Source: Actinomycetota bacterium
GTDB taxonomy: Bacteria > Actinomycetota > Acidimicrobiia > IMCC26256 > PALSA-555
NCBI GenBank assembly: GCA_016870595.1
Contig: VGBI01000007.1
Span: 1-57,265 of the forward strand
Direction of reading: 5' to 3'
Length of the DNA stretch: 57,265 bases
Shown here: piece after piece, positions 1-57,265 of the stretch
Position numbering within the stretch: position 1 is the stretch's first letter
Layout: each line of letters opens with the position of its first letter
The notes under the pieces: generated by a model
Database searches by the model: none
What the model was told of the DNA's origin: nothing
Seen by the model: the letters and a program-made list of their open reading frames with translations, nothing else
Translations under genes and position numbers: made by a program

Positions 1-1
1 G

Positions 2-2413
2 CGCGACGCGATCCTGCACCTCCTCGCCGACGACCCCACCCTCACCGAGGACGACGTCGTCGTGCTCTGCCCCAAGATCGAGACGTACGCGCCGCTCATC
101 AGCGCCGGCTTCGGCCCGAGCGCCGGATCGAGCGCCGGATCGAGCGCTGGCGCGGGATCGGGTGGCGGCGGCGACGGTCCGCCCCGGCTGCGCTACCGCG
201 TGACCGACCGCGGCCTGCGCGACGACTACCCGCTGTTCGCCGCGTTCGAGGCGCTGCTCGCACTGGTGGCCGGGCGGGCGAGCGCGTCGGAGCTGGTCGG
301 GTTGGTGTCGCTGCCCGCGGTGCGGGCCCGCTTCGGGTTCGACGACGCCGCGGTGGCGTCGATCGCCGAGTGGACCGAGGCCACGCACGTGCGCTGGGGC
401 CTCGACGCCGACGACCGGGCCCGGTTCGGCTTCGACCCGCCGCTCGCCGACAACTCGTGGCGGGCCGGGCTCGACCGCCTCCTCACCGGGGTCGCGGTGG
501 TCGAGACCGACCTCGCCCTCGGGCCCGGCGGCGTGGCCCCGTATCCGGTGGAGGGGGGCGCGGCCGAGATCGCCGGGGCGCTCGCCGACCTCGTCGCCCG
601 CCTCGCCGATCTCCGTGACCGCATCGCCACCGACCACTCGCTCGTCGCCTGGGGCGAGCTGCTCGTGAAGGCGGCCCGCGACTTCCTCGACCCCCGGCGG
701 GCCGACGACTGGCAGGCCGAGCGCCTCGCCCGGGCCATCACCGAGGCGATCGACGACGCCCGCCTCGGCGCGCCCGACGACGACCTCCGGGTCGGGTTCG
801 CCGACGTGCGGGCGCTGGTCACCGAGCGCCTCGGCGGCGCGCCCCGGCGCTCGGAGCTCCTCCGGGGCGGGGTGACCGTGACGTCGCTCACGCCGCTGCG
901 CTGGCTCCCCTACCGGGTGGTGTGCATCCTCGGGTTCGACGAGGACGGCACCGGCCCCGCCCACACCGACGGCGACGACCTCACCGCCGTCGATCCGCTC
1001 CTCGGCGACCGCGACCCACGCGCCGAGACCCGTCAGGCCCTGCTCGAAGCGGTGCTCGCCGCGGGCGACCACCTCGTGATCACCCGCACGGGCCACAGCG
1101 AGCGCACCAACGAGGAGGTCCCGCCCGCGGTCACCCTCGCCGAGCTACGCGACACGATCGTCGCCACCCTCGCGCCCGCCGAACCCGGGGCCGAACGACC
1201 GGTCGACCCGTGGTCACGCATCGAGACGCGCCACCCCCACCAGCCGTTCGACGCCCGGGTCTTCGCCCCCGGTGCGCTCGGGCACCCGGGACCGTGGTCG
1301 TTCGACCCGGTGGCGTGCGCCGGCGCCGCGGCCGTGCGCGACCGCGCGCCGGACCTGCCCGAGTTCCTCCCCGAGCCGCTCGAGGCGGTGGCGCCGCCGC
1401 CGGTCCTCGTCGGCGCGCAGGTCACCCGCTTCCTGCGCAACCCGGTGCACCACTTCTTCCGGGAGCGCCTCGGCGCCCACATCCCCGACGAGACCGACGC
1501 GACCACCGCCGACGAGTTCGCGCTCGCCCTCGGCGGCCTCGACGCGTGGCACGTGGCCGATCGGCTCATCACCGCCCGCTGCGCCGGACTGCCCGACGAC
1601 CGCTGGGCCGCGCAGGAGCGGGCGTCGGGCGCCCTCCCCCCCGGACCTCTCGGCGACGACGCCCTGACCGGAATCAAGGGGAAGGTCGATCAGATCTTCG
1701 CCCGGGCCCGCACCCTCGGCGTCGATCCGCTCGAGACCCGCACCGTGCCGGTGGAGGTCACCCTCGACGACGGCACCCGGATCGTGGCCAACCACGACCG
1801 CCGGGCCGGCCACGAGGACGACCAGCCCGATCACCCCGATCGTCGGCCGGGTCCGGCCCGGATCAGCTATTCGTCACTCAAGGACCACCACTACCTCGAG
1901 CACTGGATCGAGCTGATGGTGCTGTGCGCCGCACGTCCCGACGTGGAGTGGCGCAGCGTCCGGGTGTGCCGCGCCGACAAGAAGATCGTGGCCGTGGAGC
2001 TGGTGCCCCGCCTCCCGGCCGGCGCCGAGCGGGCCGAGGCCGCCCGCCGCGCCCTCGGCACGGTCGTCGACCTGATGCAGCGCGCGACCCGCGAGCCACT
2101 GCCACTGTTCCCCGAGTTCAGTCGGAAGCTGGTCGAGCAGCCCGACGCCGACCTGGGATCTGCCTGGCACACCGACGAAGGTGCGTTCCAGACGTCGGCG
2201 GGCGCGGGCGACGACGTGTTCGTCCGCCTCGCGTTCGACAACGCGGGCGTCGACGACATCCTCGGCCTCCCCGTGCGCGACGACGACCCCGACGGCGACG
2301 CCGACTTCCGGGCCGAGCGCTTCGCCGAGGTGCTGTGGGGCACCGTCGACGCCACCGCCATGGACCTCGAGACCGAGCCCACCACCGACGACGCCGGCGA
2401 GGACGACGCATGA
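2..2413 (+). CDS. recC: RecC, exodeoxyribonuclease V gamma subunit (5' truncated)
   Basis: The frame is open from the window edge and gives 803 residues of the C-terminal part of RecC. RecC is the non-catalytic scaffold of RecBCD; it holds an inactive helicase/nuclease fold and recognises Chi. The first visible residues contain a VVVLCPKIE segment followed by YAPLI, typical of the RecC helicase-like domain. The apparent GTG at 62 is internal, because the frame continues upstream with RecC-like sequence. A Ser/Ala/Gly-rich low-complexity stretch (about nt 115-175) interrupts the conserved region. The stop overlaps the recB start as ATGA, so the genes are co-translated. Identity rests on family resemblance plus the recB and recD neighbours. 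Confidence 0.93.
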   Translation, partial: RDAILHLLADDPTLTEDDVVVLCPKIETYAPLISAGFGPSAGSSAGSSAGAGSGGGGDGPPRLRYRVTDRGLRDDYPLFAAFEALLALVAGRASASELVGLVSLPAVRARFGFDDAAVASIAEWTEATHVRWGLDADDRARFGFDPPLADNSWRAGLDRLLTGVAVVETDLALGPGGVAPYPVEGGAAEIAGALADLVARLADLRDRIATDHSLVAWGELLVKAARDFLDPRRADDWQAERLARAITEAIDDARLGAPDDDLRVGFADVRALVTERLGGAPRRSELLRGGVTVTSLTPLRWLPYRVVCILGFDEDGTGPAHTDGDDLTAVDPLLGDRDPRAETRQALLEAVLAAGDHLVITRTGHSERTNEEVPPAVTLAELRDTIVATLAPAEPGAERPVDPWSRIETRHPHQPFDARVFAPGALGHPGPWSFDPVACAGAAAVRDRAPDLPEFLPEPLEAVAPPPVLVGAQVTRFLRNPVHHFFRERLGAHIPDETDATTADEFALALGGLDAWHVADRLITARCAGLPDDRWAAQERASGALPPGPLGDDALTGIKGKVDQIFARARTLGVDPLETRTVPVEVTLDDGTRIVANHDRRAGHEDDQPDHPDRRPGPARISYSSLKDHHYLEHWIELMVLCAARPDVEWRSVRVCRADKKIVAVELVPRLPAGAERAEAARRALGTVVDLMQRATREPLPLFPEFSRKLVEQPDADLGSAWHTDEGAFQTSAGAGDDVFVRLAFDNAGVDDILGLPVRDDDPDGDADFRAERFAEVLWGTVDATAMDLETEPTTDDAGEDDA
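118..150 (+). repeat. 12-bp tandem repeat inside recC
   Basis: Two exact copies and one partial copy of GAGCGCCGGATC encode a Ser-Ala-Gly-Ser linker in RecC. It looks like replication-slippage expansion of a disordered insert. Confidence 0.6.
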
Positions 2414-5400
2414 GCACCGTGGACGTGTTCGATCTCGCCGGACCCCTCCCCGAAGGCCTCACCGCGATCGGTGCGAGCGCCGGCACCGGCAAGACCTTCA
2501 CCCTCGCCGCGCTCGCGACCCGCATGCTCGCCGAGATCGACCTCCCGATCGAGCAGCTGCTCATCGTCACCTACACCCGGGCCGCTGCCGCCGAGCTACG
2601 TGACCGGGTCCGCAGCCGGATGGCCGAGACCGCGGCGATCCTCGCCGACCCCACTGCGCCGCTCGACGAGCCGTGGCTCGCTGCGCTCGCCGCCACCGAC
2701 CGCTCCGTCCGGGCCGAGCGCCTGGCCCGCGCGGTGGCTGACTTCGACGCCGCCACCATCTCGACCATCCACGGCTTCGCCCAGCAGGTGCTCGGCACCC
2801 TCGGAGTGGCCGCCCCCGGGGACCCCGACGCCCGGCTGGTCGAGGACGGCAAGCAGCTCGTCCGCCAGGTGTGCACCGACCTCCTGGTGCAGGAGGCCGT
2901 CGCCGATCCCACCGGCGTCGCCGAGCTCCCGAAGCTCGATGCGCTCGCCCGGGCGGTCGAGCGGGTGCTCGGCAACCCCGGGATCAGGCCGGTGCCGGCG
3001 GCCGACGTCCCGCCGGCGTTGCTGGAGGAGAACCCGGCGCTTCGCCAGGCCGTGCGGTGCCGCGAGCTCGTGGAGCGGGCCCTCGCCGCAGTGACCGACC
3101 GCCGCCGCAGCGCCGGAACGCTCGCCTTCGACGACCTGCTCGGCCGTCTGCGCGAGGGCCTCGACGACACAGACGTGCTCGAGGCAGTGCAGCGCCGCTT
3201 CCGCGTGGGCATGGTCGACGAGTTCCAGGACACCGACCCGATCCAGTGGGAGATCTTCGCGCGGATCTTCCGCGGCCCCGGCCACCGCCTCGTGCTGGTG
3301 GGTGATCCGAAGCAGGCGATCTACCGGTTCCGGGGTGCCGACGTGCACACCTATCTCGCGGCGGTCGAGGCGGCCGACACGCGCACGACCCTCACGCACA
3401 ACTGGCGCTCCGACGGGGCGATGCTCGACGCCCTCGACGGCGTGCTCGCCGACGCCACGTTCGGCGCACCCACGATCGCCTTCACGTCGGTGGAGCCGGC
3501 TCCCGACCACCGCGGTCGCCGGATCACCGATGCCGAGGGCACCCCGGTCGTCCCGTTGTCGATCCGGTTCGTCGCCGACGCCGACCTGCCGGTCGAGAAG
3601 CACGGGAAGTTCTTCCTCACCGGGATCACCGAGCAGACGATCGAGGACGACGTCGCCGCCCACGTCCGCGCCCTCCTCGACTCCGTCGAGGTCCCGCAGG
3701 TGGGCGCCACCCCGGCCCACCGCCTGGCCCCTCGTGACGTGGCGATCCTGGTCGGGCGGCACAACGAGGCCCCGCCGCTGCGCGCCGCACTCGAACGCCA
3801 CGGGATCCCGGCCACCATCACCCGCGTCGGGTCGGTGCTGGCCTCCCCGGCGGCCACCCAGTGGCGCTGGCTGCTCGAGGCGGTGGCCCGCCCCTCCGAC
3901 CCCGACCGGGCCCGGACCGCCGCCCTGTCATGGTTCTCCGACTGGACTGCGACACGGATCGCAACGGCGAACGACGACGAGCTCGGCGAGTTCCAGGAGC
4001 GGCTCGCCACCTGGGGTGCGCTGCTCGGTCGCCGGGGCGCTGCGGCGTTCTGCGCCCGGGTGTGGAACGAGAGTGGCGTCGTCGCCCGCCGCCTCGCCGG
4101 CCCCGACGGCGACCGCGAGGTGACCGACCTCGCCCACGTCGCCGAGCTGCTACAGGTGGCCGGACCCGGAGGGACGAGCGCCCCGGCCCTGCTCGACGCG
4201 CTCGACGCCCTCGCCGCCGAGCACGCCGGCGACTCCGAGGACGACATCACGGCCCGCCGGATCGAGTCGGAGGCCGCCGCCGTGCAGATCATGACGCTCT
4301 TCGCGGCCAAGGGACTCGAGTTCCCGGTCGTGTGCGTCCCCACGCTGTGGCGGGGTGGGTTGGTGGCGGTCAAGGACGTCGTGTACCGCACCGACGACGG
4401 TCGGCTCGAGGTCGACGTCGGCTCGATCGCCGGCGCGAAGTGGCCCGACAAGAAGGCATACGAGGCGCGGCGCAAGCGGGCCCAGCGGGAGCTGCGGGGC
4501 GAGAACCTGCGCCAGCTCTACGTCGCGCTCACCCGGGCCCGCCACCACACCGCGTTGTGGTGGAGCCTCGGCAAGGGCGGCGCCGACAACGGGCTCACCC
4601 GCCTGCTCTTCGCGCGCGATGCCGACGGTCGGATCGTCTCCGAGGAGTACGACCCCGATCCCGCAGTGAAGGACCCGTTCTCGCTGCGCCCCGACCCCGA
4701 TCTCACGGCGCGGGCCGCGGCCACGTTCGCCCGGGACGGCCTGGTCGAGGTGACCACCGTCGACCGGCCGGTCCCGGAGCCGGACACGGAATGGACCGAC
4801 CCGACCGGCGGCGGCGTGCGGGGCGCCGAGCCCGAGGTCGCGGTGTTCGACCGCGCGCTGCCCCGCCGGGCCCGGCGGTGGTCGTTCACCGGGATCATCG
4901 CCCGGGGCCGGATCGACGACGAGGCCCCGGGCGTGACCGGCCGGGTGGCCGCACCCGGTGCCGACGACCTCGAGACGGTCACCGACCCCGAGGACGTGAC
5001 CGACGGCGACAAGGGCGCCGGCGACGAGCCCACCGGCCCCGCCCCCGGACCGGGCGACCCGGTCGCCCCGGCCACCGAGGGCGCGGCGCTGCCGCTCGGG
5101 ACGATGCCCGCGGGCCGGGAGTTCGGCACGCTGGTGCACTCGGTGCTCGAGAAGGTCGACTTCACCTCGGCGGCGCTCGCCGGCGATCTCGCCGCCGATA
5201 TCGCCGAACGCCTGCGCTGGTCGAGCACGTCGCGCCTCGACGCGGACGCGCTCGTCGCCGGGCTCGTCGCCGCCATCGACTCGCCCCTCGGCCCGCGCTT
5301 CGGCGACGCCTCCCGCACGCTGCGCTCGTTCCCGCCCACCGATCGCCTCGACGAGCTGGCCTTCGACCTGCGGCTCCCCGACGACCGGGCCGACGTCGCG

Positions 5401-5931
5401 CCGGTCACCATGGCCGACCTCGGCGCGCTGGTCCGGCGGTACGCACCCCAAGGGCCGCTGCGCGACTGGGCCGACCGGTGTGCAGCCGGCCTCTTCCCCG
5501 TCGACCTCGTCGGGCAGCTCACCGGGTCGATCGACGCCGTGTTCCGGGTGCGGGGGACGAACGGTACGCCCGACCGCTTCGTCGTGTGCGACTACAAGAC
5601 CAACCGCATCAGCGGACCCGAGCGGGCCCCGACCATCGACGACTTCCACCCCGACCGGCTCGCCGAGGAGATGGCCCACGCGCACTACGTGCTGCAGATG
5701 CTGCTCTACTGCGTCGCCGTCCACCGCTACCTGCGCTGGCGCCTCCCCGGCTACGACCCCGCCACGCACCTCGCGGGTGGGGCCTACCTGTTCGTGCGCG
5801 GGATGGTCGGCCTCGACACCCCGACCACCGACCAGGGACCGCACGGCGTGTTCTCGTGGGACGTGCCGCCGGAACTCGTCGTGGCGACGAGCGACCTGCT
5901 CGCCGGTGTGCGCCCGGCGGTGACCCCGTGA
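2410..5931 (+). CDS. recB: RecB, exodeoxyribonuclease V beta subunit
   Basis: A 1173-residue SF1A helicase/nuclease, the 3'-5' motor and only nuclease of RecBCD. Visible motifs are Walker A ASAGTGKT (about residue 25), VDEFQDTDPIQWE (about 272), VGDPKQAIYRFRGAD (about 298), THNWRSD, FAAKGLEFPVV (about 635) and YVALTRARH (about 704). A C-terminal RecB nuclease domain carries GREFGTLVH (about 901), the VCDYKTN catalytic Asp-Tyr-Lys (about 1060) and an LQMLLYCVA segment. The ATG overlaps the recC stop by 4 nt, and the stop overlaps the recD GTG by 4 nt, giving a tight recCBD operon. All key motifs are intact, so it is probably active. Confidence 0.96.
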   Translation: MSTVDVFDLAGPLPEGLTAIGASAGTGKTFTLAALATRMLAEIDLPIEQLLIVTYTRAAAAELRDRVRSRMAETAAILADPTAPLDEPWLAALAATDRSVRAERLARAVADFDAATISTIHGFAQQVLGTLGVAAPGDPDARLVEDGKQLVRQVCTDLLVQEAVADPTGVAELPKLDALARAVERVLGNPGIRPVPAADVPPALLEENPALRQAVRCRELVERALAAVTDRRRSAGTLAFDDLLGRLREGLDDTDVLEAVQRRFRVGMVDEFQDTDPIQWEIFARIFRGPGHRLVLVGDPKQAIYRFRGADVHTYLAAVEAADTRTTLTHNWRSDGAMLDALDGVLADATFGAPTIAFTSVEPAPDHRGRRITDAEGTPVVPLSIRFVADADLPVEKHGKFFLTGITEQTIEDDVAAHVRALLDSVEVPQVGATPAHRLAPRDVAILVGRHNEAPPLRAALERHGIPATITRVGSVLASPAATQWRWLLEAVARPSDPDRARTAALSWFSDWTATRIATANDDELGEFQERLATWGALLGRRGAAAFCARVWNESGVVARRLAGPDGDREVTDLAHVAELLQVAGPGGTSAPALLDALDALAAEHAGDSEDDITARRIESEAAAVQIMTLFAAKGLEFPVVCVPTLWRGGLVAVKDVVYRTDDGRLEVDVGSIAGAKWPDKKAYEARRKRAQRELRGENLRQLYVALTRARHHTALWWSLGKGGADNGLTRLLFARDADGRIVSEEYDPDPAVKDPFSLRPDPDLTARAAATFARDGLVEVTTVDRPVPEPDTEWTDPTGGGVRGAEPEVAVFDRALPRRARRWSFTGIIARGRIDDEAPGVTGRVAAPGADDLETVTDPEDVTDGDKGAGDEPTGPAPGPGDPVAPATEGAALPLGTMPAGREFGTLVHSVLEKVDFTSAALAGDLAADIAERLRWSSTSRLDADALVAGLVAAIDSPLGPRFGDASRTLRSFPPTDRLDELAFDLRLPDDRADVAPVTMADLGALVRRYAPQGPLRDWADRCAAGLFPVDLVGQLTGSIDAVFRVRGTNGTPDRFVVCDYKTNRISGPERAPTIDDFHPDRLAEEMAHAHYVLQMLLYCVAVHRYLRWRLPGYDPATHLAGGAYLFVRGMVGLDTPTTDQGPHGVFSWDVPPELVVATSDLLAGVRPAVTP

Positions 5932-7853
5932 GCCCCACCGCCCGCGCCCCCCACCTCGATCCGGTCACCGAGTGCCTGCGCCCGTTCGTCGAGGCCGGGA
6001 TCCTCGCCGCCACCGACGTGCACGTGGCCGGCACGATCGCCCGGGTTACCGGCACCACCGACCCGGCCCTGGTGCTCGGCCTCGCCGTCGCCACCCGCGC
6101 CCCGCGCCTCGGGCACGTGTGCGCCGACCTGCGCACCGTCGCCGAACACGCGGTGCCGGTCGCCGTCGACGGTGAAGAGGCGGATGGCCCCGTGCCCACA
6201 CTGCCGTGGCCCGAGCCCGACGCGTGGATCGCCGCGCTCGCGGCGTCGCCGCTGACCCGGGCCCCGGGTGAGGACCGGGTGGTCGACGGCCGGGCCGCCC
6301 CGCTCGTGCTCGACCCCGCCACCGGCCGCTGCTGGACCGACCGCTACCACCGCTACGAGGCGCAGGTCGCGGCCGACCTGCGGGCCCGCGCCGCGGCCAC
6401 CGGCGGCTGCCTCGCCCCGTCGGATGCGCTCGAGGCCGCCCTGGCCGCAGCGCTCCCCGACCCCGACCCCGATCCCACCCGGCCCGATCCCGCCCGGCCC
6501 GAGGCCCGGCCCAACCGCCAGCGCGAGGCGGCCCGGGTCATCCTCACCCGCCGCCTCGCCGTGGTCGCAGGCGGCCCGGGCACGGGCAAGACCCACACCA
6601 TCGCCCGGGCCATCACGGTGGCCCGACAGCTGCAGGACCCCGACCGGCCGCTGCAGATCGCGCTCGCCGCCCCGACGGGCAAGGCCGCGGCGCGCATGAC
6701 CGAGGCGCTCGAGCAGGCCGGGGGCGACGCCGCCACCGACGCCACCGCGACCACGGGGACGACCCGGCTCACCGCCTCCACCCTGCACCGGCTCCTCGGC
6801 GGGCGGCCCGACGCGACCCGCTTCCGCCACCACCGCGACAACCCGCTCCCCCACGACCTGGTCATCGTCGACGAGACGTCGATGGTCGCGCTGCCGTTGA
6901 TGGCCCGCCTGCTCGAGGCGGTGCGCCCCGACGCGACCGTGGTGCTCGTGGGCGACCCGTTCCAGCTGGTGAGCATCGAGGCCGGGGCCGTGCTCGGGGA
7001 GATCGTCGGGCCGGTGGCCGACGGCACGATGGTCGCCCCGACCAACCCCGTCACCGCCCGGCTCGCCGAGCAGGTGGTGGTGCTCGACCGCGTGCACCGC
7101 TTCACCGCCGACTCGCGCATCGCCGCGCTCGCCGACCACATCCGACTCGGGCGTGCCGACGAGGCCTTGGTGCTCCTGCGCGAACCACCGGCGGCGGACG
7201 CCCGACCCGAGCTCACCTGGATCGAGCCCGACGACGCCGCGGGCGTCGACGGGTTGCTCGAGACCGTGATCGAGCACGCGCGCGAGGTTGTCCGGATCGC
7301 CCGGTCCGGCGACCCCGACGCCGGACCGACGGGTATCGCGGCGGCGACGGCGTGCAAGGTCCTGACCGCGACCCACCACGGCGACCTCGGCCGCCGCCGG
7401 ATCACCGAGCGGATCGAGGCCGCGCTGCGCGCCCACCTCGACGACGACTCCATCGGACGCCGGTGGTACCGGGGGCGGCCGGTGATCGCGACGGCCAACG
7501 ACTACCGCACCCGCCTGTTCAACGGCGACGTTGGCCTGACCGTCGTCACGCCCGAGGGCGCGACCCGGGTGGTGTTCGAGGGCGACCGGACCTTCGCCCC
7601 GGCCCAGGTCAGCGGGCTCGAGACCTGGTGGGCCATGACCGTGCACAAGAGCCAGGGCTCGGAGTTCGGGCACGTGGTCGTGACCCTCCCGCCCGCGCCG
7701 TCGCCGCTGCTGACCCGGGAACTGCTCTACACGGCGGTGACCCGGGCCCGGACCCAGGTCACCGTCGTCGCGCGCGAGGACTCGGTCCGGGCCGCCGTGG
7801 GCACCTCCGTCCAGCGCACGTCCGGGCTGCGCCAGGCCCTCTGGAGCACCTGA
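5928..7853 (+). CDS. recD: RecD, exodeoxyribonuclease V alpha subunit
   Basis: A 641-residue SF1B 5'-3' helicase, the fast motor of RecBCD. The N-terminal region (1-200) contains the RecD interaction segment LGLAVATRAPRLGHVC. Walker A is GGPGTGKTHT (about 215), followed by APTGKAAARM, VDETSMV (about 314), VGDPFQL and, near the C-terminus, MTVHKSQGSEF (about 570) and LLYTAVTRAR. The start is GTG, in a GTGA overlap with the recB stop. Completing recC-recB-recD argues for a functional Chi-regulated end-resection enzyme rather than a stand-alone RecD2. Confidence 0.95.
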   Translation: MSPTARAPHLDPVTECLRPFVEAGILAATDVHVAGTIARVTGTTDPALVLGLAVATRAPRLGHVCADLRTVAEHAVPVAVDGEEADGPVPTLPWPEPDAWIAALAASPLTRAPGEDRVVDGRAAPLVLDPATGRCWTDRYHRYEAQVAADLRARAAATGGCLAPSDALEAALAAALPDPDPDPTRPDPARPEARPNRQREAARVILTRRLAVVAGGPGTGKTHTIARAITVARQLQDPDRPLQIALAAPTGKAAARMTEALEQAGGDAATDATATTGTTRLTASTLHRLLGGRPDATRFRHHRDNPLPHDLVIVDETSMVALPLMARLLEAVRPDATVVLVGDPFQLVSIEAGAVLGEIVGPVADGTMVAPTNPVTARLAEQVVVLDRVHRFTADSRIAALADHIRLGRADEALVLLREPPAADARPELTWIEPDDAAGVDGLLETVIEHAREVVRIARSGDPDAGPTGIAAATACKVLTATHHGDLGRRRITERIEAALRAHLDDDSIGRRWYRGRPVIATANDYRTRLFNGDVGLTVVTPEGATRVVFEGDRTFAPAQVSGLETWWAMTVHKSQGSEFGHVVVTLPPAPSPLLTRELLYTAVTRARTQVTVVAREDSVRAAVGTSVQRTSGLRQALWST

Positions 7854-7933
7854 GGCGCAGACGCCGGACTCGGGTGTCCCAGCGCCGCGTCATGGTCGGA
7901 TCGTCCCCGTGACCACGACCCCGAGGAGCCCCG

Positions 7934-8438
7934 ATGCCCGCGCCCGACGCCGCCGCGCCCGACGCGTCCCACGAGCCCACCGACCCGACCGTCGACGCCG
8001 ACCTCGACGATCTGGACGACGAGGACGAGGACGAAGACGAGGACGAGGAGATCGAGATCCCCGACGTCTTCGAGATCGCCGGGCCGATCACACTGCCGAC
8101 CACCCTCGTGTACGGCGAGTACAGCGACGAGATCCTCTTCGTCCCCCGCGCCCTCGTCGATGCGATCGAACGGGTGTGGAACGAGTTCGACTGGGACCGT
8201 GCGGAACTCGAAGGGATCGAATGGATCGACGTGGTGCCGTGGACGCCCAGATCCAGGGGGGTGGTTGCCCAAGGCGGTGGTGACCGAGTTCGGCACCCGC
8301 AGCGAATCGCTCTTCGACGGAGCGTGCCTGTCCTTCGACCCCGACGACGCCGACGCCATCGTCGCCCGCCTCACCGAGGCCGGGTACACGTGCGAGGAGG
8401 ACTCCTGGGCGATCGAGTTCGTCTGCACGGGCTACTGA
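7934..8438 (+). pseudogene. Highly acidic uncharacterised protein, frameshifted at a G6 run
   Basis: An ATG with a GGAG ribosome site starts a protein of extreme acidity: about 35 Asp/Glu against 3 Lys/Arg in its first 105 residues, including twelve acidic residues in a row (28-39). The reading frame then shifts. The first frame degenerates into Arg-rich sequence after nt about 8255, while the next frame continues with natural-looking sequence (LPKAVVTEFGTRSES to WAIEFVCTGY) and stops at 8438. Removing one G from the six at 8256-8261 joins them into 167 residues. It could be a sequencing error, a recent mutation or true slippage. I do not recognise the family. It lies 80 bp after recD and just before an Fe-S nuclease. 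Confidence 0.7.
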
Positions 8439-8473
8439 CCGGCAGCCCGGGCGGTCGTGTCACACCCCCGTGC

Positions 8474-8479
8474 GAGCAT
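8474..8479 (+). promoter_or_regulatory. Possible leaderless -10 box for the Fe-S nuclease gene
   Basis: GAGCAT lies 6 nt before the ATG at 8486 and there is no Shine-Dalgarno sequence. This resembles, weakly, the GAGACT boxes seen elsewhere in the window. Confidence 0.3.
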
Positions 8480-8485
8480 GACCCC

Positions 8486-9280
8486 ATGCCCAGCGACCCC
8501 ACTCCCTCCCGCCCCGACGCCGGTGCTGCCCGGCGGGCGTTCTCCGTCTCGTCCACCACGACCTACGAGACCTGTCCCCGGCGCTACCGCTTCGGCTACG
8601 TGGAGCGGATCCCGACCGACCGGGCCGAGGCTCCCGAGCCGTGGCGCTTCGGCACCGTCGTGCACGCCGGGCTCGAGGCGGGCTACGCGGCCCATCGCGA
8701 CCGGGGCACCGGCTCGGACCTCACCCCGGGGATCCCGACCGCGGTCGCAGCGGTGCGGGAGGCCTGGGTGAGTGAGGCGATGCCCGACGACCCGGCCCGG
8801 CTCGCCGAGGCCGAGGCCCTCGTGACCCGGGCGCTCACCGAGGAGCGGCTGGCTCCGGCCGACATCCTCGGGGTCGAGCACCGGTTCCGGGCCGAGACCA
8901 CCGACGGCGTCCGCATCCACGGGATCAGCGACCTCGTCGTGCGGACCGCGCCGGACGCGGTCGAGGTGCGCGACCACAAGGTGACCCGGGCGGTCCGCAC
9001 GCCCGAGCAGCTCCGCGGCGACCTGCAGCTCGGCGTCTACGGGTGGCTGGCCCGGGCCACCTGGCCGTGGGCGAACCGCGTGGTGGTCGCCCACCACTAC
9101 CCGCTCACCGGGGCGCTGGTGCGCGTCGACCTCGACGACACCTGGATCGACGCGGCGCTCGACCGGGTCCGGGGCGTGGCCGGTCGGGTGGCCGGCGATC
9201 ACGAGTTCGCGCCCACCCCCGGCGAGCACTGCCGGAACTGTGCCTACACCGCGATCTGCGACGCCGCAGCCATCACCTGA
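8486..9280 (+). CDS. RecB-like PD-(D/E)XK nuclease with Fe-S cysteines (Cas4/AddB type)
   Basis: A 264-residue protein predicted to cut DNA exonucleolytically. It has the Cas4/AddB layout: Cys30 (TYETCPRRY) near the start and the C249-x2-C252-x5-C258 cluster at the end, the four ligands of a 4Fe-4S clasp. Between them lie the RecB-nuclease His60 (FGTVVHAGLE), Asp149 (GISDLV) and the Asp163/Lys165 pair (VRDHKV). No helicase domain is present. ATG 8486 is chosen because conserved sequence starts soon after it; the frame is open further upstream only because the acidic gene's first frame runs into it. There is no cas gene nearby, so a role in repair beside recCBD is more likely than CRISPR adaptation. 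Confidence 0.85.
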   Translation: MPSDPTPSRPDAGAARRAFSVSSTTTYETCPRRYRFGYVERIPTDRAEAPEPWRFGTVVHAGLEAGYAAHRDRGTGSDLTPGIPTAVAAVREAWVSEAMPDDPARLAEAEALVTRALTEERLAPADILGVEHRFRAETTDGVRIHGISDLVVRTAPDAVEVRDHKVTRAVRTPEQLRGDLQLGVYGWLARATWPWANRVVVAHHYPLTGALVRVDLDDTWIDAALDRVRGVAGRVAGDHEFAPTPGEHCRNCAYTAICDAAAIT

Positions 9281-9304
9281 GCCCGCAGACCGACCACGCC
9301 CCCC

Positions 9305-9586
9305 TCACGAACGGGCGACGACGGTCAGGATCACCCCGAACGACGCGATCATCACCGTCAGCGTTGCGAGCAGCGCGGTGAGCAGTCGCCAGGTCTGGGC
9401 CCGGAATTCCTGGTGCATCTCGGCGACGACCTCGGATCGGAGCGTCGTCAGACGCTCCACCAACGTGCGCTCGGTGACGAGCGGGGACCATCCGCCCACC
9501 GGGCGATCCGTGAGAGAGGCGGCTGCTTCCACGTCGAACTTCCCCTCCAACAACAGTCGGATCCTCGACGCCTGCTCGTCGACCAC
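9305..9586 (-). CDS. Small protein with C-terminal membrane helix
   Basis: A 93-residue protein of unknown function. Residues about 36-64 are charged and probably helical (ERTLVERLTTLRSEVVAEM), followed by one hydrophobic helix (about 66-90) and a short RS tail. This suggests a tail-anchored or single-pass membrane protein with a coiled-coil base. I choose GTG 9586 over the longer GTG at 9622 because a GAGGAGG ribosome site sits 7 nt upstream and a GAGACT -10 lies about 38 nt upstream. It lies about 120 bp downstream of phnZ on the same strand, so it may be the third gene of that operon. Confidence 0.65.
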   Translation of the reverse strand: MVDEQASRIRLLLEGKFDVEAAASLTDRPVGGWSPLVTERTLVERLTTLRSEVVAEMHQEFRAQTWRLLTALLATLTVMIASFGVILTVVARS

Positions 9587-9623
9587 CAGCGGACCTCCTC
9601 GATCGCACGATCCGATCGCCACG

Positions 9624-9629
9624 AGTCTC
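9624..9629 (-). promoter_or_regulatory. Candidate -10 box for the small membrane protein
   Basis: GAGACT on the minus strand would start RNA near 9617-9618, leaving a short leader that holds the GAGGAGG site before GTG 9586. Confidence 0.35.
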
Positions 9630-9705
9630 CGAGACCGAGAGCCAGGCGGAGATGCAGACCATCCATCGGGACGCCGTTCCGGCCGGTGTCCGAGCCGGCC
9701 TCGGG

Positions 9706-10260
9706 CTAGATCCTCTGACCGCTGCCTGCGAGGGCATCGAGCACCGGGCGGTAGGACGCGAAGGCCGGTCGGTGCAGGCCGACGACCTTGCCCGCGTCAT
9801 CCCAGCGGCGCAGTCGGATCGCCGCCTCCGCACCCGGTCGGACAAGGAACGCGGTCGCCTCGGCGGCGGTCATCGGGCCACCCTGCACGGCGAGGCTGCG
9901 CTGTGAACCGGCTGACAGACCCGCTGAGTACGCGGGCTCCGTCGCGCACAGGTAGCGCTTGGCCTCGACGTGGAGGAGCACGGGATCGGTGACCTCGGCC
10001 GGGAACACCGCAGCGAGATACTCGACGCCGATCACCTCGTGGCGTCGGTCGACCCCCGGCGCGTACGCGCCCCCGCGGTCGAGGTCGAGGAGATGCCCGA
10101 CGTCGTGCAGCAACGCGGCCACCACCAGCGCGTCGTCGGCGCCGTTCCGGCGGGCCAACGCGGCGCACTGGAGCGCGTGGTCGGTCTGGGTGACGTCCTC
10201 GTCGTAGCGCTCCCCGCCCCGGCGGGCGAAGAGATCGCACACCTCGGCCACGGTGGTCAC
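9706..10260 (-). CDS. phnZ: PhnZ-like HD-domain di-iron phosphonate oxygenase
   Basis: A 184-residue HD-domain protein of the phosphonate-degradation type. PhnZ uses a mixed-valent di-iron site and O2 to cleave the C-P bond of an alpha-hydroxyphosphonate, releasing phosphate. The sequence has the diagnostic YDEDVTQTDHALQCA segment and ALLHDVGHLL. Predicted iron ligands are His28, His52, Asp53, His74, His97 and Asp154, with Lys101 and the RSLAVQGGPM loop for substrate; their spacing closely follows the known PhnZ ligands as I recall them. GTG 10260 overlaps the phnY stop as GTGA. Pairing with a PhyH-type dioxygenase makes the C-P cleavage role much more likely than nucleotide hydrolysis. Confidence 0.87.
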   Translation of the reverse strand: MTTVAEVCDLFARRGGERYDEDVTQTDHALQCAALARRNGADDALVVAALLHDVGHLLDLDRGGAYAPGVDRRHEVIGVEYLAAVFPAEVTDPVLLHVEAKRYLCATEPAYSAGLSAGSQRSLAVQGGPMTAAEATAFLVRPGAEAAIRLRRWDDAGKVVGLHRPAFASYRPVLDALAGSGQRI

Positions 10261-11024
10261 CCGACGATCCGCCCCTCGAAGTCGCCGAGCAACGAGACCC
10301 GTCGGGGCTCGTCGTCGGCGAGCTCGGCCGCCTTGGCCCGGTAGTACTCGTCGCGCAACGTGCCCTCACGCGCCGCGTTGTAGGTCGGGTACAGCGCGCG
10401 GCGGGGCCGGTCGGACCGGTTGGGCCCACTCCGGTGCGGGGTGCGCGAGTGGAACCACAGCGTCCCGCCGGCGGGCACCTCGACCGGTTCCCAGCGCATG
10501 GTCGCCACCACCTCGGGGGCGATGCAGCCCCGCTCGTCCTGGGGCCAGATGCGGTCGTGGGCGCCGCTCACCACCTCGAGGCAGCCGTTGGCGACGGTGG
10601 CGTCGTCGATCGCGACCATGCACGACACGTGGGTCTCGACGAACCGGTAGGCGGGGGCGTCCTGATGGGGCGAGTAGCCGGCCCCACCGGGGAGCTTGTA
10701 GTTGCACTTCTCCTTGTAGAGCACCGCCGGCTCTCCGAGCAGCGCGCCGGCGGTGGCGGGCATGGCGCCCTCGGTGAGGAAGGCCCGCAGTCCGGCGTGG
10801 ACCTCGACGAAGTGCTCGCTGCGACACCGGGCCGGGCCGCAGTCGGTCTCCTCGAAGTAGTGGAGGACCCCGACGGCCGGATCGAGGTCGGCGAGCTCGT
10901 CGGCCCAAGCGCGCAGCCGCTCGGGGGTCGGCCCCGACCCGTCGGCGTCGGCGGTGGCGACCCAGCCCGCCTCGGAGAAGTGGCGGACCGCCGCCGGGTC
11001 GTCGGCGGCGAACGCGGGGACCAC
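10257..11024 (-). CDS. phnY: PhnY-like Fe(II)/2-oxoglutarate dioxygenase (PhyH family)
   Basis: A 255-residue phytanoyl-CoA-dioxygenase-family protein. PhnY hydroxylates 2-aminoethylphosphonate (or a related phosphonate) at the alpha carbon, feeding PhnZ. The iron triad is His120 and Asp122 (SPHQDAPAY) and His197 (HRSGPNRS), with Arg208/Arg209 placed to bind 2-oxoglutarate. CRSEHFVEVHAGL (67-79) and YKEKCNYKLPGG (103-114) are likely substrate-side segments. GTG 11024 is chosen because TACGAT lies exactly 6 nt upstream, matching the leaderless pattern here; the longer upstream frame is low-complexity. The substrate (2-AEP, methylphosphonate or other) cannot be told from sequence alone. No phosphonate transporter is in the window. 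Confidence 0.83.
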   Translation of the reverse strand: MVPAFAADDPAAVRHFSEAGWVATADADGSGPTPERLRAWADELADLDPAVGVLHYFEETDCGPARCRSEHFVEVHAGLRAFLTEGAMPATAGALLGEPAVLYKEKCNYKLPGGAGYSPHQDAPAYRFVETHVSCMVAIDDATVANGCLEVVSGAHDRIWPQDERGCIAPEVVATMRWEPVEVPAGGTLWFHSRTPHRSGPNRSDRPRRALYPTYNAAREGTLRDEYYRAKAAELADDEPRRVSLLGDFEGRIVG

Positions 11025-11030
11025 GCCGTG

Positions 11031-11036
11031 ATCGTA
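11031..11036 (-). promoter_or_regulatory. Leaderless -10 box of phnYZ
   Basis: TACGAT on the minus strand, 6 nt before the phnY GTG. There is no ribosome site, so RNA probably starts at the start codon. Confidence 0.6.
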
Positions 11037-11127
11037 CCGACGGGCCCGGGCTCCGAACCGCCCGATCCGGACCCCCGCGGCACACCGTGTGGATAGGACA
11101 GAATCGAGCACCTCCCCCGAGCCGCCC

Positions 11128-11186
11128 CGGCCCGAGCCCACCCGGCCCGAGCCCACCCGGCCCGAGCCCACCCGGCCCGAGCCACC
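11128..11186. repeat. 15-bp tandem repeat upstream of pafB
   Basis: Three exact copies of CGGCCCGAGCCCACC and a fourth copy one base shorter. If translated from GTG 11089 it would add a Pro-Glu-Pro-Thr-Arg tail to PafB; otherwise it lies in the 5' leader. Confidence 0.75.
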
Positions 11187-11208
11187 CGGCCCCGAGTCCC
11201 GGACGTCC

Positions 11209-12156
11209 ATGCCCCCGTCGCCGACCGACCGCATCCTGCGCCTCGCCGCCTACCTCGGCGAGCACCGGCGCGACGGCGTGACCCTCGACGGGATCGGTCG
11301 GGACGTGCCCGGGTACCGCGACGACCCCGGGGGACCCGACCTCGACCGGGGCTCGGCCGAGTGGGAGGCGGTCCGCCGGATGATCCGGCGGGACTTCGAG
11401 AGCCTGGCCACCGACTGGGGGATCGTCGCCGACTACGACGAGACCGAGCACCGGTACCGGCTGCGACCGCCGTTCTTCTCCCCGGCCGAGCGCCGGGACC
11501 TGATCTGGGCGGCGGCCGCGGTCACCGTGGCGGGCGTCGCCGACGGCCCCGCCGGTGCGATCGGGTCGAAGGTCGACGACCGGGCCGCCCGGGTCGTGGT
11601 GGCGGTGCACGACCTCGTCGACGACTTCCGCGACGCGATCGCCGACGGCGTGCCGGTGCAGTTCGACTACGACGGATCGACCCGGGTGGTGGAGCCGTGG
11701 GCGCTCGGGGTCTGGCGCAACCGGTGGTACCTGGCCGGCGGCGACCGCTCGCGCGACCTCGAGATGCGCCGGTTCCGCCTCGACCGGATCCGCACGACCA
11801 CCGACGGCACTGCGCTCACACGGATGGGAACCCCAGGCACGGTGACCGTGCCCGACTGGTTCGACATGGACAAGGCGTTCGACCTCGACCCCAACTCGTG
11901 GGGTCATGACGCGCCGCTCGAGGCGCAGGTGCGGGTGGCGATCGACCACGTACCCGCGTTCGTCGACGAGTTCGGCGGGACCGTGGTCGACGAGGCGACC
12001 GACCACGCCCGCATCAGCCTCACGGTGCGTCACCACGAGGCGTTCCTGGTCCGGGTCCTCGGGTTCCGGGGCAACGCCGTGGTGGAGGCGCCTCCCGAGC
12101 TGGTCGGTCTGGTCCGCGACCACCTCCGGGCCGTGGCCGGGAACGGCGCCCGCTGA
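11209..12156 (+). CDS. pafB: PafB-like WYL-domain transcriptional activator
   Basis: A 315-residue regulator. The N-terminal winged-helix region (about 1-90, TDRILRLAAYLGEHR) precedes a WYL domain (about 145-200) with FDYDG, RVVEPWALG, RWYLAGGDR and RRFRLDRI, and then a C-terminal extension. In mycobacteria PafB and PafC form a complex that activates many repair genes after DNA damage independently of LexA/RecA, probably sensing DNA ends or ssDNA through WYL. ATG 11209 starts the conserved part; a GTG at 11089 would add a repeat-encoded tail of 40 residues. No Shine-Dalgarno sequence is clear at either start. The pafC ATG overlaps the stop (TGATG). Confidence 0.88.
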   Translation: MPPSPTDRILRLAAYLGEHRRDGVTLDGIGRDVPGYRDDPGGPDLDRGSAEWEAVRRMIRRDFESLATDWGIVADYDETEHRYRLRPPFFSPAERRDLIWAAAAVTVAGVADGPAGAIGSKVDDRAARVVVAVHDLVDDFRDAIADGVPVQFDYDGSTRVVEPWALGVWRNRWYLAGGDRSRDLEMRRFRLDRIRTTTDGTALTRMGTPGTVTVPDWFDMDKAFDLDPNSWGHDAPLEAQVRVAIDHVPAFVDEFGGTVVDEATDHARISLTVRHHEAFLVRVLGFRGNAVVEAPPELVGLVRDHLRAVAGNGAR

Positions 12157-13094
12157 TGGCGGCGCTGACCCGGGCCCGCCAGTTCGAGATCCTGCGCGAG
12201 GTGCTCGCCCTCGCCGAGGAGCAGGGCTCGGTGCCGCTCGACGAGGCCGCCGCCACGGTCGGGATCACTCCCACGCAGCTGCGCGAGGTGCTCGATCCGG
12301 TGCTGTTCCTCGCCTTCCGTGACGACACGGGCGAGCTCATCGACCAGAGCGGGGCGTTCCTGCTCACCGACGACCACCTCTCGGTCGACGACGGCCACTG
12401 GCTGCGCGACCTCACCACCGAGCCGCCCGACCGCGACACCACGCTGCGCCTGCTCATCGCCACGACCACGCTGCGGGCCCTGCTGACCCGACCGGCGCCC
12501 CACCTCGACCGGGCCGCGCAGAAGCTGCGCGCGCACCTGCAGGTGGAGCTGCAGGTGCCACTCGACACCCCGGAGTTCCTCGAGGTCGTGCAGCAGGCCC
12601 ACGAGCGGGGCCGGTCGCTGCGGATCCGCTACCTCTCCGACGGTGCCGACACCGCGCGCGACCGCGAGATCCTCCCCTGGCGGGTGTTCGCCCAGTGGGA
12701 GCGCTGGTACGTGCGGGCGCGCGACGTCACCGAGACGGTGGCCAAGTTCTTCCGGGTCGACCGGATGCTCGACGCCGAGCTCGGCGACGTCGACTTCGAC
12801 CCGCCCGAGGACCACGAGGACATCCCCGAGTGGTTCGACCTCACCGCCCAGGTGCGCAGGGTGCGGGTCCGCGTCGCCGCCGACGCGCTCGAGCGCCTGC
12901 CCTCGCCCCACCGGGTCGAGCCGGTCGGCGCCCCCGCCCCGGGGATCGTCGAGGTCGAGATCGAGGTCTACGGGGACCGTCACCTCGACCACATCCTCCT
13001 CAGCCTCCCCGCCGACGCCGAGGTGTTCGGCCCCGACGGCACGGGCGAGCGCCGTCGGTCCCTGGCCGCCCGGCTCCTGAACGCCTACACCTGA
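12156..13094 (+). CDS. pafC: PafC-like WYL-domain transcriptional activator
   Basis: A 312-residue partner of PafB. The winged-helix N-terminus (RARQFEILREVLALAEE) is followed by a WYL domain (about 148-205) with IRYLSDG, REILPWRVF, RWYVRARD and FFRVDRM, and a C-terminal beta-rich extension. The pafB stop and pafC ATG share one base, so they are translated together and probably at equal amounts. Unlike in mycobacteria, no proteasome-accessory gene (pafA) or tatAC is adjacent. The recCBD operon, a plausible target class, lies 3.4 kb upstream. Confidence 0.88.
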   Translation: MAALTRARQFEILREVLALAEEQGSVPLDEAAATVGITPTQLREVLDPVLFLAFRDDTGELIDQSGAFLLTDDHLSVDDGHWLRDLTTEPPDRDTTLRLLIATTTLRALLTRPAPHLDRAAQKLRAHLQVELQVPLDTPEFLEVVQQAHERGRSLRIRYLSDGADTARDREILPWRVFAQWERWYVRARDVTETVAKFFRVDRMLDAELGDVDFDPPEDHEDIPEWFDLTAQVRRVRVRVAADALERLPSPHRVEPVGAPAPGIVEVEIEVYGDRHLDHILLSLPADAEVFGPDGTGERRRSLAARLLNAYT

Positions 13095-13107
13095 CCCACC
13101 CGGCTGC

Positions 13108-13113
13108 GAGACT
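13108..13113 (+). promoter_or_regulatory. Leaderless -10 box of ppa
   Basis: GAGACT lies 6 nt before the ppa ATG, in the context GCGAGACTG that also precedes 14124 and 22352. No ribosome site is present. Confidence 0.5.
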
Positions 13114-13119
13114 GGCTCC

Positions 13120-13623
13120 ATGGACATCGAAGTCGTCGTCGAGATCCCCAAGGGCAGCCGCAACAAGTACGAGGCGGACCACGACACCGGGGAGATCTGG
13201 CTCGACCGCCACCTCTTCACCGCCACCACCTACCCGGCCGACTACGGGTTCGTGCCCGTGACCCTGGCCGAGGACGGCGATCCGCTCGACGCGCTGATCA
13301 TCCTCGACGAGCCCACCTTCTCGGGCTGTCACGTGCGGGCGCGGGTCATCGGCGTCTTCTGGATGGCCGACGAGAAGGGCCCCGACGCCAAGGTGCTGTG
13401 CGTGCCCGCGGGCGACCCACGCTGGAAGGACATCGCCGACATCGACGACCTCGAGCAGCACCGCCCGATGCTCGTCGACGAGATCGGGCACTTCTTCGAG
13501 GTCTACAAGAAGCTCGAGCCGGGCAAGGACACCGAGACCCGGGGCTGGGAGGGAACCGCGGCGGCGGAGCAGGAGGTCGAAAACGCCCGCCGGCGCTACG
13601 TCGACACCCACCCGACTCACTGA
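13120..13623 (+). CDS. ppa: Inorganic pyrophosphatase, family I
   Basis: A 167-residue soluble enzyme hydrolysing pyrophosphate to phosphate, pulling biosynthetic reactions forward. The family I signature is clear: EIPKGSRNKYE near the start, ADYGFVP, the DGDPLDAL motif with the Mg-binding aspartates, and a KVLCVP segment followed by the Lys-containing core. Length is normal for the prokaryotic hexameric type. It has its own leaderless promoter between pafC and tspO and is not obviously in an operon with either. Confidence 0.97.
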   Translation: MDIEVVVEIPKGSRNKYEADHDTGEIWLDRHLFTATTYPADYGFVPVTLAEDGDPLDALIILDEPTFSGCHVRARVIGVFWMADEKGPDAKVLCVPAGDPRWKDIADIDDLEQHRPMLVDEIGHFFEVYKKLEPGKDTETRGWEGTAAAEQEVENARRRYVDTHPTH

Positions 13624-13648
13624 CGCCGACGGACCCGCGGGCCGACGC

Positions 13649-14020
13649 ATGACCTGGTACGACGGCCTCGACCTGCCGCCGTGGACCCCACCGGGTTCGT
13701 GGTTCGGCCCGGTGTGGACCGTGCTCTACGCGCTCATGGCCGTGGCCGCGGTCGTCGTGCTGGCGAAAGCCGGGGTGGGTTGGGCGCTCGGGCTGTTCGC
13801 GCTGCAACTCGCGGTGAACCTGGCCTGGCCGGTGGTGTTCTTCGGGGCCCACCGCCTGTGGGCCTCGGCGGGGCTGATCATCCTCCTCGTCCCGCTCATC
13901 GCCGTCACCCTGGTGGCGTTCTGGCGGGTGACCCCGCTCGCAGGGGCGCTGCTCGTGCCCTACCTGGCGTGGGTCACCTACGCCGCCACGATCAACGTGG
14001 CCATCGCGATCCGGAACTGA
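13649..14020 (+). CDS. Short TspO/MBR family membrane protein
   Basis: A 123-residue membrane protein related to the tryptophan-rich sensory protein/translocator family that binds porphyrins. It begins directly at the family motif (WYDGLDLPPWTPP, then FGPVWTVLYALM) and continues with ALQLAVNLAWPVVFF and YLAWVTYAATINVAIA. TspO proteins are usually about 150-170 residues with five helices; the first helix is missing here and ppa ends only 25 nt upstream, so there is no room for it. It is either a four-helix variant or an N-terminally truncated copy. Confidence 0.85.
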   Translation: MTWYDGLDLPPWTPPGSWFGPVWTVLYALMAVAAVVVLAKAGVGWALGLFALQLAVNLAWPVVFFGAHRLWASAGLIILLVPLIAVTLVAFWRVTPLAGALLVPYLAWVTYAATINVAIAIRN

Positions 14021-14109
14021 CCCCGCCGGACCCGCCGCACCCGCCACGGGAACCACCCCCGAAACCGAACGTTCACAGCCACGACGGGGCGGGCCCGGAC
14101 CGGGCGCGC

Positions 14110-14115
14110 GAGACT
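14110..14115 (+). promoter_or_regulatory. Leaderless -10 box of the ATP-grasp gene
   Basis: GAGACT lies 8 nt before GTG 14124, with no ribosome site. It would drive the ATP-grasp / alpha-E / transglutaminase cluster. Confidence 0.45.
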
Positions 14116-14123
14116 GCCCGGCG

Positions 14124-15587
14124 GTGGCGCAGGGGGTCTTCCACGACTACGAGCCCGAGGGCTTCTTCGACGAGGCCTTCGCCGCGACCGGGCGGCCCCG
14201 CCCCCACTACGAGCGCCTCATCCGCTTCATCGACCAGCTCGGCGACGACGAGCTCGCCCGCCGGGCCCGGCTCCGGGACGCGTCGTTCCGGACCAAGGGC
14301 ATCACCTTCACCCTCGCCGCCGACGAGGACGGCCTCGAGCGCACCTTCCCGATGGACCTGCTCCCCCGGATCATCCCGGGCGACGAGTGGGCCGGGGTGG
14401 AGGCCGGGCTGGCCCAGCGGGTGCGCACCCTCAACAAGTTCCTCGACGACGTGTACGCGGGCGAGCAGGCCGCGATCCGCGACGGCATCATCCCCCGCCA
14501 CGTGGTCACCTCCTCCGACGGGTTCGCCCGCGAGGCGATGGGCATCCACGTGCCCCACGGCGCCCGGTGCCTGGTCGCAGGCATCGACCTCGTGCGCGAC
14601 GCTGACGGCACCTACCGGGTGCTCGAGGACAACGTGCGCAACCCGAGCGGGATCTCCTACGTGCTCGAGAACCGTGCGGCCGTGGCCCGCATCCTGCCCC
14701 GGGTGCTCGGTGCGTTCGCGGTGCGCCGGGTCGACGACTACGGGCCGCTGCTGCTCTCGGCACTTCGGGCGATCGCGCCCGCGGGTGGCTCGCGGCCCCG
14801 CATCGTCGTGCTCACGCCCGGCCCCTTCAACTCCGCGTACTTCGAGCACGTGTTCGCGGCCCGCCAGCTGGGGGCCGAGCTGGTGGAGGGCCGCGACCTC
14901 GTGGTCGACGACCACGTCGTGTACATGCGCACGACCAACGGTCTCGAGCGGGTCGACGTCATCTACCGCCGGATCGACGACCGGTACCTCGACCCGGTGG
15001 GCTTCCGCTCGCAGACCATGATCGGCGTGTCGGGCCTGCTCGCCGCGGTGCGGGCGGGCAACGTCGCGCTGGCCAACGCGATCGGCAACGGCGCCGCCGA
15101 CGACAAGCTCGTGTACGCGTTCGTGCCCGACCTCATCCGCTACTACCTGGGCGAGGAGCCGATCCTCCCGAACGTGCCGACCTACCTGCTGTGGAACCCC
15201 GACCAGCGGGCCGAGGCGCTGGCCCGGCTCGACCAGCTGGTGGTGAAGCCGGTGAGCGGCGCGGGCGGGTACGGCGTGGTGATCGGGCCCCGGGCCACCG
15301 ACGCCGAGCTGGCCGAGGTGCGGGCGCAGATCGAGGCCGATCCCCGGGGCTGGATCGCCCAGGAGGTGGTGGCGCTGTCGCGGCACCCGACCCTGGTCGA
15401 CGGGGTGCCCCGGCCCCGCCACGTGGACCTGCGCCCGTTCGTGATCACCCGGGGCGACGACATCGAGGTGATCCCGGGCGGGCTCACCCGGGTCGCGCTC
15501 CAGGAAGGGTCGCTGATCGTCAACTCGTCGCAGGGCGGCGGATCGAAGGACACCTGGGTGCTCCTCGGCGACGGGGACCGCGGATGA
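14124..15587 (+). CDS. Circularly permuted ATP-grasp ligase (DUF404/DUF407 type)
   Basis: A 487-residue predicted carboxylate-amine ligase. Visible markers are RTLNKFLDDVY (about 97-107), the nucleotide-binding VLEDNVRNPSGISYVLENR (about 171-189), YRRIDDRYLDP (about 282), NAIGNGAADDK and the C-terminal lysine loop VVKPVSGAGGYGVVIGP (about 373-389), the permuted order typical of the family. Such proteins are almost always encoded with an alpha-E protein and a transglutaminase-like protein, as here, and have been predicted to make or attach an unknown peptide. The substrate is not known. Confidence 0.9.
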   Translation: MAQGVFHDYEPEGFFDEAFAATGRPRPHYERLIRFIDQLGDDELARRARLRDASFRTKGITFTLAADEDGLERTFPMDLLPRIIPGDEWAGVEAGLAQRVRTLNKFLDDVYAGEQAAIRDGIIPRHVVTSSDGFAREAMGIHVPHGARCLVAGIDLVRDADGTYRVLEDNVRNPSGISYVLENRAAVARILPRVLGAFAVRRVDDYGPLLLSALRAIAPAGGSRPRIVVLTPGPFNSAYFEHVFAARQLGAELVEGRDLVVDDHVVYMRTTNGLERVDVIYRRIDDRYLDPVGFRSQTMIGVSGLLAAVRAGNVALANAIGNGAADDKLVYAFVPDLIRYYLGEEPILPNVPTYLLWNPDQRAEALARLDQLVVKPVSGAGGYGVVIGPRATDAELAEVRAQIEADPRGWIAQEVVALSRHPTLVDGVPRPRHVDLRPFVITRGDDIEVIPGGLTRVALQEGSLIVNSSQGGGSKDTWVLLGDGDRG

Positions 15588-15603
15588 GCGCCGGGGCCCG
15601 CTG

Positions 15604-16608
15604 ATGCTCGCCCGTCTCGCCGAGGACCTCTACTGGGCCGGCCGCTACCTGGAGCGGTTGCAGCACACCGCGCGCGTGCTCGACGTGACCACCGAGAGCG
15701 TGCTCACCAGCCCCCAGGTGGACCAGCGCGAGATCTGGGAGCGGGCCCTGGCCACGCTGGTGCTCGAGCACGCCTTCGCCGAGCGCCACACCGCCGTCGA
15801 CGGCGTCACCGTCACCGGGTTCTGCGTGATCGACGGCGCCAACCCGGGCTCGGTCGCGTCGCTGATCCGGGCGCTGCGCGAGAACGTCCGGCGGGTGCGC
15901 GAGCTCGTGTCGTCGGAGCTGTGGGAGTCGGTCAACGACCTCTACCTCCGCTTCTTCGCCACCAACGTGCGGCGCGACCTCGACGACCACCCGGCGCAGC
16001 TGTACGGGTTCGTCAAGAGCGCCGCCCACGCGGTGATCGGTGTCGCGGTCGAGACGATGTCGCGCGACGACGCCGCGCAGTTCTTCGAGCTCGGGATCCA
16101 CATGGAGCGGGCCGGGACCACCACCCGGGTGCTCGGCACCCAGGCCGCGGCGCTGGAGCGGCGGGACAAGACCGGGCTCGAGGCGTGGGCGCCGGTGCTG
16201 CGCACCTGTGCGGCCCGCGAGACCTTCGTCCGCACCGGCCGGCCCGCCGACGCGCGGTCGGTCGCGACGCTCCTGCTCTTCTCGCCGGTGTTCCCCCGCA
16301 GCGTGCGGTACTCGATCGGTGTCGCCAACGCCCACGTCACGCAGCTGCTCGACGCGGCGGCCCACGCCGCCACCGGCATCGCGCTCGAGGAGCACCCACT
16401 GGTGGCCCGCCGGATCGGGCGACTGCGGGGTCGGCTCGACTACGGCGACGTGGCCGAGGTGATGACCGCGGGCCTCGCGGCGACCGCCGCGTCGCTCGAG
16501 GCCGACCTGCGGGCGGTGCACCAGGCCCTGGCCGAGCGGTTCTTCCACCACACCGCGTCCGGTGACCTCCAGGTCCAGGAGGTCCGCAGCATGGAACCCC
16601 TCCGGTAG
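15604..16608 (+). CDS. Alpha-E domain protein (DUF403)
   Basis: A 334-residue, largely helical protein of the alpha-E family, recognised by its start LARLAEDLYWAGRYLERLQHTAR and by segments such as FVKSAAHAVIGV and the ELGIHMERAGTTTRVLG helix. The molecular function is unknown. It is the constant partner of the permuted ATP-grasp ligase and a transglutaminase-like protein, and probably acts with them in one peptide-forming complex. It begins 17 nt after the ATP-grasp stop and ends 6 nt before the transglutaminase ATG. Confidence 0.9.
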   Translation: MLARLAEDLYWAGRYLERLQHTARVLDVTTESVLTSPQVDQREIWERALATLVLEHAFAERHTAVDGVTVTGFCVIDGANPGSVASLIRALRENVRRVRELVSSELWESVNDLYLRFFATNVRRDLDDHPAQLYGFVKSAAHAVIGVAVETMSRDDAAQFFELGIHMERAGTTTRVLGTQAAALERRDKTGLEAWAPVLRTCAARETFVRTGRPADARSVATLLLFSPVFPRSVRYSIGVANAHVTQLLDAAAHAATGIALEEHPLVARRIGRLRGRLDYGDVAEVMTAGLAATAASLEADLRAVHQALAERFFHHTASGDLQVQEVRSMEPLR

Positions 16609-16614
16609 CCGGCG

Positions 16615-17625
<1,011 letters not shown>

Positions 17626-17667
17626 GGCCGGGGCCCGATCGGCGGCCTCGACGCTGTTCACGAGCAC

Positions 17668-17695
17668 GAAACAAAGTCGAAAGATTTCGGGAAAC
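17668..17695 (+). promoter_or_regulatory. Candidate GlnR-like operator upstream of amt
   Basis: GAAAC, GAAAG and GAAAC elements start at 17668, 17679 and 17691, spaced 11 and 12 bp, in an AT-richer patch just upstream of a TAGTTT -10. GlnR boxes in actinobacteria use GAAAC half-sites at about 11-bp spacing upstream of amtB. This is inference; no GlnR gene is in the window. Confidence 0.4.
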
Positions 17696-17704
17696 AAGCA
17701 TCCG

Positions 17705-17710
17705 TAGTTT
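17705..17710 (+). promoter_or_regulatory. -10 box of amt-glnK
   Basis: TAGTTT would start RNA near 17717-17718, giving a leader of about 79 nt that ends in an AAAGGA ribosome site before GTG 17796. Confidence 0.5.
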
Positions 17711-17795
17711 TCGGCTCAGCCGACCGGACGCAACGGCGCGGTCCACGGCGATCCCAGGTCACATCCGTGGCCTGCCCGCGACGAAAGGACACACC

Positions 17796-19497
<1,702 letters not shown>

Positions 19498-19528
19498 CCC
19501 ACTGACCACGACCATCGCATCACCCCCC

Positions 19529-19562
19529 CGAGCCCGCCCGGCCCCCGTGCCGGGCGGGCTCG
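19529..19562 (+). terminator. Strong hairpin after glnK
   Basis: A perfect 14-bp GC-rich stem (19529-19542 with 19549-19562) and 6-nt loop, without a T-tract. It closes the amt-glnK unit. Confidence 0.8.
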
Positions 19563-19685
19563 CGCGTGCGCTGAGAGGGCTCACAGTCCCCGCGTCCCGA
19601 TCGGGGGGAGGAGCAGGCACCATGGTCGCCTGCCCCGAGACGCCGCCGATCCGGCGCCCGTGCGGGGCCCACGAAAGGACGCGCC

Positions 19686-20462
19686 GTGAGCGACGAGACC
19701 CCCTCGACCCCCGAGACCCCGGAGGCCCCGGTCCCCGCACCGCCGGTCCCCGCACCGCCGGTCCCCGCACCCCCGGTCGCCGAGACCCCGGTCGCCGAGA
19801 CCCCGACCGGGCCCGTGGAGACGCCGGCCGAGCCGATGGCGAGCGGACCGTCCGAGCCCCCCGTGGCCGTGGCACCCGCGGCCGCGGCACCCGAGCGGAC
19901 CGGTAACTACGTGGCGGTGCCCCGGTGGCTCCTGACCGCCGTCGCGGTGATCGTCGGCGCCGCGGTGATGTTCGGCATCGGCTACGCGGTCGGTGACCGC
20001 GTCGGCAACGACGACGACCGCGCGGCGGTGTCGACGCCCTCCGGGAACGACGTGCCGATGTTCCCGGGCCAGGGCCGCGGCAACCTGCCGATGTTCCCCG
20101 GGCAGGGTCAGGGCCAGGGCCAGCGCAACCCGACCACGCCGCAGACACCGAGCCAGGGCAACCAGGGTCAGGGCACCGCGCCGAGCCCGTCGGGCGCCTT
20201 CCTCGGGGTCGCGACCCAGCCGACCACCGGCGGGCTCGAGGTCACACAGGTCGTAACCAACAGCGCGGCGGCCCGGGCCGGACTCCAGGTCGGTGACGTG
20301 ATCGTGTCGGTCGACGGCGATGCGGTCACCACACCCGCCCAGCTCGCGGCCGCGGTCGCGAGCCAGCGCCCCGGCGACGACGTACGGATCGCCTACACGC
20401 GCAGTGGCGCCAACCGCACCGTCACGGTCGAGCTGGGCACCCGCCCGACCACCGGGAACTGA
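19686..20462 (+). CDS. Membrane-anchored PDZ-domain protein
   Basis: A 258-residue protein. The cytoplasmic N-terminus (1-77) is Pro-rich with PVPAPPVPAPP and AETPVAETP repeats; one membrane helix follows (about 80-101, LLTAVAVIVGAAVMFGIGYAV), then a Gly-Gln-rich linker (PMFPGQG repeats, GQGQGQ) and a C-terminal PDZ domain (about 173-252, GAFLGVATQ to RTVTVEL). It looks like the non-catalytic half of an HtrA/DegP protease: there is no trypsin-like domain. It may tether or regulate an extracytoplasmic protease. Its GTG context (ACGAAAGGAC then GTGAG) nearly copies that of amt. A perfect hairpin follows. Confidence 0.88.
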   Translation: MSDETPSTPETPEAPVPAPPVPAPPVPAPPVAETPVAETPTGPVETPAEPMASGPSEPPVAVAPAAAAPERTGNYVAVPRWLLTAVAVIVGAAVMFGIGYAVGDRVGNDDDRAAVSTPSGNDVPMFPGQGRGNLPMFPGQGQGQGQRNPTTPQTPSQGNQGQGTAPSPSGAFLGVATQPTTGGLEVTQVVTNSAAARAGLQVGDVIVSVDGDAVTTPAQLAAAVASQRPGDDVRIAYTRSGANRTVTVELGTRPTTGN

Positions 20463-20472
20463 CCGGTCCCGA

Positions 20473-20503
20473 CCGGCGCCGCGACGAGGGGTCGCGGCGC
20501 CGG
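20473..20503. terminator. Bidirectional hairpin between PDZ and crotonase genes
   Basis: A perfect 13-bp stem (20473-20485 with 20491-20503) and GAGGG loop lies between convergent genes. Confidence 0.75.
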
Positions 20504-20513
20504 CGGGTCCGGA

Positions 20514-21434
20514 TCACGACGAGCTGCCGTACGACCCCTCGAAGCCCTGGTCACCGCCGCGTCCGGCGCTCTCCTCGGCCCCGGCGTGCGAGGTGCGGTA
20601 GTCCCCGAACTTCTCGTCCCGGTTCTGCAGCGCACCGGTGAGGCCGCCCGAGGCCACCCGGGCGGCGAGGAACTCGGCCATCGCCTTGGTGTGGGTGCCG
20701 AGCGCGCACAGCTCGGTGCCGTTGCGGAGCCCGGCCCGCAGCCCCATGATGTCCATCTGGTGGTGGACGAGGCGCTTGTTCATCTGCACGAGCTCCGGCG
20801 GGACCTGCGCGATGCGCTCGGCGAGGGCGATCGTGGCCTCGTCGAGCTCGTCGGCGGGCACGGCGTGGTTGGCCCAGCCGCGCTGCACCGCCTCGACCCC
20901 CGAGATCGAGTCGCCGGTGACCATCATCTCCATGGCCTTGCGCATCCCGAGGAACCACGCGTGGAAGTGCATGTCGGGCACGCCGAAGCGCACGGCCGGG
21001 TAGCCCATCTTGGCGTCCTCGGCGATCATCACGAGGTCGCAGCCGGTGGCCAGCTCGCTGCCGCCGGCGAGGCAGTACCCGTGCACCTGGGCGATCACCG
21101 GCTTGGCCAGGTCCCAGATGCTCATCCAGCCCGTGACGACGTGGCGGGGCCAGTCGCCCTCACCACCGGGCGTGTAGAAGGGGAGCTCGAGGCCGGCGTT
21201 GCCGCCGCCGAGCTCGTAGCCGGCCGAGAACGACGGGCCCGCGCCCCGGATGATCTGCACCCGCACCTCGGGGTCGGCGTCGCCCTCGTAGAGGGCGGCG
21301 AGGATGTCGCCCCGCAGCGCGTGGTTGAGCGCGTTGCGCTTCTCCGGCCGGTTGAGGGTGATCCGGCGCACCCCGGGGGCCGGGGTGTCGATCAGGATGA
21401 CGGTGTACTCGCGCTTCGCGGGGGGATTGATCAT
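20514..21434 (-). CDS. Enoyl-CoA hydratase/isomerase family (crotonase)
   Basis: A 306-residue crotonase-fold enzyme acting on acyl-CoA thioesters. Visible parts are RITLNRPEKRNALN (about 23-36), the oxyanion-hole loop GAGPSFSAGYELGG (about 65-78), VHGYCLAGGSELATGCD (about 118-134) and PAVRFGVPD. The normal first catalytic Glu region reads SELATGCDLV, so hydratase or isomerase activity is possible but the exact reaction is unclear. ATG 21434 gives the usual N-terminus. It is transcribed divergently from the VOC gene. The last 30 residues are Gly/Ser-rich. Confidence 0.9.
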   Translation of the reverse strand: MINPPAKREYTVILIDTPAPGVRRITLNRPEKRNALNHALRGDILAALYEGDADPEVRVQIIRGAGPSFSAGYELGGGNAGLELPFYTPGGEGDWPRHVVTGWMSIWDLAKPVIAQVHGYCLAGGSELATGCDLVMIAEDAKMGYPAVRFGVPDMHFHAWFLGMRKAMEMMVTGDSISGVEAVQRGWANHAVPADELDEATIALAERIAQVPPELVQMNKRLVHHQMDIMGLRAGLRNGTELCALGTHTKAMAEFLAARVASGGLTGALQNRDEKFGDYRTSHAGAEESAGRGGDQGFEGSYGSSS

Positions 21435-21606
21435 GCGGCAGCCCATTCGCTTGCGCCGGCGGGACCGGCGAACTCCGGCAGGCGGTCGCCTGCACCCGGA
21501 ACCGGCCGACTCCCCGGGCGGGAGCGGCGGCGCCGCAGCCTCGCGCCGACGGGGCGACGGCGCCAACCCGGGGAATCGGGCCCGGTCCGGCGCCGTTCCC
21601 ACCGCG

Positions 21607-21612
21607 TAGCGT
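21607..21612 (+). promoter_or_regulatory. -10 box for the VOC gene
   Basis: TAGCGT would start RNA near 21619, giving a leader of about 42 nt with a GGAGG site 7 nt before ATG 21661. The rest of the 226-bp divergent gap (21435-21660) shows no other clear feature. Confidence 0.5.
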
Positions 21613-21660
21613 GACCACTGGCGCCGTGGCGCCGCAGTTCCCTTCCCGGCGGAGGTCCTC

Positions 21661-22263
21661 ATGCCCGCATCCACCGACTCCCCGACCGTCCCCGACGGAA
21701 CGGCGGTCGACCTGCCCGAAGCCCCGGCCTGGCGCGGCGTCAACCACCTGGCCCTCGTGACCCCCGACATGGACGCCACGGTGCGCTTCTACGCCGGCGT
21801 GCTGGGCATGCCGGTGGTGGCCACGACGATGGCCGGACCGATGCGCCACTACTTCTTCGAGATGAGCCCGGGCAACACCGTGGCCTTCTTCGAGGTGGCC
21901 GGGGCCGAGACCTTCGCCAAGGGGGCGGGATCCCCCACCGACCGGGCCATCCAGCTCGACCATCTCGCCTTCAACCTCCCCGACGAAGCGGCGCTCCTCC
22001 AGCTCCAGGCCCGGCTGCGGGCGGCGGGATCCGAGGTGACCGAGATCGTCGACCACGGCTTCCTGCGCTCGGTGTACTTCACCGACCCCAACGGCATCGC
22101 GCTCGAGGCGTCGCACTGGGTCCCCGAGGGCACCGCGCCCGGCAGCGGCAGCGGCACCGGCACCAACGACCCGGCCCGGTTCCTCGACCCCGACCCCGTG
22201 CCCGCCCTCACCGAGCTGCAGGCCGGGGCGCTGGCGTCGGTCCCCCGCACCCGGCTCGTCTGA
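21661..22263 (+). CDS. VOC (glyoxalase/dioxygenase) superfamily protein
   Basis: A 200-residue metalloprotein with one VOC module (about 24-155). WRGVNHLALVTPDMDATVRFY, with a metal-ligand His, opens the module; IQLDHLAFNLPDE supplies the second His and VYFTDPNGIALEAS the acidic ligand region. VOC proteins include glyoxalases, extradiol dioxygenases and resistance proteins, and the substrate cannot be assigned. A GGAGG site lies 7 nt upstream of the ATG. The C-terminal tail (about 165-200) is Gly/Ser then Pro-rich and ends inside a 14-bp tandem repeat that continues past the stop. Confidence 0.85.
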   Translation: MPASTDSPTVPDGTAVDLPEAPAWRGVNHLALVTPDMDATVRFYAGVLGMPVVATTMAGPMRHYFFEMSPGNTVAFFEVAGAETFAKGAGSPTDRAIQLDHLAFNLPDEAALLQLQARLRAAGSEVTEIVDHGFLRSVYFTDPNGIALEASHWVPEGTAPGSGSGTGTNDPARFLDPDPVPALTELQAGALASVPRTRLV

Positions 22264-22316
22264 CCTCGCTCGGCTGACCCGGCCCGTCTGACCCGGCTCG
22301 ACTGACCCGGCCCGGC
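22247..22316 (+). repeat. 14-bp tandem repeat straddling the VOC stop codon
   Basis: Five degenerate copies of TGACCCGGCCCGTC at 22247, 22261, 22275, 22289 and 22303. The last four begin with TGA, and the second copy supplies the VOC stop, so readthrough would meet further stops. Confidence 0.75.
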
Positions 22317-22339
22317 TGCCCGGCGGGTCACCGCAGCGC

Positions 22340-22345
22340 GAGACT
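22340..22345 (+). promoter_or_regulatory. Leaderless -10 box for the gene at 22352
   Basis: GAGACT in a GCGAGACTG context, 6 nt before the GTG; there is no ribosome site. Confidence 0.5.
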
Positions 22346-22351
22346 GCGTCC

Positions 22352-23578
22352 GTGACCGACACCGTGGACCGCCCGACCCGGCTCCGCCTCGTCCACGAGG
22401 CGATGCTCGCCGGGATGCTCCTCAACCGCGCCCTGCTCCCCCAGCCCGTGCTGCGCACCGGGGGCTTCGACGTCATGAACGAGGTCGCGATCGACCTCTG
22501 GATGGGCGCGAGCCCCGTGTACACCCGGCGCACCCGCGCGCTGATGGACATCTCCGGCGACGACGTCGCCGCGATCATGAAGACGCTGCAGCTCGACGTC
22601 GGGTTCGTGCACCAGTACATGGACGTCGCCTACCGGGTCCACGACGCCCGCTCGGGTGAGTTCTGGCTGAACCACTGCGGTGCGCTGCTCGACGCCGAGC
22701 CGTTCGGCGAGGAGCGCGTGTTCGGCATGTGCCACACGATCGAGGACCCCACCTTCGACGCGACCGCGCTCGCCGTGAACCCCCGCGCCCGCATCCGCCC
22801 GGTCCACCGGCCCCCCCGCCAACCGGCCGACCGGCACCCGCACTGCCACTGGACCATCACCATCGACCCCGCGGCCGACCCGGTCGGTCCCGCCCGCCTC
22901 ACCGAGGAGGTCGGCGCGCTCGCCCTCGCGTCGGTGCCGAACCCCGCGCCCGCCGACCGGGGGTCCGACGGACGCACCGACTACGCCGGCGACTTCGACC
23001 CGGCGTTCCGGCTCGCCGACCTCGCCACGCCGATGCTCGGCGCGATCCAGTCGGAGTTCGTGGCCCAGACCCACCTCCTCGCCGCCTCGGGCGAGCTGGC
23101 CCTCGCCCTGCGCTTCGGCCCCGACGACGCCCGCGAGATGCTGGCGCGCGCGTGGCAGGGAGTGGGGTGGACCGTGGCCGAGCGCCTCGCCGCCGCCCTC
23201 GGCCTCGGTCCCGCCCCCGGGGCGACCGGGGTGGCCGCCACCCTCGTCCACCAGCCGCTGCTCCCGCCCGGGTGCACCCACACGGTGGCCGTCGACGGCG
23301 ACGCGGTCGAGTGGGTGTGCACCGAGGACCACCCCGGGGTGCTCGACCCCGCGTCGCCGGGCCTGGCCGGGCTGCTGGCCCGGCGGGAGGCGGGCGGCCT
23401 CACGGCCATGACCCAGGCCGTGGACGCCCGCGCCCGCCTGATGGAGCTCGACGGGGACGCGCACCGGGTGACCGCGGTGTTCACGGTGGACCCCGGGGCC
23501 GAGCCGGCCCCTCCGCCGGGCGAGGTGGCGCTCATGGACAGCATCGCCAGCCGGTGGCACTTCACCCTGGGCGCCTGA
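22352..23578 (+). CDS. Uncharacterised 408-residue protein
   Basis: I do not recognise a named function. The protein is soluble, with an N-terminal helical region (about 1-100) including VLRTGGFDVMNEVAIDLWMGASPVYT, then a conserved-looking FWLNHCGALLDAEPFG, GMCHTIEDPTFD segment (about 97-130) with Cys, His and acidic residues that could bind metal or form an active site. A PHCHW motif follows (about 157). The C-terminal half is helical. The Cys/His pattern loosely recalls amino-thiazoline carboxylate hydrolase-like proteins, but that is only a guess. The start is a leaderless GTG. It precedes typA by 111 bp, in which a 13-bp copy of the gene's last bases recurs (23591-23603). Confidence 0.75.
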   Translation: MTDTVDRPTRLRLVHEAMLAGMLLNRALLPQPVLRTGGFDVMNEVAIDLWMGASPVYTRRTRALMDISGDDVAAIMKTLQLDVGFVHQYMDVAYRVHDARSGEFWLNHCGALLDAEPFGEERVFGMCHTIEDPTFDATALAVNPRARIRPVHRPPRQPADRHPHCHWTITIDPAADPVGPARLTEEVGALALASVPNPAPADRGSDGRTDYAGDFDPAFRLADLATPMLGAIQSEFVAQTHLLAASGELALALRFGPDDAREMLARAWQGVGWTVAERLAAALGLGPAPGATGVAATLVHQPLLPPGCTHTVAVDGDAVEWVCTEDHPGVLDPASPGLAGLLARREAGGLTAMTQAVDARARLMELDGDAHRVTAVFTVDPGAEPAPPPGEVALMDSIASRWHFTLGA

Positions 23579-23645
23579 TCCACACACGCCCCTGGGCGCC
23601 TGAACCTCGACCAGCCCCTGGACGCCCGGCGGGCCGCTCGCCCCG

Positions 23646-23651
23646 TACCCT
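23646..23651 (+). promoter_or_regulatory. -10 box of typA
   Basis: TACCCT lies 38 nt before GTG 23690, implying a short leader without a clear ribosome site. Confidence 0.45.
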
Positions 23652-23689
23652 GGCGGTCCCCCCGCCCCCAAGTCGCCCCCGATTCCCTC

Positions 23690-25561
23690 GTGCTCACGCC
23701 GCGCCCCGATCTCCGCAACGTCGCCATCGTCGCCCACGTCGACCACGGCAAGACCACCCTCGTCGACGCGATGCTCCGTCAGACCGGGGTGTTCCGGGTC
23801 CACCAGGAGGTCACCGACCGGGTCATGGACTCGATGGACCTCGAGCGGGAGAAGGGCATCACCATCCTGGCCAAGAACGCGGCGGTGACCGTCGGCGACG
23901 TGAAGATCAACATCGTCGACACCCCCGGTCACGCCGACTTCGGCGGTGAGGTCGAGCGGGGCCTCACCATGGTCGACGGCGTCCTGCTGCTCGTCGACGC
24001 CAGCGAGGGGCCGCTGCCGCAGACCCGCTTCGTCCTGCGCAAGGCGCTCGAGGCGCGCCTGCCGGTGGTGGTCGTGGTCAACAAGATCGACCGGGCCGAC
24101 GCCCGGATCGTCGAGGTCGTGCACGAGGTGGAGGAGCTGTTCCTCGACCTCGACGCCGACGAGGACCAGATCGACTTCCCCATCGTCTACTGCAACGCCC
24201 GGACCGGGCGGTCGTCGCTCGACCCCGACGACCCGGCCCTGCGCGAGGGCGGCCCGATGTCGGCCGACGGGCTCGGGCCGTTGTTCGAGGTGCTCTGCGC
24301 CCACATCCCGCCGCCGCACCACGACCCCGACCATCCGCTGCAGGCGCTCGTCACCAACCTGGACGCGTCGCCATACCTCGGGCGGCTCGCGCTGTGCCGG
24401 GTGCGCCACGGCATGCTCGTGCGCAACCAGCCCATCGCCTGGTGCCGCACCGACGGCTCGACCACCACGGTGCGGATCTCGGAGCTGTTCGTCGCGCAAG
24501 GGCTCGAGCGGGTGCCCGCCACCGAGATCGGCCCCGGGGAGATCGGCGTGATCGCCGGGCTGGACGAGGTGACCATCGGTGAGACCCTGACCAGCGCCGA
24601 CGACCCGCGGCCGCTGCCGGTGATGCACATCGACGATCCCAGCCTGTCGATGACGATCGGCATCAACACCTCGCCACTGTCGGGGCGCGGCGGCGACAAG
24701 CTCACCGCCCGGCTGGTGAAGCAGCGGCTCGACGCCGAGATGGTCGGCAACGTATCGCTGCGGGTGCTGCCGAGCGACCGCCCCGACGCGTGGGAGGTCC
24801 AGGGCCGGGGCGAGCTGCAGCTCGCGGTGCTGGTCGAGACGATGCGCCGCGAGGGCTTCGAGCTCACCGTGGGCAAGCCCGAGGTGGTCACCCGGGTCGT
24901 CGACGGCTCCGTGCACGAGCCGGTCGACCGCGTCGCCGTCGACGTCCCCGAGGAGTTCCTCGGCACGGTCACCCAGCTCCTCGCAGTGCGCAAGGGTCGC
25001 ATGGAGCAGATCGTGAACCACGGCACCGGATGGGCCCGGATGGAGTTCCTCGTGCCCGCCCGGGGACTCGTCGGGTTCCGCACCGAGTTCCTCACCGAGA
25101 CCCGCGGCACCGGGCTGCTCCACCACGTGTTCGAGCGCTACGAGCCCTGGCACGGGGAGCTGCGCACCCGGCGCACCGGGAGCCTGGTCGCCGACCGCAG
25201 CGGCGTGAGCACCGGCTACACGCTCATGAGCCTCCAGGAGCGCGGCGAATTGTTCGTCGGGCCCGGGGTCGACACCTACGAGGGCATGGTGATCGGGGAG
25301 AACGCCCGACCCGGCGACATGGACGTCAACCCCACCAAGGAGAAGAAGCTCACGAACCACCGGGCGGCTGCGGCCGAGGAGCTCGAGCGACTCGCCCCGC
25401 CCCGGCCGATGTCGCTCGAGCAGGCGCTCGAGTTCATCGCGTCCGACGAGTGCGTGGAGGTGACCCCGGGCCACGTGCGCATCCGCAAGGTCGTGCTCGA
25501 CGGCACCCAGCGGGCCCGCACGGCCAAGCGGGCGTCGACCGGGGCCGCGCCGGTCGCCTGA
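23690..25561 (+). CDS. typA: Ribosome-associated GTPase TypA/BipA
   Basis: A 623-residue translational GTPase of the EF-G/LepA type that binds the 70S ribosome and assists large-subunit assembly and stress growth. G motifs are [15 protein letters not shown] (G1, about 14-28), [11 protein letters not shown] (G2), [14 protein letters not shown] (G3) and NKIDRAD (G4). EF-G-like domains follow, with [17 protein letters not shown] (about 373) and the TypA C-terminal domain ending in the KKLTNHRAA region. GTG 23690 begins right at the conserved [13 protein letters not shown] part. Length matches the family. It converges with the Rieske gene, 12 bp apart. Confidence 0.97.
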
Positions 25562-25573
25562 CCGTCCCCGGGC

Positions 25574-26920
25574 TCAGGCGTCCGGACCGCCGGTCATCTC
25601 CGACGGCACGATCCCGAGGTAGCGCTCCAGGTTGCGGTGGGTGTTGATCACCCGGATCTCCTCCCCCGACAACGTGAGGTGGGTGAACCCGGGCTGGTGC
25701 ATCCCCCGCTGGACCGACGGGGCGATCGACACGTCGGCGTTCAGCACGACACCGAGGTCGGCGGGCGTGTCGCCGAGCGCGACGGTCATCGGCTCGCGGC
25801 GCGGGGCGTCGGCCGACGGAGCCCGGCGGAAGTTGATCGCCACCATCTCGGCATGATCGGGATCGGATCCGGGCTTGGCGCACAGGACCGACAGGAGGTC
25901 GGGGGTCACGAGCACGGTGGTGTTGGGGAACAGGTTGTACTGGTGCAGGGTGAGCATCTGGTCGGTGTCGAAGCGGGAGAGGTCGACACCCTGGGTGGCC
26001 GAGTGCTCGCGGATGCGGTCGGCGATCACGTCGCTGAGGGTCTCCCCTGCGGCCGGCACCGGCGCCGAGCCCGCGTCGCGGGTGCCCATGCGCGCACCCT
26101 GGGTGAGGACGAACGACTCCCACACCGTCTGGTCGTCGAGGCCACCCCGGAACCGGGGACTGGGCACCCCGTAGCGCTGCGACGACTTGCTCACGTGCCC
26201 CCACACGTGCTGCGGCGCATCGATGTCGTCCATCGAGGCGATCATCTCGCGGTGCAGACCCTGGATGTGATACGTCTCGCTGAACCCGTCGGCGACGACC
26301 TTCCAGTTCGCGGCGACGTCCATGGTGGCGAGCACCTCGGCCCGGAAGTCGTCGAACCCGACCCAGGCGAGATCGGCGGGCGCACCCTCGAGGTACTCCG
26401 CCAACGACATGGCGTCGGGGTCGAGGTTCACGAAGACGAGCGGCCCCCAGGTGTCGACCGCGGCGGTGAGCAACGGGAAGTCCTCGTTGCGGAGCGCGCC
26501 GAAGCCCTTGCGGGACGGGACCTCGCGCAGGCGACCCTGGAGGTCCCAGGACCACCGGTGGTACCCGCAGCGCAGCTCGGCGAGACCCTGGCCGGTGCCG
26601 GTGCACAGCGAGTTCCCCCGGTGGCGGCAGACGTTCTGGAACGCCCGGAGGTCACCGGCGTCGTCGCGCACGATAAGCACCGAGAACGGGCCGACCCGGT
26701 ACTCGAAGTAGTCACCCGGCGCGCGCACGTGGTCGAGGGTGCACGCGACCTGCCAGACCTTCGGCCACAGCCGGGTGCGCTCGAGCTCGGCGAACTCGGA
26801 GGACACGTAGCGCGCCACCGGCACGAGGGTCGGCGACGCCGGACGGCCGGCGGCCGCGGTGATCGCGGTCCCGACCGGGGCGTCCTCGCTGGCGGCGTGG
26901 TCGAGCGCCTCGAGCACCAT
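25574..26920 (-). CDS. Rieske aromatic ring-hydroxylating oxygenase, alpha subunit
   Basis: A 448-residue oxygenase component. A Rieske 2Fe-2S domain (about 42-150) has CRHRGNSLCTGTGQG then CGYHRWSWDLQG, giving Cys-x-His and Cys-x2-His ligands. The catalytic domain contains NWKVVADGFSETYHIQGLHRE (about 205-225), with the Asp and His ligands of the mononuclear iron. It probably hydroxylates or demethylates an aromatic or quaternary amine substrate. No ferredoxin, reductase or beta subunit is adjacent. ATG 26920 has a GAGGAGG site 9 nt upstream. Confidence 0.93.
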   Translation of the reverse strand: MVLEALDHAASEDAPVGTAITAAAGRPASPTLVPVARYVSSEFAELERTRLWPKVWQVACTLDHVRAPGDYFEYRVGPFSVLIVRDDAGDLRAFQNVCRHRGNSLCTGTGQGLAELRCGYHRWSWDLQGRLREVPSRKGFGALRNEDFPLLTAAVDTWGPLVFVNLDPDAMSLAEYLEGAPADLAWVGFDDFRAEVLATMDVAANWKVVADGFSETYHIQGLHREMIASMDDIDAPQHVWGHVSKSSQRYGVPSPRFRGGLDDQTVWESFVLTQGARMGTRDAGSAPVPAAGETLSDVIADRIREHSATQGVDLSRFDTDQMLTLHQYNLFPNTTVLVTPDLLSVLCAKPGSDPDHAEMVAINFRRAPSADAPRREPMTVALGDTPADLGVVLNADVSIAPSVQRGMHQPGFTHLTLSGEEIRVINTHRNLERYLGIVPSEMTGGPDA

Positions 26921-27006
26921 CGGTCATCGCCTCCTCGTCGGTCCCGTCGTCGCGGGCCTGCGCGTCGCGGCCCTGCGATCCTAGGTTCCGGCGCGGGACC
27001 GCCCGG

Positions 27007-27012
27007 TAGGTT
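27007..27012 (+). promoter_or_regulatory. Leaderless -10 box of the small HAD gene
   Basis: TAGGTT lies 7 nt before GTG 27020, with no ribosome site. Confidence 0.6.
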
Positions 27013-27019
27013 GTCGCCC

Positions 27020-27391
27020 GTGCCGCTCTCCCGCGCCCCGCAGGCCTTCCTCGGCGACGGCCGCCTCACGGTGGTCAGCTTCGACATCGACGGCACCATG
27101 GAGTTCGGCGACCCGCCCGGCCCCATCCCGGTGGCGCTGGCGCAGGCCGTGGCCGACCTCGGCCACGTCATCGGCTCGGGCTCCGACCGCACCCGGGCCG
27201 ACCAGAGCAACCTCTGGGCCGCCCACGGGGTCGACGTGCGCTTCGTCGGGGGCAAGCACCACCTGCCCGAGGTCCGTGAGCGCTTCCCGGCCGAGCGCTA
27301 CGTGCACATCGGCGACACCGACGTCGACCAGCACTTCGCTCGGGTCGCCGACTTCGAGTTCTTCTGGTCGTACCAGTTCGACGCCGACTGA
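27020..27391 (+). CDS. Minimal HAD-superfamily phosphatase-like protein
   Basis: A 123-residue protein with all four HAD motifs in order: SFDIDGT (about 20-26, nucleophile and acid Asp), GSGSDRT (motif II), a Lys in VGGKHHLPE (motif III) and HIGDTDVDQHFA (motif IV). There is no cap insertion, so it is near the smallest size for a HAD fold and may act on a large substrate or need oligomerisation. The substrate is unknown. The start is chosen from the TAGGTT box 7 nt upstream; the longer open frame upstream is antisense to the Rieske gene. Confidence 0.8.
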   Translation: MPLSRAPQAFLGDGRLTVVSFDIDGTMEFGDPPGPIPVALAQAVADLGHVIGSGSDRTRADQSNLWAAHGVDVRFVGGKHHLPEVRERFPAERYVHIGDTDVDQHFARVADFEFFWSYQFDAD

Positions 27392-27411
27392 CGGCGCGTC
27401 GCGGCGACGCC

Positions 27412-28584
27412 TCAGCGCAGGGGCCGGAAGAACGCGCGCAGATCGTCGACGAGCAGGTCGGGCTCCTCGGCCGCGGCGAAGTGCCCGCCCCGGGGCATGA
27501 CCGTCCAACGGTGCAGGTTCGTATGGCGCTCGGCCACCGCCCGGGGCACGAAGATCAGGTCGTTGGGGAACACTGCGATCCCGGTGGGCGCCTCGAGCTC
27601 GGGAGAGCGCTCGTGCATGATGCGCACCGGGTTCTTCCACTGCTCCCAGTAGTAGCGCATGCTGGTGCCGATCGAACCGCCGAACCAGTAGAGCGACAGC
27701 CCGGCGAGGAGGTCGTCGCGCGAGATCGCGTCGAAGACGTCGCCGTCGTGGTCGCTCCACAGCCGTCGCCGCTCGAGGATCCACGCTGCGAGCCCGGCGG
27801 GCGAGTCGTTGAGACCGTACGCCAGGGTCTGGGGGTCGGCGGTGTGCACCGCGACGTGCGCGTTGGCGGTGGCCATGCGCCGCTGCATCCTGTCGTACCA
27901 GCCCTGCTCGTCGGGTCCGTACATCTCGGGGCCGAGGCCCGAGTAGTAGGAGACCGAGAGCAGCACCGGCAGGCTGAGGTGCGCACCGACCAGGCGGTCG
28001 GCGTACTCGTGGGCCATCTGCGCGGTCACCGACGCCCCCCAGTCGCCCCCGTGCACACCGAAGCGGCCGTACCCGAGGACGTCCTGGACCAGTTCCACCC
28101 AGCGTGCCGCGGTGGCCCGCACGTTGATGCCGGTGGTGGTGAGCGGACCCGAGAACGGGTACCCGGGGAGCGCGGGCACGATCAGGTCGAAGGCGTCGGT
28201 CGGGTCGCCGCCATGGGCGCCGGGATCGGTGAGCGGGTCGAGCACGTGCTGGAAGTCCCAGAACGTCCAGGGCCAGCCGTGGGTCAGCACCAGCGGCATC
28301 GGATCCGGTCCGGTTCCCCGCACGTGCAGGTAGTGGACGGGCACGTCGTCGAGGACGACCCGGTAGTGCTCGTAGCGGTTGACCGCGGCCTCGAGCGCGG
28401 CGAAGTCGAAGCCGTCACGCCAGTAGTCGAGCGTCTCGCGCATCCAGGCCTCGTTGGCGCCGTAGCGCCAGTCGTCGTTGCCGAAGTCCCCCGGCCACCG
28501 GGTCCGGGCCAGGCGGTCGCGCAGGTCGGCGATCGCGTCGGCACCGAATTCGATCCGGATGCGCTCGGGGGTCGGAGTGGGCAT
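27412..28584 (-). CDS. Epoxide hydrolase (EHN-domain, alpha/beta fold)
   Basis: A 390-residue epoxide hydrolase. The N-terminal EHN domain (about 4-110, IADLRDRLARTRWPGDF, YWRDGFDFAALEAAVN) precedes an alpha/beta-hydrolase core with HGWPWTFWDF (oxyanion hole), GGDWGASV (nucleophile Asp, about 183) and the C-terminal GGHFAAAE His. It opens an epoxide to a diol through an ester intermediate. ATG 28584 has a GAGGT site close upstream. It is probably expressed alone or with the upstream hemolysin III-like gene. Confidence 0.93.
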   Translation of the reverse strand: MPTPTPERIRIEFGADAIADLRDRLARTRWPGDFGNDDWRYGANEAWMRETLDYWRDGFDFAALEAAVNRYEHYRVVLDDVPVHYLHVRGTGPDPMPLVLTHGWPWTFWDFQHVLDPLTDPGAHGGDPTDAFDLIVPALPGYPFSGPLTTTGINVRATAARWVELVQDVLGYGRFGVHGGDWGASVTAQMAHEYADRLVGAHLSLPVLLSVSYYSGLGPEMYGPDEQGWYDRMQRRMATANAHVAVHTADPQTLAYGLNDSPAGLAAWILERRRLWSDHDGDVFDAISRDDLLAGLSLYWFGGSIGTSMRYYWEQWKNPVRIMHERSPELEAPTGIAVFPNDLIFVPRAVAERHTNLHRWTVMPRGGHFAAAEEPDLLVDDLRAFFRPLR

Positions 28585-28619
28585 GGGACCTCCGGTCGGG
28601 GCGGACGGGTCGCCCGTAG

Positions 28620-29261
28620 TCAAGCCGACGCGATCAGCCAGGCGTTCATCGCGAAGAAGCAGGCGCCGGCCACGACCGTGGCGACGTGCCACCACTCGTG
28701 GTACCCGAACCAGCGGGCCGACCGGCCCGGCCACCGGCAGGCGAAGCCCACCGCCCCGATCGTGTACACGAGGCCGCCGGTCACCGCGAGGCCGAGCAGG
28801 TCGGGCCGGGCCAGCAGCTGCGGGGCGGCGACGACGGCGAGCCAGCCGAGCACCAGGTAGAGCGGCGCCGAGAGCCGGCGGTAGCGCTCCAGGCCGGCGA
28901 CCTTGAGGGCGACGCCCACCGCGGCGCCGACCCACACGGCGAGGAGGAGGCTCCAGCCCCAGGTGCCGGTCAGGCCGAGGAGGCACACCGGCGTGTAGGT
29001 GCCGGCGATGAGCACGAAGATCATCGCGTGGTCGAGGCGCTGCATGACCCGGCGGACGCGGTCGCTGCGGGCGAACACGTGGTACGAGGAGCTCACGAGG
29101 TAGCAGCCAACCGCCGCGGTGCCGTAGACCGCGGCGGCGACCAGCGCCCGGGCGCCGTCGGCCAGGACCACCAGCCACACGAGCCCGCCGACCGCGGCCA
29201 CGACCGCCCCGAGGTGGATCCGGCCCCGCAGGCGGGGCACGGGGAGTGCGAGGTCGCCCAC
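28620..29261 (-). CDS. Hemolysin III / PAQR family membrane protein
   Basis: A 213-residue integral membrane protein with seven predicted helices. It keeps the PAQR zinc-site pattern: SSSYHVF (about 58-64), LDHAMIFVLIAGTYTP (about 76-91) and GYHEWWHV (about 187-194), with the His and Asp residues that form the metal site in adiponectin-receptor relatives. Bacterial members are named hemolysin III, but their physiological role is not known. The GTG start follows a TAGCCT -10 by 7 nt, and that -10 begins with the upstream gene's TAG stop. Confidence 0.9.
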   Translation of the reverse strand: MGDLALPVPRLRGRIHLGAVVAAVGGLVWLVVLADGARALVAAAVYGTAAVGCYLVSSSYHVFARSDRVRRVMQRLDHAMIFVLIAGTYTPVCLLGLTGTWGWSLLLAVWVGAAVGVALKVAGLERYRRLSAPLYLVLGWLAVVAAPQLLARPDLLGLAVTGGLVYTIGAVGFACRWPGRSARWFGYHEWWHVATVVAGACFFAMNAWLIASA

Positions 29262-29268
29262 GCCGCTC

Positions 29269-29274
29269 AGGCTA
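29269..29274 (-). promoter_or_regulatory. Leaderless -10 box overlapping the dehydrogenase stop codon
   Basis: TAGCCT on the minus strand, 7 nt before GTG 29261. Its TAG (29274-29272) is also the stop codon of the upstream alcohol dehydrogenase. Confidence 0.5.
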
Positions 29275-30312
29275 CGGGCCGGTCACGCCGCCCGGAAGGT
29301 CGACCATCAGCTTCATGCGCTCGCCCCGCCGCAGGGGGGCGAAGCCCTCGTCGACGAGGCCCGACCACGGGATGTGCTCGACCCAGCCGTCGGTCGGGTA
29401 GGCCCCCCGGACCATGAGATCGATGACCGCCTCGTAGCAGCCGTCCTCGTAGCCGAGCACGCTGCGGATGTCGACCTCACCGAGCATCAGCATCGCCGGG
29501 TTGAACGCGACCGGCTGCTCGTAGACCGCGACCACCACGACCCGGGCCCGGGCGCCGGCCACCGCGACCGACTGCAGGAAGCTCGCCGACACACCGGCGC
29601 ACTCGAACACGACGTCGGCCATGCGGCCCGTGGTCCGGGCCCGGACCACCCCGGCGACGTCGTCGGTGTCGGGATCGAGCACGTCGGGGGCACCGAGGTG
29701 GGCGATGGCGGCCCGCCGCGCGGCCGAGGGCTCGACCACGACGACGTCGTGCACACCGAGCGCCCGGAGCCCGAGGAACACCCCGATGCCGATGGGCCCG
29801 GCGCCGAAGATCACCGCGTGCATGCCCGGCTCGACGTCGCCGCGTCGGATCCCGTGGTACGACACCGCCATCGGCTCGACCAGCGCCCCGAGCTCGAGCG
29901 AGACCTCGGGCGGCAGCGCGAACACCTGGTCGAGCCGGGCGATGCAGTACTCGGCGAGCCCACCGCCCTCGGACGCCCCGCACCCGAGCGCCCGGGTCGG
30001 CGTGTGCAGGTGCGCGAGGCCGCGCCGGCACCGGTCGCACTCGTCGCACCGGAAGAACGGCCGCACCGCGACCGGGGTCCCGGGGGCGATCGACGTCACC
30101 CCGGGACCCACCCCGTCGACCACCCCGGAGAACTCGTGGCCCATGGGCACGGGCTCCGACCGGGCGAGCTGCCCCGAGTAGTACATGTGCAGGTCGCTGC
30201 CGCAGATGCCGTTGTGCGCGACGCGCAGGCGCACCTCCCCCGGCCCCGGCTCGGGGTCGGGGACCTCGTCGAGGCGGATGTCCTCGATGCCGTGCAGACG
30301 GCTGGCTCGCAC
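29272..30312 (-). CDS. Zinc-dependent medium-chain alcohol dehydrogenase (MDR)
   Basis: A 346-residue NAD(P)-dependent dehydrogenase. The catalytic zinc site is seen in GICGSDLH and MGHEFSGVV, and the nucleotide-binding loop in FGAGPIGIGVFLGL (about 181-194). The structural zinc loop reads CDECDRC and then places His where the fourth Cys usually stands (RRGLAHLH). It resembles threonine/sorbitol/butanediol-type dehydrogenases, but the substrate is unknown. GTG 30312 is supported by a GAGGAG site 6 nt upstream. It may share a transcript with the small membrane protein upstream. Confidence 0.9.
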   Translation of the reverse strand: MRASRLHGIEDIRLDEVPDPEPGPGEVRLRVAHNGICGSDLHMYYSGQLARSEPVPMGHEFSGVVDGVGPGVTSIAPGTPVAVRPFFRCDECDRCRRGLAHLHTPTRALGCGASEGGGLAEYCIARLDQVFALPPEVSLELGALVEPMAVSYHGIRRGDVEPGMHAVIFGAGPIGIGVFLGLRALGVHDVVVVEPSAARRAAIAHLGAPDVLDPDTDDVAGVVRARTTGRMADVVFECAGVSASFLQSVAVAGARARVVVVAVYEQPVAFNPAMLMLGEVDIRSVLGYEDGCYEAVIDLMVRGAYPTDGWVEHIPWSGLVDEGFAPLRRGERMKLMVDLPGGVTGP

Positions 30313-30335
30313 CGTGCGCTCCTCGGACCGGTGCC

Positions 30336-30752
30336 TCAGGCCTTGGCGAAGTAGTCGTTGGCCCGCGGGTTGAACAGGAGGTACAGGATCACGATGCCGA
30401 TCACGAGCGACAGCACGCCCATGCCGGGGCGGGTGGCGTCGTGGATCCGGAGACCCAGGAATCCACCGGCGACCTGGAACACGATCCAGACGGCGAACAG
30501 GATCCGCACGACGTTGCTCCCCCGGGCGAACGCCCCCGTCAGCAGGACCCCGATGACCCCGACGACGATCCCGACGATGCCCCACGCGACGAGCTGGTCC
30601 TGGGTGAGGCCCCAGCGGAACTGCTCACTCAGCTTGTCGGCGTCCATCAGGGTGACGATCGACATGAAGATCTGGTAGAGGAACCCGATGTAGGCGAGCA
30701 CCACGATGAGGGTGAGCCCCCCCGGACGCGTCTTCTCCTGCGGTGTGGTCAT
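30336..30752 (-). CDS. Small four-helix membrane protein
   Basis: A 138-residue membrane protein of unknown function with about four helices: LTLIVVLAYIGFLYQIFMSIV, GIVGIVVGVIGVLLTGAFA, VVRILFAVWIVFQVAGGFL and GVLSLVIGIVILYLLF, ending in NPRANDYFAKA. This resembles the general class of small actinobacterial membrane proteins with a terminal NxxxxxYF-type tail. ATG 30752 has a strong GGGAGGGG site. It is transcribed divergently from the DUF2505 gene and ends 24 nt before the dehydrogenase start. Confidence 0.8.
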   Translation of the reverse strand: MTTPQEKTRPGGLTLIVVLAYIGFLYQIFMSIVTLMDADKLSEQFRWGLTQDQLVAWGIVGIVVGVIGVLLTGAFARGSNVVRILFAVWIVFQVAGGFLGLRIHDATRPGMGVLSLVIGIVILYLLFNPRANDYFAKA

Positions 30753-30805
30753 GGCCCCTCCCTGGGTGCGGATCGAGTCGCTCCGCACGCTATCGGTGAC
30801 CGGGG

Positions 30806-30811
30806 TAGCGT
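30806..30811 (+). promoter_or_regulatory. Leaderless -10 box of the DUF2505 gene
   Basis: TAGCGT lies 6 nt before ATG 30818, with no ribosome site. Confidence 0.65.
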
Positions 30812-30817
30812 GCTCGG

Positions 30818-31312
30818 ATGGCGTTCTCGGGCGCAACGCACTACCCGGTACCGGTCGAGGCGGTGGCGGCGTGCTTCGTCGACCCGGCCGTGGTCCGGGC
30901 CCGTTACGACGCCGCCGGGGACCGTGACCTCGAGGTGCTCGAGTGCGGGGCCGACGGCGAGGACCTGGTGATCCACACCCGCCGGACCGTCGACGTCGAG
31001 GGGCTGCCCGGCTTCGCGACCAAGGTGCTGCGCCCGACCAACACGATGGAGCAGGTCGACTGCTGGGACGCCCCCGACGCCGACGGCGCGCGGTCGGGCA
31101 CCTTCACCATCGATGTGAAGGGGGCACCGGTGAAGATCCGGGGCACGATGCGGCTCGAGCCCGCCGGCGGCGGCACCCACCACACGGTGCGGGGCGAGTT
31201 CTCGGTGTCGGTCCCCCTCGTGGGCGGGCGGATCGCCGCCTGGGCCGAGGGGCCGGCGCAGCAGCGGCTCGAGGCCGAGTTCGCCTTCCACGCAGCCCGT
31301 CTGGCCGACTGA
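30818..31312 (+). CDS. DUF2505 (START-like) family protein
   Basis: A 164-residue protein that matches the actinobacterial DUF2505 pattern: it begins with FSGATHYPVPVEAVAACFVD, has repeated beta strands such as LVIHTRRTVDVEGLPGFATKVL, and ends with a long helix (GPAQQRLEAEFAFHAARLAD). The fold is probably a helix-grip (SRPBCC/START) ligand-binding domain; ligand and role are not known. It is short and soluble, with a leaderless ATG. It converges with an LLM-family gene through a perfect hairpin. Confidence 0.88.
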   Translation: MAFSGATHYPVPVEAVAACFVDPAVVRARYDAAGDRDLEVLECGADGEDLVIHTRRTVDVEGLPGFATKVLRPTNTMEQVDCWDAPDADGARSGTFTIDVKGAPVKIRGTMRLEPAGGGTHHTVRGEFSVSVPLVGGRIAAWAEGPAQQRLEAEFAFHAARLAD

Positions 31313-31316
31313 CCCG

Positions 31317-31350
31317 GACCCGTCGGACCCGGCCCCGGCTCCGACGGGTC
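31317..31350. terminator. Bidirectional hairpin between convergent genes
   Basis: A perfect 11-bp stem (31317-31327 with 31340-31350) and 12-nt loop lies between the DUF2505 gene and the LLM gene. Confidence 0.7.
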
Positions 31351-31354
31351 GGGG

Positions 31355-32284
31355 TCAGGCGCCGCGCGCGGCCGGTGACCCCGCCAGGAGATCCCCCAGG
31401 AACGCGTAGGTCCGGTCGCGCTCCTCGGCCGACCCGAAGACGCTGGCGACGAGGTCGGTGACGCCGAGCGCGCCGAGGGCGTCGAGCGCGGCCCGGGCGG
31501 TGGCCTCGTCGCCCACGATCGCGACGTCGCCCGGACCGGCCGCACCTTCACGAACGAGCATGGCCCGGTACGACGGCAGCGTGCCGTAGATCGCAAAGGT
31601 CTCGGCCGCGTTGGCGCGCGCCGCGTCGACGTCGTCGGTGATGCAGAGCGGGAAGCCCGCACCCACGATCGGGGCGGGCCGGTCGGCGGTGGCCGCCGCC
31701 TCGGCGATCGTCGGGATCACGTGGTCGCGCAGCGTGACCGGGCCGGTCATCCACGTGACCGTGCCGTCGGCGCGCGCGCCGGCGAGCTCGAGCATCTGCG
31801 GACCGAGCGCGGCGATCAAGACCCGCACGGGCGACGCTCCCCGCACGTCGAGGCCGATGCGGGCGGTGATCGTCTCGCCGCTCACGTTGACGGCACCGTC
31901 GTGCAGGAGCGGCACGAGCGCGTCGAGGTACTCGCGCATGTGCCGGAGGGGCCGCTCGAACGGGTACCCGTAGCTCCCCTCGATGATCGGGCGGTGCGAG
32001 AGCCCGATCCCGAGGGTGAGCCGACCCCCGGAGATCGACTGGGTGGTCAGCGCCTGCTGGGCCATCACGATCGGGTGGCGGGGAAAGGTCGGGACCACCG
32101 CGATGCCGAGCTCCAGGTCGGGCACCTCACGGCCCACCACCGCCAGGGCGGTCATCGCGTCCATGCCCATGGTCTGGGGGATCCAGAACGAGGCGAACCC
32201 GGATGCCGCCGCGCCGCGCGCCGCGTCGATCAGCTTGTCGATCGGGCCGCTCGAGGCGTCGCCCCGGTAGATGCCGATCCGCAT
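31355..32284 (-). CDS. LLM-class (luciferase-like) flavin/F420 oxidoreductase
   Basis: A 309-residue TIM-barrel oxidoreductase of the bacterial luciferase family, likely F420-dependent as in many actinobacteria. Features are AARGAAASGFASFWIPQTMGMDAMT (about 22-46), VPTFPRHPIVMAQQALT (about 63-79) and GGRLTLGIGLSHRPIIEG (about 85-102), the usual cofactor-binding segments. Substrate unknown. ATG 32284 has an AGGAG site. It lies 29 bp downstream of the alpha/beta-hydrolase gene on the same strand and may be co-transcribed with it. Confidence 0.9.
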   Translation of the reverse strand: MRIGIYRGDASSGPIDKLIDAARGAAASGFASFWIPQTMGMDAMTALAVVGREVPDLELGIAVVPTFPRHPIVMAQQALTTQSISGGRLTLGIGLSHRPIIEGSYGYPFERPLRHMREYLDALVPLLHDGAVNVSGETITARIGLDVRGASPVRVLIAALGPQMLELAGARADGTVTWMTGPVTLRDHVIPTIAEAAATADRPAPIVGAGFPLCITDDVDAARANAAETFAIYGTLPSYRAMLVREGAAGPGDVAIVGDEATARAALDALGALGVTDLVASVFGSAEERDRTYAFLGDLLAGSPAARGA

Positions 32285-32313
32285 GGTCACTCCTGGTCGT
32301 CGGGGCGCGGCGG

Positions 32314-33180
32314 TCAGCCGGGCAGGGTGGGCCGGACGTCGTGCTCGAGGAAGGCGATGACCGCGTCGGCGAACGCGTCGTTCTGGTCGCCCGCGACCAT
32401 GTGCGATGCACCGCGCACGTCGACGTGCTTCGCCCCGGGGATGCGGGCGAGGAACTCCTCGGTGCCCGCCGCGGTCACGACGTCGCTCAGCTTGCCGACG
32501 ACGAGCAGCGTGGGGATCCGCACGCCGTCGAGCGCCGCCTCGAACAGGGCCTGGTAGTCCTGACCGGGCACCTCGGTGCGGCCGCGGGCCATGAACGCCG
32601 GATCCCAGTGCCAGTACCAGCGGCCGTCGGGGCGCTGCCGCAGCACCTTCATCAAGCCGTTCGGGTTCATGCGCCGGGGTCGGTTGGGCGTGTACGCCGC
32701 GATGGCGTCGGCGGCGTCCTCGAGCGAGGCGAAGCCCTCGGCGCCCGAGCTCATGAAGGTCTTGATCCGCTCGATCCCGGCCGGGTTGGACCGGTGGGTG
32801 ATGTCCACGATCACCAGCCCGCTCGCCACCACCCGGTCGGAGCCCCCTTCGGCGATGATCGCGGCGACCCCGCCGAGGGAGGCGCCCACCAGCACCGGCG
32901 GTCGGCCCAGGGCGTCGGCGACGGCGACGGCGTCGTCGGCGAAGGCCCGGAACGAGTAGTCGCCGTCGGGGGCCCACTCGCTGTCGCCGTGGCCGCGCAG
33001 GTCGAGCGACACCGCCCGCCATCCGTGCTCGGCGAGCGTCCGGGCCGCGGTCCCCCAGGCGTGGCGGGTCTGACCGCCCCCGTGCATGAGGAGCACCGGC
33101 CAGGCGTCGGGCTCGCCGGAGACGTCGGCGGCGAGGTCGATCCCCTCGGACCCGGCGAAGCGGGTCGGCGTCGGTTGCAC
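32314..33180 (-). CDS. Alpha/beta-fold hydrolase
   Basis: A 288-residue serine hydrolase. It shows LLMHGGGQTRHAWG (oxyanion loop, about 30-43), SLDLRGHGDSEWAPDGDYS, the nucleophile elbow VGASLGGVA (Ser about 100), an acid region near VVGKLSDVV and the catalytic His in GASHMVAGDQ (about 258-267). The substrate cannot be deduced; such proteins are often esterases or C-C hydrolases. GTG 33180 is chosen from a CAGGAT box 6 nt upstream and the fit to family length. Confidence 0.88.
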   Translation of the reverse strand: MQPTPTRFAGSEGIDLAADVSGEPDAWPVLLMHGGGQTRHAWGTAARTLAEHGWRAVSLDLRGHGDSEWAPDGDYSFRAFADDAVAVADALGRPPVLVGASLGGVAAIIAEGGSDRVVASGLVIVDITHRSNPAGIERIKTFMSSGAEGFASLEDAADAIAAYTPNRPRRMNPNGLMKVLRQRPDGRWYWHWDPAFMARGRTEVPGQDYQALFEAALDGVRIPTLLVVGKLSDVVTAAGTEEFLARIPGAKHVDVRGASHMVAGDQNDAFADAVIAFLEHDVRPTLPG

Positions 33181-33186
33181 CCCGGC

Positions 33187-33192
33187 ATCCTG
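33187..33192 (-). promoter_or_regulatory. Possible leaderless -10 box of the alpha/beta hydrolase
   Basis: CAGGAT on the minus strand, 6 nt before GTG 33180. It departs from TANNNT at the first base. Confidence 0.35.
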
Positions 33193-33262
33193 GCACCGCC
33201 CCGGCGGGTCCGGCACACCCCGGCCCGCCGCTCCGATCCGCCATGCCGGGGGTCGACGTGCA

Positions 33263-33268
33263 TAGCCT
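33263..33268 (+). promoter_or_regulatory. Leaderless -10 box of the HD-like gene
   Basis: TAGCCT lies 6 nt before ATG 33275, with no ribosome site. Confidence 0.65.
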
Positions 33269-33274
33269 CCGGTC

Positions 33275-33973
33275 ATGGCAACGGAGCGGGACCAGACCGA
33301 TCCGGACGACGAGTCCGGGACCGGGGCGCCGGACGAGGTCCGGGTCAGCACGAAGTTCCTGCGCGCCGCGCAGTGGGCCGCCGACCGGCACGCCGAGCAC
33401 GCCGTGGGCCTGCCCGGGACGCCGTCGCTGGCCCAGGTGCTCGGGCTCGCCTCCCTGGTGATCGAGGACGGCGGCACCGAGCGTGAGGCCATCGCCGCGA
33501 TGATCGTCGACGCGCTCGGCGACGAGATGCCCACGGCCGAGCTGCGCAACCGGCTCGGGAAGAAGGTCACCGCGCTCGTGGTGGCCACCCACCCGGACCG
33601 CGGGACCATCGCCCCCGGTCGCCTGCCGCTGCGCGCCGACGACTGGCGCACCCGCGCCGCCGCGGCGCTCGAGCGCGCCGCGACCGAAGCCGACCCCAGC
33701 GCGTTGCGGATCCGCGCCGCCGGGGTGCTCCAGGAGCTCCGGATCCTCCAGCGCGAGCTCCGGCGCAACGGCACCATCGTCTACGTGCGCAGCCCCGCGC
33801 CACCCCTGGAGCTGCTCGACCACGTGCGCGCGCTCGCGGGCACCCTGGCCCGGCGCCGACCTCGCGCCGCGACCACCGCCGAGCTGCGCACGACGGTCAC
33901 CGACGTCGAGCGCCTGTCCGAGATCGAGAACGCCACCATCGCGTGGCGGGTCACCCACGCGGGCGCGGCGTAG
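33275..33973 (+). CDS. Degenerate HD-domain protein ((p)ppGpp-hydrolase-like, predicted inactive)
   Basis: A 232-residue protein. Residues about 25-115 follow the order of bacterial HD phosphohydrolases related to SpoT/MESH1 (FLRAAQWAADRHAEH, PSLAQVLGLASLVIEDGG, EREAIAAMIVDALGDE). The usual metal ligands are lost: the HD pair reads Val78-Asp79, the ED pair reads Gly82-Asp83, and the His of the PYxxHL motif is Gln54; only His39 remains. The C-terminal half (about 120-225) is helical and Arg-rich with no known motif. I infer a catalytically dead, perhaps ligand-sensing, HD domain. It has its own leaderless start and no operon partner. Confidence 0.65.
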   Translation: MATERDQTDPDDESGTGAPDEVRVSTKFLRAAQWAADRHAEHAVGLPGTPSLAQVLGLASLVIEDGGTEREAIAAMIVDALGDEMPTAELRNRLGKKVTALVVATHPDRGTIAPGRLPLRADDWRTRAAAALERAATEADPSALRIRAAGVLQELRILQRELRRNGTIVYVRSPAPPLELLDHVRALAGTLARRRPRAATTAELRTTVTDVERLSEIENATIAWRVTHAGAA

Positions 33974-33981
33974 GCGCTTCC

Positions 33982-34965
33982 ATGGCGATGTCGGCGGCGC
34001 GGTTCAACTGCATCCAGCCCGGCCTCGAGCCCAGCGAGATGTCGGCCCGGTACCGGGCCTTCGTCGACATGGCGGCCCACGCCGAGGCGAACGGCTTCTC
34101 GATGATCACGCTCGAGGAACACCACGGGGCCGACAACGGCTGGAGCCCCTCACCCCTGATCATGGCCGGGCTCGTCTTCGGCCGGACCCAGCAGATCGGG
34201 GTCAGCATCTCCGCGCTGCTGCTCCCCCTCCACGACCCGCTGCGCGTCGCCGAGGACATCGCCGTGCTCGACCACGCGAGTGGAGGCCGCCTCACCACCA
34301 TCGTCGGCCTCGGCTACCGCCCGTCGGAGTACGCCGCCCACGGCAAGGACTGGGCCGCTCGCGGCGCGCTCATGGACGAATCGGTCGACGTGCTGCTCAC
34401 GGCCTGGACCGGCGAGCCGTTCGAGTACCGGGGCACCACCGTGCGGGTGACCCCCCGGCCGCTCACCCAGCCCCACCCGATGGTCCTGCTCGGGGGCACG
34501 AGCAAGCCGGCGGCGCGTCGCGCGGCCCGGCACGGGCTGCCGATGTTCGCCGCGGCGCACCTGCCGTGGCTCGAGGCCTACTACTACGAGCAGTGCGCCG
34601 AGCACGGTACCCAGGGTTTCTACATGATGCCGGGTGAGGACACCGCGATGATCCACGTGGCCGAGGACCCCGACCGGGCCTGGGCCGAGCTCGGGCGGTA
34701 CTTCATGGAGGAGGCGGCGACGTACGCGTCGTGGCAGACCCCCGACATCAGCTCGGCCATGCACTCGCACGCACGCACCCCCGAGGACCTGCGGGCCGAG
34801 GGCATCTATCAGGTGTGCACGCCCGACGAACTCGTGGAGCGCCTGACCGCGCAGGGGCCCGGCGCGTTCGTCACGCTGCACCCACTCGTGGGCGGGATGC
34901 CGATCGACGAGGGGTGGAAGAGCCTGCAGCTCTACACCGATGCGGTGCTGCCCCGGCTCGGTTGA
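33982..34965 (+). CDS. LLM-class (luciferase-like) flavin/F420 oxidoreductase
   Basis: A 327-residue luciferase-family enzyme. The core segments are YRAFVDMAAHAEANGFSMITLEEHHGADNGWSP (about 21-53), SALLLPLHDPLRVAEDIAVLDHASGGRLT (about 76-104) and LLGGTSKPAARRAARHGLPMF (about 170-190). The EEHH element is typical of alkanal-monooxygenase-like members. Substrate unknown; F420 or FMN is likely. ATG 33982 begins 8 nt after the previous stop; an in-frame upstream extension to 33943 would overlap that gene and is unlikely. It ends 9 bp from a convergent gene. Confidence 0.88.
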   Translation: MAMSAARFNCIQPGLEPSEMSARYRAFVDMAAHAEANGFSMITLEEHHGADNGWSPSPLIMAGLVFGRTQQIGVSISALLLPLHDPLRVAEDIAVLDHASGGRLTTIVGLGYRPSEYAAHGKDWAARGALMDESVDVLLTAWTGEPFEYRGTTVRVTPRPLTQPHPMVLLGGTSKPAARRAARHGLPMFAAAHLPWLEAYYYEQCAEHGTQGFYMMPGEDTAMIHVAEDPDRAWAELGRYFMEEAATYASWQTPDISSAMHSHARTPEDLRAEGIYQVCTPDELVERLTAQGPGAFVTLHPLVGGMPIDEGWKSLQLYTDAVLPRLG

Positions 34966-34974
34966 GCCCGCGGC

Positions 34975-35631
34975 TCAGCCGTCGACGGCGCCGTCGACGA
35001 ACCGGATGCCGTCGACCAGGATCGCGGCCTTGTGCATGCGCCCACGCGCCGGCTCGATCGCGAGGATCCGGCCCACCCACATCGCGGCGAGCTGCACCAG
35101 CGCACTGCGCCGGGGTGCGTCGAGCGGCTGACCCCCCCGGGGCGCGAGGTACGCGTTGACCGTGACGCGCTGCACCAGCCGCGGGTCGACCGGCACCCCG
35201 GCGGCACGCATCCGCTGCACGACGAGCGACGCGAGCAGCTCGAGCTCGTAGGCGCCCAGGCGGAACGATCCGACGAGGTCGAGCCCGAGCTTGGCCGCGA
35301 CCGCGAGGGGCACGGCCCGCCGCCCGAGCTTCAGGGTTCGTCGCGACCGGGCCGCGAGGGCCAGGAACAGCGCGCCCCCGAACGGCGCGGGGTGTCCGTC
35401 GTGCTCGAGGCGGTCGATCAGCGCGGCCGCGTCGTGGACCGGCAGTGGATCGGCGATCGCGGCGCGCACGATTCGGTCGAGCAGCACCTCGAGCGCCTCG
35501 GTCGCCGTGGCGGGCAGGCCCCGGATCCGGGCGCCCCAGCCCGCGGCCCGCCAGGCCTCGCCCACGGAGCGGGCGGCATCGTCGGCGGCGACCCGGACGT
35601 CGACGGGGAGCGGGCCCCCGGCCGCCGGCAC
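34975..35631 (-). CDS. Uncharacterised protein (start uncertain)
   Basis: An uncharacterised soluble protein of 218 residues from GTG 35631. The frame is open further upstream, and a TACGCT -10 lies exactly 6 nt before an ATC codon at 35745, which would add 38 residues including a DPVDPVDPVDPVD repeat. The protein is helical and rich in Ala, Leu and Arg, with a conserved-looking middle (RRTLKLGRRAVPLAVAAKLG, then FRLGAYELELLASLVVQRM) and the tail GRMHKAAILVDGIRFVDGAVDG. I see no catalytic or DNA-binding motif I can name. It is transcribed divergently from the acyl-CoA ligase gene. Confidence 0.65.
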   Translation of the reverse strand: MPAAGGPLPVDVRVAADDAARSVGEAWRAAGWGARIRGLPATATEALEVLLDRIVRAAIADPLPVHDAAALIDRLEHDGHPAPFGGALFLALAARSRRTLKLGRRAVPLAVAAKLGLDLVGSFRLGAYELELLASLVVQRMRAAGVPVDPRLVQRVTVNAYLAPRGGQPLDAPRRSALVQLAAMWVGRILAIEPARGRMHKAAILVDGIRFVDGAVDG

Positions 35632-35751
35632 CAGGGCGCCGGGCGGGGTCGCCGCGGGATCGACCGGGTCGACCGGATCGACCGGGTCGACCGGATCTCG
35701 GCCGTCGGGGCCCTCGGGGCCGTGGGAACGGGGGCGCAGGACGATGGGCCC

Positions 35752-35757
35752 AGCGTA
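35752..35757 (-). promoter_or_regulatory. -10 box of the uncharacterised divergent gene
   Basis: TACGCT on the minus strand, the same hexamer and 6-nt spacing as uvrD, but followed by ATC (35745-35743) rather than ATG or GTG. Confidence 0.45.
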
Positions 35758-35775
35758 GGCGGGACCAACGGTCGG

Positions 35776-35781
35776 TAGCCT
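35776..35781 (+). promoter_or_regulatory. Leaderless -10 box of the acyl-CoA ligase
   Basis: TAGCCT lies 7 nt before GTG 35789. It is back-to-back with the minus-strand TACGCT only 18 bp away, so the two promoters may interfere. Confidence 0.6.
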
Positions 35782-35788
35782 GCGGCCG

Positions 35789-37369
35789 GTGCCGGGCTGG
35801 AGCTTCGCCGAGGTGTGGGGCGCGATCGCCCGGGAGGTCCCCGACCGCCCTGCGGTCGTGTGCGGCGACCGGACCGTGACCTGGGCTGCGTTCGACGACC
35901 GGGCCGCCCGGCTCGCCTCGCACCTCTTCGCCGTCGGCGTACGCCCCGGGGACCGGATCGCGATCGACTGCACCAACGTGCCCGAGTACCTCGAGACGCT
36001 GTTCGCCGCGTTCAAGCTCGGGGCGTACCCGGCCAACGTCAACTACCGCTACCAGGCCGACGAGGTGCGCTACGTGCTCGACAACTGCGGTGCCGCCGCC
36101 GTGGTGCACGCGCCCGCGTTCGCCGCCGTGGTGGCCGACGCGTGCGCCGGTCTCGGCACGCCCCCGGTGCTGCTCGAGACCGGGGCGCCGTACGAGGCGG
36201 CGCTGGCCGGAGCCGCGCCCCGCGGGCCGTGGGCCGAGCGGCCGCCCGACGGCGACGACCTCCTCCTGCTCTACACCGGGGGCACCACCGGCATGCCCAA
36301 GGGCGTGATGTGGCGCACCGACGACCTCTACGTGGCGCTGTGGCAGTCGAACCGTCCGGGCACGGCGCCGAAGGATCCGGTGGCGGCCGTGCGTGCGGGC
36401 AAGCGCACCGGGACCACGCTCCCCGCCTGTCCGCTCATGCACGGCACCGGCCTGTTCGTCGCGCTCTCGGCGCTGTCGGGGGGCGGCACGGTGGTGCTGA
36501 TCCCCGAGACCGGCCTCGACCCCGAGCGGGTGTGGTCGGAGGTCGAGCGCAACGAGGTGGTGGTGCTCACCATCGTGGGCGACGTCTTCGCCCGGCCCCT
36601 GCTCGCCGCACTCGACGCCGACCCTGGGCGCTTCGGCCTTTCGTCGCTGCGGGCGATCACGTCGTCGGGGGTGACGTTCTCACCCGACGCGAAGACCGGG
36701 CTCATGGCCCACCTCCCCGGCGTGACGATCATCGACGCGCTGGGGTCGTCGGAGGGGATCATGACCCGGTCCGCGACCACCGACGCGACCGAGGTGGCGC
36801 CGGCCCGCTTCGCCGTGAACGAGCGGGTCGCCGTGCTCGACGAGGTCACCGGCGACCCGGTGGCCCCCGGGAGCGGGCAGGTCGGGCTCGTCGGCGTGAC
36901 CGGCCCGATCCCGCTCGGGTACTGGGGCGACCCCGAGAAGAGCCGGGCCACGTTCCGCGAGCACAGAGGCCGTCGGTGGTCGATCCCCGGCGACTACGCC
37001 ACGGTCGAGCCCGACGGGAGCATCACGCTGCTCGGACGCGGCAACGCCTGCATCAACACCGGGGGCGAGAAGGTCTACCCCGAGGAGGTCGAGGTGGTGC
37101 TGCGCGACCATCCCGGCGTGCACGACTGCGTGATCGTCGGGGTTCCCGACGCGCGCTTCGGCGAGGTCGTGGTGGCCGTCGTCGCCCCCCGGCCCGGGGC
37201 GACCCTCGACGTCGACGCGCTCGATGCCTTCACCCGACCCCGCCTCGCCGGGTACAAGCGACCGCGGCACTACGTGGTGCGCGACGACCTGCGTCGCAGC
37301 GCGGCGGGCAAGGCCGATCTTCGCTACCTTCGCAACCTCGCCACGACCGAACTCGGGAGGACCCCGTGA
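35789..37369 (+). CDS. Acyl-CoA synthetase (AMP-forming)
   Basis: A 526-residue ANL-superfamily ligase that activates a carboxylic acid to acyl-AMP and then acyl-CoA. Motifs: LLLYTGGTTGMPKGVMW (P-loop, about 159-175), DALGSSEG (about 313-320), IPGDYATVEPDGSITLLGRGN (about 399-419) and GGEKVYPEEVE (about 425-435), with the final catalytic Lys in RRSAAGKADLRY. It most resembles long-chain or steroid side-chain type FadD proteins of actinobacteria; the substrate is unknown. Its stop overlaps the rhodanese GTG as GTGA. Confidence 0.94.
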   Translation: MPGWSFAEVWGAIAREVPDRPAVVCGDRTVTWAAFDDRAARLASHLFAVGVRPGDRIAIDCTNVPEYLETLFAAFKLGAYPANVNYRYQADEVRYVLDNCGAAAVVHAPAFAAVVADACAGLGTPPVLLETGAPYEAALAGAAPRGPWAERPPDGDDLLLLYTGGTTGMPKGVMWRTDDLYVALWQSNRPGTAPKDPVAAVRAGKRTGTTLPACPLMHGTGLFVALSALSGGGTVVLIPETGLDPERVWSEVERNEVVVLTIVGDVFARPLLAALDADPGRFGLSSLRAITSSGVTFSPDAKTGLMAHLPGVTIIDALGSSEGIMTRSATTDATEVAPARFAVNERVAVLDEVTGDPVAPGSGQVGLVGVTGPIPLGYWGDPEKSRATFREHRGRRWSIPGDYATVEPDGSITLLGRGNACINTGGEKVYPEEVEVVLRDHPGVHDCVIVGVPDARFGEVVVAVVAPRPGATLDVDALDAFTRPRLAGYKRPRHYVVRDDLRRSAAGKADLRYLRNLATTELGRTP

Positions 37370-37704
37370 GCACGATCGAACACATCGAACCCACCGACGC
37401 CGACGGCCTCGTCGCGACCGGTGCCTACCTCCTCGACGTCCGCAACGACGACGAGTGGGTGCTCGGCCACGCCCCCGCCGCCACGCTGATCCCGCTCGGG
37501 GAGCTCGCGGCCCGGGCCGGCGAGCTGCCCACCGACCGGCGCATCGCCGTGGTCTGCCGGTCCGGAGGCCGCTCGGCCCAGGCGACCGAGGCGCTGGTCG
37601 GTGCGGGCTACGACGCCGTGAACGTGGCCGGCGGGATGCAGGCCTGGCTCGCCGCCGGCCTGCCCGTGGTCGACGACGCGGGCGGGCCCGGCACCGTCGG
37701 CTGA
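37366..37704 (+). CDS. Rhodanese-domain sulfurtransferase
   Basis: A 112-residue single rhodanese domain. It carries YLLDVRNDDEWVLGHAP (about 21-37), the active-site Cys in AVVCRSGGRSAQAT (Cys about 63) and NVAGGMQAWLAAGLPV (about 87-102). It probably moves a sulfane sulfur atom through a persulfide on the Cys. GTG 37366 overlaps the ligase stop by 4 nt and has a GGGAGG site, so it is translated with the ligase; whether their functions are linked is not clear. Confidence 0.93.
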   Translation: MSTIEHIEPTDADGLVATGAYLLDVRNDDEWVLGHAPAATLIPLGELAARAGELPTDRRIAVVCRSGGRSAQATEALVGAGYDAVNVAGGMQAWLAAGLPVVDDAGGPGTVG

Positions 37705-37740
37705 CCCGGCGCCCCGGACGGGGCCGTGGTGACCCGACGG

Positions 37741-37746
37741 TACCCT
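37741..37746 (+). promoter_or_regulatory. Leaderless -10 box of glpD
   Basis: TACCCT lies 7 nt before GTG 37754, with no ribosome site. Confidence 0.6.
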
Positions 37747-37753
37747 CGGCCCC

Positions 37754-39367
37754 GTGGGCTTCGACCGCACCGTCGCACTCGGCCGTCTCGCCGACGAGAC
37801 CTTCGACGTCGTGGTGGTGGGGGGTGGCATCACCGGCGCCGGGTGCGCGCTCGACGCGGTCAGTCGGGGCCTGCGCACCGCGCTCGTGGAGCGCGACGAC
37901 TTCGCCTCGGGCACCTCGTCGCAGTCGTCGAAACTGCTGCACGGGGGCGTGCGCTACCTCCAGCAACGCGAGTTCGGGTTGGTCCGGGAGGCGCTCGCCG
38001 AGCGCCAGATCGCGCTGCGCAACGCGCCCCACCTGGTCGAGGTGCTGCCGTTCCTCATCCCGATCCTCACCCGCGACGGCCTGATCGACCGCCGCCTCGC
38101 CCGCCTCCTCGGGGGCGTGCTCTGGCTCTACGACCTCAGTGGCGGCCTGCGGATCAAGAAGGCCCACCGCCGCGTGACCACGGCCGAGGCCTGCGACCGC
38201 GTGCCCACGCTCGACCCCAGCCGCCTCGCCTCGGGCTACCTCTACTACGACGCCCGGGCCGACGACGCCCGCCTCACGCTGGCCGTGGCCCGCACCGCCG
38301 CCGATCTCGGCGCGGTGGTCGTCAACCACGCCGGTGCGATCGGGATCGACAAGGACCGGGCCGGACGGGTCGCCGCCGTGCGGGTCGACGCCGACGGCCG
38401 GGAGATCACGATCCGGACCCGGGTGGTGGTGAACGCGACCGGGGTGTGGGCCGACGACGTGCGCACCCTCGACGAGGGTCCCCACGCCGCGACGATGCGG
38501 CCGGCCAAGGGCGTCCACATCACCGTGCCGTGGGACCGGGTCCGCAACGAGATCGCGATGTTCGTCCCCGTCGACGACGGCCGGGCCGTGTTCGTCGTGC
38601 CGTGGGGTGACGTCACCTACATCGGCACGACCGACGACGACTACGACGGCGACCTCGACGATCCCCGGTGCACCGCGGAGGAGGTCGACTACCTGCTGGG
38701 CGCGGTGAACGCTGCGCTGGTCGACCCCCTCACCCCCGACGACGTCATCGGCACCTGGGCGGGCCTGCGCCCGCTGCTGGCGGCCGCCGACTCGGCCAAG
38801 ACCGCCGACCTCTCCCGCCGCCACGGGATCCGGGTCTCGGGTGCGGGCGTCGTCACGATCGCCGGCGGCAAGCTGACCACGTACCGCGCGATGGCCCGCG
38901 ACACCGTCGACCAGGTCGACCAGGTCCTCGACGGCGCGCACCGCCGGTGCCGGACCAAGGAGCTCCCCCTCACCGGGGCCCGGGGCTACCGCCCGCCCGC
39001 AGCCGACGCCCCGGCGCTCGAACAGCACCTCGCGCGGCGCTACGGCACCGAAGCCGGCGCGGTCCGGGCGCTGATCGCCGACGACCCCACGCTCGGTGAG
39101 CCGCTGGTGCCCGGCCTGCCGTACGTCCGGGCCGAGGCCGTCCACGCCGTCCGCGAGGAGATGGCGGGCGACCTCGCCGACGTGCTCGACCGGCGCACGC
39201 GGTGCCGGATGCTCGACCGGGCCGCGACGGCCGCCGCCGCCGAGTCGGTGGCCCGCCTCTGCGCGCCCGAGTGGGGCTGGGACGACGCCACGGTCGCGGC
39301 GGCCGTGGCCGCCTACCGGGCCGACCTGACTGCCGAGCGGGTGGCCGCCGGTCCCCCGCTCCCCTGA
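37754..39367 (+). CDS. glpD: Aerobic glycerol-3-phosphate dehydrogenase
   Basis: A 537-residue FAD enzyme that oxidises glycerol-3-phosphate to dihydroxyacetone phosphate at the membrane and passes electrons to quinone. Motifs: the FAD-binding VVVGGGITGAGCALDAVSRG (about 19-38), SGTSSQSSKLLHGGVRYLQ (about 53-71), the second FAD segment GTWAGLRPLL (about 332-341) and SRRHGIRVSGAGVVTIAGGKLTTYR, followed by the C-terminal helical domain. Length is typical. No glpK or glpF is adjacent, so glycerol-3-phosphate probably comes from lipid turnover or from elsewhere-encoded uptake. Confidence 0.95.
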   Translation: MGFDRTVALGRLADETFDVVVVGGGITGAGCALDAVSRGLRTALVERDDFASGTSSQSSKLLHGGVRYLQQREFGLVREALAERQIALRNAPHLVEVLPFLIPILTRDGLIDRRLARLLGGVLWLYDLSGGLRIKKAHRRVTTAEACDRVPTLDPSRLASGYLYYDARADDARLTLAVARTAADLGAVVVNHAGAIGIDKDRAGRVAAVRVDADGREITIRTRVVVNATGVWADDVRTLDEGPHAATMRPAKGVHITVPWDRVRNEIAMFVPVDDGRAVFVVPWGDVTYIGTTDDDYDGDLDDPRCTAEEVDYLLGAVNAALVDPLTPDDVIGTWAGLRPLLAAADSAKTADLSRRHGIRVSGAGVVTIAGGKLTTYRAMARDTVDQVDQVLDGAHRRCRTKELPLTGARGYRPPAADAPALEQHLARRYGTEAGAVRALIADDPTLGEPLVPGLPYVRAEAVHAVREEMAGDLADVLDRRTRCRMLDRAATAAAAESVARLCAPEWGWDDATVAAAVAAYRADLTAERVAAGPPLP

Positions 39368-39430
39368 CCGCCCGGCGCCCGCCCGCCCGGCGACGGTCAC
39401 GGCGCCGGCGCGGCGGCGTCCCCGGGCCGC

Positions 39431-40120
39431 ATGCCCCGACTCCACCGGATCGTCGCGCCCGTCCTGACCCTCGTCGTGCTCGGAGGGGCGCTCGGTGCGC
39501 CGGCCGCCGCCGACGTGACCTGCCCCCAGGACTGGCGACCCGCCGAGCCCGCCGCCTTCCTCGAGCGCGACGGCACACCCACCGATCCGGCGCGCCCACT
39601 CCCGCCGGCGCCCGGGCCCGGGTACCGGGCGATGCACCTGTTCTGCGCGGGGCGGTACGTGACCTCGGCGTGGATGGCCCCGGTGGAGACGCCCAACACG
39701 GTGATCACGCTCGGTCGGGCCGTGGTCGCCGGCGCGCAGTGGCCGACCGTGGTGCCGGCGGTCAACCCCGCGCTCGGGATCACCGGGCTCGCGGCCTGGT
39801 TCTGGGCCACTCCCGACGGAGGCAACCTCCGACTGCAGCGCGGCAACGGCCCCGACCTCGACGTCGAGCTCCGGGTGCAGCAGGTGCGCTGGCGCTTCGG
39901 GACCGACGTCCCCGGCGCCACCGGCTGGGGCGTCGCGTACCCGACCCCGTCGCCGGTCCGGGCCGTGTTCGAGCGCACCGGCACCGCCACGGTGACGGTC
40001 GAAGTGGTGCTCGGGGGCCGACTGCGGGGCGAGGAGCTCGACGTCGAGGTCGGCGGGAGCCACCGGGTCCTCCTGCGCTACCCGGTGGCCCAGGTCCGCA
40101 GCCTGCTGCACACCGGGTGA
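39431..40120 (+). CDS. Secreted protein of unknown function
   Basis: A 229-residue protein with a clear Sec signal peptide (LHRIVAPVLTLVVLGGALGAPAAAD; cleavage likely near residue 28). The mature part has two Cys (about 31 and 72) that could form a disulfide, and beta-rich sequence such as VTSAWMAPVETPNTVITLGRAVV and TATVTVEVVLGG. I do not recognise a domain. It is probably exported and perhaps cell-wall associated. No clear promoter or ribosome site is seen before the ATG; the 63-bp gap after glpD is GC-rich and could allow read-through. Confidence 0.78.
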   Translation: MPRLHRIVAPVLTLVVLGGALGAPAAADVTCPQDWRPAEPAAFLERDGTPTDPARPLPPAPGPGYRAMHLFCAGRYVTSAWMAPVETPNTVITLGRAVVAGAQWPTVVPAVNPALGITGLAAWFWATPDGGNLRLQRGNGPDLDVELRVQQVRWRFGTDVPGATGWGVAYPTPSPVRAVFERTGTATVTVEVVLGGRLRGEELDVEVGGSHRVLLRYPVAQVRSLLHTG

Positions 40121-40148
40121 CCCCGACGCGCGCGCCGACGCCGTGCAA

Positions 40149-40154
40149 TAGCGT
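40149..40154 (+). promoter_or_regulatory. Leaderless -10 box of the sulfotransferase
   Basis: TAGCGT lies 7 nt before ATG 40162, with no ribosome site. Confidence 0.6.
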
Positions 40155-40161
40155 GCCCGAC

Positions 40162-41427
40162 ATGGCTGCCGACCGTCCCACGCCCGTCCGCATCGAGGAC
40201 TACTCCGACCCGCAGTTCACCCCCGACGTCCAGGCGATGCTCGCAGCGATCGCGCCGCTCGCCACCGACATCGACCTCACCCCTGCGGCGCTGATGGACC
40301 AGGCCCGGGCGGAGAGTGGTCTCGACGACTTCGGGCCCCTCGACTTCGTCGAGCGGCTCGACGTGTACTGCACGGCGCTGCGCGACGAAGCCGGCCTGTC
40401 GGAGCTCGGACGGTTCAACAACCACACCCAGCTGGTGAAGGTGCTGAAGAACCGGCTCCTCGTCGAGGACCTGGTGCGTCGGCACCCGGAGATCCTTACG
40501 CTCGAGCTCACCGCCCCGATCGTCATCTGCGGGCTGCCCCGTACCGGGTCCACCCACCTGCACAACCTGATCTCGGCCGACCCCGGCCTGCGGTCGCTGC
40601 CCTACTGGGAGTCGCTGGAGCCGGTGCTCCCGGAGGCCGAGCGGCCGGGGCCCGGCGACCCCGACCCCCGCCGGGCGCGCTGCCAGGTCGGCCTCGACTT
40701 CCTCCACGCGGCGATGCCGTGGTTCGACCGGATGCACGAGATGACCGTCGACCACGTGCACGAGGAGATCCAACTGCTCCTCGTCGATGTCTCCACCATG
40801 CTGATGGAGACCTCGACGATAGTCCCGTCGTGGGCCGCCTACTACCGCGAGCACGACCAGACGTCGTCGTACCGGTACCTGCGCAAGGTGCTGCAGTGCC
40901 TGCAGTTCCTCCGGGGTGGCCACCGCTGGGTCCTGAAGTCACCCCAGCACCTCGAGCAGTTCCCCGTGCTGGCCGAGGTCTTCCCCGATGCGACCTTCGT
41001 CGTGACCCATCGCGACCCGGTCGCAGTGACCGCGTCCATGACGACGATGGTCACGTACGGCGCGCGCATGAGCGTCGCCCATCCCGATCCACACGTCTAC
41101 GGCGCCTACTGGGCCGAGCGCCTGGAGCAGATGCTCACCGCGTGCGTCCGCGACCGCGACGCCCTCCCCGCCGGGCGGTCGGTCGACGTGCAGTTCGGTG
41201 ACTTCATGGCCGACGAGGCCGGCACGGTCGCGCGGATCTACGACTTCGCCGGGCAGCTGCTCACCGACGACGCGCGCGCGGCGATGGCCCGCTTCGTGCG
41301 CGAGCACCCCCGGGGTCGACACGGGGCGGTGGCCTACGACATCACCCAGTTCGGCCTCGACGCCCGCGAGCGCCGGGCCGTGCTGCGCTTCTACTCCGAC
41401 CGCTTCGGGGTCAGTACGGAAGCGTGA
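40162..41427 (+). CDS. Sulfotransferase family protein
   Basis: A 421-residue PAPS-dependent sulfotransferase-like enzyme. The 5'-phosphosulfate loop is ICGLPRTGSTHLHNLIS (about 117-133) and the 3'-phosphate region VVTHRDPVAVTASM (about 282-295). An N-terminal helical part (about 1-110) and RWVLKSPQHLEQFPVLAEVFPDATF match the multi-member sulfotransferase family common in mycobacteria and Acidimicrobiia. The acceptor is unknown; lipids or steroids are possible. Its end overlaps the convergent MOSC gene by 17 bp, so the two may affect each other. Confidence 0.92.
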   Translation: MAADRPTPVRIEDYSDPQFTPDVQAMLAAIAPLATDIDLTPAALMDQARAESGLDDFGPLDFVERLDVYCTALRDEAGLSELGRFNNHTQLVKVLKNRLLVEDLVRRHPEILTLELTAPIVICGLPRTGSTHLHNLISADPGLRSLPYWESLEPVLPEAERPGPGDPDPRRARCQVGLDFLHAAMPWFDRMHEMTVDHVHEEIQLLLVDVSTMLMETSTIVPSWAAYYREHDQTSSYRYLRKVLQCLQFLRGGHRWVLKSPQHLEQFPVLAEVFPDATFVVTHRDPVAVTASMTTMVTYGARMSVAHPDPHVYGAYWAERLEQMLTACVRDRDALPAGRSVDVQFGDFMADEAGTVARIYDFAGQLLTDDARAAMARFVREHPRGRHGAVAYDITQFGLDARERRAVLRFYSDRFGVSTEA

Positions 41428-41893
41428 TCTCGTCACCCACCGTCAGGCGACCACCGGTGACGATCTCGCAGCGCAGGCCGCCGCGGCCGAGCAGCGCCAC
41501 GCGCACTCCCGGCCGGGTGAGGCGCTCGAGGTGCGTGCACGGGTCGGCGAGGTCGGTGCCCCGCAGGACGACCGGCCCGATCCGCAGCTCACGGCCGACC
41601 CCCGCGTCGAGGTCCGCCGGATCGATCCCGGCCACGACGAGGTTGCGGCGGGTCTCGGACGGATCGAGCGGGATCTGTGCCTCGGCCGCCGCGGCCGCGA
41701 CCGCCTCGGCGGCGATCAGCGTCACCCCGCGCTCGTGGTCGGGACGCCGCTGCCCCGAGTAGGTCCCCACGGCGGCGCCGTAGCGGTCGCCGGTCAGCCC
41801 GCCGCCGGCGGTGGCGTCGACCGCGTCGCGGGACTCCATCGGTGCCCCGGCGGTGGGCGTGACGTAGATGGCGACGAGTCGGCCGGTGTGCAC
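41411..41893 (-). CDS. MOSC domain protein
   Basis: A 160-residue stand-alone MOSC domain, the fold that handles sulfur for the molybdenum cofactor or binds it in Moco-dependent reductases. It shows AGAPMESRDAVDATAGGGLTGDRYG (about 14-38), the RRNLVVAGID loop (about 83-92), LADPCTHLERL with the conserved Cys (about 117) and GLRCEIVTGG (about 138-147). GTG 41893 is chosen because TACCGT lies exactly 6 nt upstream and the extra N-terminal strand (LVAIYVTP) belongs to the domain. The 3' end overlaps the convergent sulfotransferase gene. Confidence 0.9.
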   Translation of the reverse strand: MHTGRLVAIYVTPTAGAPMESRDAVDATAGGGLTGDRYGAAVGTYSGQRRPDHERGVTLIAAEAVAAAAAEAQIPLDPSETRRNLVVAGIDPADLDAGVGRELRIGPVVLRGTDLADPCTHLERLTRPGVRVALLGRGGLRCEIVTGGRLTVGDEITLPY

Positions 41894-41899
41894 CGTCCG

Positions 41900-41905
41900 A
41901 CGGTA
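41900..41905 (-). promoter_or_regulatory. Leaderless -10 box of the MOSC gene
   Basis: TACCGT on the minus strand, 6 nt before GTG 41893, with no ribosome site. Confidence 0.6.
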
Positions 41906-41915
41906 GTGCGCGCCC

Positions 41916-42428
41916 TCACGCCGCCGGGGTCCACCAGTGCGACCAGTCGCCCGGGGCGTCGACGGCCCAGCGCGCGTGCACGGTCTGGACCTCGCCGGTG
42001 ACCCGGCCCGGGATCCGGTAGCCGGGCCCGTCGGGCATCGGCACCGCGGGCCCGGTCGCCTCCCACTCCAGGTCGTAGCCCACGGCCAGGCGCTCCCCCA
42101 CGAGGTCGGACCAGCGCACCCCGACCGGGGGCGGCGCGTCGAGCCGCAGGCCGAACGCCTCGAGCCCGAAGGTCCAGTGCTCGAACGGGGTCTCGCAGCA
42201 CAGCGACGTCCACAGGCCGTCGGCCCGCAGGTCGAGCCCCTGACGCGGCGGTGCGACGTCCTCGTCGGCCACCACCAGCCGGCCGTCGCCGACGTCGAGG
42301 TCCACCAGCACCGCGGCCCGGCCGCCGCCGAGCACCAGGCGCACGACCCCGGGCACCGCCCCGCCGATCGCGAGCTCCCAGGCCTCGTGGACCGCACCCG
42401 GGTGGGCCGCCTCGTCGGTCGGCGTCAC
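41916..42428 (-). CDS. Uncharacterised beta-rich protein
   Basis: A 170-residue protein with no family I can name. It is soluble and rich in beta-prone and Trp-containing segments (VVRLVLGGGRAAVLVDLDVGDGRLVV, LWTSLCCETPFEHWTFGLEAFG, DWSHWWTP). The pattern of paired strands with Trp at their ends recalls lipocalin-like or DUF7064/7065-like domains, but this is only a guess. Start GTG 42428 lies 33 bp from the divergent alpha/beta-hydrolase ATG; it lacks a clear leaderless box or ribosome site, so the start is moderately sure. Confidence 0.65.
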   Translation of the reverse strand: MTPTDEAAHPGAVHEAWELAIGGAVPGVVRLVLGGGRAAVLVDLDVGDGRLVVADEDVAPPRQGLDLRADGLWTSLCCETPFEHWTFGLEAFGLRLDAPPPVGVRWSDLVGERLAVGYDLEWEATGPAVPMPDGPGYRIPGRVTGEVQTVHARWAVDAPGDWSHWWTPAA

Positions 42429-42446
42429 CGGGGCCCCCGGCGGTCG

Positions 42447-42452
42447 TAACCT
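42447..42452 (+). promoter_or_regulatory. Leaderless -10 box of the alpha/beta hydrolase
   Basis: TAACCT lies 8 nt before ATG 42461. It sits inside a 32-bp divergent gap. Confidence 0.5.
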
Positions 42453-42460
42453 GGGGAACC

Positions 42461-43354
42461 ATGACCGCGGGACTGCTCGACGACCTGACCCTCGACGGAC
42501 TCACCGTGCACACCCGGCGCTGGGAGCCGGCCACGGCCACCACCGACGCCGACCCGGTGCTGCTCGTGCACGGCCTCGGCGCCAACACGGTCTCGTGGAC
42601 GACCGTCGGTCAGGCGATCGCCGACCGGCGCGGCACTGCGGTCACCGCCATCGACCTCGCCGGGTTCGGATACACCCGCAGCACCGGCACCGAGGCGACG
42701 GTCGAGCGCAACGCCCGGCTCGTGATCGCCGCGCTCGAGCGGTTCGGGCCGTCGGTGGTGATGGGCAACTCGATGGGCGGCGCCATCACGGTGAAGGTGG
42801 CCGGTCGGCGCGCCGACCTGGTGCGGTCGATGGTACTGGTGAACCCGGCGGTGCGGCCGGCCTGGGTCCGGTCGCCCCAGACCCGCAACGGCCTCTTCAT
42901 GTTCCCGATGCTCGTCCCGCCGCTGGGTGAGCGGCTCGTGGCGGGTCGGGCCGCCCAGCTCGGTCCCGAGACCCTGGTCGACCAGACGCTGCAACTGGTG
43001 CTGGAGCAGCCCGACGCGCTGCCGGCGACCGTGCGCGACGGCCTCGTGAAGGTCGCCACCGACCGCATGGAGTTCCCCGAGGCGGCGCGGGCCTACGCCG
43101 ATGCCGCCGGATCGCTGTTCTGGTACATGACCCGCAACCTCGACCGCGACCTGCGGGCCGCGTTGCCGCAGGTCCCGGGCCTGATGGTGTTCGGCGAGCG
43201 CGACCGCCTCGTCGACGTGTCGAGTGCCCGTGCGCTCGCGTCCCGTCACCCCGACCTCGACGTCGCCTACCTCGACGGGCTCGGGCACGCCCCGCACCTC
43301 GAGGCGCCGACCCGGTACGTCGACACCGTCGACACCTGGCTGTCCGGGCGCTGA
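42461..43354 (+). CDS. Alpha/beta-fold hydrolase
   Basis: A 297-residue hydrolase with LLVHGLGANTVSW (about 31-43), DLAGFGYTRSTG, the nucleophile elbow MGNSMGGAI (Ser about 104), an acid position in MVFGERDRLVDV (about 243-254) and the catalytic His in LDGLGHAPHLEAP (about 268-280). The elbow and His loop resemble 2-hydroxymuconate-semialdehyde hydrolase and haloperoxidase-like proteins, but the substrate is unknown. It converges with mdh, 33 bp apart. Confidence 0.9.
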   Translation: MTAGLLDDLTLDGLTVHTRRWEPATATTDADPVLLVHGLGANTVSWTTVGQAIADRRGTAVTAIDLAGFGYTRSTGTEATVERNARLVIAALERFGPSVVMGNSMGGAITVKVAGRRADLVRSMVLVNPAVRPAWVRSPQTRNGLFMFPMLVPPLGERLVAGRAAQLGPETLVDQTLQLVLEQPDALPATVRDGLVKVATDRMEFPEAARAYADAAGSLFWYMTRNLDRDLRAALPQVPGLMVFGERDRLVDVSSARALASRHPDLDVAYLDGLGHAPHLEAPTRYVDTVDTWLSGR

Positions 43355-43387
43355 CCCCACCGGTCGCCGCGGCGCCACCGGGGCCCG

Positions 43388-44380
43388 CTACTTGATCAGG
43401 CCGAGCTTCCGGACCTCGTCGCGCTCGGCGACCAGCTCCTCGGTGGTGGTCCGGATGCGGTCCTGGGCGAACGCGTCGTGCTCGAGGCCCTCGACCACCG
43501 ACCAGGTGGAGCCGTCGCTGCGGACGGGGAAGCCGAACTGCAGGCCCTCGGGCGTGCCGTACTCGCCCCGGCTGACCACGGCCAGCGAGTGCCAGTCGTC
43601 GCCCGGGGTCGGGGTGCGGATCGACTGGACCGAGTTGATGGCCGCATTGGCCGCCGACGCGGCCGACGATGCACCCCGAGCCTCGATCACCGCGGCGCCG
43701 CGCTTCTGCACCGTGGTGATGAAGTCGCCCTGCAGCCACGCCTCGTCGGTGATGACCTCGGGGACCGGCCGCCCACCGATGCGCGCGTGCGCGTAGTCGG
43801 GGAACTGGGTGGCCGAGTGGTTGCCCCAGATCGCCAGGTTCGACACGTCGCGCACGGGCGCGCCCGCCTTCTGGGCGAGCTGGGTGAGCGCGCGGTTCTC
43901 GTCGAGGCGGGTCATGGCGAACCACCGGTCGGCGGGAACGTCGGGGGCGTGCTCACGGGCAATGAGGCAGTTGGTGTTGCACGGGTTGCCCACCACCAGC
44001 ACGCGCACGTCGCTCGCGGCGTGGTCGTTGATGGCCCGACCCTGCGGGCCGAAGATGCCGCCGTTCACGCTGAGCAGATCGCCGCGCTCCATGCCCGCCT
44101 TGCGGGGGATCGACCCGACCAGCAGCGCCCACGACGACCCGGTGAACGCGGTGGCGAGATCGCTGGTGGCCTCGATCCCGGCGAGGAGCGGGAAGGCGCC
44201 GTCGTCGAGCTCCATGCACACCCCGGCGAGGGCCGGGAGCGCGGGCTCGATCTCGAGCAGGCGCAGCACGACCGGCTGGTCCTCCCCGAGGAGCTGGCCG
44301 GAGGCGATGCGGAACAGCAGCGCGTAGCCGATCTGGCCGGCCGCGCCGGTGACGGTGACGTGGACGGGAGCGTTGGCCAT
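43388..44380 (-). CDS. mdh: Malate dehydrogenase
   Basis: A 330-residue NAD-dependent TCA-cycle enzyme of the cytosolic-like (MalDH, about 330 residue) group. It has [21 protein letters not shown] (NAD loop, about 8-28), [16 protein letters not shown] with the mobile-loop Arg residues (about 92-107), [21 protein letters not shown] with the substrate Arg and Asp, and [12 protein letters not shown] with the catalytic His (about 188). Length and motifs are complete. It has its own leaderless ATG and lies just downstream of the J-domain gene. Confidence 0.96.
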
Positions 44381-44386
44381 GCGGGG

Positions 44387-44392
44387 AACCTA
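44387..44392 (-). promoter_or_regulatory. Leaderless -10 box of mdh
   Basis: TAGGTT on the minus strand, 6 nt before ATG 44380. It overlaps the 3' end of the J-domain gene. Confidence 0.65.
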
Positions 44393-45157
44393 TCCCGCGG
44401 GACCGGGGTCCGCCGAAGCGATGCAGTCGAGCAGCACCGACCGGGCCTCGGCGAGCTCGGCCATCCGCTCGGCCGCCCCCTGCCGGGCCCCGCCGTGGTC
44501 GGGGTGGGCCAGGCGGATGAGTCGCCGGAAGCGGGCCTGGACGTCGGTGCGATCGAGGGCGGCGTCGGACCGGAGCCCGAGCACCTCCATCGCCCAGCGC
44601 TGCTCGGTCGGCATGCCGGTCCAGGGGTCGGTCGCCGCGCCCGCCGCCGCACCGACCGGGGGCGGCCCGAGCCCAGGCACGCCGAGGGGCAGCCGCCGTA
44701 CGAGGAGGCCCTCCGGCAGGGCACCCGGATGGCGCAGGGCCGCGTGCACGGCCCGGAGGGCGACGTCACGGGGCGCCCCGGGCAGGGCCGCCGCCGCCAT
44801 CACCGCGCCGATGACCTGGGGATCGGGCTGGCCGTGCCGATCGAGCTCGAGCACCGTGCGGCCGCCCTCGACCACGATCCGGTGCCGGGAGTGGTCGAGC
44901 CCGTGGGTGTCGGTCTGGAGCCGGTGGCGCATCGAGATCCGGGGCACGCCGAGGCCGCCCCGGGCGTCGTCGACGAGGCGGGGCAGGAGCTCGGCCTGCT
45001 CCGGGTCGAGGTCGGGGAGGAACTCGGCCACCACCGCCCCGAGCAGCACGGCACCGTGGGCGACCCCGCCGGTGGGCAGGTAGGCCGTGCCGACGGCGAC
45101 CCGCCGGATCGGCATGTGCCGCCGGGTGTGCCGGACGAGGAGCTCGGCGAGGACCAC
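44390..45157 (-). CDS. Protein with C-terminal J domain
   Basis: A 255-residue protein. The last 70 residues form a J domain (EVLGLRSDAALDRTDVQARFRRLIRLAHPDHGG) with the HPD tripeptide needed to stimulate DnaK. The N-terminal about 180 residues are beta/alpha with no family I know (RVAVGTAYLPTGGVAHGAVLLG, RMRHRLQTDTHGLDHSRHRIVVEGG-like patterns) and probably bind the client. The J domain at the C-terminus, without the G/F and zinc regions, marks a class III DnaJ-like co-chaperone. The start is a leaderless GTG. Confidence 0.8.
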   Translation of the reverse strand: MVLAELLVRHTRRHMPIRRVAVGTAYLPTGGVAHGAVLLGAVVAEFLPDLDPEQAELLPRLVDDARGGLGVPRISMRHRLQTDTHGLDHSRHRIVVEGGRTVLELDRHGQPDPQVIGAVMAAAALPGAPRDVALRAVHAALRHPGALPEGLLVRRLPLGVPGLGPPPVGAAAGAATDPWTGMPTEQRWAMEVLGLRSDAALDRTDVQARFRRLIRLAHPDHGGARQGAAERMAELAEARSVLLDCIASADPGPAG

Positions 45158-45163
45158 GGAAAG

Positions 45164-45169
45164 GTTCTA
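45164..45169 (-). promoter_or_regulatory. Possible leaderless -10 box of the J-domain gene
   Basis: TAGAAC on the minus strand, 6 nt before GTG 45157. Confidence 0.45.
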
Positions 45170-45201
45170 CGCCCGGGCCGGGACCGGTATGCCCGGGTGG
45201 G

Positions 45202-45441
45202 TCAGTTGACCAGGGCGACCGCCGCCACGATGACGGCGTAGACGGCGACGAAGGCGGCCACGGTCGCGACCACGGCGGGACGGGAGAAGGCGGGGGGCCG
45301 GGGGGGCACCCCGGCGAGGTCGCACCCGCAGTCCGGGCAGCGGGCGACGACGTCGTCGACCGGTCCCCCGCAGACGGGGCACACCCCGGCGGGCAGCCCG
45401 GGGCCGGCGTCGCCCCGCGGACCCACGGGCACCGCGCTCAC
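45202..45441 (-). CDS. Small zinc-ribbon membrane protein
   Basis: A 79-residue protein with two Cys pairs (VCPVCGG, about 20-26, and RCPDCGCD, about 34-41) forming a zinc ribbon, followed by one hydrophobic helix (about 55-78, VVATVAAFVAVYAVIVAAVALV). It is thus a membrane-anchored zinc ribbon with no enzyme domain. GTG 45441 overlaps the folD stop as GTGA, so it is translated right after folD. Its function is unknown. Confidence 0.75.
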   Translation of the reverse strand: MSAVPVGPRGDAGPGLPAGVCPVCGGPVDDVVARCPDCGCDLAGVPPRPPAFSRPAVVATVAAFVAVYAVIVAAVALVN

Positions 45442-46304
45442 GCCGTCACCCCGGCCCGGCGCTCGGCGCACTCGACCGCGTTGCGGAACAGCATGGCGAT
45501 CGTGGTGGGACCGACGCCCCCGACCCGGGGGGTGATCCACCCCGCCACCGCCTCGCAGGCCTCGTCGACGTCGGGGAGGAGCCGGCGGCCCTCGTAGCGG
45601 ACGCCGCCCCCGACCACGACCGCGCCGGGCCGGAGATGCTCGGGCCGGAGGATCCCGGGGACGCCGGCGGCCGCGACCACGATGTCGGCGCGGCGCGTGT
45701 ACTCGGGCCAGTCGGGCACCCCGGTGTGGACGACGGTCACCGCGGCGTTGCCGTGCGGTCGCTTCGCCGACATCAAGAGCGCGAGCGGGCGACCGAGCGT
45801 GATGCCCCGCCCGAGGATCACCAGGTTGCGGCCCGCCACCGGGATCTCGTAGTGGGCGAGGATCGCCTCGATCCCCGCCGGGGTGCAGGGCACCGGACCC
45901 GGGATGCCGAGGGCGAGGCGACCCATGTTCAGCGGATGCATGCCGTCGACGTCCTTGTCGGGGTCGACGCACATCAGCGCGGCGTCATAGTCGATGTGGG
46001 GCGGCGCCGGGTGCTGCACGAGGAATGCGTCGACGTCGGCGGCAGCGTTCATCTCGCGGATCGCGGCCTCGACGTCGGCCTGGGTGGCGTCGCTCCCGAG
46101 GTGTACGTGGGGCGAGGTCCAGCCGAGCTCCTGGGCCTTCTGCATCTTCATCCCGACGTAGCGCGCACTGGCGTCGTCGTCACCCACCAGGATCGTGCCG
46201 AGGCCGGGTCGGTGGCCACGGGCCAGGAGCGCGTCGACCCGCGGCGCGAGGTCGGCGAACACCGCCTCGGCCACCGGGCCCCCGGGCATCATCACCGTCG
46301 TCAT
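45438..46304 (-). CDS. folD: Bifunctional methylenetetrahydrofolate dehydrogenase/cyclohydrolase
   Basis: A 288-residue enzyme that interconverts 5,10-methylene-THF and 10-formyl-THF, the donor used by PurN and PurH. The signature segments are GTILVGDDDASARYVGMKMQKAQELGW (about 38-64, with the catalytic Lys region), VQHPAPPHIDYDAAL (about 95-109), DGMHPLNMGRL and VILGRGITLGRPLALLM (about 157-173), then PRVGGVGPTTIAML (about 259-272). It follows purH by 9 nt on the same strand, a functionally sensible one-carbon/purine operon. Confidence 0.96.
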   Translation of the reverse strand: MTTVMMPGGPVAEAVFADLAPRVDALLARGHRPGLGTILVGDDDASARYVGMKMQKAQELGWTSPHVHLGSDATQADVEAAIREMNAAADVDAFLVQHPAPPHIDYDAALMCVDPDKDVDGMHPLNMGRLALGIPGPVPCTPAGIEAILAHYEIPVAGRNLVILGRGITLGRPLALLMSAKRPHGNAAVTVVHTGVPDWPEYTRRADIVVAAAGVPGILRPEHLRPGAVVVGGGVRYEGRRLLPDVDEACEAVAGWITPRVGGVGPTTIAMLFRNAVECAERRAGVTA

Positions 46305-46313
46305 CGCTCCCCC

Positions 46314-47834
46314 TCAGTGCACGAAGTGGCGCTCGCCGGTGAAGACCATGGCGAGGCCGAGCTCGTCGGCCCGTTCGATCACCGCGTCGTCACGCATCGC
46401 GCCTCCGGGTTGCACGACGACGGTGGCCCCGGCGCCGGCCGCGACCTCGAGCCCGTCGGGGAACGGGAAGAAGGCGTCGCTCGCGCACGCGCCGCCCTGG
46501 GCCCGGCCTGCGGCCTTCTTCGCCGCGATCTCCCCCGACTCGACCCGGTTCTGCTGCCCTGCGCCGATGCCCCACGCCACCCGGTCCTTGGCCAGCACGA
46601 TCGCGTTCGACTTGACCCAGCCGCACACCCGCCAGGCGAACTCGGCATCGGCCCACTCGGCCTCGGTGGGCGCCCGCTTCGTCACGACCCGCCAGTCGGG
46701 ACGGGCGGCGGCGAAGTGGTGCGGGGTCTGGACGAGGAAGCCGCCCGACACCTGGCGCACGTCGAGGGCCCACGGACCCGGGGCCGGGGCCTCGAGCAGG
46801 CGGGTGTTCTTGCGCTTGGCGACCAGGGCGTCGAGGGTGCCGGGGGCGTAGCCGGGCGCGAGCACGACGTCGGCCTGGGGGCCCTCGACCATCCGGGCGA
46901 CGGTGTCGGCGTCGACGGGGCGGTTGCACGCGACGATCCCGCCGAAGGCCGAGCGCTCGTCGCACTCCAGCGCCCGCTGGTAGGCGGTGGCGAGGTCGGC
47001 GGCCACGGCCGCCCCGCACGGGTTGGCGTGCTTGATGATCGCCACCGCGGGCTGGTCGCCGAGGTCGAAGGCCAGACGCCACGCTGCGTCGGCGTCGTAG
47101 AGGTTGAGGTACGACAGGGCCACGCCGCTGTGCTGGGTGATGGCGTCGAACCAGCTCGTGGTGCCGCGCAGCCGGTAGCGGGCCGCCCGCTGGTGCGGGT
47201 TCTCGCCGTAGCGCAGGGCCTCGTCGGTGCGCTGCAGCGGGAGCACCAGGTGCCGGGGCAGCTCGTCGTCGGCCTGCAACCAGCGGACCACCGCGGCGTC
47301 GTACGACGCGGTCAGGGCGAACGCCTCGAGCGCAAGGGCACGACGGGTCTCGACCGTCGTGTTGCCGTGGGCCCGGATCTCGGCGAGGACGTCGGCGTAC
47401 TGCGCCGGCGACGTGACGACGGCGACCCACGCGTGGTTCTTCGCCGCGGCCCTCGTCATCGCCGGACCGCCGATGTCGATCGTCTCGATGTCGGGCGCGT
47501 CGAGGAAGGGATAGAGGTTGCTGACCACGAGGTCGAACGCGACGATGCCGTGCTCGGCCATATCGGCGAGGTGGGACGCCTTGCCCCGGTCGGCGAGGAT
47601 CCCGCCGTGCACCTTCGGGTGGAGGCTGACGACCCGGTGGTCGAGCATCTCGGGGAATCCGGTGATCGTGGCCAGGGGGACGACCGGGACCCCGGCCTCC
47701 TCGAGCGCCCGGGCGGTGCCGCCCGACGACACGATCTCCCAGCCGAGGTCGGACAGCTCCCGGGCGAACGCCACCACCCCGGTCTTGTCCCACACCGAGC
47801 ACAACGCACGCCGTGTCTCCACCTGCTGGCTCAC
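46314..47834 (-). CDS. purH: Bifunctional AICAR formyltransferase / IMP cyclohydrolase
   Basis: A 506-residue enzyme catalysing the last two steps of purine synthesis. The N-terminal MGS-like cyclohydrolase domain has RRALCSVWDKTGVVAFARELSDLGWEIVSSGGTARAL (about 8-44) and GGILADRGKASHL, and the C-terminal transformylase domain has LRYGENPHQRAARY (about 206-219), AIIKHANPCGAAVA (about 263-276) and RPDWRVVTKRAPT. GTG 47834 overlaps the purN stop as GTGA. Confidence 0.97.
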   Translation of the reverse strand: MSQQVETRRALCSVWDKTGVVAFARELSDLGWEIVSSGGTARALEEAGVPVVPLATITGFPEMLDHRVVSLHPKVHGGILADRGKASHLADMAEHGIVAFDLVVSNLYPFLDAPDIETIDIGGPAMTRAAAKNHAWVAVVTSPAQYADVLAEIRAHGNTTVETRRALALEAFALTASYDAAVVRWLQADDELPRHLVLPLQRTDEALRYGENPHQRAARYRLRGTTSWFDAITQHSGVALSYLNLYDADAAWRLAFDLGDQPAVAIIKHANPCGAAVAADLATAYQRALECDERSAFGGIVACNRPVDADTVARMVEGPQADVVLAPGYAPGTLDALVAKRKNTRLLEAPAPGPWALDVRQVSGGFLVQTPHHFAAARPDWRVVTKRAPTEAEWADAEFAWRVCGWVKSNAIVLAKDRVAWGIGAGQQNRVESGEIAAKKAAGRAQGGACASDAFFPFPDGLEVAAGAGATVVVQPGGAMRDDAVIERADELGLAMVFTGERHFVH

Positions 47835-48448
47835 CCCTCCACCTCTCCGGCTCCGGCTCCGGCTCCGTCTCGTGATCCGACCATCAGCTCGCGCAGCACC
47901 CGTGGGTACAGGCGGCGCTCGACGTCCTTGATGCGCTCGTGCAGCGTCGCGACCGTGTCGTCGGGCAGCACGGGCACGGCCTCCTGGGCCAGGATCGGCC
48001 CCTCGTCGACCTCGAGCGTGGCGAGGTGGACGGTACAGCCGGTGACCTTGACGCCACGGGCGAGGGCGTCGTCGACCGCGTGCCAGCCCTTGAACGCGGG
48101 CAGGAGCGACGGGTGGGTGTTCACGACCGCCCCGGGGTACGCGTCGTGCACGGCACGGCCGAGGATGGTGCCGAACCCGGCCATGGCCACCAGGTCGGTG
48201 CGGTGGGCCCGCAGCGCGGCGACGACGGCTGTGGTGTAGGCGTCGCGGTCGAAGTCGGCGCCGTAGCTCCCGCGCGCCACCAGCTCGGCGGGAATGTCGG
48301 CGGCCTCGGCCCGACCCAGCGCCGGGCAGGGCCGGTCGGCGAGGACCAGCGCGACGGGGAGCCCGGCCTCGAGCAGGGCCTGGAGGATGGTGCCGCTCCC
48401 CGAGGCGAGGACCGCCAGCCGCCGCCCGCCGGGGGGATCGTCCGCCAT
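47831..48448 (-). CDS. purN: Phosphoribosylglycinamide formyltransferase (GART, PurN)
   Basis: A 205-residue enzyme transferring a formyl group from 10-formyl-THF to glycinamide ribonucleotide. Motifs: ASGSGTILQALLEAG (about 15-29), MAGFGTIL, the catalytic NTHPSLLPAFKG (about 111-122) with the His, and TVHLATLEVDEGPILAQEAVPV (about 137-158) with the Asp. It is the first gene of the purN-purH-folD set and has a leaderless ATG. Confidence 0.96.
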   Translation of the reverse strand: MADDPPGGRRLAVLASGSGTILQALLEAGLPVALVLADRPCPALGRAEAADIPAELVARGSYGADFDRDAYTTAVVAALRAHRTDLVAMAGFGTILGRAVHDAYPGAVVNTHPSLLPAFKGWHAVDDALARGVKVTGCTVHLATLEVDEGPILAQEAVPVLPDDTVATLHERIKDVERRLYPRVLRELMVGSRDGAGAGAGEVEG

Positions 48449-48454
48449 GCCCGG

Positions 48455-48460
48455 AACCTA
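48455..48460 (-). promoter_or_regulatory. Leaderless -10 box of the purN-purH-folD operon
   Basis: TAGGTT on the minus strand, 6 nt before the purN ATG, with no ribosome site. Confidence 0.65.
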
Positions 48461-48596
48461 GCCGCGCCCCCGGTGCGGCCCGGCAGCCGGACCCGGCCGG
48501 TCCGGGTCCGAGGATCCTTGCGTCGCCCCCGGTTTCGTGGTGGGCTGCAGGCACTGCTGCCCCCGTCCGCGGGGCACCCCACCGACGGAGGAATCC

Positions 48597-49091
48597 GTGG
48601 ATCTCACGAAGATCTCGACCGGCGAGAAGGTCATCGGCATCGCCGGGATCGTGCTGTTCATCGACTCGTTCCTTGGCTGGCTCGGCGCCAAGGCCGACCT
48701 CGGCCCGCTCGGCTCCAGCAGCGAGGCCGGCAGCGCCTGGGACTTCACCCTCCCGACGGTCGCCGTGCTCATCGGCATCCTGCTCGTGGTCGTGGTCGTC
48801 CTGCGGGTCTTCGGCGTGGGCGTGCCCGAGCAGCTCGGCCCGGTCGGACTCGGCTTCGCCTACCTCGTGCTCGGCGCGTTCGCCTTCTTGCTGGTCCTGA
48901 TCAAGCTGATCGTGGGCCCCGACATGCCGGAGCTGGCGTCGCAGTTCGGGGTCGAGGCGACCCGCGAGATCGGGATCTTCATCGGCCTGATCTGCACCGC
49001 CGGGCTCGCGGCGGGCGGCTACCTCGTCGCCAAGGAGAAGGGCCAGCTGCAGCTACCCAAGGGCGGCGGCAGCACGCCGCCGGCGGCCTGA
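48597..49091 (+). CDS. Four-helix membrane protein
   Basis: A 164-residue membrane protein of unknown function with about four helices (VIGIAGIVLFIDSFLGWLG, TLPTVAVLIGILLVVVVVLRVF, LGFAYLVLGAFAFLLVLIKLIV, IGIFIGLICTAGLAAGGYLVA) and a short Gly/Pro tail. A short N-terminal DLTKISTGEK segment faces the cytoplasm. The GTG is preceded by GGAGG 5 nt upstream, which rules against the longer frame beginning at 48537. It lies divergent to purN. Confidence 0.75.
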   Translation: MDLTKISTGEKVIGIAGIVLFIDSFLGWLGAKADLGPLGSSSEAGSAWDFTLPTVAVLIGILLVVVVVLRVFGVGVPEQLGPVGLGFAYLVLGAFAFLLVLIKLIVGPDMPELASQFGVEATREIGIFIGLICTAGLAAGGYLVAKEKGQLQLPKGGGSTPPAA

Positions 49092-49138
49092 ACGCCGCCT
49101 GACCCCACCGGGTCACGGACCGTTGCACCACGCGCAAT

Positions 49139-49163
49139 GCCCCCCGCCGTCGAGGCGGGGGGC
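49139..49163. terminator. Bidirectional hairpin
   Basis: A perfect 10-bp stem (49139-49148 with 49154-49163) and GTCGA loop lies between convergent genes, near the end of sucD. Confidence 0.8.
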
Positions 49164-49186
49164 GTGCCGCGTCCGGACCGGGGGGC

Positions 49187-50071
49187 TCAGAGCCCGGCGA
49201 CGATCCCGGCCATGAGCTCGCCCGCCTCGGTGGGGTTGAGGCCGACCTTCACGCCGGCCGCCCGCAGGGCGTCCATCTTGGCGTCGGCGGTGCCCTTGCC
49301 CCCCGAGATGATGGCGCCGGCGTGGCCCATCTTCTTGCCCGGAGGCGCGGTCACCCCGGCGATGTAGCTCACCACCGGCTTGGTGACGTGGGCCTGGATG
49401 AAGGCCGCCGCCTCCTCCTCGGCCGATCCGCCGATCTCGCCGAACATCATGATCGCCTTGGTCTCGGGATCGGCCTCGAAGCGCTCGAGGCAGTCGATGA
49501 AGGTGGTGCCCGGGACCGGGTCACCCCCGATGCCGACGCAGGTGGTGACCCCGATGCCCTTCTGCTGAAGCTCGTAGAGGGCCTGGTAGGTGAGGGTGCC
49601 CGACCGGCTCACGATGCCCACCGGGCCGCCCGGCTTCGCGATGTGACCGGCGGTGATGCCGATGTTGCACCTGCCCGGGCTGATGATCCCGGGGCAGTTG
49701 GGGCCGAGCAGCTGCACCCCGGGGAAGTCGCGCTTCAGGCGGTTGTAGAACCACGCCTCGTCGTGGGCGGGCACGCCCTCGGTGATCACGACGATGAACT
49801 CCACCCCGCCCTCGGCGGCGTCCATGACCGCGGCCTTCACCCCGGGCGCCGGGATGAAGATGCACGAGGCGTTGGCCCCGGTGGCGGCGACGGCGTCGCC
49901 GACGGTGGCGAAGATCGGGATGCCCTCGATGTCCTCGCCGGCCTTCTTCGGGTTGGTGCCGGCCACCACCTGGGTGCCGTACTCCCGGTTGAGCAGGCCG
50001 TAGTACCGGCCCTGGGAGCCGGTGAGGCCCTGGTAGACGACCTTGGTGTTCTCGTCGACGAAGATGCTCAC
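49187..50071 (-). CDS. sucD: Succinyl-CoA synthetase alpha subunit
   Basis: A 294-residue subunit carrying the catalytic His. It shows the CoA-binding Rossmann part ([41 protein letters not shown]) and [23 protein letters not shown] and the phospho-His region [17 protein letters not shown] (about 245-261). Its GTG overlaps the sucC stop by 4 nt. It ends 24 bp from a hairpin shared with the membrane-protein gene. Confidence 0.97.
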
Positions 50072-51216
50072 TTGGTCCCCTCCGCGAGGGCGACGGCCGT
50101 ACGGGCGGCCTCGATCATGGTCGGCTGCATCTGCAGCGTCTCCGACAGGTGGGGCTGGAGCAGCTCCCGGCCGAGCTCGGCGTTGGTGCCGTCGAGCCGG
50201 ATCACGATGGGCGCGTCGATCTGCACCCGGCCGAGGGCGGCGATGATGCCGTTGGCGACCTCCTCGCCCTTGGTGATGCCGCCGAAGATGTTGATGAAGA
50301 TCGACTGCACCTTCGGGTCGTTGTTGATCACCTCGAGCGCCCCGGCCATGACGTCGGCGTTGGCGCCGCCCCCGATGTCGAGGAAGTTCGCCGGGGTCCC
50401 ACCCACCTGACTCACGATGTCGACCGTGCTCATGGCCAGGCCGGCGCCGTTGGCGATGATGCCGACCGTGCCGTCGAGGCCCACGTACTGCAGCCCCTTA
50501 TCGTGGGCTGCGGTCTCGCGCTCGTCGCGGTGCTGGATCGCGTCGTACTCCTCGTAGTCGGGGTGGCGGAACACCGCGTTGGCGTCGACGGTGACCTTGG
50601 CGTCGAGCGCCTTGACCACGCCGTCGGTGGTGAGGATCAGCGGATTGATCTCGCAGAGGTCGGCATCGCCGTCGACGTAGGCCTCGTAGAGCTTGACCAG
50701 GATGTCGACCGCGCCCTGGACCGCCTCGGGGTCGAGGTTGGCGGCGGCGACCCACTCGCGGCAGCGGGCCTCGGTGAGACCCTCGACCGGGTCCACGTGG
50801 ATCTTGGCGATGGCGTCGGGGTCGGTGGCGGCGACCTCCTCGATGTCGACGCCACCCTGGGCCGACAGCATCCCGAGGTGCTGCTTCGCCGAGCGGTCGA
50901 GGGTGAACGACGCGTAGTACTCGCGGGCGATGTCGCTGGCCTGCTCGATCCAGAGCCGGCCGACCACGTGACCCTTGATGTCGAGGCCGAGGATGTTGCC
51001 GGCGTGCGTGCGCACCTCGTCGACGGAGTTCGCGACCTTCACGCCCCCGGCCTTGCCCCGCCCACCGGTGAGGACCTGGGCCTTCACCACGACCGGGCAG
51101 CCCAGCCGCTCGGCGGCGGCGACGGCCTCGTCGACCGTGAAGGCGACCTCGCCGGCCGAGATCGGGATCCCGTACCGCGAGAAGAACAGCTTGCCCTGAT
51201 ACTCGAAGAGGTCCAT
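50068..51216 (-). CDS. sucC: Succinyl-CoA synthetase beta subunit
   Basis: A 382-residue ATP-grasp subunit of the TCA-cycle enzyme making ATP or GTP from succinyl-CoA. Features: [37 protein letters not shown] (nucleotide-binding, about 40-57), [13 protein letters not shown] (about 188-200) and [22 protein letters not shown] (about 243-264). ATG 51216 has an AGGAG site 4 nt upstream. sucC-sucD form one unit with a TAACGT promoter in the 206-bp upstream gap. Confidence 0.97.
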
Positions 51217-51288
51217 CGCACTCCTGGGACTCGCCGACGGTGGCGACCGGTGGCGGGCGCCACCGGGGCGCCCTGTGCACCGGGCGGC

Positions 51289-51294
51289 ACGTTA
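51289..51294 (-). promoter_or_regulatory. -10 box of sucCD
   Basis: TAACGT on the minus strand, about 72 nt before the sucC ATG, giving a leader of about 65 nt that ends in the AGGAG site. Confidence 0.4.
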
Positions 51295-51320
51295 GCCAGC
51301 CCGGGGCCGGACGTGCCGGG

Positions 51321-51386
51321 TCGGACCGGGGCCGGTCGAGCCGGATCGGACCGGGGCCGGTCGAGCCGGATCGGACCGGGGCCGGT
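51321..51386. repeat. 25-bp tandem repeat in the sucC / 51423 gap
   Basis: Two exact copies (51321-51345, 51346-51370) and one partial copy of a unit starting TCGGACCGGGGCC, between divergent promoters. The unit contains CCGG-rich inverted elements. Confidence 0.75.
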
Positions 51387-51410
51387 GGCCTGAGCACCCT
51401 GGCCGCCGAC

Positions 51411-51416
51411 CACAAT
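51411..51416 (+). promoter_or_regulatory. Possible leaderless -10 box of the gene at 51423
   Basis: CACAAT lies 6 nt before GTG 51423. Confidence 0.4.
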
Positions 51417-51422
51417 GGGGGT

Positions 51423-51884
51423 GTGGCCATGACCCGGTCGGACCGGAAGCTGATCCTCGTCACCACCGCGGCCCTGATCGCGGCCGGGCTGTTCTTCGCC
51501 GGGGTGCTCGTCTTCGCCACCCGGACCACGTCCCCCACCGCCAACGGCCCCGTGGCCCTCTACATCGGGCCCCAGGACGCGATCCAGGAGAAGCTCGACG
51601 AGGGCAGCCCCCTCTACTTCGCCAACCCGTTCGGGGGACGAGGCTTCTGGGTCGACCGGGAGAACGGGGTCCTGGTCGCCTACGACGTGGGTCGCTACGA
51701 CGACCCCGAGTGCTCGGTGCGGTGGCGGGGCCGGGTGAACTCCTACATGGACTGCGAGGGCGGGCTCCTCACCCAGGCCGAGCTCGGGCGGCGGCCCCTG
51801 ACCATCCTGGAGACCGGGCCCCGGGCCGGCAGCGTGCTCGTCGACGTCGACACCCTCGAGCCGCCGACCGGCGCCACCGGCTGA
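51423..51884 (+). CDS. Single-pass membrane protein of unknown function
   Basis: A 153-residue protein. Residues about 10-32 form a signal anchor (LILVTTAALIAAGLFFAGVLVFA); the rest lies outside the membrane and contains VALYIGPQDAIQEKLDEGSPLYFANPFGGRGFW and later ECSVRWRGRVNSYMDCEG, whose two Cys could pair. The GSPLYFANPFGG and FWVDRENG elements faintly resemble Rieske-like or iron-sulfur-associated periplasmic domains, but I do not assign one. GTG 51423 is taken from the CACAAT box 6 nt upstream. It converges with uvrD. Confidence 0.7.
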   Translation: MAMTRSDRKLILVTTAALIAAGLFFAGVLVFATRTTSPTANGPVALYIGPQDAIQEKLDEGSPLYFANPFGGRGFWVDRENGVLVAYDVGRYDDPECSVRWRGRVNSYMDCEGGLLTQAELGRRPLTILETGPRAGSVLVDVDTLEPPTGATG

Positions 51885-51911
51885 GTCCGGCGGCGGGTCC
51901 CCCGGGACGGC

Positions 51912-54215
51912 TCAGCCGCCCAGGCGCGTGAGCGGGGCCCAGGCCAGCAGCAGGCGCTTCTCGCCGGCGTCGCGGAAGTGGACCACGGCCTCGGCGGCGT
52001 CGCCGGCACCCGCGAGATCGAGGATCACCCCTTCGCCGAAGACCTCGTGGACGACGTCGTCGCCGACCCGCAGTCCGATCGCCTCGGCCCCGCGCGCGCC
52101 CGACGTGACCGGTGGGCGGGGCGGGTCGTCGGCCGCGCCCCCGCGCGCCGCGGCCGCGACGACGTCGTCGCGGTGCTCGTCGCGGCCGCGCCGGGACTGG
52201 CGCTCCCCCACCGTGCGGACGAGCTCCTCGGGGATCTCGTTGAGGAACCGGCTCGGCGGGTAGTAGTCGGTCGCGCCGAAGAGGGTCCGGCTCCAGGCGA
52301 GGCACAGGTAGAGCCGCTCCATGGCCCGGGTGATGCCCACGTAGCAGAGCCGGCGCTCCTCCTCGAGCTCGTCGGGGTCACCGAGGCTGCGCACGTGCGG
52401 GAAGATCCCGTCCTCGAGCCCGGTGAGGAAGACCACGGGGAACTCGAGGCCCTTGGCCGCGTGGAGGGTCATCAGGGTGACGGCCCGCACCTCCTCGCCC
52501 TCGACCTGGTCGAGGTCGGTCACGAGGGCCACGCTCTCGAGGAACGCCTGCACGCGCCGCAGCCCTTCGGGGATCTCGATCTCGGCGCCGTCGCCGAGGT
52601 CGGCGAGGGCGGCCAGCACCGACGCGTTGCCGCCGTCGAGCGCGGCGTCGAACTCCTGGCACACGCCGACCAGCTCGCGGAGGTTCTCGATGCGACCCAC
52701 CGCCTCGATCGTGCGCTCGGCCTCGAGCTCGGCGAGGTAGCCGGTGCGGTGCAGCACCGCCTCGACCGTGGCGGTCACCCCTTCGGGGGCGACCTGCTCG
52801 AACTCCTCCATGAGCGCCAGGAGGTCGCGGATCCCGCCCAGGGCCTTGCCGGTGACCCCGGCGGCCGCGCCCTCGCGCAGCGCCTCCCGGAAGGTCAGCT
52901 CCTGCGCCTGGGCGTAGCGGTCGACCCGGGCGAGCGAGGTGTCGCCCACCCCTCGCCGGGGCACGTTGACGATGCGCTTCCAGCTCACCTCGTCGTCGGG
53001 GTTGACGAGCGCCCGGAGGTAGGCCAGCGCATCCTTGACCTCGCGCCGGTCGTAGAACTTGACCCCGCCCACCACCCGGTACGGGAGGTTGGCCCGCACG
53101 AGGGCCTCCTCCAGCACGCGGCTCTGGGCGTTGGTGCGGTAGAAGACGGCGCAGTCCTGGAAGCGCACGCCCTCGGAGTCGGAGAGCCGGACGATCTCGC
53201 CGGCCACGAACGCGGCCTCGTCGTGCTCGTCCTCGGCCTGGTAGCGGGTGCACAGCTCGCCGCCGACCTGCTCGGTCCAGAGGTGCTTCGGGCGCCGAGC
53301 GGCGTTGTTAGCGATGACCGCGTTGGCGGCGTCGAGGATGCGCTGGGTGGAGCGGTAGTTCTGGTCCAGGACGATGATCGAGGCGTCGGGGAACTCCTCC
53401 TCGAACCGCAGCAGGTTGCGGTAGTCGGCCCCCCGGAAGCGGTAGATCGACTGGTCGGTGTCGCCCACGACGAGCAGGTTGCGGTGGCCCTCGGCCAGCC
53501 GCTGCACGAGCTCCCACTGCGCGACGTTGGTGTCCTGGAACTCGTCGACGAGCACGTGGGCGAAGCGCTGCTGCCAGCGGGCGAGCACGTCGGGGTGCTC
53601 CCGGAAGAGGCGGACCGTGAGCACGAGGAGATCGTCGAAGTCGACCGCGTTGGCGTCGAGGAGACGCCGCTGGTACTCCGCGTAGACCTGGGCCAGCACC
53701 TTCTCGTGCGGGGTCGTGGCCGAGGCCGCGTAGGCGTCGGGCAGGACCAACTCGTTCTTGGCCGCCGAGATGCGGGAGTGGAGCTGGCGGGGCGGGAACC
53801 GCTTCGGGTCGAGGTCGAGGTCACGGCGGACGAAGTCGACGAGCCGGACGGCGTCGGTCTGGTCGTAGATGGTGAACGCCGACTTCATGCCGAGGTGCTC
53901 GGCCTCGCGGCGGAGGATCCGCGAGCACGCCGAGTGGAAGGTGGCGACCCACATGCGCCGGGCCATCGGGCCGACGAGGCCGGCGACCCGCTCCTTCATC
54001 TCGCCCGCGGCCTTGTTGGTGAAGGTGATCGCGAGGATCTGGAAGGGCGACGCCCGACGCTCGGCGATGAGGTGGGCGATACGGTGCGTGAGGACCCGGG
54101 TCTTGCCCGACCCGGCGCCGGCCACGACGAGGAGGGGCCCGTCGGCCGCGGTGACGGCTTCGCGCTGCACCGGGTTGAGGCCCGCGAGCACGGCGTCGGG
54201 CGGACCGGGCGGCAT
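51912..54215 (-). CDS. pcrA: UvrD/PcrA-type DNA helicase
   Basis: A 767-residue SF1A 3'-5' helicase of nucleotide excision and mismatch-linked repair. Motifs: LNPVQREAVTA (Q motif), VVAGAGSGKTRVLTHRIAHL (about 30-49), AITFTNKAAGEMKERV, VDEFQDTNVAQWELV (about 223-237), VGDTDQSIYRFRGADYRNLL (about 250-269), DQNYRSTQRI, MTLHAAKGLEFPVVFLTGLEDGIFP and CYVGITRAMERLYL. The C-terminal Tudor-like domain (GLRVGDDVVHEVFGEGVI, about 711-728) that binds RNA polymerase is present. The leaderless ATG 54215 fits the TACGCT box 6 nt upstream. Confidence 0.96.
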   Translation of the reverse strand: MPPGPPDAVLAGLNPVQREAVTAADGPLLVVAGAGSGKTRVLTHRIAHLIAERRASPFQILAITFTNKAAGEMKERVAGLVGPMARRMWVATFHSACSRILRREAEHLGMKSAFTIYDQTDAVRLVDFVRRDLDLDPKRFPPRQLHSRISAAKNELVLPDAYAASATTPHEKVLAQVYAEYQRRLLDANAVDFDDLLVLTVRLFREHPDVLARWQQRFAHVLVDEFQDTNVAQWELVQRLAEGHRNLLVVGDTDQSIYRFRGADYRNLLRFEEEFPDASIIVLDQNYRSTQRILDAANAVIANNAARRPKHLWTEQVGGELCTRYQAEDEHDEAAFVAGEIVRLSDSEGVRFQDCAVFYRTNAQSRVLEEALVRANLPYRVVGGVKFYDRREVKDALAYLRALVNPDDEVSWKRIVNVPRRGVGDTSLARVDRYAQAQELTFREALREGAAAGVTGKALGGIRDLLALMEEFEQVAPEGVTATVEAVLHRTGYLAELEAERTIEAVGRIENLRELVGVCQEFDAALDGGNASVLAALADLGDGAEIEIPEGLRRVQAFLESVALVTDLDQVEGEEVRAVTLMTLHAAKGLEFPVVFLTGLEDGIFPHVRSLGDPDELEEERRLCYVGITRAMERLYLCLAWSRTLFGATDYYPPSRFLNEIPEELVRTVGERQSRRGRDEHRDDVVAAAARGGAADDPPRPPVTSGARGAEAIGLRVGDDVVHEVFGEGVILDLAGAGDAAEAVVHFRDAGEKRLLLAWAPLTRLGG

Positions 54216-54221
54216 CGGCGC

Positions 54222-54227
54222 AGCGTA
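54222..54227 (-). promoter_or_regulatory. Leaderless -10 box of the uvrD/pcrA gene
   Basis: TACGCT on the minus strand, 6 nt before ATG 54215, with no ribosome site. Confidence 0.6.
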
Positions 54228-54282
54228 CAGGTGTTCGGTCGCGGCGCCGGGGCCGGTGCGCAGCACCCCGACGGGTCGCGGT

Positions 54283-54288
54283 CAGACT
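54283..54288 (+). promoter_or_regulatory. Possible leaderless -10 box of hyuA
   Basis: CAGACT lies 6 nt before GTG 54295, close to the GAGACT boxes seen elsewhere. Confidence 0.45.
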
Positions 54289-54294
54289 GGCGCG

Positions 54295-56073
54295 GTGCGG
54301 GTGGGGGTCGACGCCGGAGGGACGTTCACCGACCTCGTGGCCGACGACGGCCGCGTGGCGAAGGTGCCGTCGACCCCCGACGACCCGGCCCGGGCCGTCG
54401 CCACGGCGATCGCCACCCTCGGATCCGGCACCCCCACCGTCCTCGCGCACGGGACCACCGTCGCGACGAACGCGCTGCTCGAGCGCGCGGGCGCCCCGGT
54501 CGCGCTCGTCACGAACCAGGGCTTCGCCGACGTGATCGAGATCGCGCGCCAGGCGCGGCCCTCGCTCTACGACGCCGGGCGGGACCGGCCACCGCCACCG
54601 GTGCCGCGGGAGTGGCGACTCGAGGTCGGCGGCCGGCTCGACGCGCACGGACGCGAGATCACGCCGGTGGACCCGGCGACGGTCCCCGCACTGCCTGCGG
54701 GCGTCACCGCGGCGGCGGTGTGCCTGCTCCACGCCGACCTGAACCCCGCCCACGAGCAGGCGATCGCGGCGGTGCTGCGGGCCCGGGGGGTGACGGTCAC
54801 GTGCTCGCACGAGGTGTCACCCGAGGCCCGTGAGTACGAGCGCTTCGTCACCACCGTGCTCGACGCCCGCCTGGCGCCCCACTGCCGGGCCTACCTGGAG
54901 GCCCTCGCCACGCTGGCCGAGACGGTGCTCGTCATGACCTCGGCCGGAGGCCTCGTGCCCGTCGCCACCGCGGCCGCGCGCCCGGCCGACCTGCTGCTCT
55001 CGGGTCCTGCGGGCGGGGTGCGGGCCGCCGCCGCAGTGGCCGCGGCCTGCGGGTTCCCCGACGCGGTGAGCTTCGACATGGGCGGGACGAGCACCGACGT
55101 GTGCCTCGTGCGGGGCGGGGTGCCCGAACCCGCCCCGACCCGGACGATCGGGGGGTACCCGATCCGGCGGCCGGCGCTCGACGTGCACACGATCGGGGCG
55201 GGCGGGGGGTCGATCGCCCGGATCGACGCCGGGGGCGCCCTCGTGGTCGGTCCGGAGAGCGCGGGGGCCGACCCCGGACCGGCGTGCTACGGCCGGGGCG
55301 GCACCCGGCCCACCGTCACCGACGCCGATCTCGTGGCCGGGCACCTCCCGGCCGGGCACGCCCTCCCCGGGATCGGGGTGCTCGACCGGGACGCCGCGGT
55401 GGCCGCCCTCGCCGCGGCGGGGGTCGACGCCGAGGGCGTGCTTGCGGTGGTCGACGCCGCGATGGAGGAGGCCGTGCGCGCGGTCACCGTGGCCCGCGGG
55501 ATCGACCCGCGCGAGGTCGCGCTCGTGGCGTTCGGCGGGGCGGGTCCGATGCACGCGTGCGCCATCGCCGATGCCCTCGGGATGCCGGCCGTGATCGTCC
55601 CGCCGCGCGCCGGGGTGGGGTCGGCGGTCGGTCTGCTCGAGGCACCCGAGCAGCAGGAGGTCGTGCAGTCGTGGTCGGATCCCGACCCGGCGGCCACCGC
55701 CGGGGCCCTGACCGCGCTCGCGACCCGGGCCCGGGAGCAGGTCGGCGCGGACGCGACCGTGACCACCGCGCTCGACTGCCGGTACGCGGGACAGGGCCAC
55801 GAGATCACCGTGCCCACCGTCGCCGACTTCCCCGCCGCCCACGCCCGGCGCAACGGGCACGTCCGGTCCGGGGCACCGGTCGAGGTGGTGGCGCTGCGGG
55901 CCCGCGCCACGCGACCGGCCCCCCTGGCCGCGCACGACCTCCCGGTCCCGGCCCGGGACCCGGTGACCGGTCCCGCCGTCGTCGCCGAGGCCGACTGCAC
56001 GATCGTGGTGCCCGCCGGGTGGCGGGGCGAGCCCGGTCCCCTCGGGGCCCTGATCCTCCGGCGCGACCCGTGA
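54295..56073 (+). CDS. Hydantoinase A / 5-oxoprolinase subunit A
   Basis: A 592-residue ATP-dependent amidohydrolase subunit of the ASKHA fold that opens cyclic imides such as hydantoins or 5-oxoproline. It begins RVGVDAGGTFTDLV (phosphate-1 loop), has AHGTTVATNALLERAGAPVALVTNQGFADVIEI (about 46-78), SFDMGGTSTDVCLV (about 260-273) and AFGGAGPMHACAIA (about 413-426). HyuA is often 650-700 residues, so this is a compact form; the shortening seems to be in the C-terminal domain. Its stop overlaps hyuB as GTGA. The substrate is not set by sequence. Confidence 0.93.
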   Translation: MRVGVDAGGTFTDLVADDGRVAKVPSTPDDPARAVATAIATLGSGTPTVLAHGTTVATNALLERAGAPVALVTNQGFADVIEIARQARPSLYDAGRDRPPPPVPREWRLEVGGRLDAHGREITPVDPATVPALPAGVTAAAVCLLHADLNPAHEQAIAAVLRARGVTVTCSHEVSPEAREYERFVTTVLDARLAPHCRAYLEALATLAETVLVMTSAGGLVPVATAAARPADLLLSGPAGGVRAAAAVAAACGFPDAVSFDMGGTSTDVCLVRGGVPEPAPTRTIGGYPIRRPALDVHTIGAGGGSIARIDAGGALVVGPESAGADPGPACYGRGGTRPTVTDADLVAGHLPAGHALPGIGVLDRDAAVAALAAAGVDAEGVLAVVDAAMEEAVRAVTVARGIDPREVALVAFGGAGPMHACAIADALGMPAVIVPPRAGVGSAVGLLEAPEQQEVVQSWSDPDPAATAGALTALATRAREQVGADATVTTALDCRYAGQGHEITVPTVADFPAAHARRNGHVRSGAPVEVVALRARATRPAPLAAHDLPVPARDPVTGPAVVAEADCTIVVPAGWRGEPGPLGALILRRDP

Positions 56074-57265
56074 CCGGCGACCCGGACGCGACCGCGGCCG
56101 CGGCCGCGCCCGCGCTCCTGGATCCGGCGGCGCTGCAGGTGCTCGTCGCGCGGTGCGCCGGCATCGCCGAGGAGATGGGTGCGGTGCTGGTGCGCAGCGG
56201 CTTCAGCCCCAACATCAAGGAGCGGGCCGACTGCTCCACGGCGCTGTTCACCGCCGCGGGCGAGGTGCTGGCCCAGGCCGAGCACATCCCGGTGCACCTC
56301 GGATCGATGCCGGCGGCCGTGGCGGCCGCGATCGCCGCGTGGGGCGACGCCGTGCGGCCCGGCGACCAGATCATCGCCAACGACCCCTACGCCGGCGGCA
56401 CCCACCTCAACGACGTCACGCTCGTGGCCCCGGTCTTCCTGGGTGGAACGATCGTCGGCTGGGCCGCCAATCGGGCCCACCACGCCGACGTCGGCGGGAC
56501 CGCACCCGGATCGATGCCCGCCGACGCCCGCACGATCGACGAGGAGGGCATCCGCCTCGCCCCGGTGCTGCTCGACCGCGCGGTCGAGGAGCGCTTCGTC
56601 GCCGCGTCGCGCACACCCGACGAGCGCCGCGGCGATCTCGCCGCCCAGGTCGGCGCGAACGCGATCGGGTGCGCCCGCCTCGCCGAGCTCGTGGACCGCA
56701 TCGGCGGGACCCAGCCGCTCGAGGAGGTCGTCGACTACGGGGAGCGCCGGATGCAGGCCGCGCTCCGGGCGCTGCCCGACGGCGAGTACGTCTTCTCCGA
56801 CGTGATCGACTCGCTCGGCCCCCGGGTCACGCAGCGGCTGCCGGTGGCGATCGTCGTGACCGTGACCATCGCCGACGGTCGGGCGACGTTCGACTTCACC
56901 GGGACCGCGGCGCAGCGGCCGGGCAACATGAACGCGGTCGAGGCGGTGACCGTCAGCGCGGTGGCGTTCGCGCTCCGCTGCGCGACCGACCCCACGATCC
57001 CCGCGAACGGTGGGGCCATGCGTCCGGTCCGGGTCGTCGCCCCGCCGGGCACGCTCGTGACGGCGCAGCCACCCGTCGCGGTGGGGGCGGGCAACGTGGA
57101 GGTCAGCCAGCGCATCGCCGACGTGTGCCTCGGTGCGCTGGCCCAGGCCGCGCCCGACCGCGTGGGCGCCGCCGGGCAGGGAACGATGAACAACGTGCTC
57201 ATCGGCCGCGCGGACGGGTCCACCGGTCCGCCGTGGGTGTACTACGAGACCGTGGGGGGCGGGCA
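56070..57265 (+). CDS. Hydantoinase B / 5-oxoprolinase subunit B (3' truncated)
   Basis: At least 398 residues of the B subunit, cut by the window end. The frame opens at GTG 56070, inside the hyuA stop (GTGA), and stays open to the edge. After an Ala-rich start it carries ARCAGIAEEMGAVLVRSGFSPNIKERADCS (about 30-60), HLGSMPAAV, IANDPYAGGTHLNDV (about 102-116) and GWAANRAHHADVGGTAPGSMP (about 130-150), the family's core, with DFTGTAAQRPGNMN further on. It works with the A subunit in ATP-dependent ring opening. Confidence 0.95.
   Translation, partial: MTGDPDATAAAAAPALLDPAALQVLVARCAGIAEEMGAVLVRSGFSPNIKERADCSTALFTAAGEVLAQAEHIPVHLGSMPAAVAAAIAAWGDAVRPGDQIIANDPYAGGTHLNDVTLVAPVFLGGTIVGWAANRAHHADVGGTAPGSMPADARTIDEEGIRLAPVLLDRAVEERFVAASRTPDERRGDLAAQVGANAIGCARLAELVDRIGGTQPLEEVVDYGERRMQAALRALPDGEYVFSDVIDSLGPRVTQRLPVAIVVTVTIADGRATFDFTGTAAQRPGNMNAVEAVTVSAVAFALRCATDPTIPANGGAMRPVRVVAPPGTLVTAQPPVAVGAGNVEVSQRIADVCLGALAQAAPDRVGAAGQGTMNNVLIGRADGSTGPPWVYYETVGGG

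Follow-up and report, generated by a model that had tools for sequence, protein, structure and literature searches.

The small gene directly downstream of recD in the DNA studied here (a stretch of 57,265 nucleotides from an Actinomycetota bacterium; hereafter, the window) is, judging from sequence comparison, a divergent member of a small, sparse and undescribed family of genes for acidic bacterial proteins. Genes of this family usually adjoin a helicase or a helicase-nuclease, and in two cases, the window and a second genome (G213), the family gene comes directly after recD. Since family genes repeatedly adjoin helicases and nucleases of repair and phage defense, the protein may be a helper or a brake. 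Our preferred reading, to which we assign a probability of about 0.45, is that the gene product is a small acidic protein that assists or regulates helicase-nuclease machines; for the window protein, the partner would probably be RecBCD.

The window features on which the argument draws are as follows, all on the plus strand:

2 to 2413, plus: recC, partial, with its 5' end beyond the window (RecC_C, E 1.1e-37, Pfam)
2410 to 5931, plus: recB, with helicase and PD-(D/E)XK nuclease domain (UvrD-helicase, E 1.7e-46; PDDEXK_1, E 6.9e-6; Pfam)
5928 to 7853, plus: recD (AAA_19, AAA_30, RecD_N and UvrD_C_2, Pfam)
7934 to 8438, plus: acidic gene, putatively a divergent representative of the undescribed family; bridging the frame switch gives 167 aa
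8015 to 8050, plus: run of 12 Asp/Glu residues (residues 28-39), absent from other family members
8255 to 8405, plus: conserved C-terminal domain (residues 108-157), 35.8 bits for the stretch
8256 to 8261, plus: run of six G, site of the coding-frame switch, marked by a GC3 switch
8486 to 9280, plus: stand-alone PD-(D/E)XK nuclease with a four-Cys Fe-S-type motif (PDDEXK_1, E 7.9e-35, 121.4 bits)

The starts of recB and recD each overlap the preceding stop by a few bases. The acidic gene begins 80 bp downstream of recD, with GAGGAG immediately 5' of its ATG, and ends 47 bp upstream of the nuclease gene. Its product is very acidic, as a preliminary description of this DNA had noticed: residues 1-105 hold 35 Asp/Glu against 3 Lys/Arg, and residues 28-39 (DDEDEDEDEDEE) are 12 consecutive Asp/Glu; across all six reading frames, the window has no other stretch of at least nine consecutive acidic residues. 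When the frame switch is bridged, the protein has 167 residues, 47 of them acidic and 8 basic, and a pI of 4.05.

A mechanical ORF scan joins this gene and the nuclease into one ORF of 448 aa (7934-9280). We rejected this ORF as a single gene and regard it as an accidental chimera of the two, because the acidic frame breaks at the six-G run. Up to 8255, the frame of 7934 has a GC3 of 0.91; between 8262 and the stop at 8438, a GC3 of 0.97 is found in the +1 frame instead. The coding frame therefore changes at the G run, and the 448-aa fusion, judged by codon composition, follows the wrong frame from there to this stop. The nuclease is a separate, intact gene with its ATG at 8486, and in this form the helicase-less nuclease reported after the acidic gene is borne out.

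The frame break points either to gene loss in the lineage of this genome or to a fault of the assembly, a draft of 165 contigs in which the break sits in a homopolymer. The acidic gene may be decaying in the window genome, and one could go further and regard it as a pseudogene without function, left over in a slot whose contents are exchanged. Such a reading would account for the frame switch, for the presence of another gene in the same slot of a sister species (G001, see below), and for the stops found in the copies of two other genomes (G504 and G700). However, GC3 is high in both halves and the conserved domain is free of stops, and therefore any decay would be recent, while a break within a homopolymer of such a draft may itself be an error. 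We therefore consider a mere remnant quite improbable.

The family was assembled by reciprocal and profile searches. Searching 395 genomes of the class with the window protein returned one other match at E <0.001, a 329-aa protein of G213 (E 8.3e-7), and the reverse search with this protein returned the window locus (E 5.2e-4) together with strong matches in G081, G126, G184 and G320 (11 of the 395 genomes matched at E up to 0.01). A five-member profile built without the window protein matched 4 of 396 genomes from the phylum, namely G495, G504, G648 and the window genome, the last at its acidic locus with E 3.8e-6. Later searches added G762 (2 of 197 genomes) and G700 (3 of 39 genomes), and the last search of the class matched 6 of 296 genomes. 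An eight-member HMM, again without the window protein, scores the window protein at 37.4 bits, whereas none of 3000 shuffles exceeds 10.2 bits. Without any frame repair, the +1-frame ORF still reaches 34.6 bits against the same HMM. Those members that carry taxon names come from metagenome-assembled Acidimicrobiia or Actinomycetes, which makes an acidimicrobial origin of the window most likely.

Residues 108-157 are the sole part of the window protein with a significant family score. An N-terminal VYG...LFVP stretch, a hairpin in the family, was aligned by MAFFT, but scores −2.1 bits alone, and the segment of the TWGE helix is missing from the window protein. Family-wide features are the C-terminal domain and the overall acidic charge (all measured members have a pI of 4.05-4.93), whereas no other member shares the 12-residue acidic run of the window protein. 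The N-terminal parts differ, being mostly beta in G213 and its like, further extended in G495, almost absent in G648 and G320, and an Asp/Glu tail in the window protein. The proteins of G495 (L129 5687-6766, minus strand) and G700 (L136 685-1602, plus strand) are extended N-terminally by a further 200 residues or so, which other members do not have.

Several weaker matches were left out of the family: 34 of the 36 matching genomes of the 395-genome class search (E 0.0067 to 0.1; the window genome and G213 were kept); G258 (E 9.2e-4 with the G213 query), whose examined region gave no tblastn match; G243, G266, G347 and G373 (E 0.006-0.009, G213 query); and G288 (E 0.002 over 24 profile positions only), which has no recognizable full gene. 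Membership in DUF6678 was rejected as well, with the window protein at 15.3 bits against a gathering cut-off of 24.5 and no other family member matching DUF6678. At the thresholds used, the family gave no convincing match in Pfam, PHROGs or PDB sequences, nor did the window protein in NCBIfam, and the window and G213 proteins matched no PADLOC model.

Structure prediction, which had been proposed as a check, gave a poor AlphaFold model of the window core (pLDDT 53) and a modest one of the G213 protein (pLDDT 63, pTM 0.60), the last 100 residues of the latter being mostly at 65-94. In both models, the C-terminal domain is predicted to consist of a helix, a beta hairpin, a helix and a strand. 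Foldseek returned nothing at E up to 0.001 for the G213 model against PDB and viral models, and a second look at the same model with VIA gave a Z of 3.5 at most, which is not meaningful.

Genomic context links the family to helicase-nuclease machines. We distinguished ten family loci, counting G495 and G504 once and G126 and G320 once, and a helicase lies within two genes of the family gene at seven of them:

Locus 1, the window: after recCBD, with recD directly upstream
Locus 2, G213: 325 bp after recD, same strand
Locus 3, G081: 21 bp from a 1843-aa helicase with DUF4011, AAA_11/12, an MTES_1575 nuclease and DUF3320
Locus 4, G648: same-strand series of a NERD-type UvrD helicase, the family gene, an unnamed 271-aa gene, a UvrD helicase, DrmA and DrmB
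Locus 5, G495/G504: 67 bp before a DNA methylase that is followed by a DpdJ-like helicase, same strand
Locus 6, G762: divergent from a PLD-DEAD-DUF3427 type IV restriction helicase (828 bits)
Locus 7, G184 contig C151: divergent from a NERD-UvrD helicase

The helicase-nuclease of G081 matches PADLOC PDC-S37 with 1317 bits, and the contig also carries recCBD, at a distance of about 8 kb. The G648 cluster (L127 782-11752, minus strand) is DISARM-like, with DrmA at 2.6e-244 and DrmB at 5.2e-68; neither DrmC nor a methylase was recognized among the genes tested. Three PADLOC models, MTase_II, HmaB and DUF1156, match the methylase of G495/G504, and G504 also has an HmaA-like helicase about 4 kb away. 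No helicase was seen at the remaining three loci, namely a second locus of G184 (C161), one side of which ends at the contig end, the G126/G320 locus, and G700, where a decayed copy with stops lies near a serine recombinase.

In seven of these genomes, UvrD and Helicase_C models match 132 times in 26 Mb, which gives a chance of about 2% for a helicase among the four nearest genes and a binomial probability of 2e-10 for seven of ten loci, a rough estimate that assumes about 0.95 genes per kb, draws on few loci, and uses a category, helicase, picked after the first cases had been seen. Were helicases four times as frequent, the probability would be 3e-6.

The same loci can be read differently, with the family gene as cargo of mobile defense islands that has a function of its own, for example as a defense component that works alone, as one partner of a toxin-antitoxin pair or as an immunity-like protein, and makes no contact with the neighboring helicase. 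The sparse spread across distant families and the variable N-termini are in line with such cargo, as are the neighbors at two loci, where the other side of the G762 gene holds an HNH protein and an IS3-type transposase (named by eye) and G700 has the serine recombinase; further, no family member was found next to any recD in the other recD-bearing relatives examined. However, in G648 and G495/G504 the family gene sits inside the helicase cluster, on the same strand and with short gaps, an arrangement more in keeping with a component than with a passenger. Nor was a toxin partner recognized adjacent to a family gene. We think that independent cargo is unlikely, although it deserves to be kept in mind.

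The preliminary description had gone further in suggesting that recCBD, the acidic gene and the nuclease may form one repair or defense module, and here the nuclease and the acidic gene have to be treated separately. Residues H60, D149, D163, K165, Q181 and Y185 of the nuclease, as well as C30, C249, C252 and C258, are invariant across seven orthologs. The PD-(D/E)XK motifs and the four Cys resemble those of the RecB-family/AddB-type Fe-S exonucleases (PF12705), but the window nuclease is stand-alone and lacks a helicase domain. "Cas4/AddB-like", as it had been called, is thus fair as a description, whereas we do not class it as Cas4, because the Cas4 models score under their curated cut-offs (40 vs. 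65 bits in NCBIfam and 16.6 vs. 22.7 in Pfam).

Orthologs of the nuclease are present in G001 (70% identity), G003 (61%), G005 (56%), G041 (43%), G026 (43%) and G037 (35%), and these orthologs are not linked to the acidic gene. Among 61 genomes searched for both genes, recD is found in all seven nuclease carriers (the window genome included) vs. six of the 54 others (Fisher 3.9e-6, a value that ignores kinship; partial or weak recD matches in G019, G038 and G044 were scored as absent). As the nuclease occurs only in those of the 61 genomes that have recD, it plausibly works together with RecBCD, and this half of the proposed module is supported in part. Despite their co-occurrence, however, the nuclease and recCBD are seldom adjacent: in G037, recC shares the strand of the nuclease and begins 5.4 kb beyond it, the two are about 1.4 Mb apart in G026, and they lie on separate contigs of the draft genomes G003, G005 and G041.

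The closest order is that of the sister species G001, in which recC, recB, recD, another gene, the nuclease, HD, PhyH, two WYL genes and a pyrophosphatase follow one another as in the window, apart from the gene in the slot. There, the slot holds a gene that has no similarity to the acidic gene and whose short product has Cys pairs resembling those of zinc ribbons. This slot gene (L041 6645-6947, plus strand) has a DPDDDDDE stretch of its own. The order recCBD, acidic gene, nuclease is kept in none of the nuclease-bearing relatives, and a single-sequence search of 100 genomes found the acidic gene in none of the 99 relatives, the window genome being the sole positive. A fixed module of the three is therefore rejected, with the slot occupied otherwise in G001 and the nuclease distant or on other contigs elsewhere. 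Since the sister species has the same recCBD and nuclease without the acidic gene, RecBCD does not need this gene, and because the slot there holds a different gene, the acidic gene is plausibly a late or replaceable addition beside recCBD and the nuclease. That the acidic protein could regulate RecBCD or the nuclease, as the preliminary description had also suggested, is in part supported by the link of the family to helicase-nuclease machines, with a helicase at seven of the ten loci.

If the acidic protein is an accessory or regulatory protein of such machines, its common core might dock on the neighboring motor or nuclease and modulate it, while the variable N-terminal parts, such as the beta part of G213, the extension of G495 and the Asp/Glu tail of the window protein, might tune that docking contact. 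The Asp/Glu tail could compete with DNA for the basic DNA-binding surfaces of RecB or RecC. A bolder form of this reading, which we consider rather unlikely, is a transferable chromosomal acidic regulator with one docking domain and interchangeable N-termini that would serve machines unrelated to one another (housekeeping RecBCD and the DISARM-like, NERD-helicase, DUF4011 and type IV restriction systems) as a brake or as a gate between self and non-self, possibly by mimicking a DNA end. If true, one small domain that partners RecBCD and several defense helicases would link repair and immune machines, and would give a way into the question of how bacteria protect their own DNA from aggressive helicase-nucleases. 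With the family loci listed, the idea of a shared partner can be tested directly. The idea that RecBCD has small acidic partners is already known, chiefly from phages, and a bacterial family common to RecBCD and several defense helicases would be a new version of it. Among the papers covered, our literature search found no description of such a family or neighborhood.

Among known proteins, the closest in kind are lambda Gam and T7 gp5.9, with which the window protein shares small size, acidity, a link to RecBCD and possibly DNA mimicry. By contrast with these, the window gene is chromosomal and lies beside recD, and its family is also found beside several other helicase systems. For the small acidic RecBCD inhibitors gp5.9 and Gam, size and charge are associated with DNA mimicry (PMC9836394). 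It is tempting to take the window protein as a DNA mimic of this type that inhibits RecBCD or the adjacent nuclease, given its strong negative charge and small size, traits tied to mimicry (PMC9836394), and the location of its gene after recD. However, many acidic proteins are not DNA mimics, the acidic run is absent from other family members, the G213 model has no fold match, and sequence matches are lacking in phage, plasmid and viral-contig collections. A tblastn search of the acidic protein against 50,697 phage records gave no match and the best PHROGs family match was at E 0.12, both searches which a distant relationship to Gam or gp5.9 could escape; viral structure models included no close match to the G213 model. 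Single-sequence searches found no relative of the acidic protein in the genome contig collection or in plasmids, and no match for two other family members in plasmids and viral contigs. DNA mimicry by the window protein is possible and compatible with its size and charge, but a Gam-like inhibitor strikes us as a poor bet.

Returning to an accessory protein of helicase-nuclease machines, DISARM and related defense systems with YprA helicases offer the other point of comparison, as the family gene of G648 shares a same-strand cluster with DrmA and DrmB. However, PADLOC has no model that matches the window or the G213 member, family genes are also found where there is neither DrmA nor DrmB, and the nearest helicases in the window are RecB and RecD. 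Many YprA-helicase defense systems have been described, and no such small acidic component was seen among those in the text consulted (PMC12458937).

Beyond the nuclease gene and convergent with it, the window encodes a small protein with a hydrophobic C-terminal segment (9305-9622, minus strand), for which a Pfam search returned nothing over the cut-off; similar proteins are encoded near the nuclease orthologs in L042 and L043. Further downstream lies an adjacent pair of genes for WYL/WCX-domain regulators (11089-12156 and 12156-13094, plus strand), which is also found in the sister species, and the second of the two matches the PafC helix-turn-helix below threshold. PafBC is an actinobacterial regulator of the DNA-damage response, and therefore the WYL/WCX pair may bear on the nearby recCBD.
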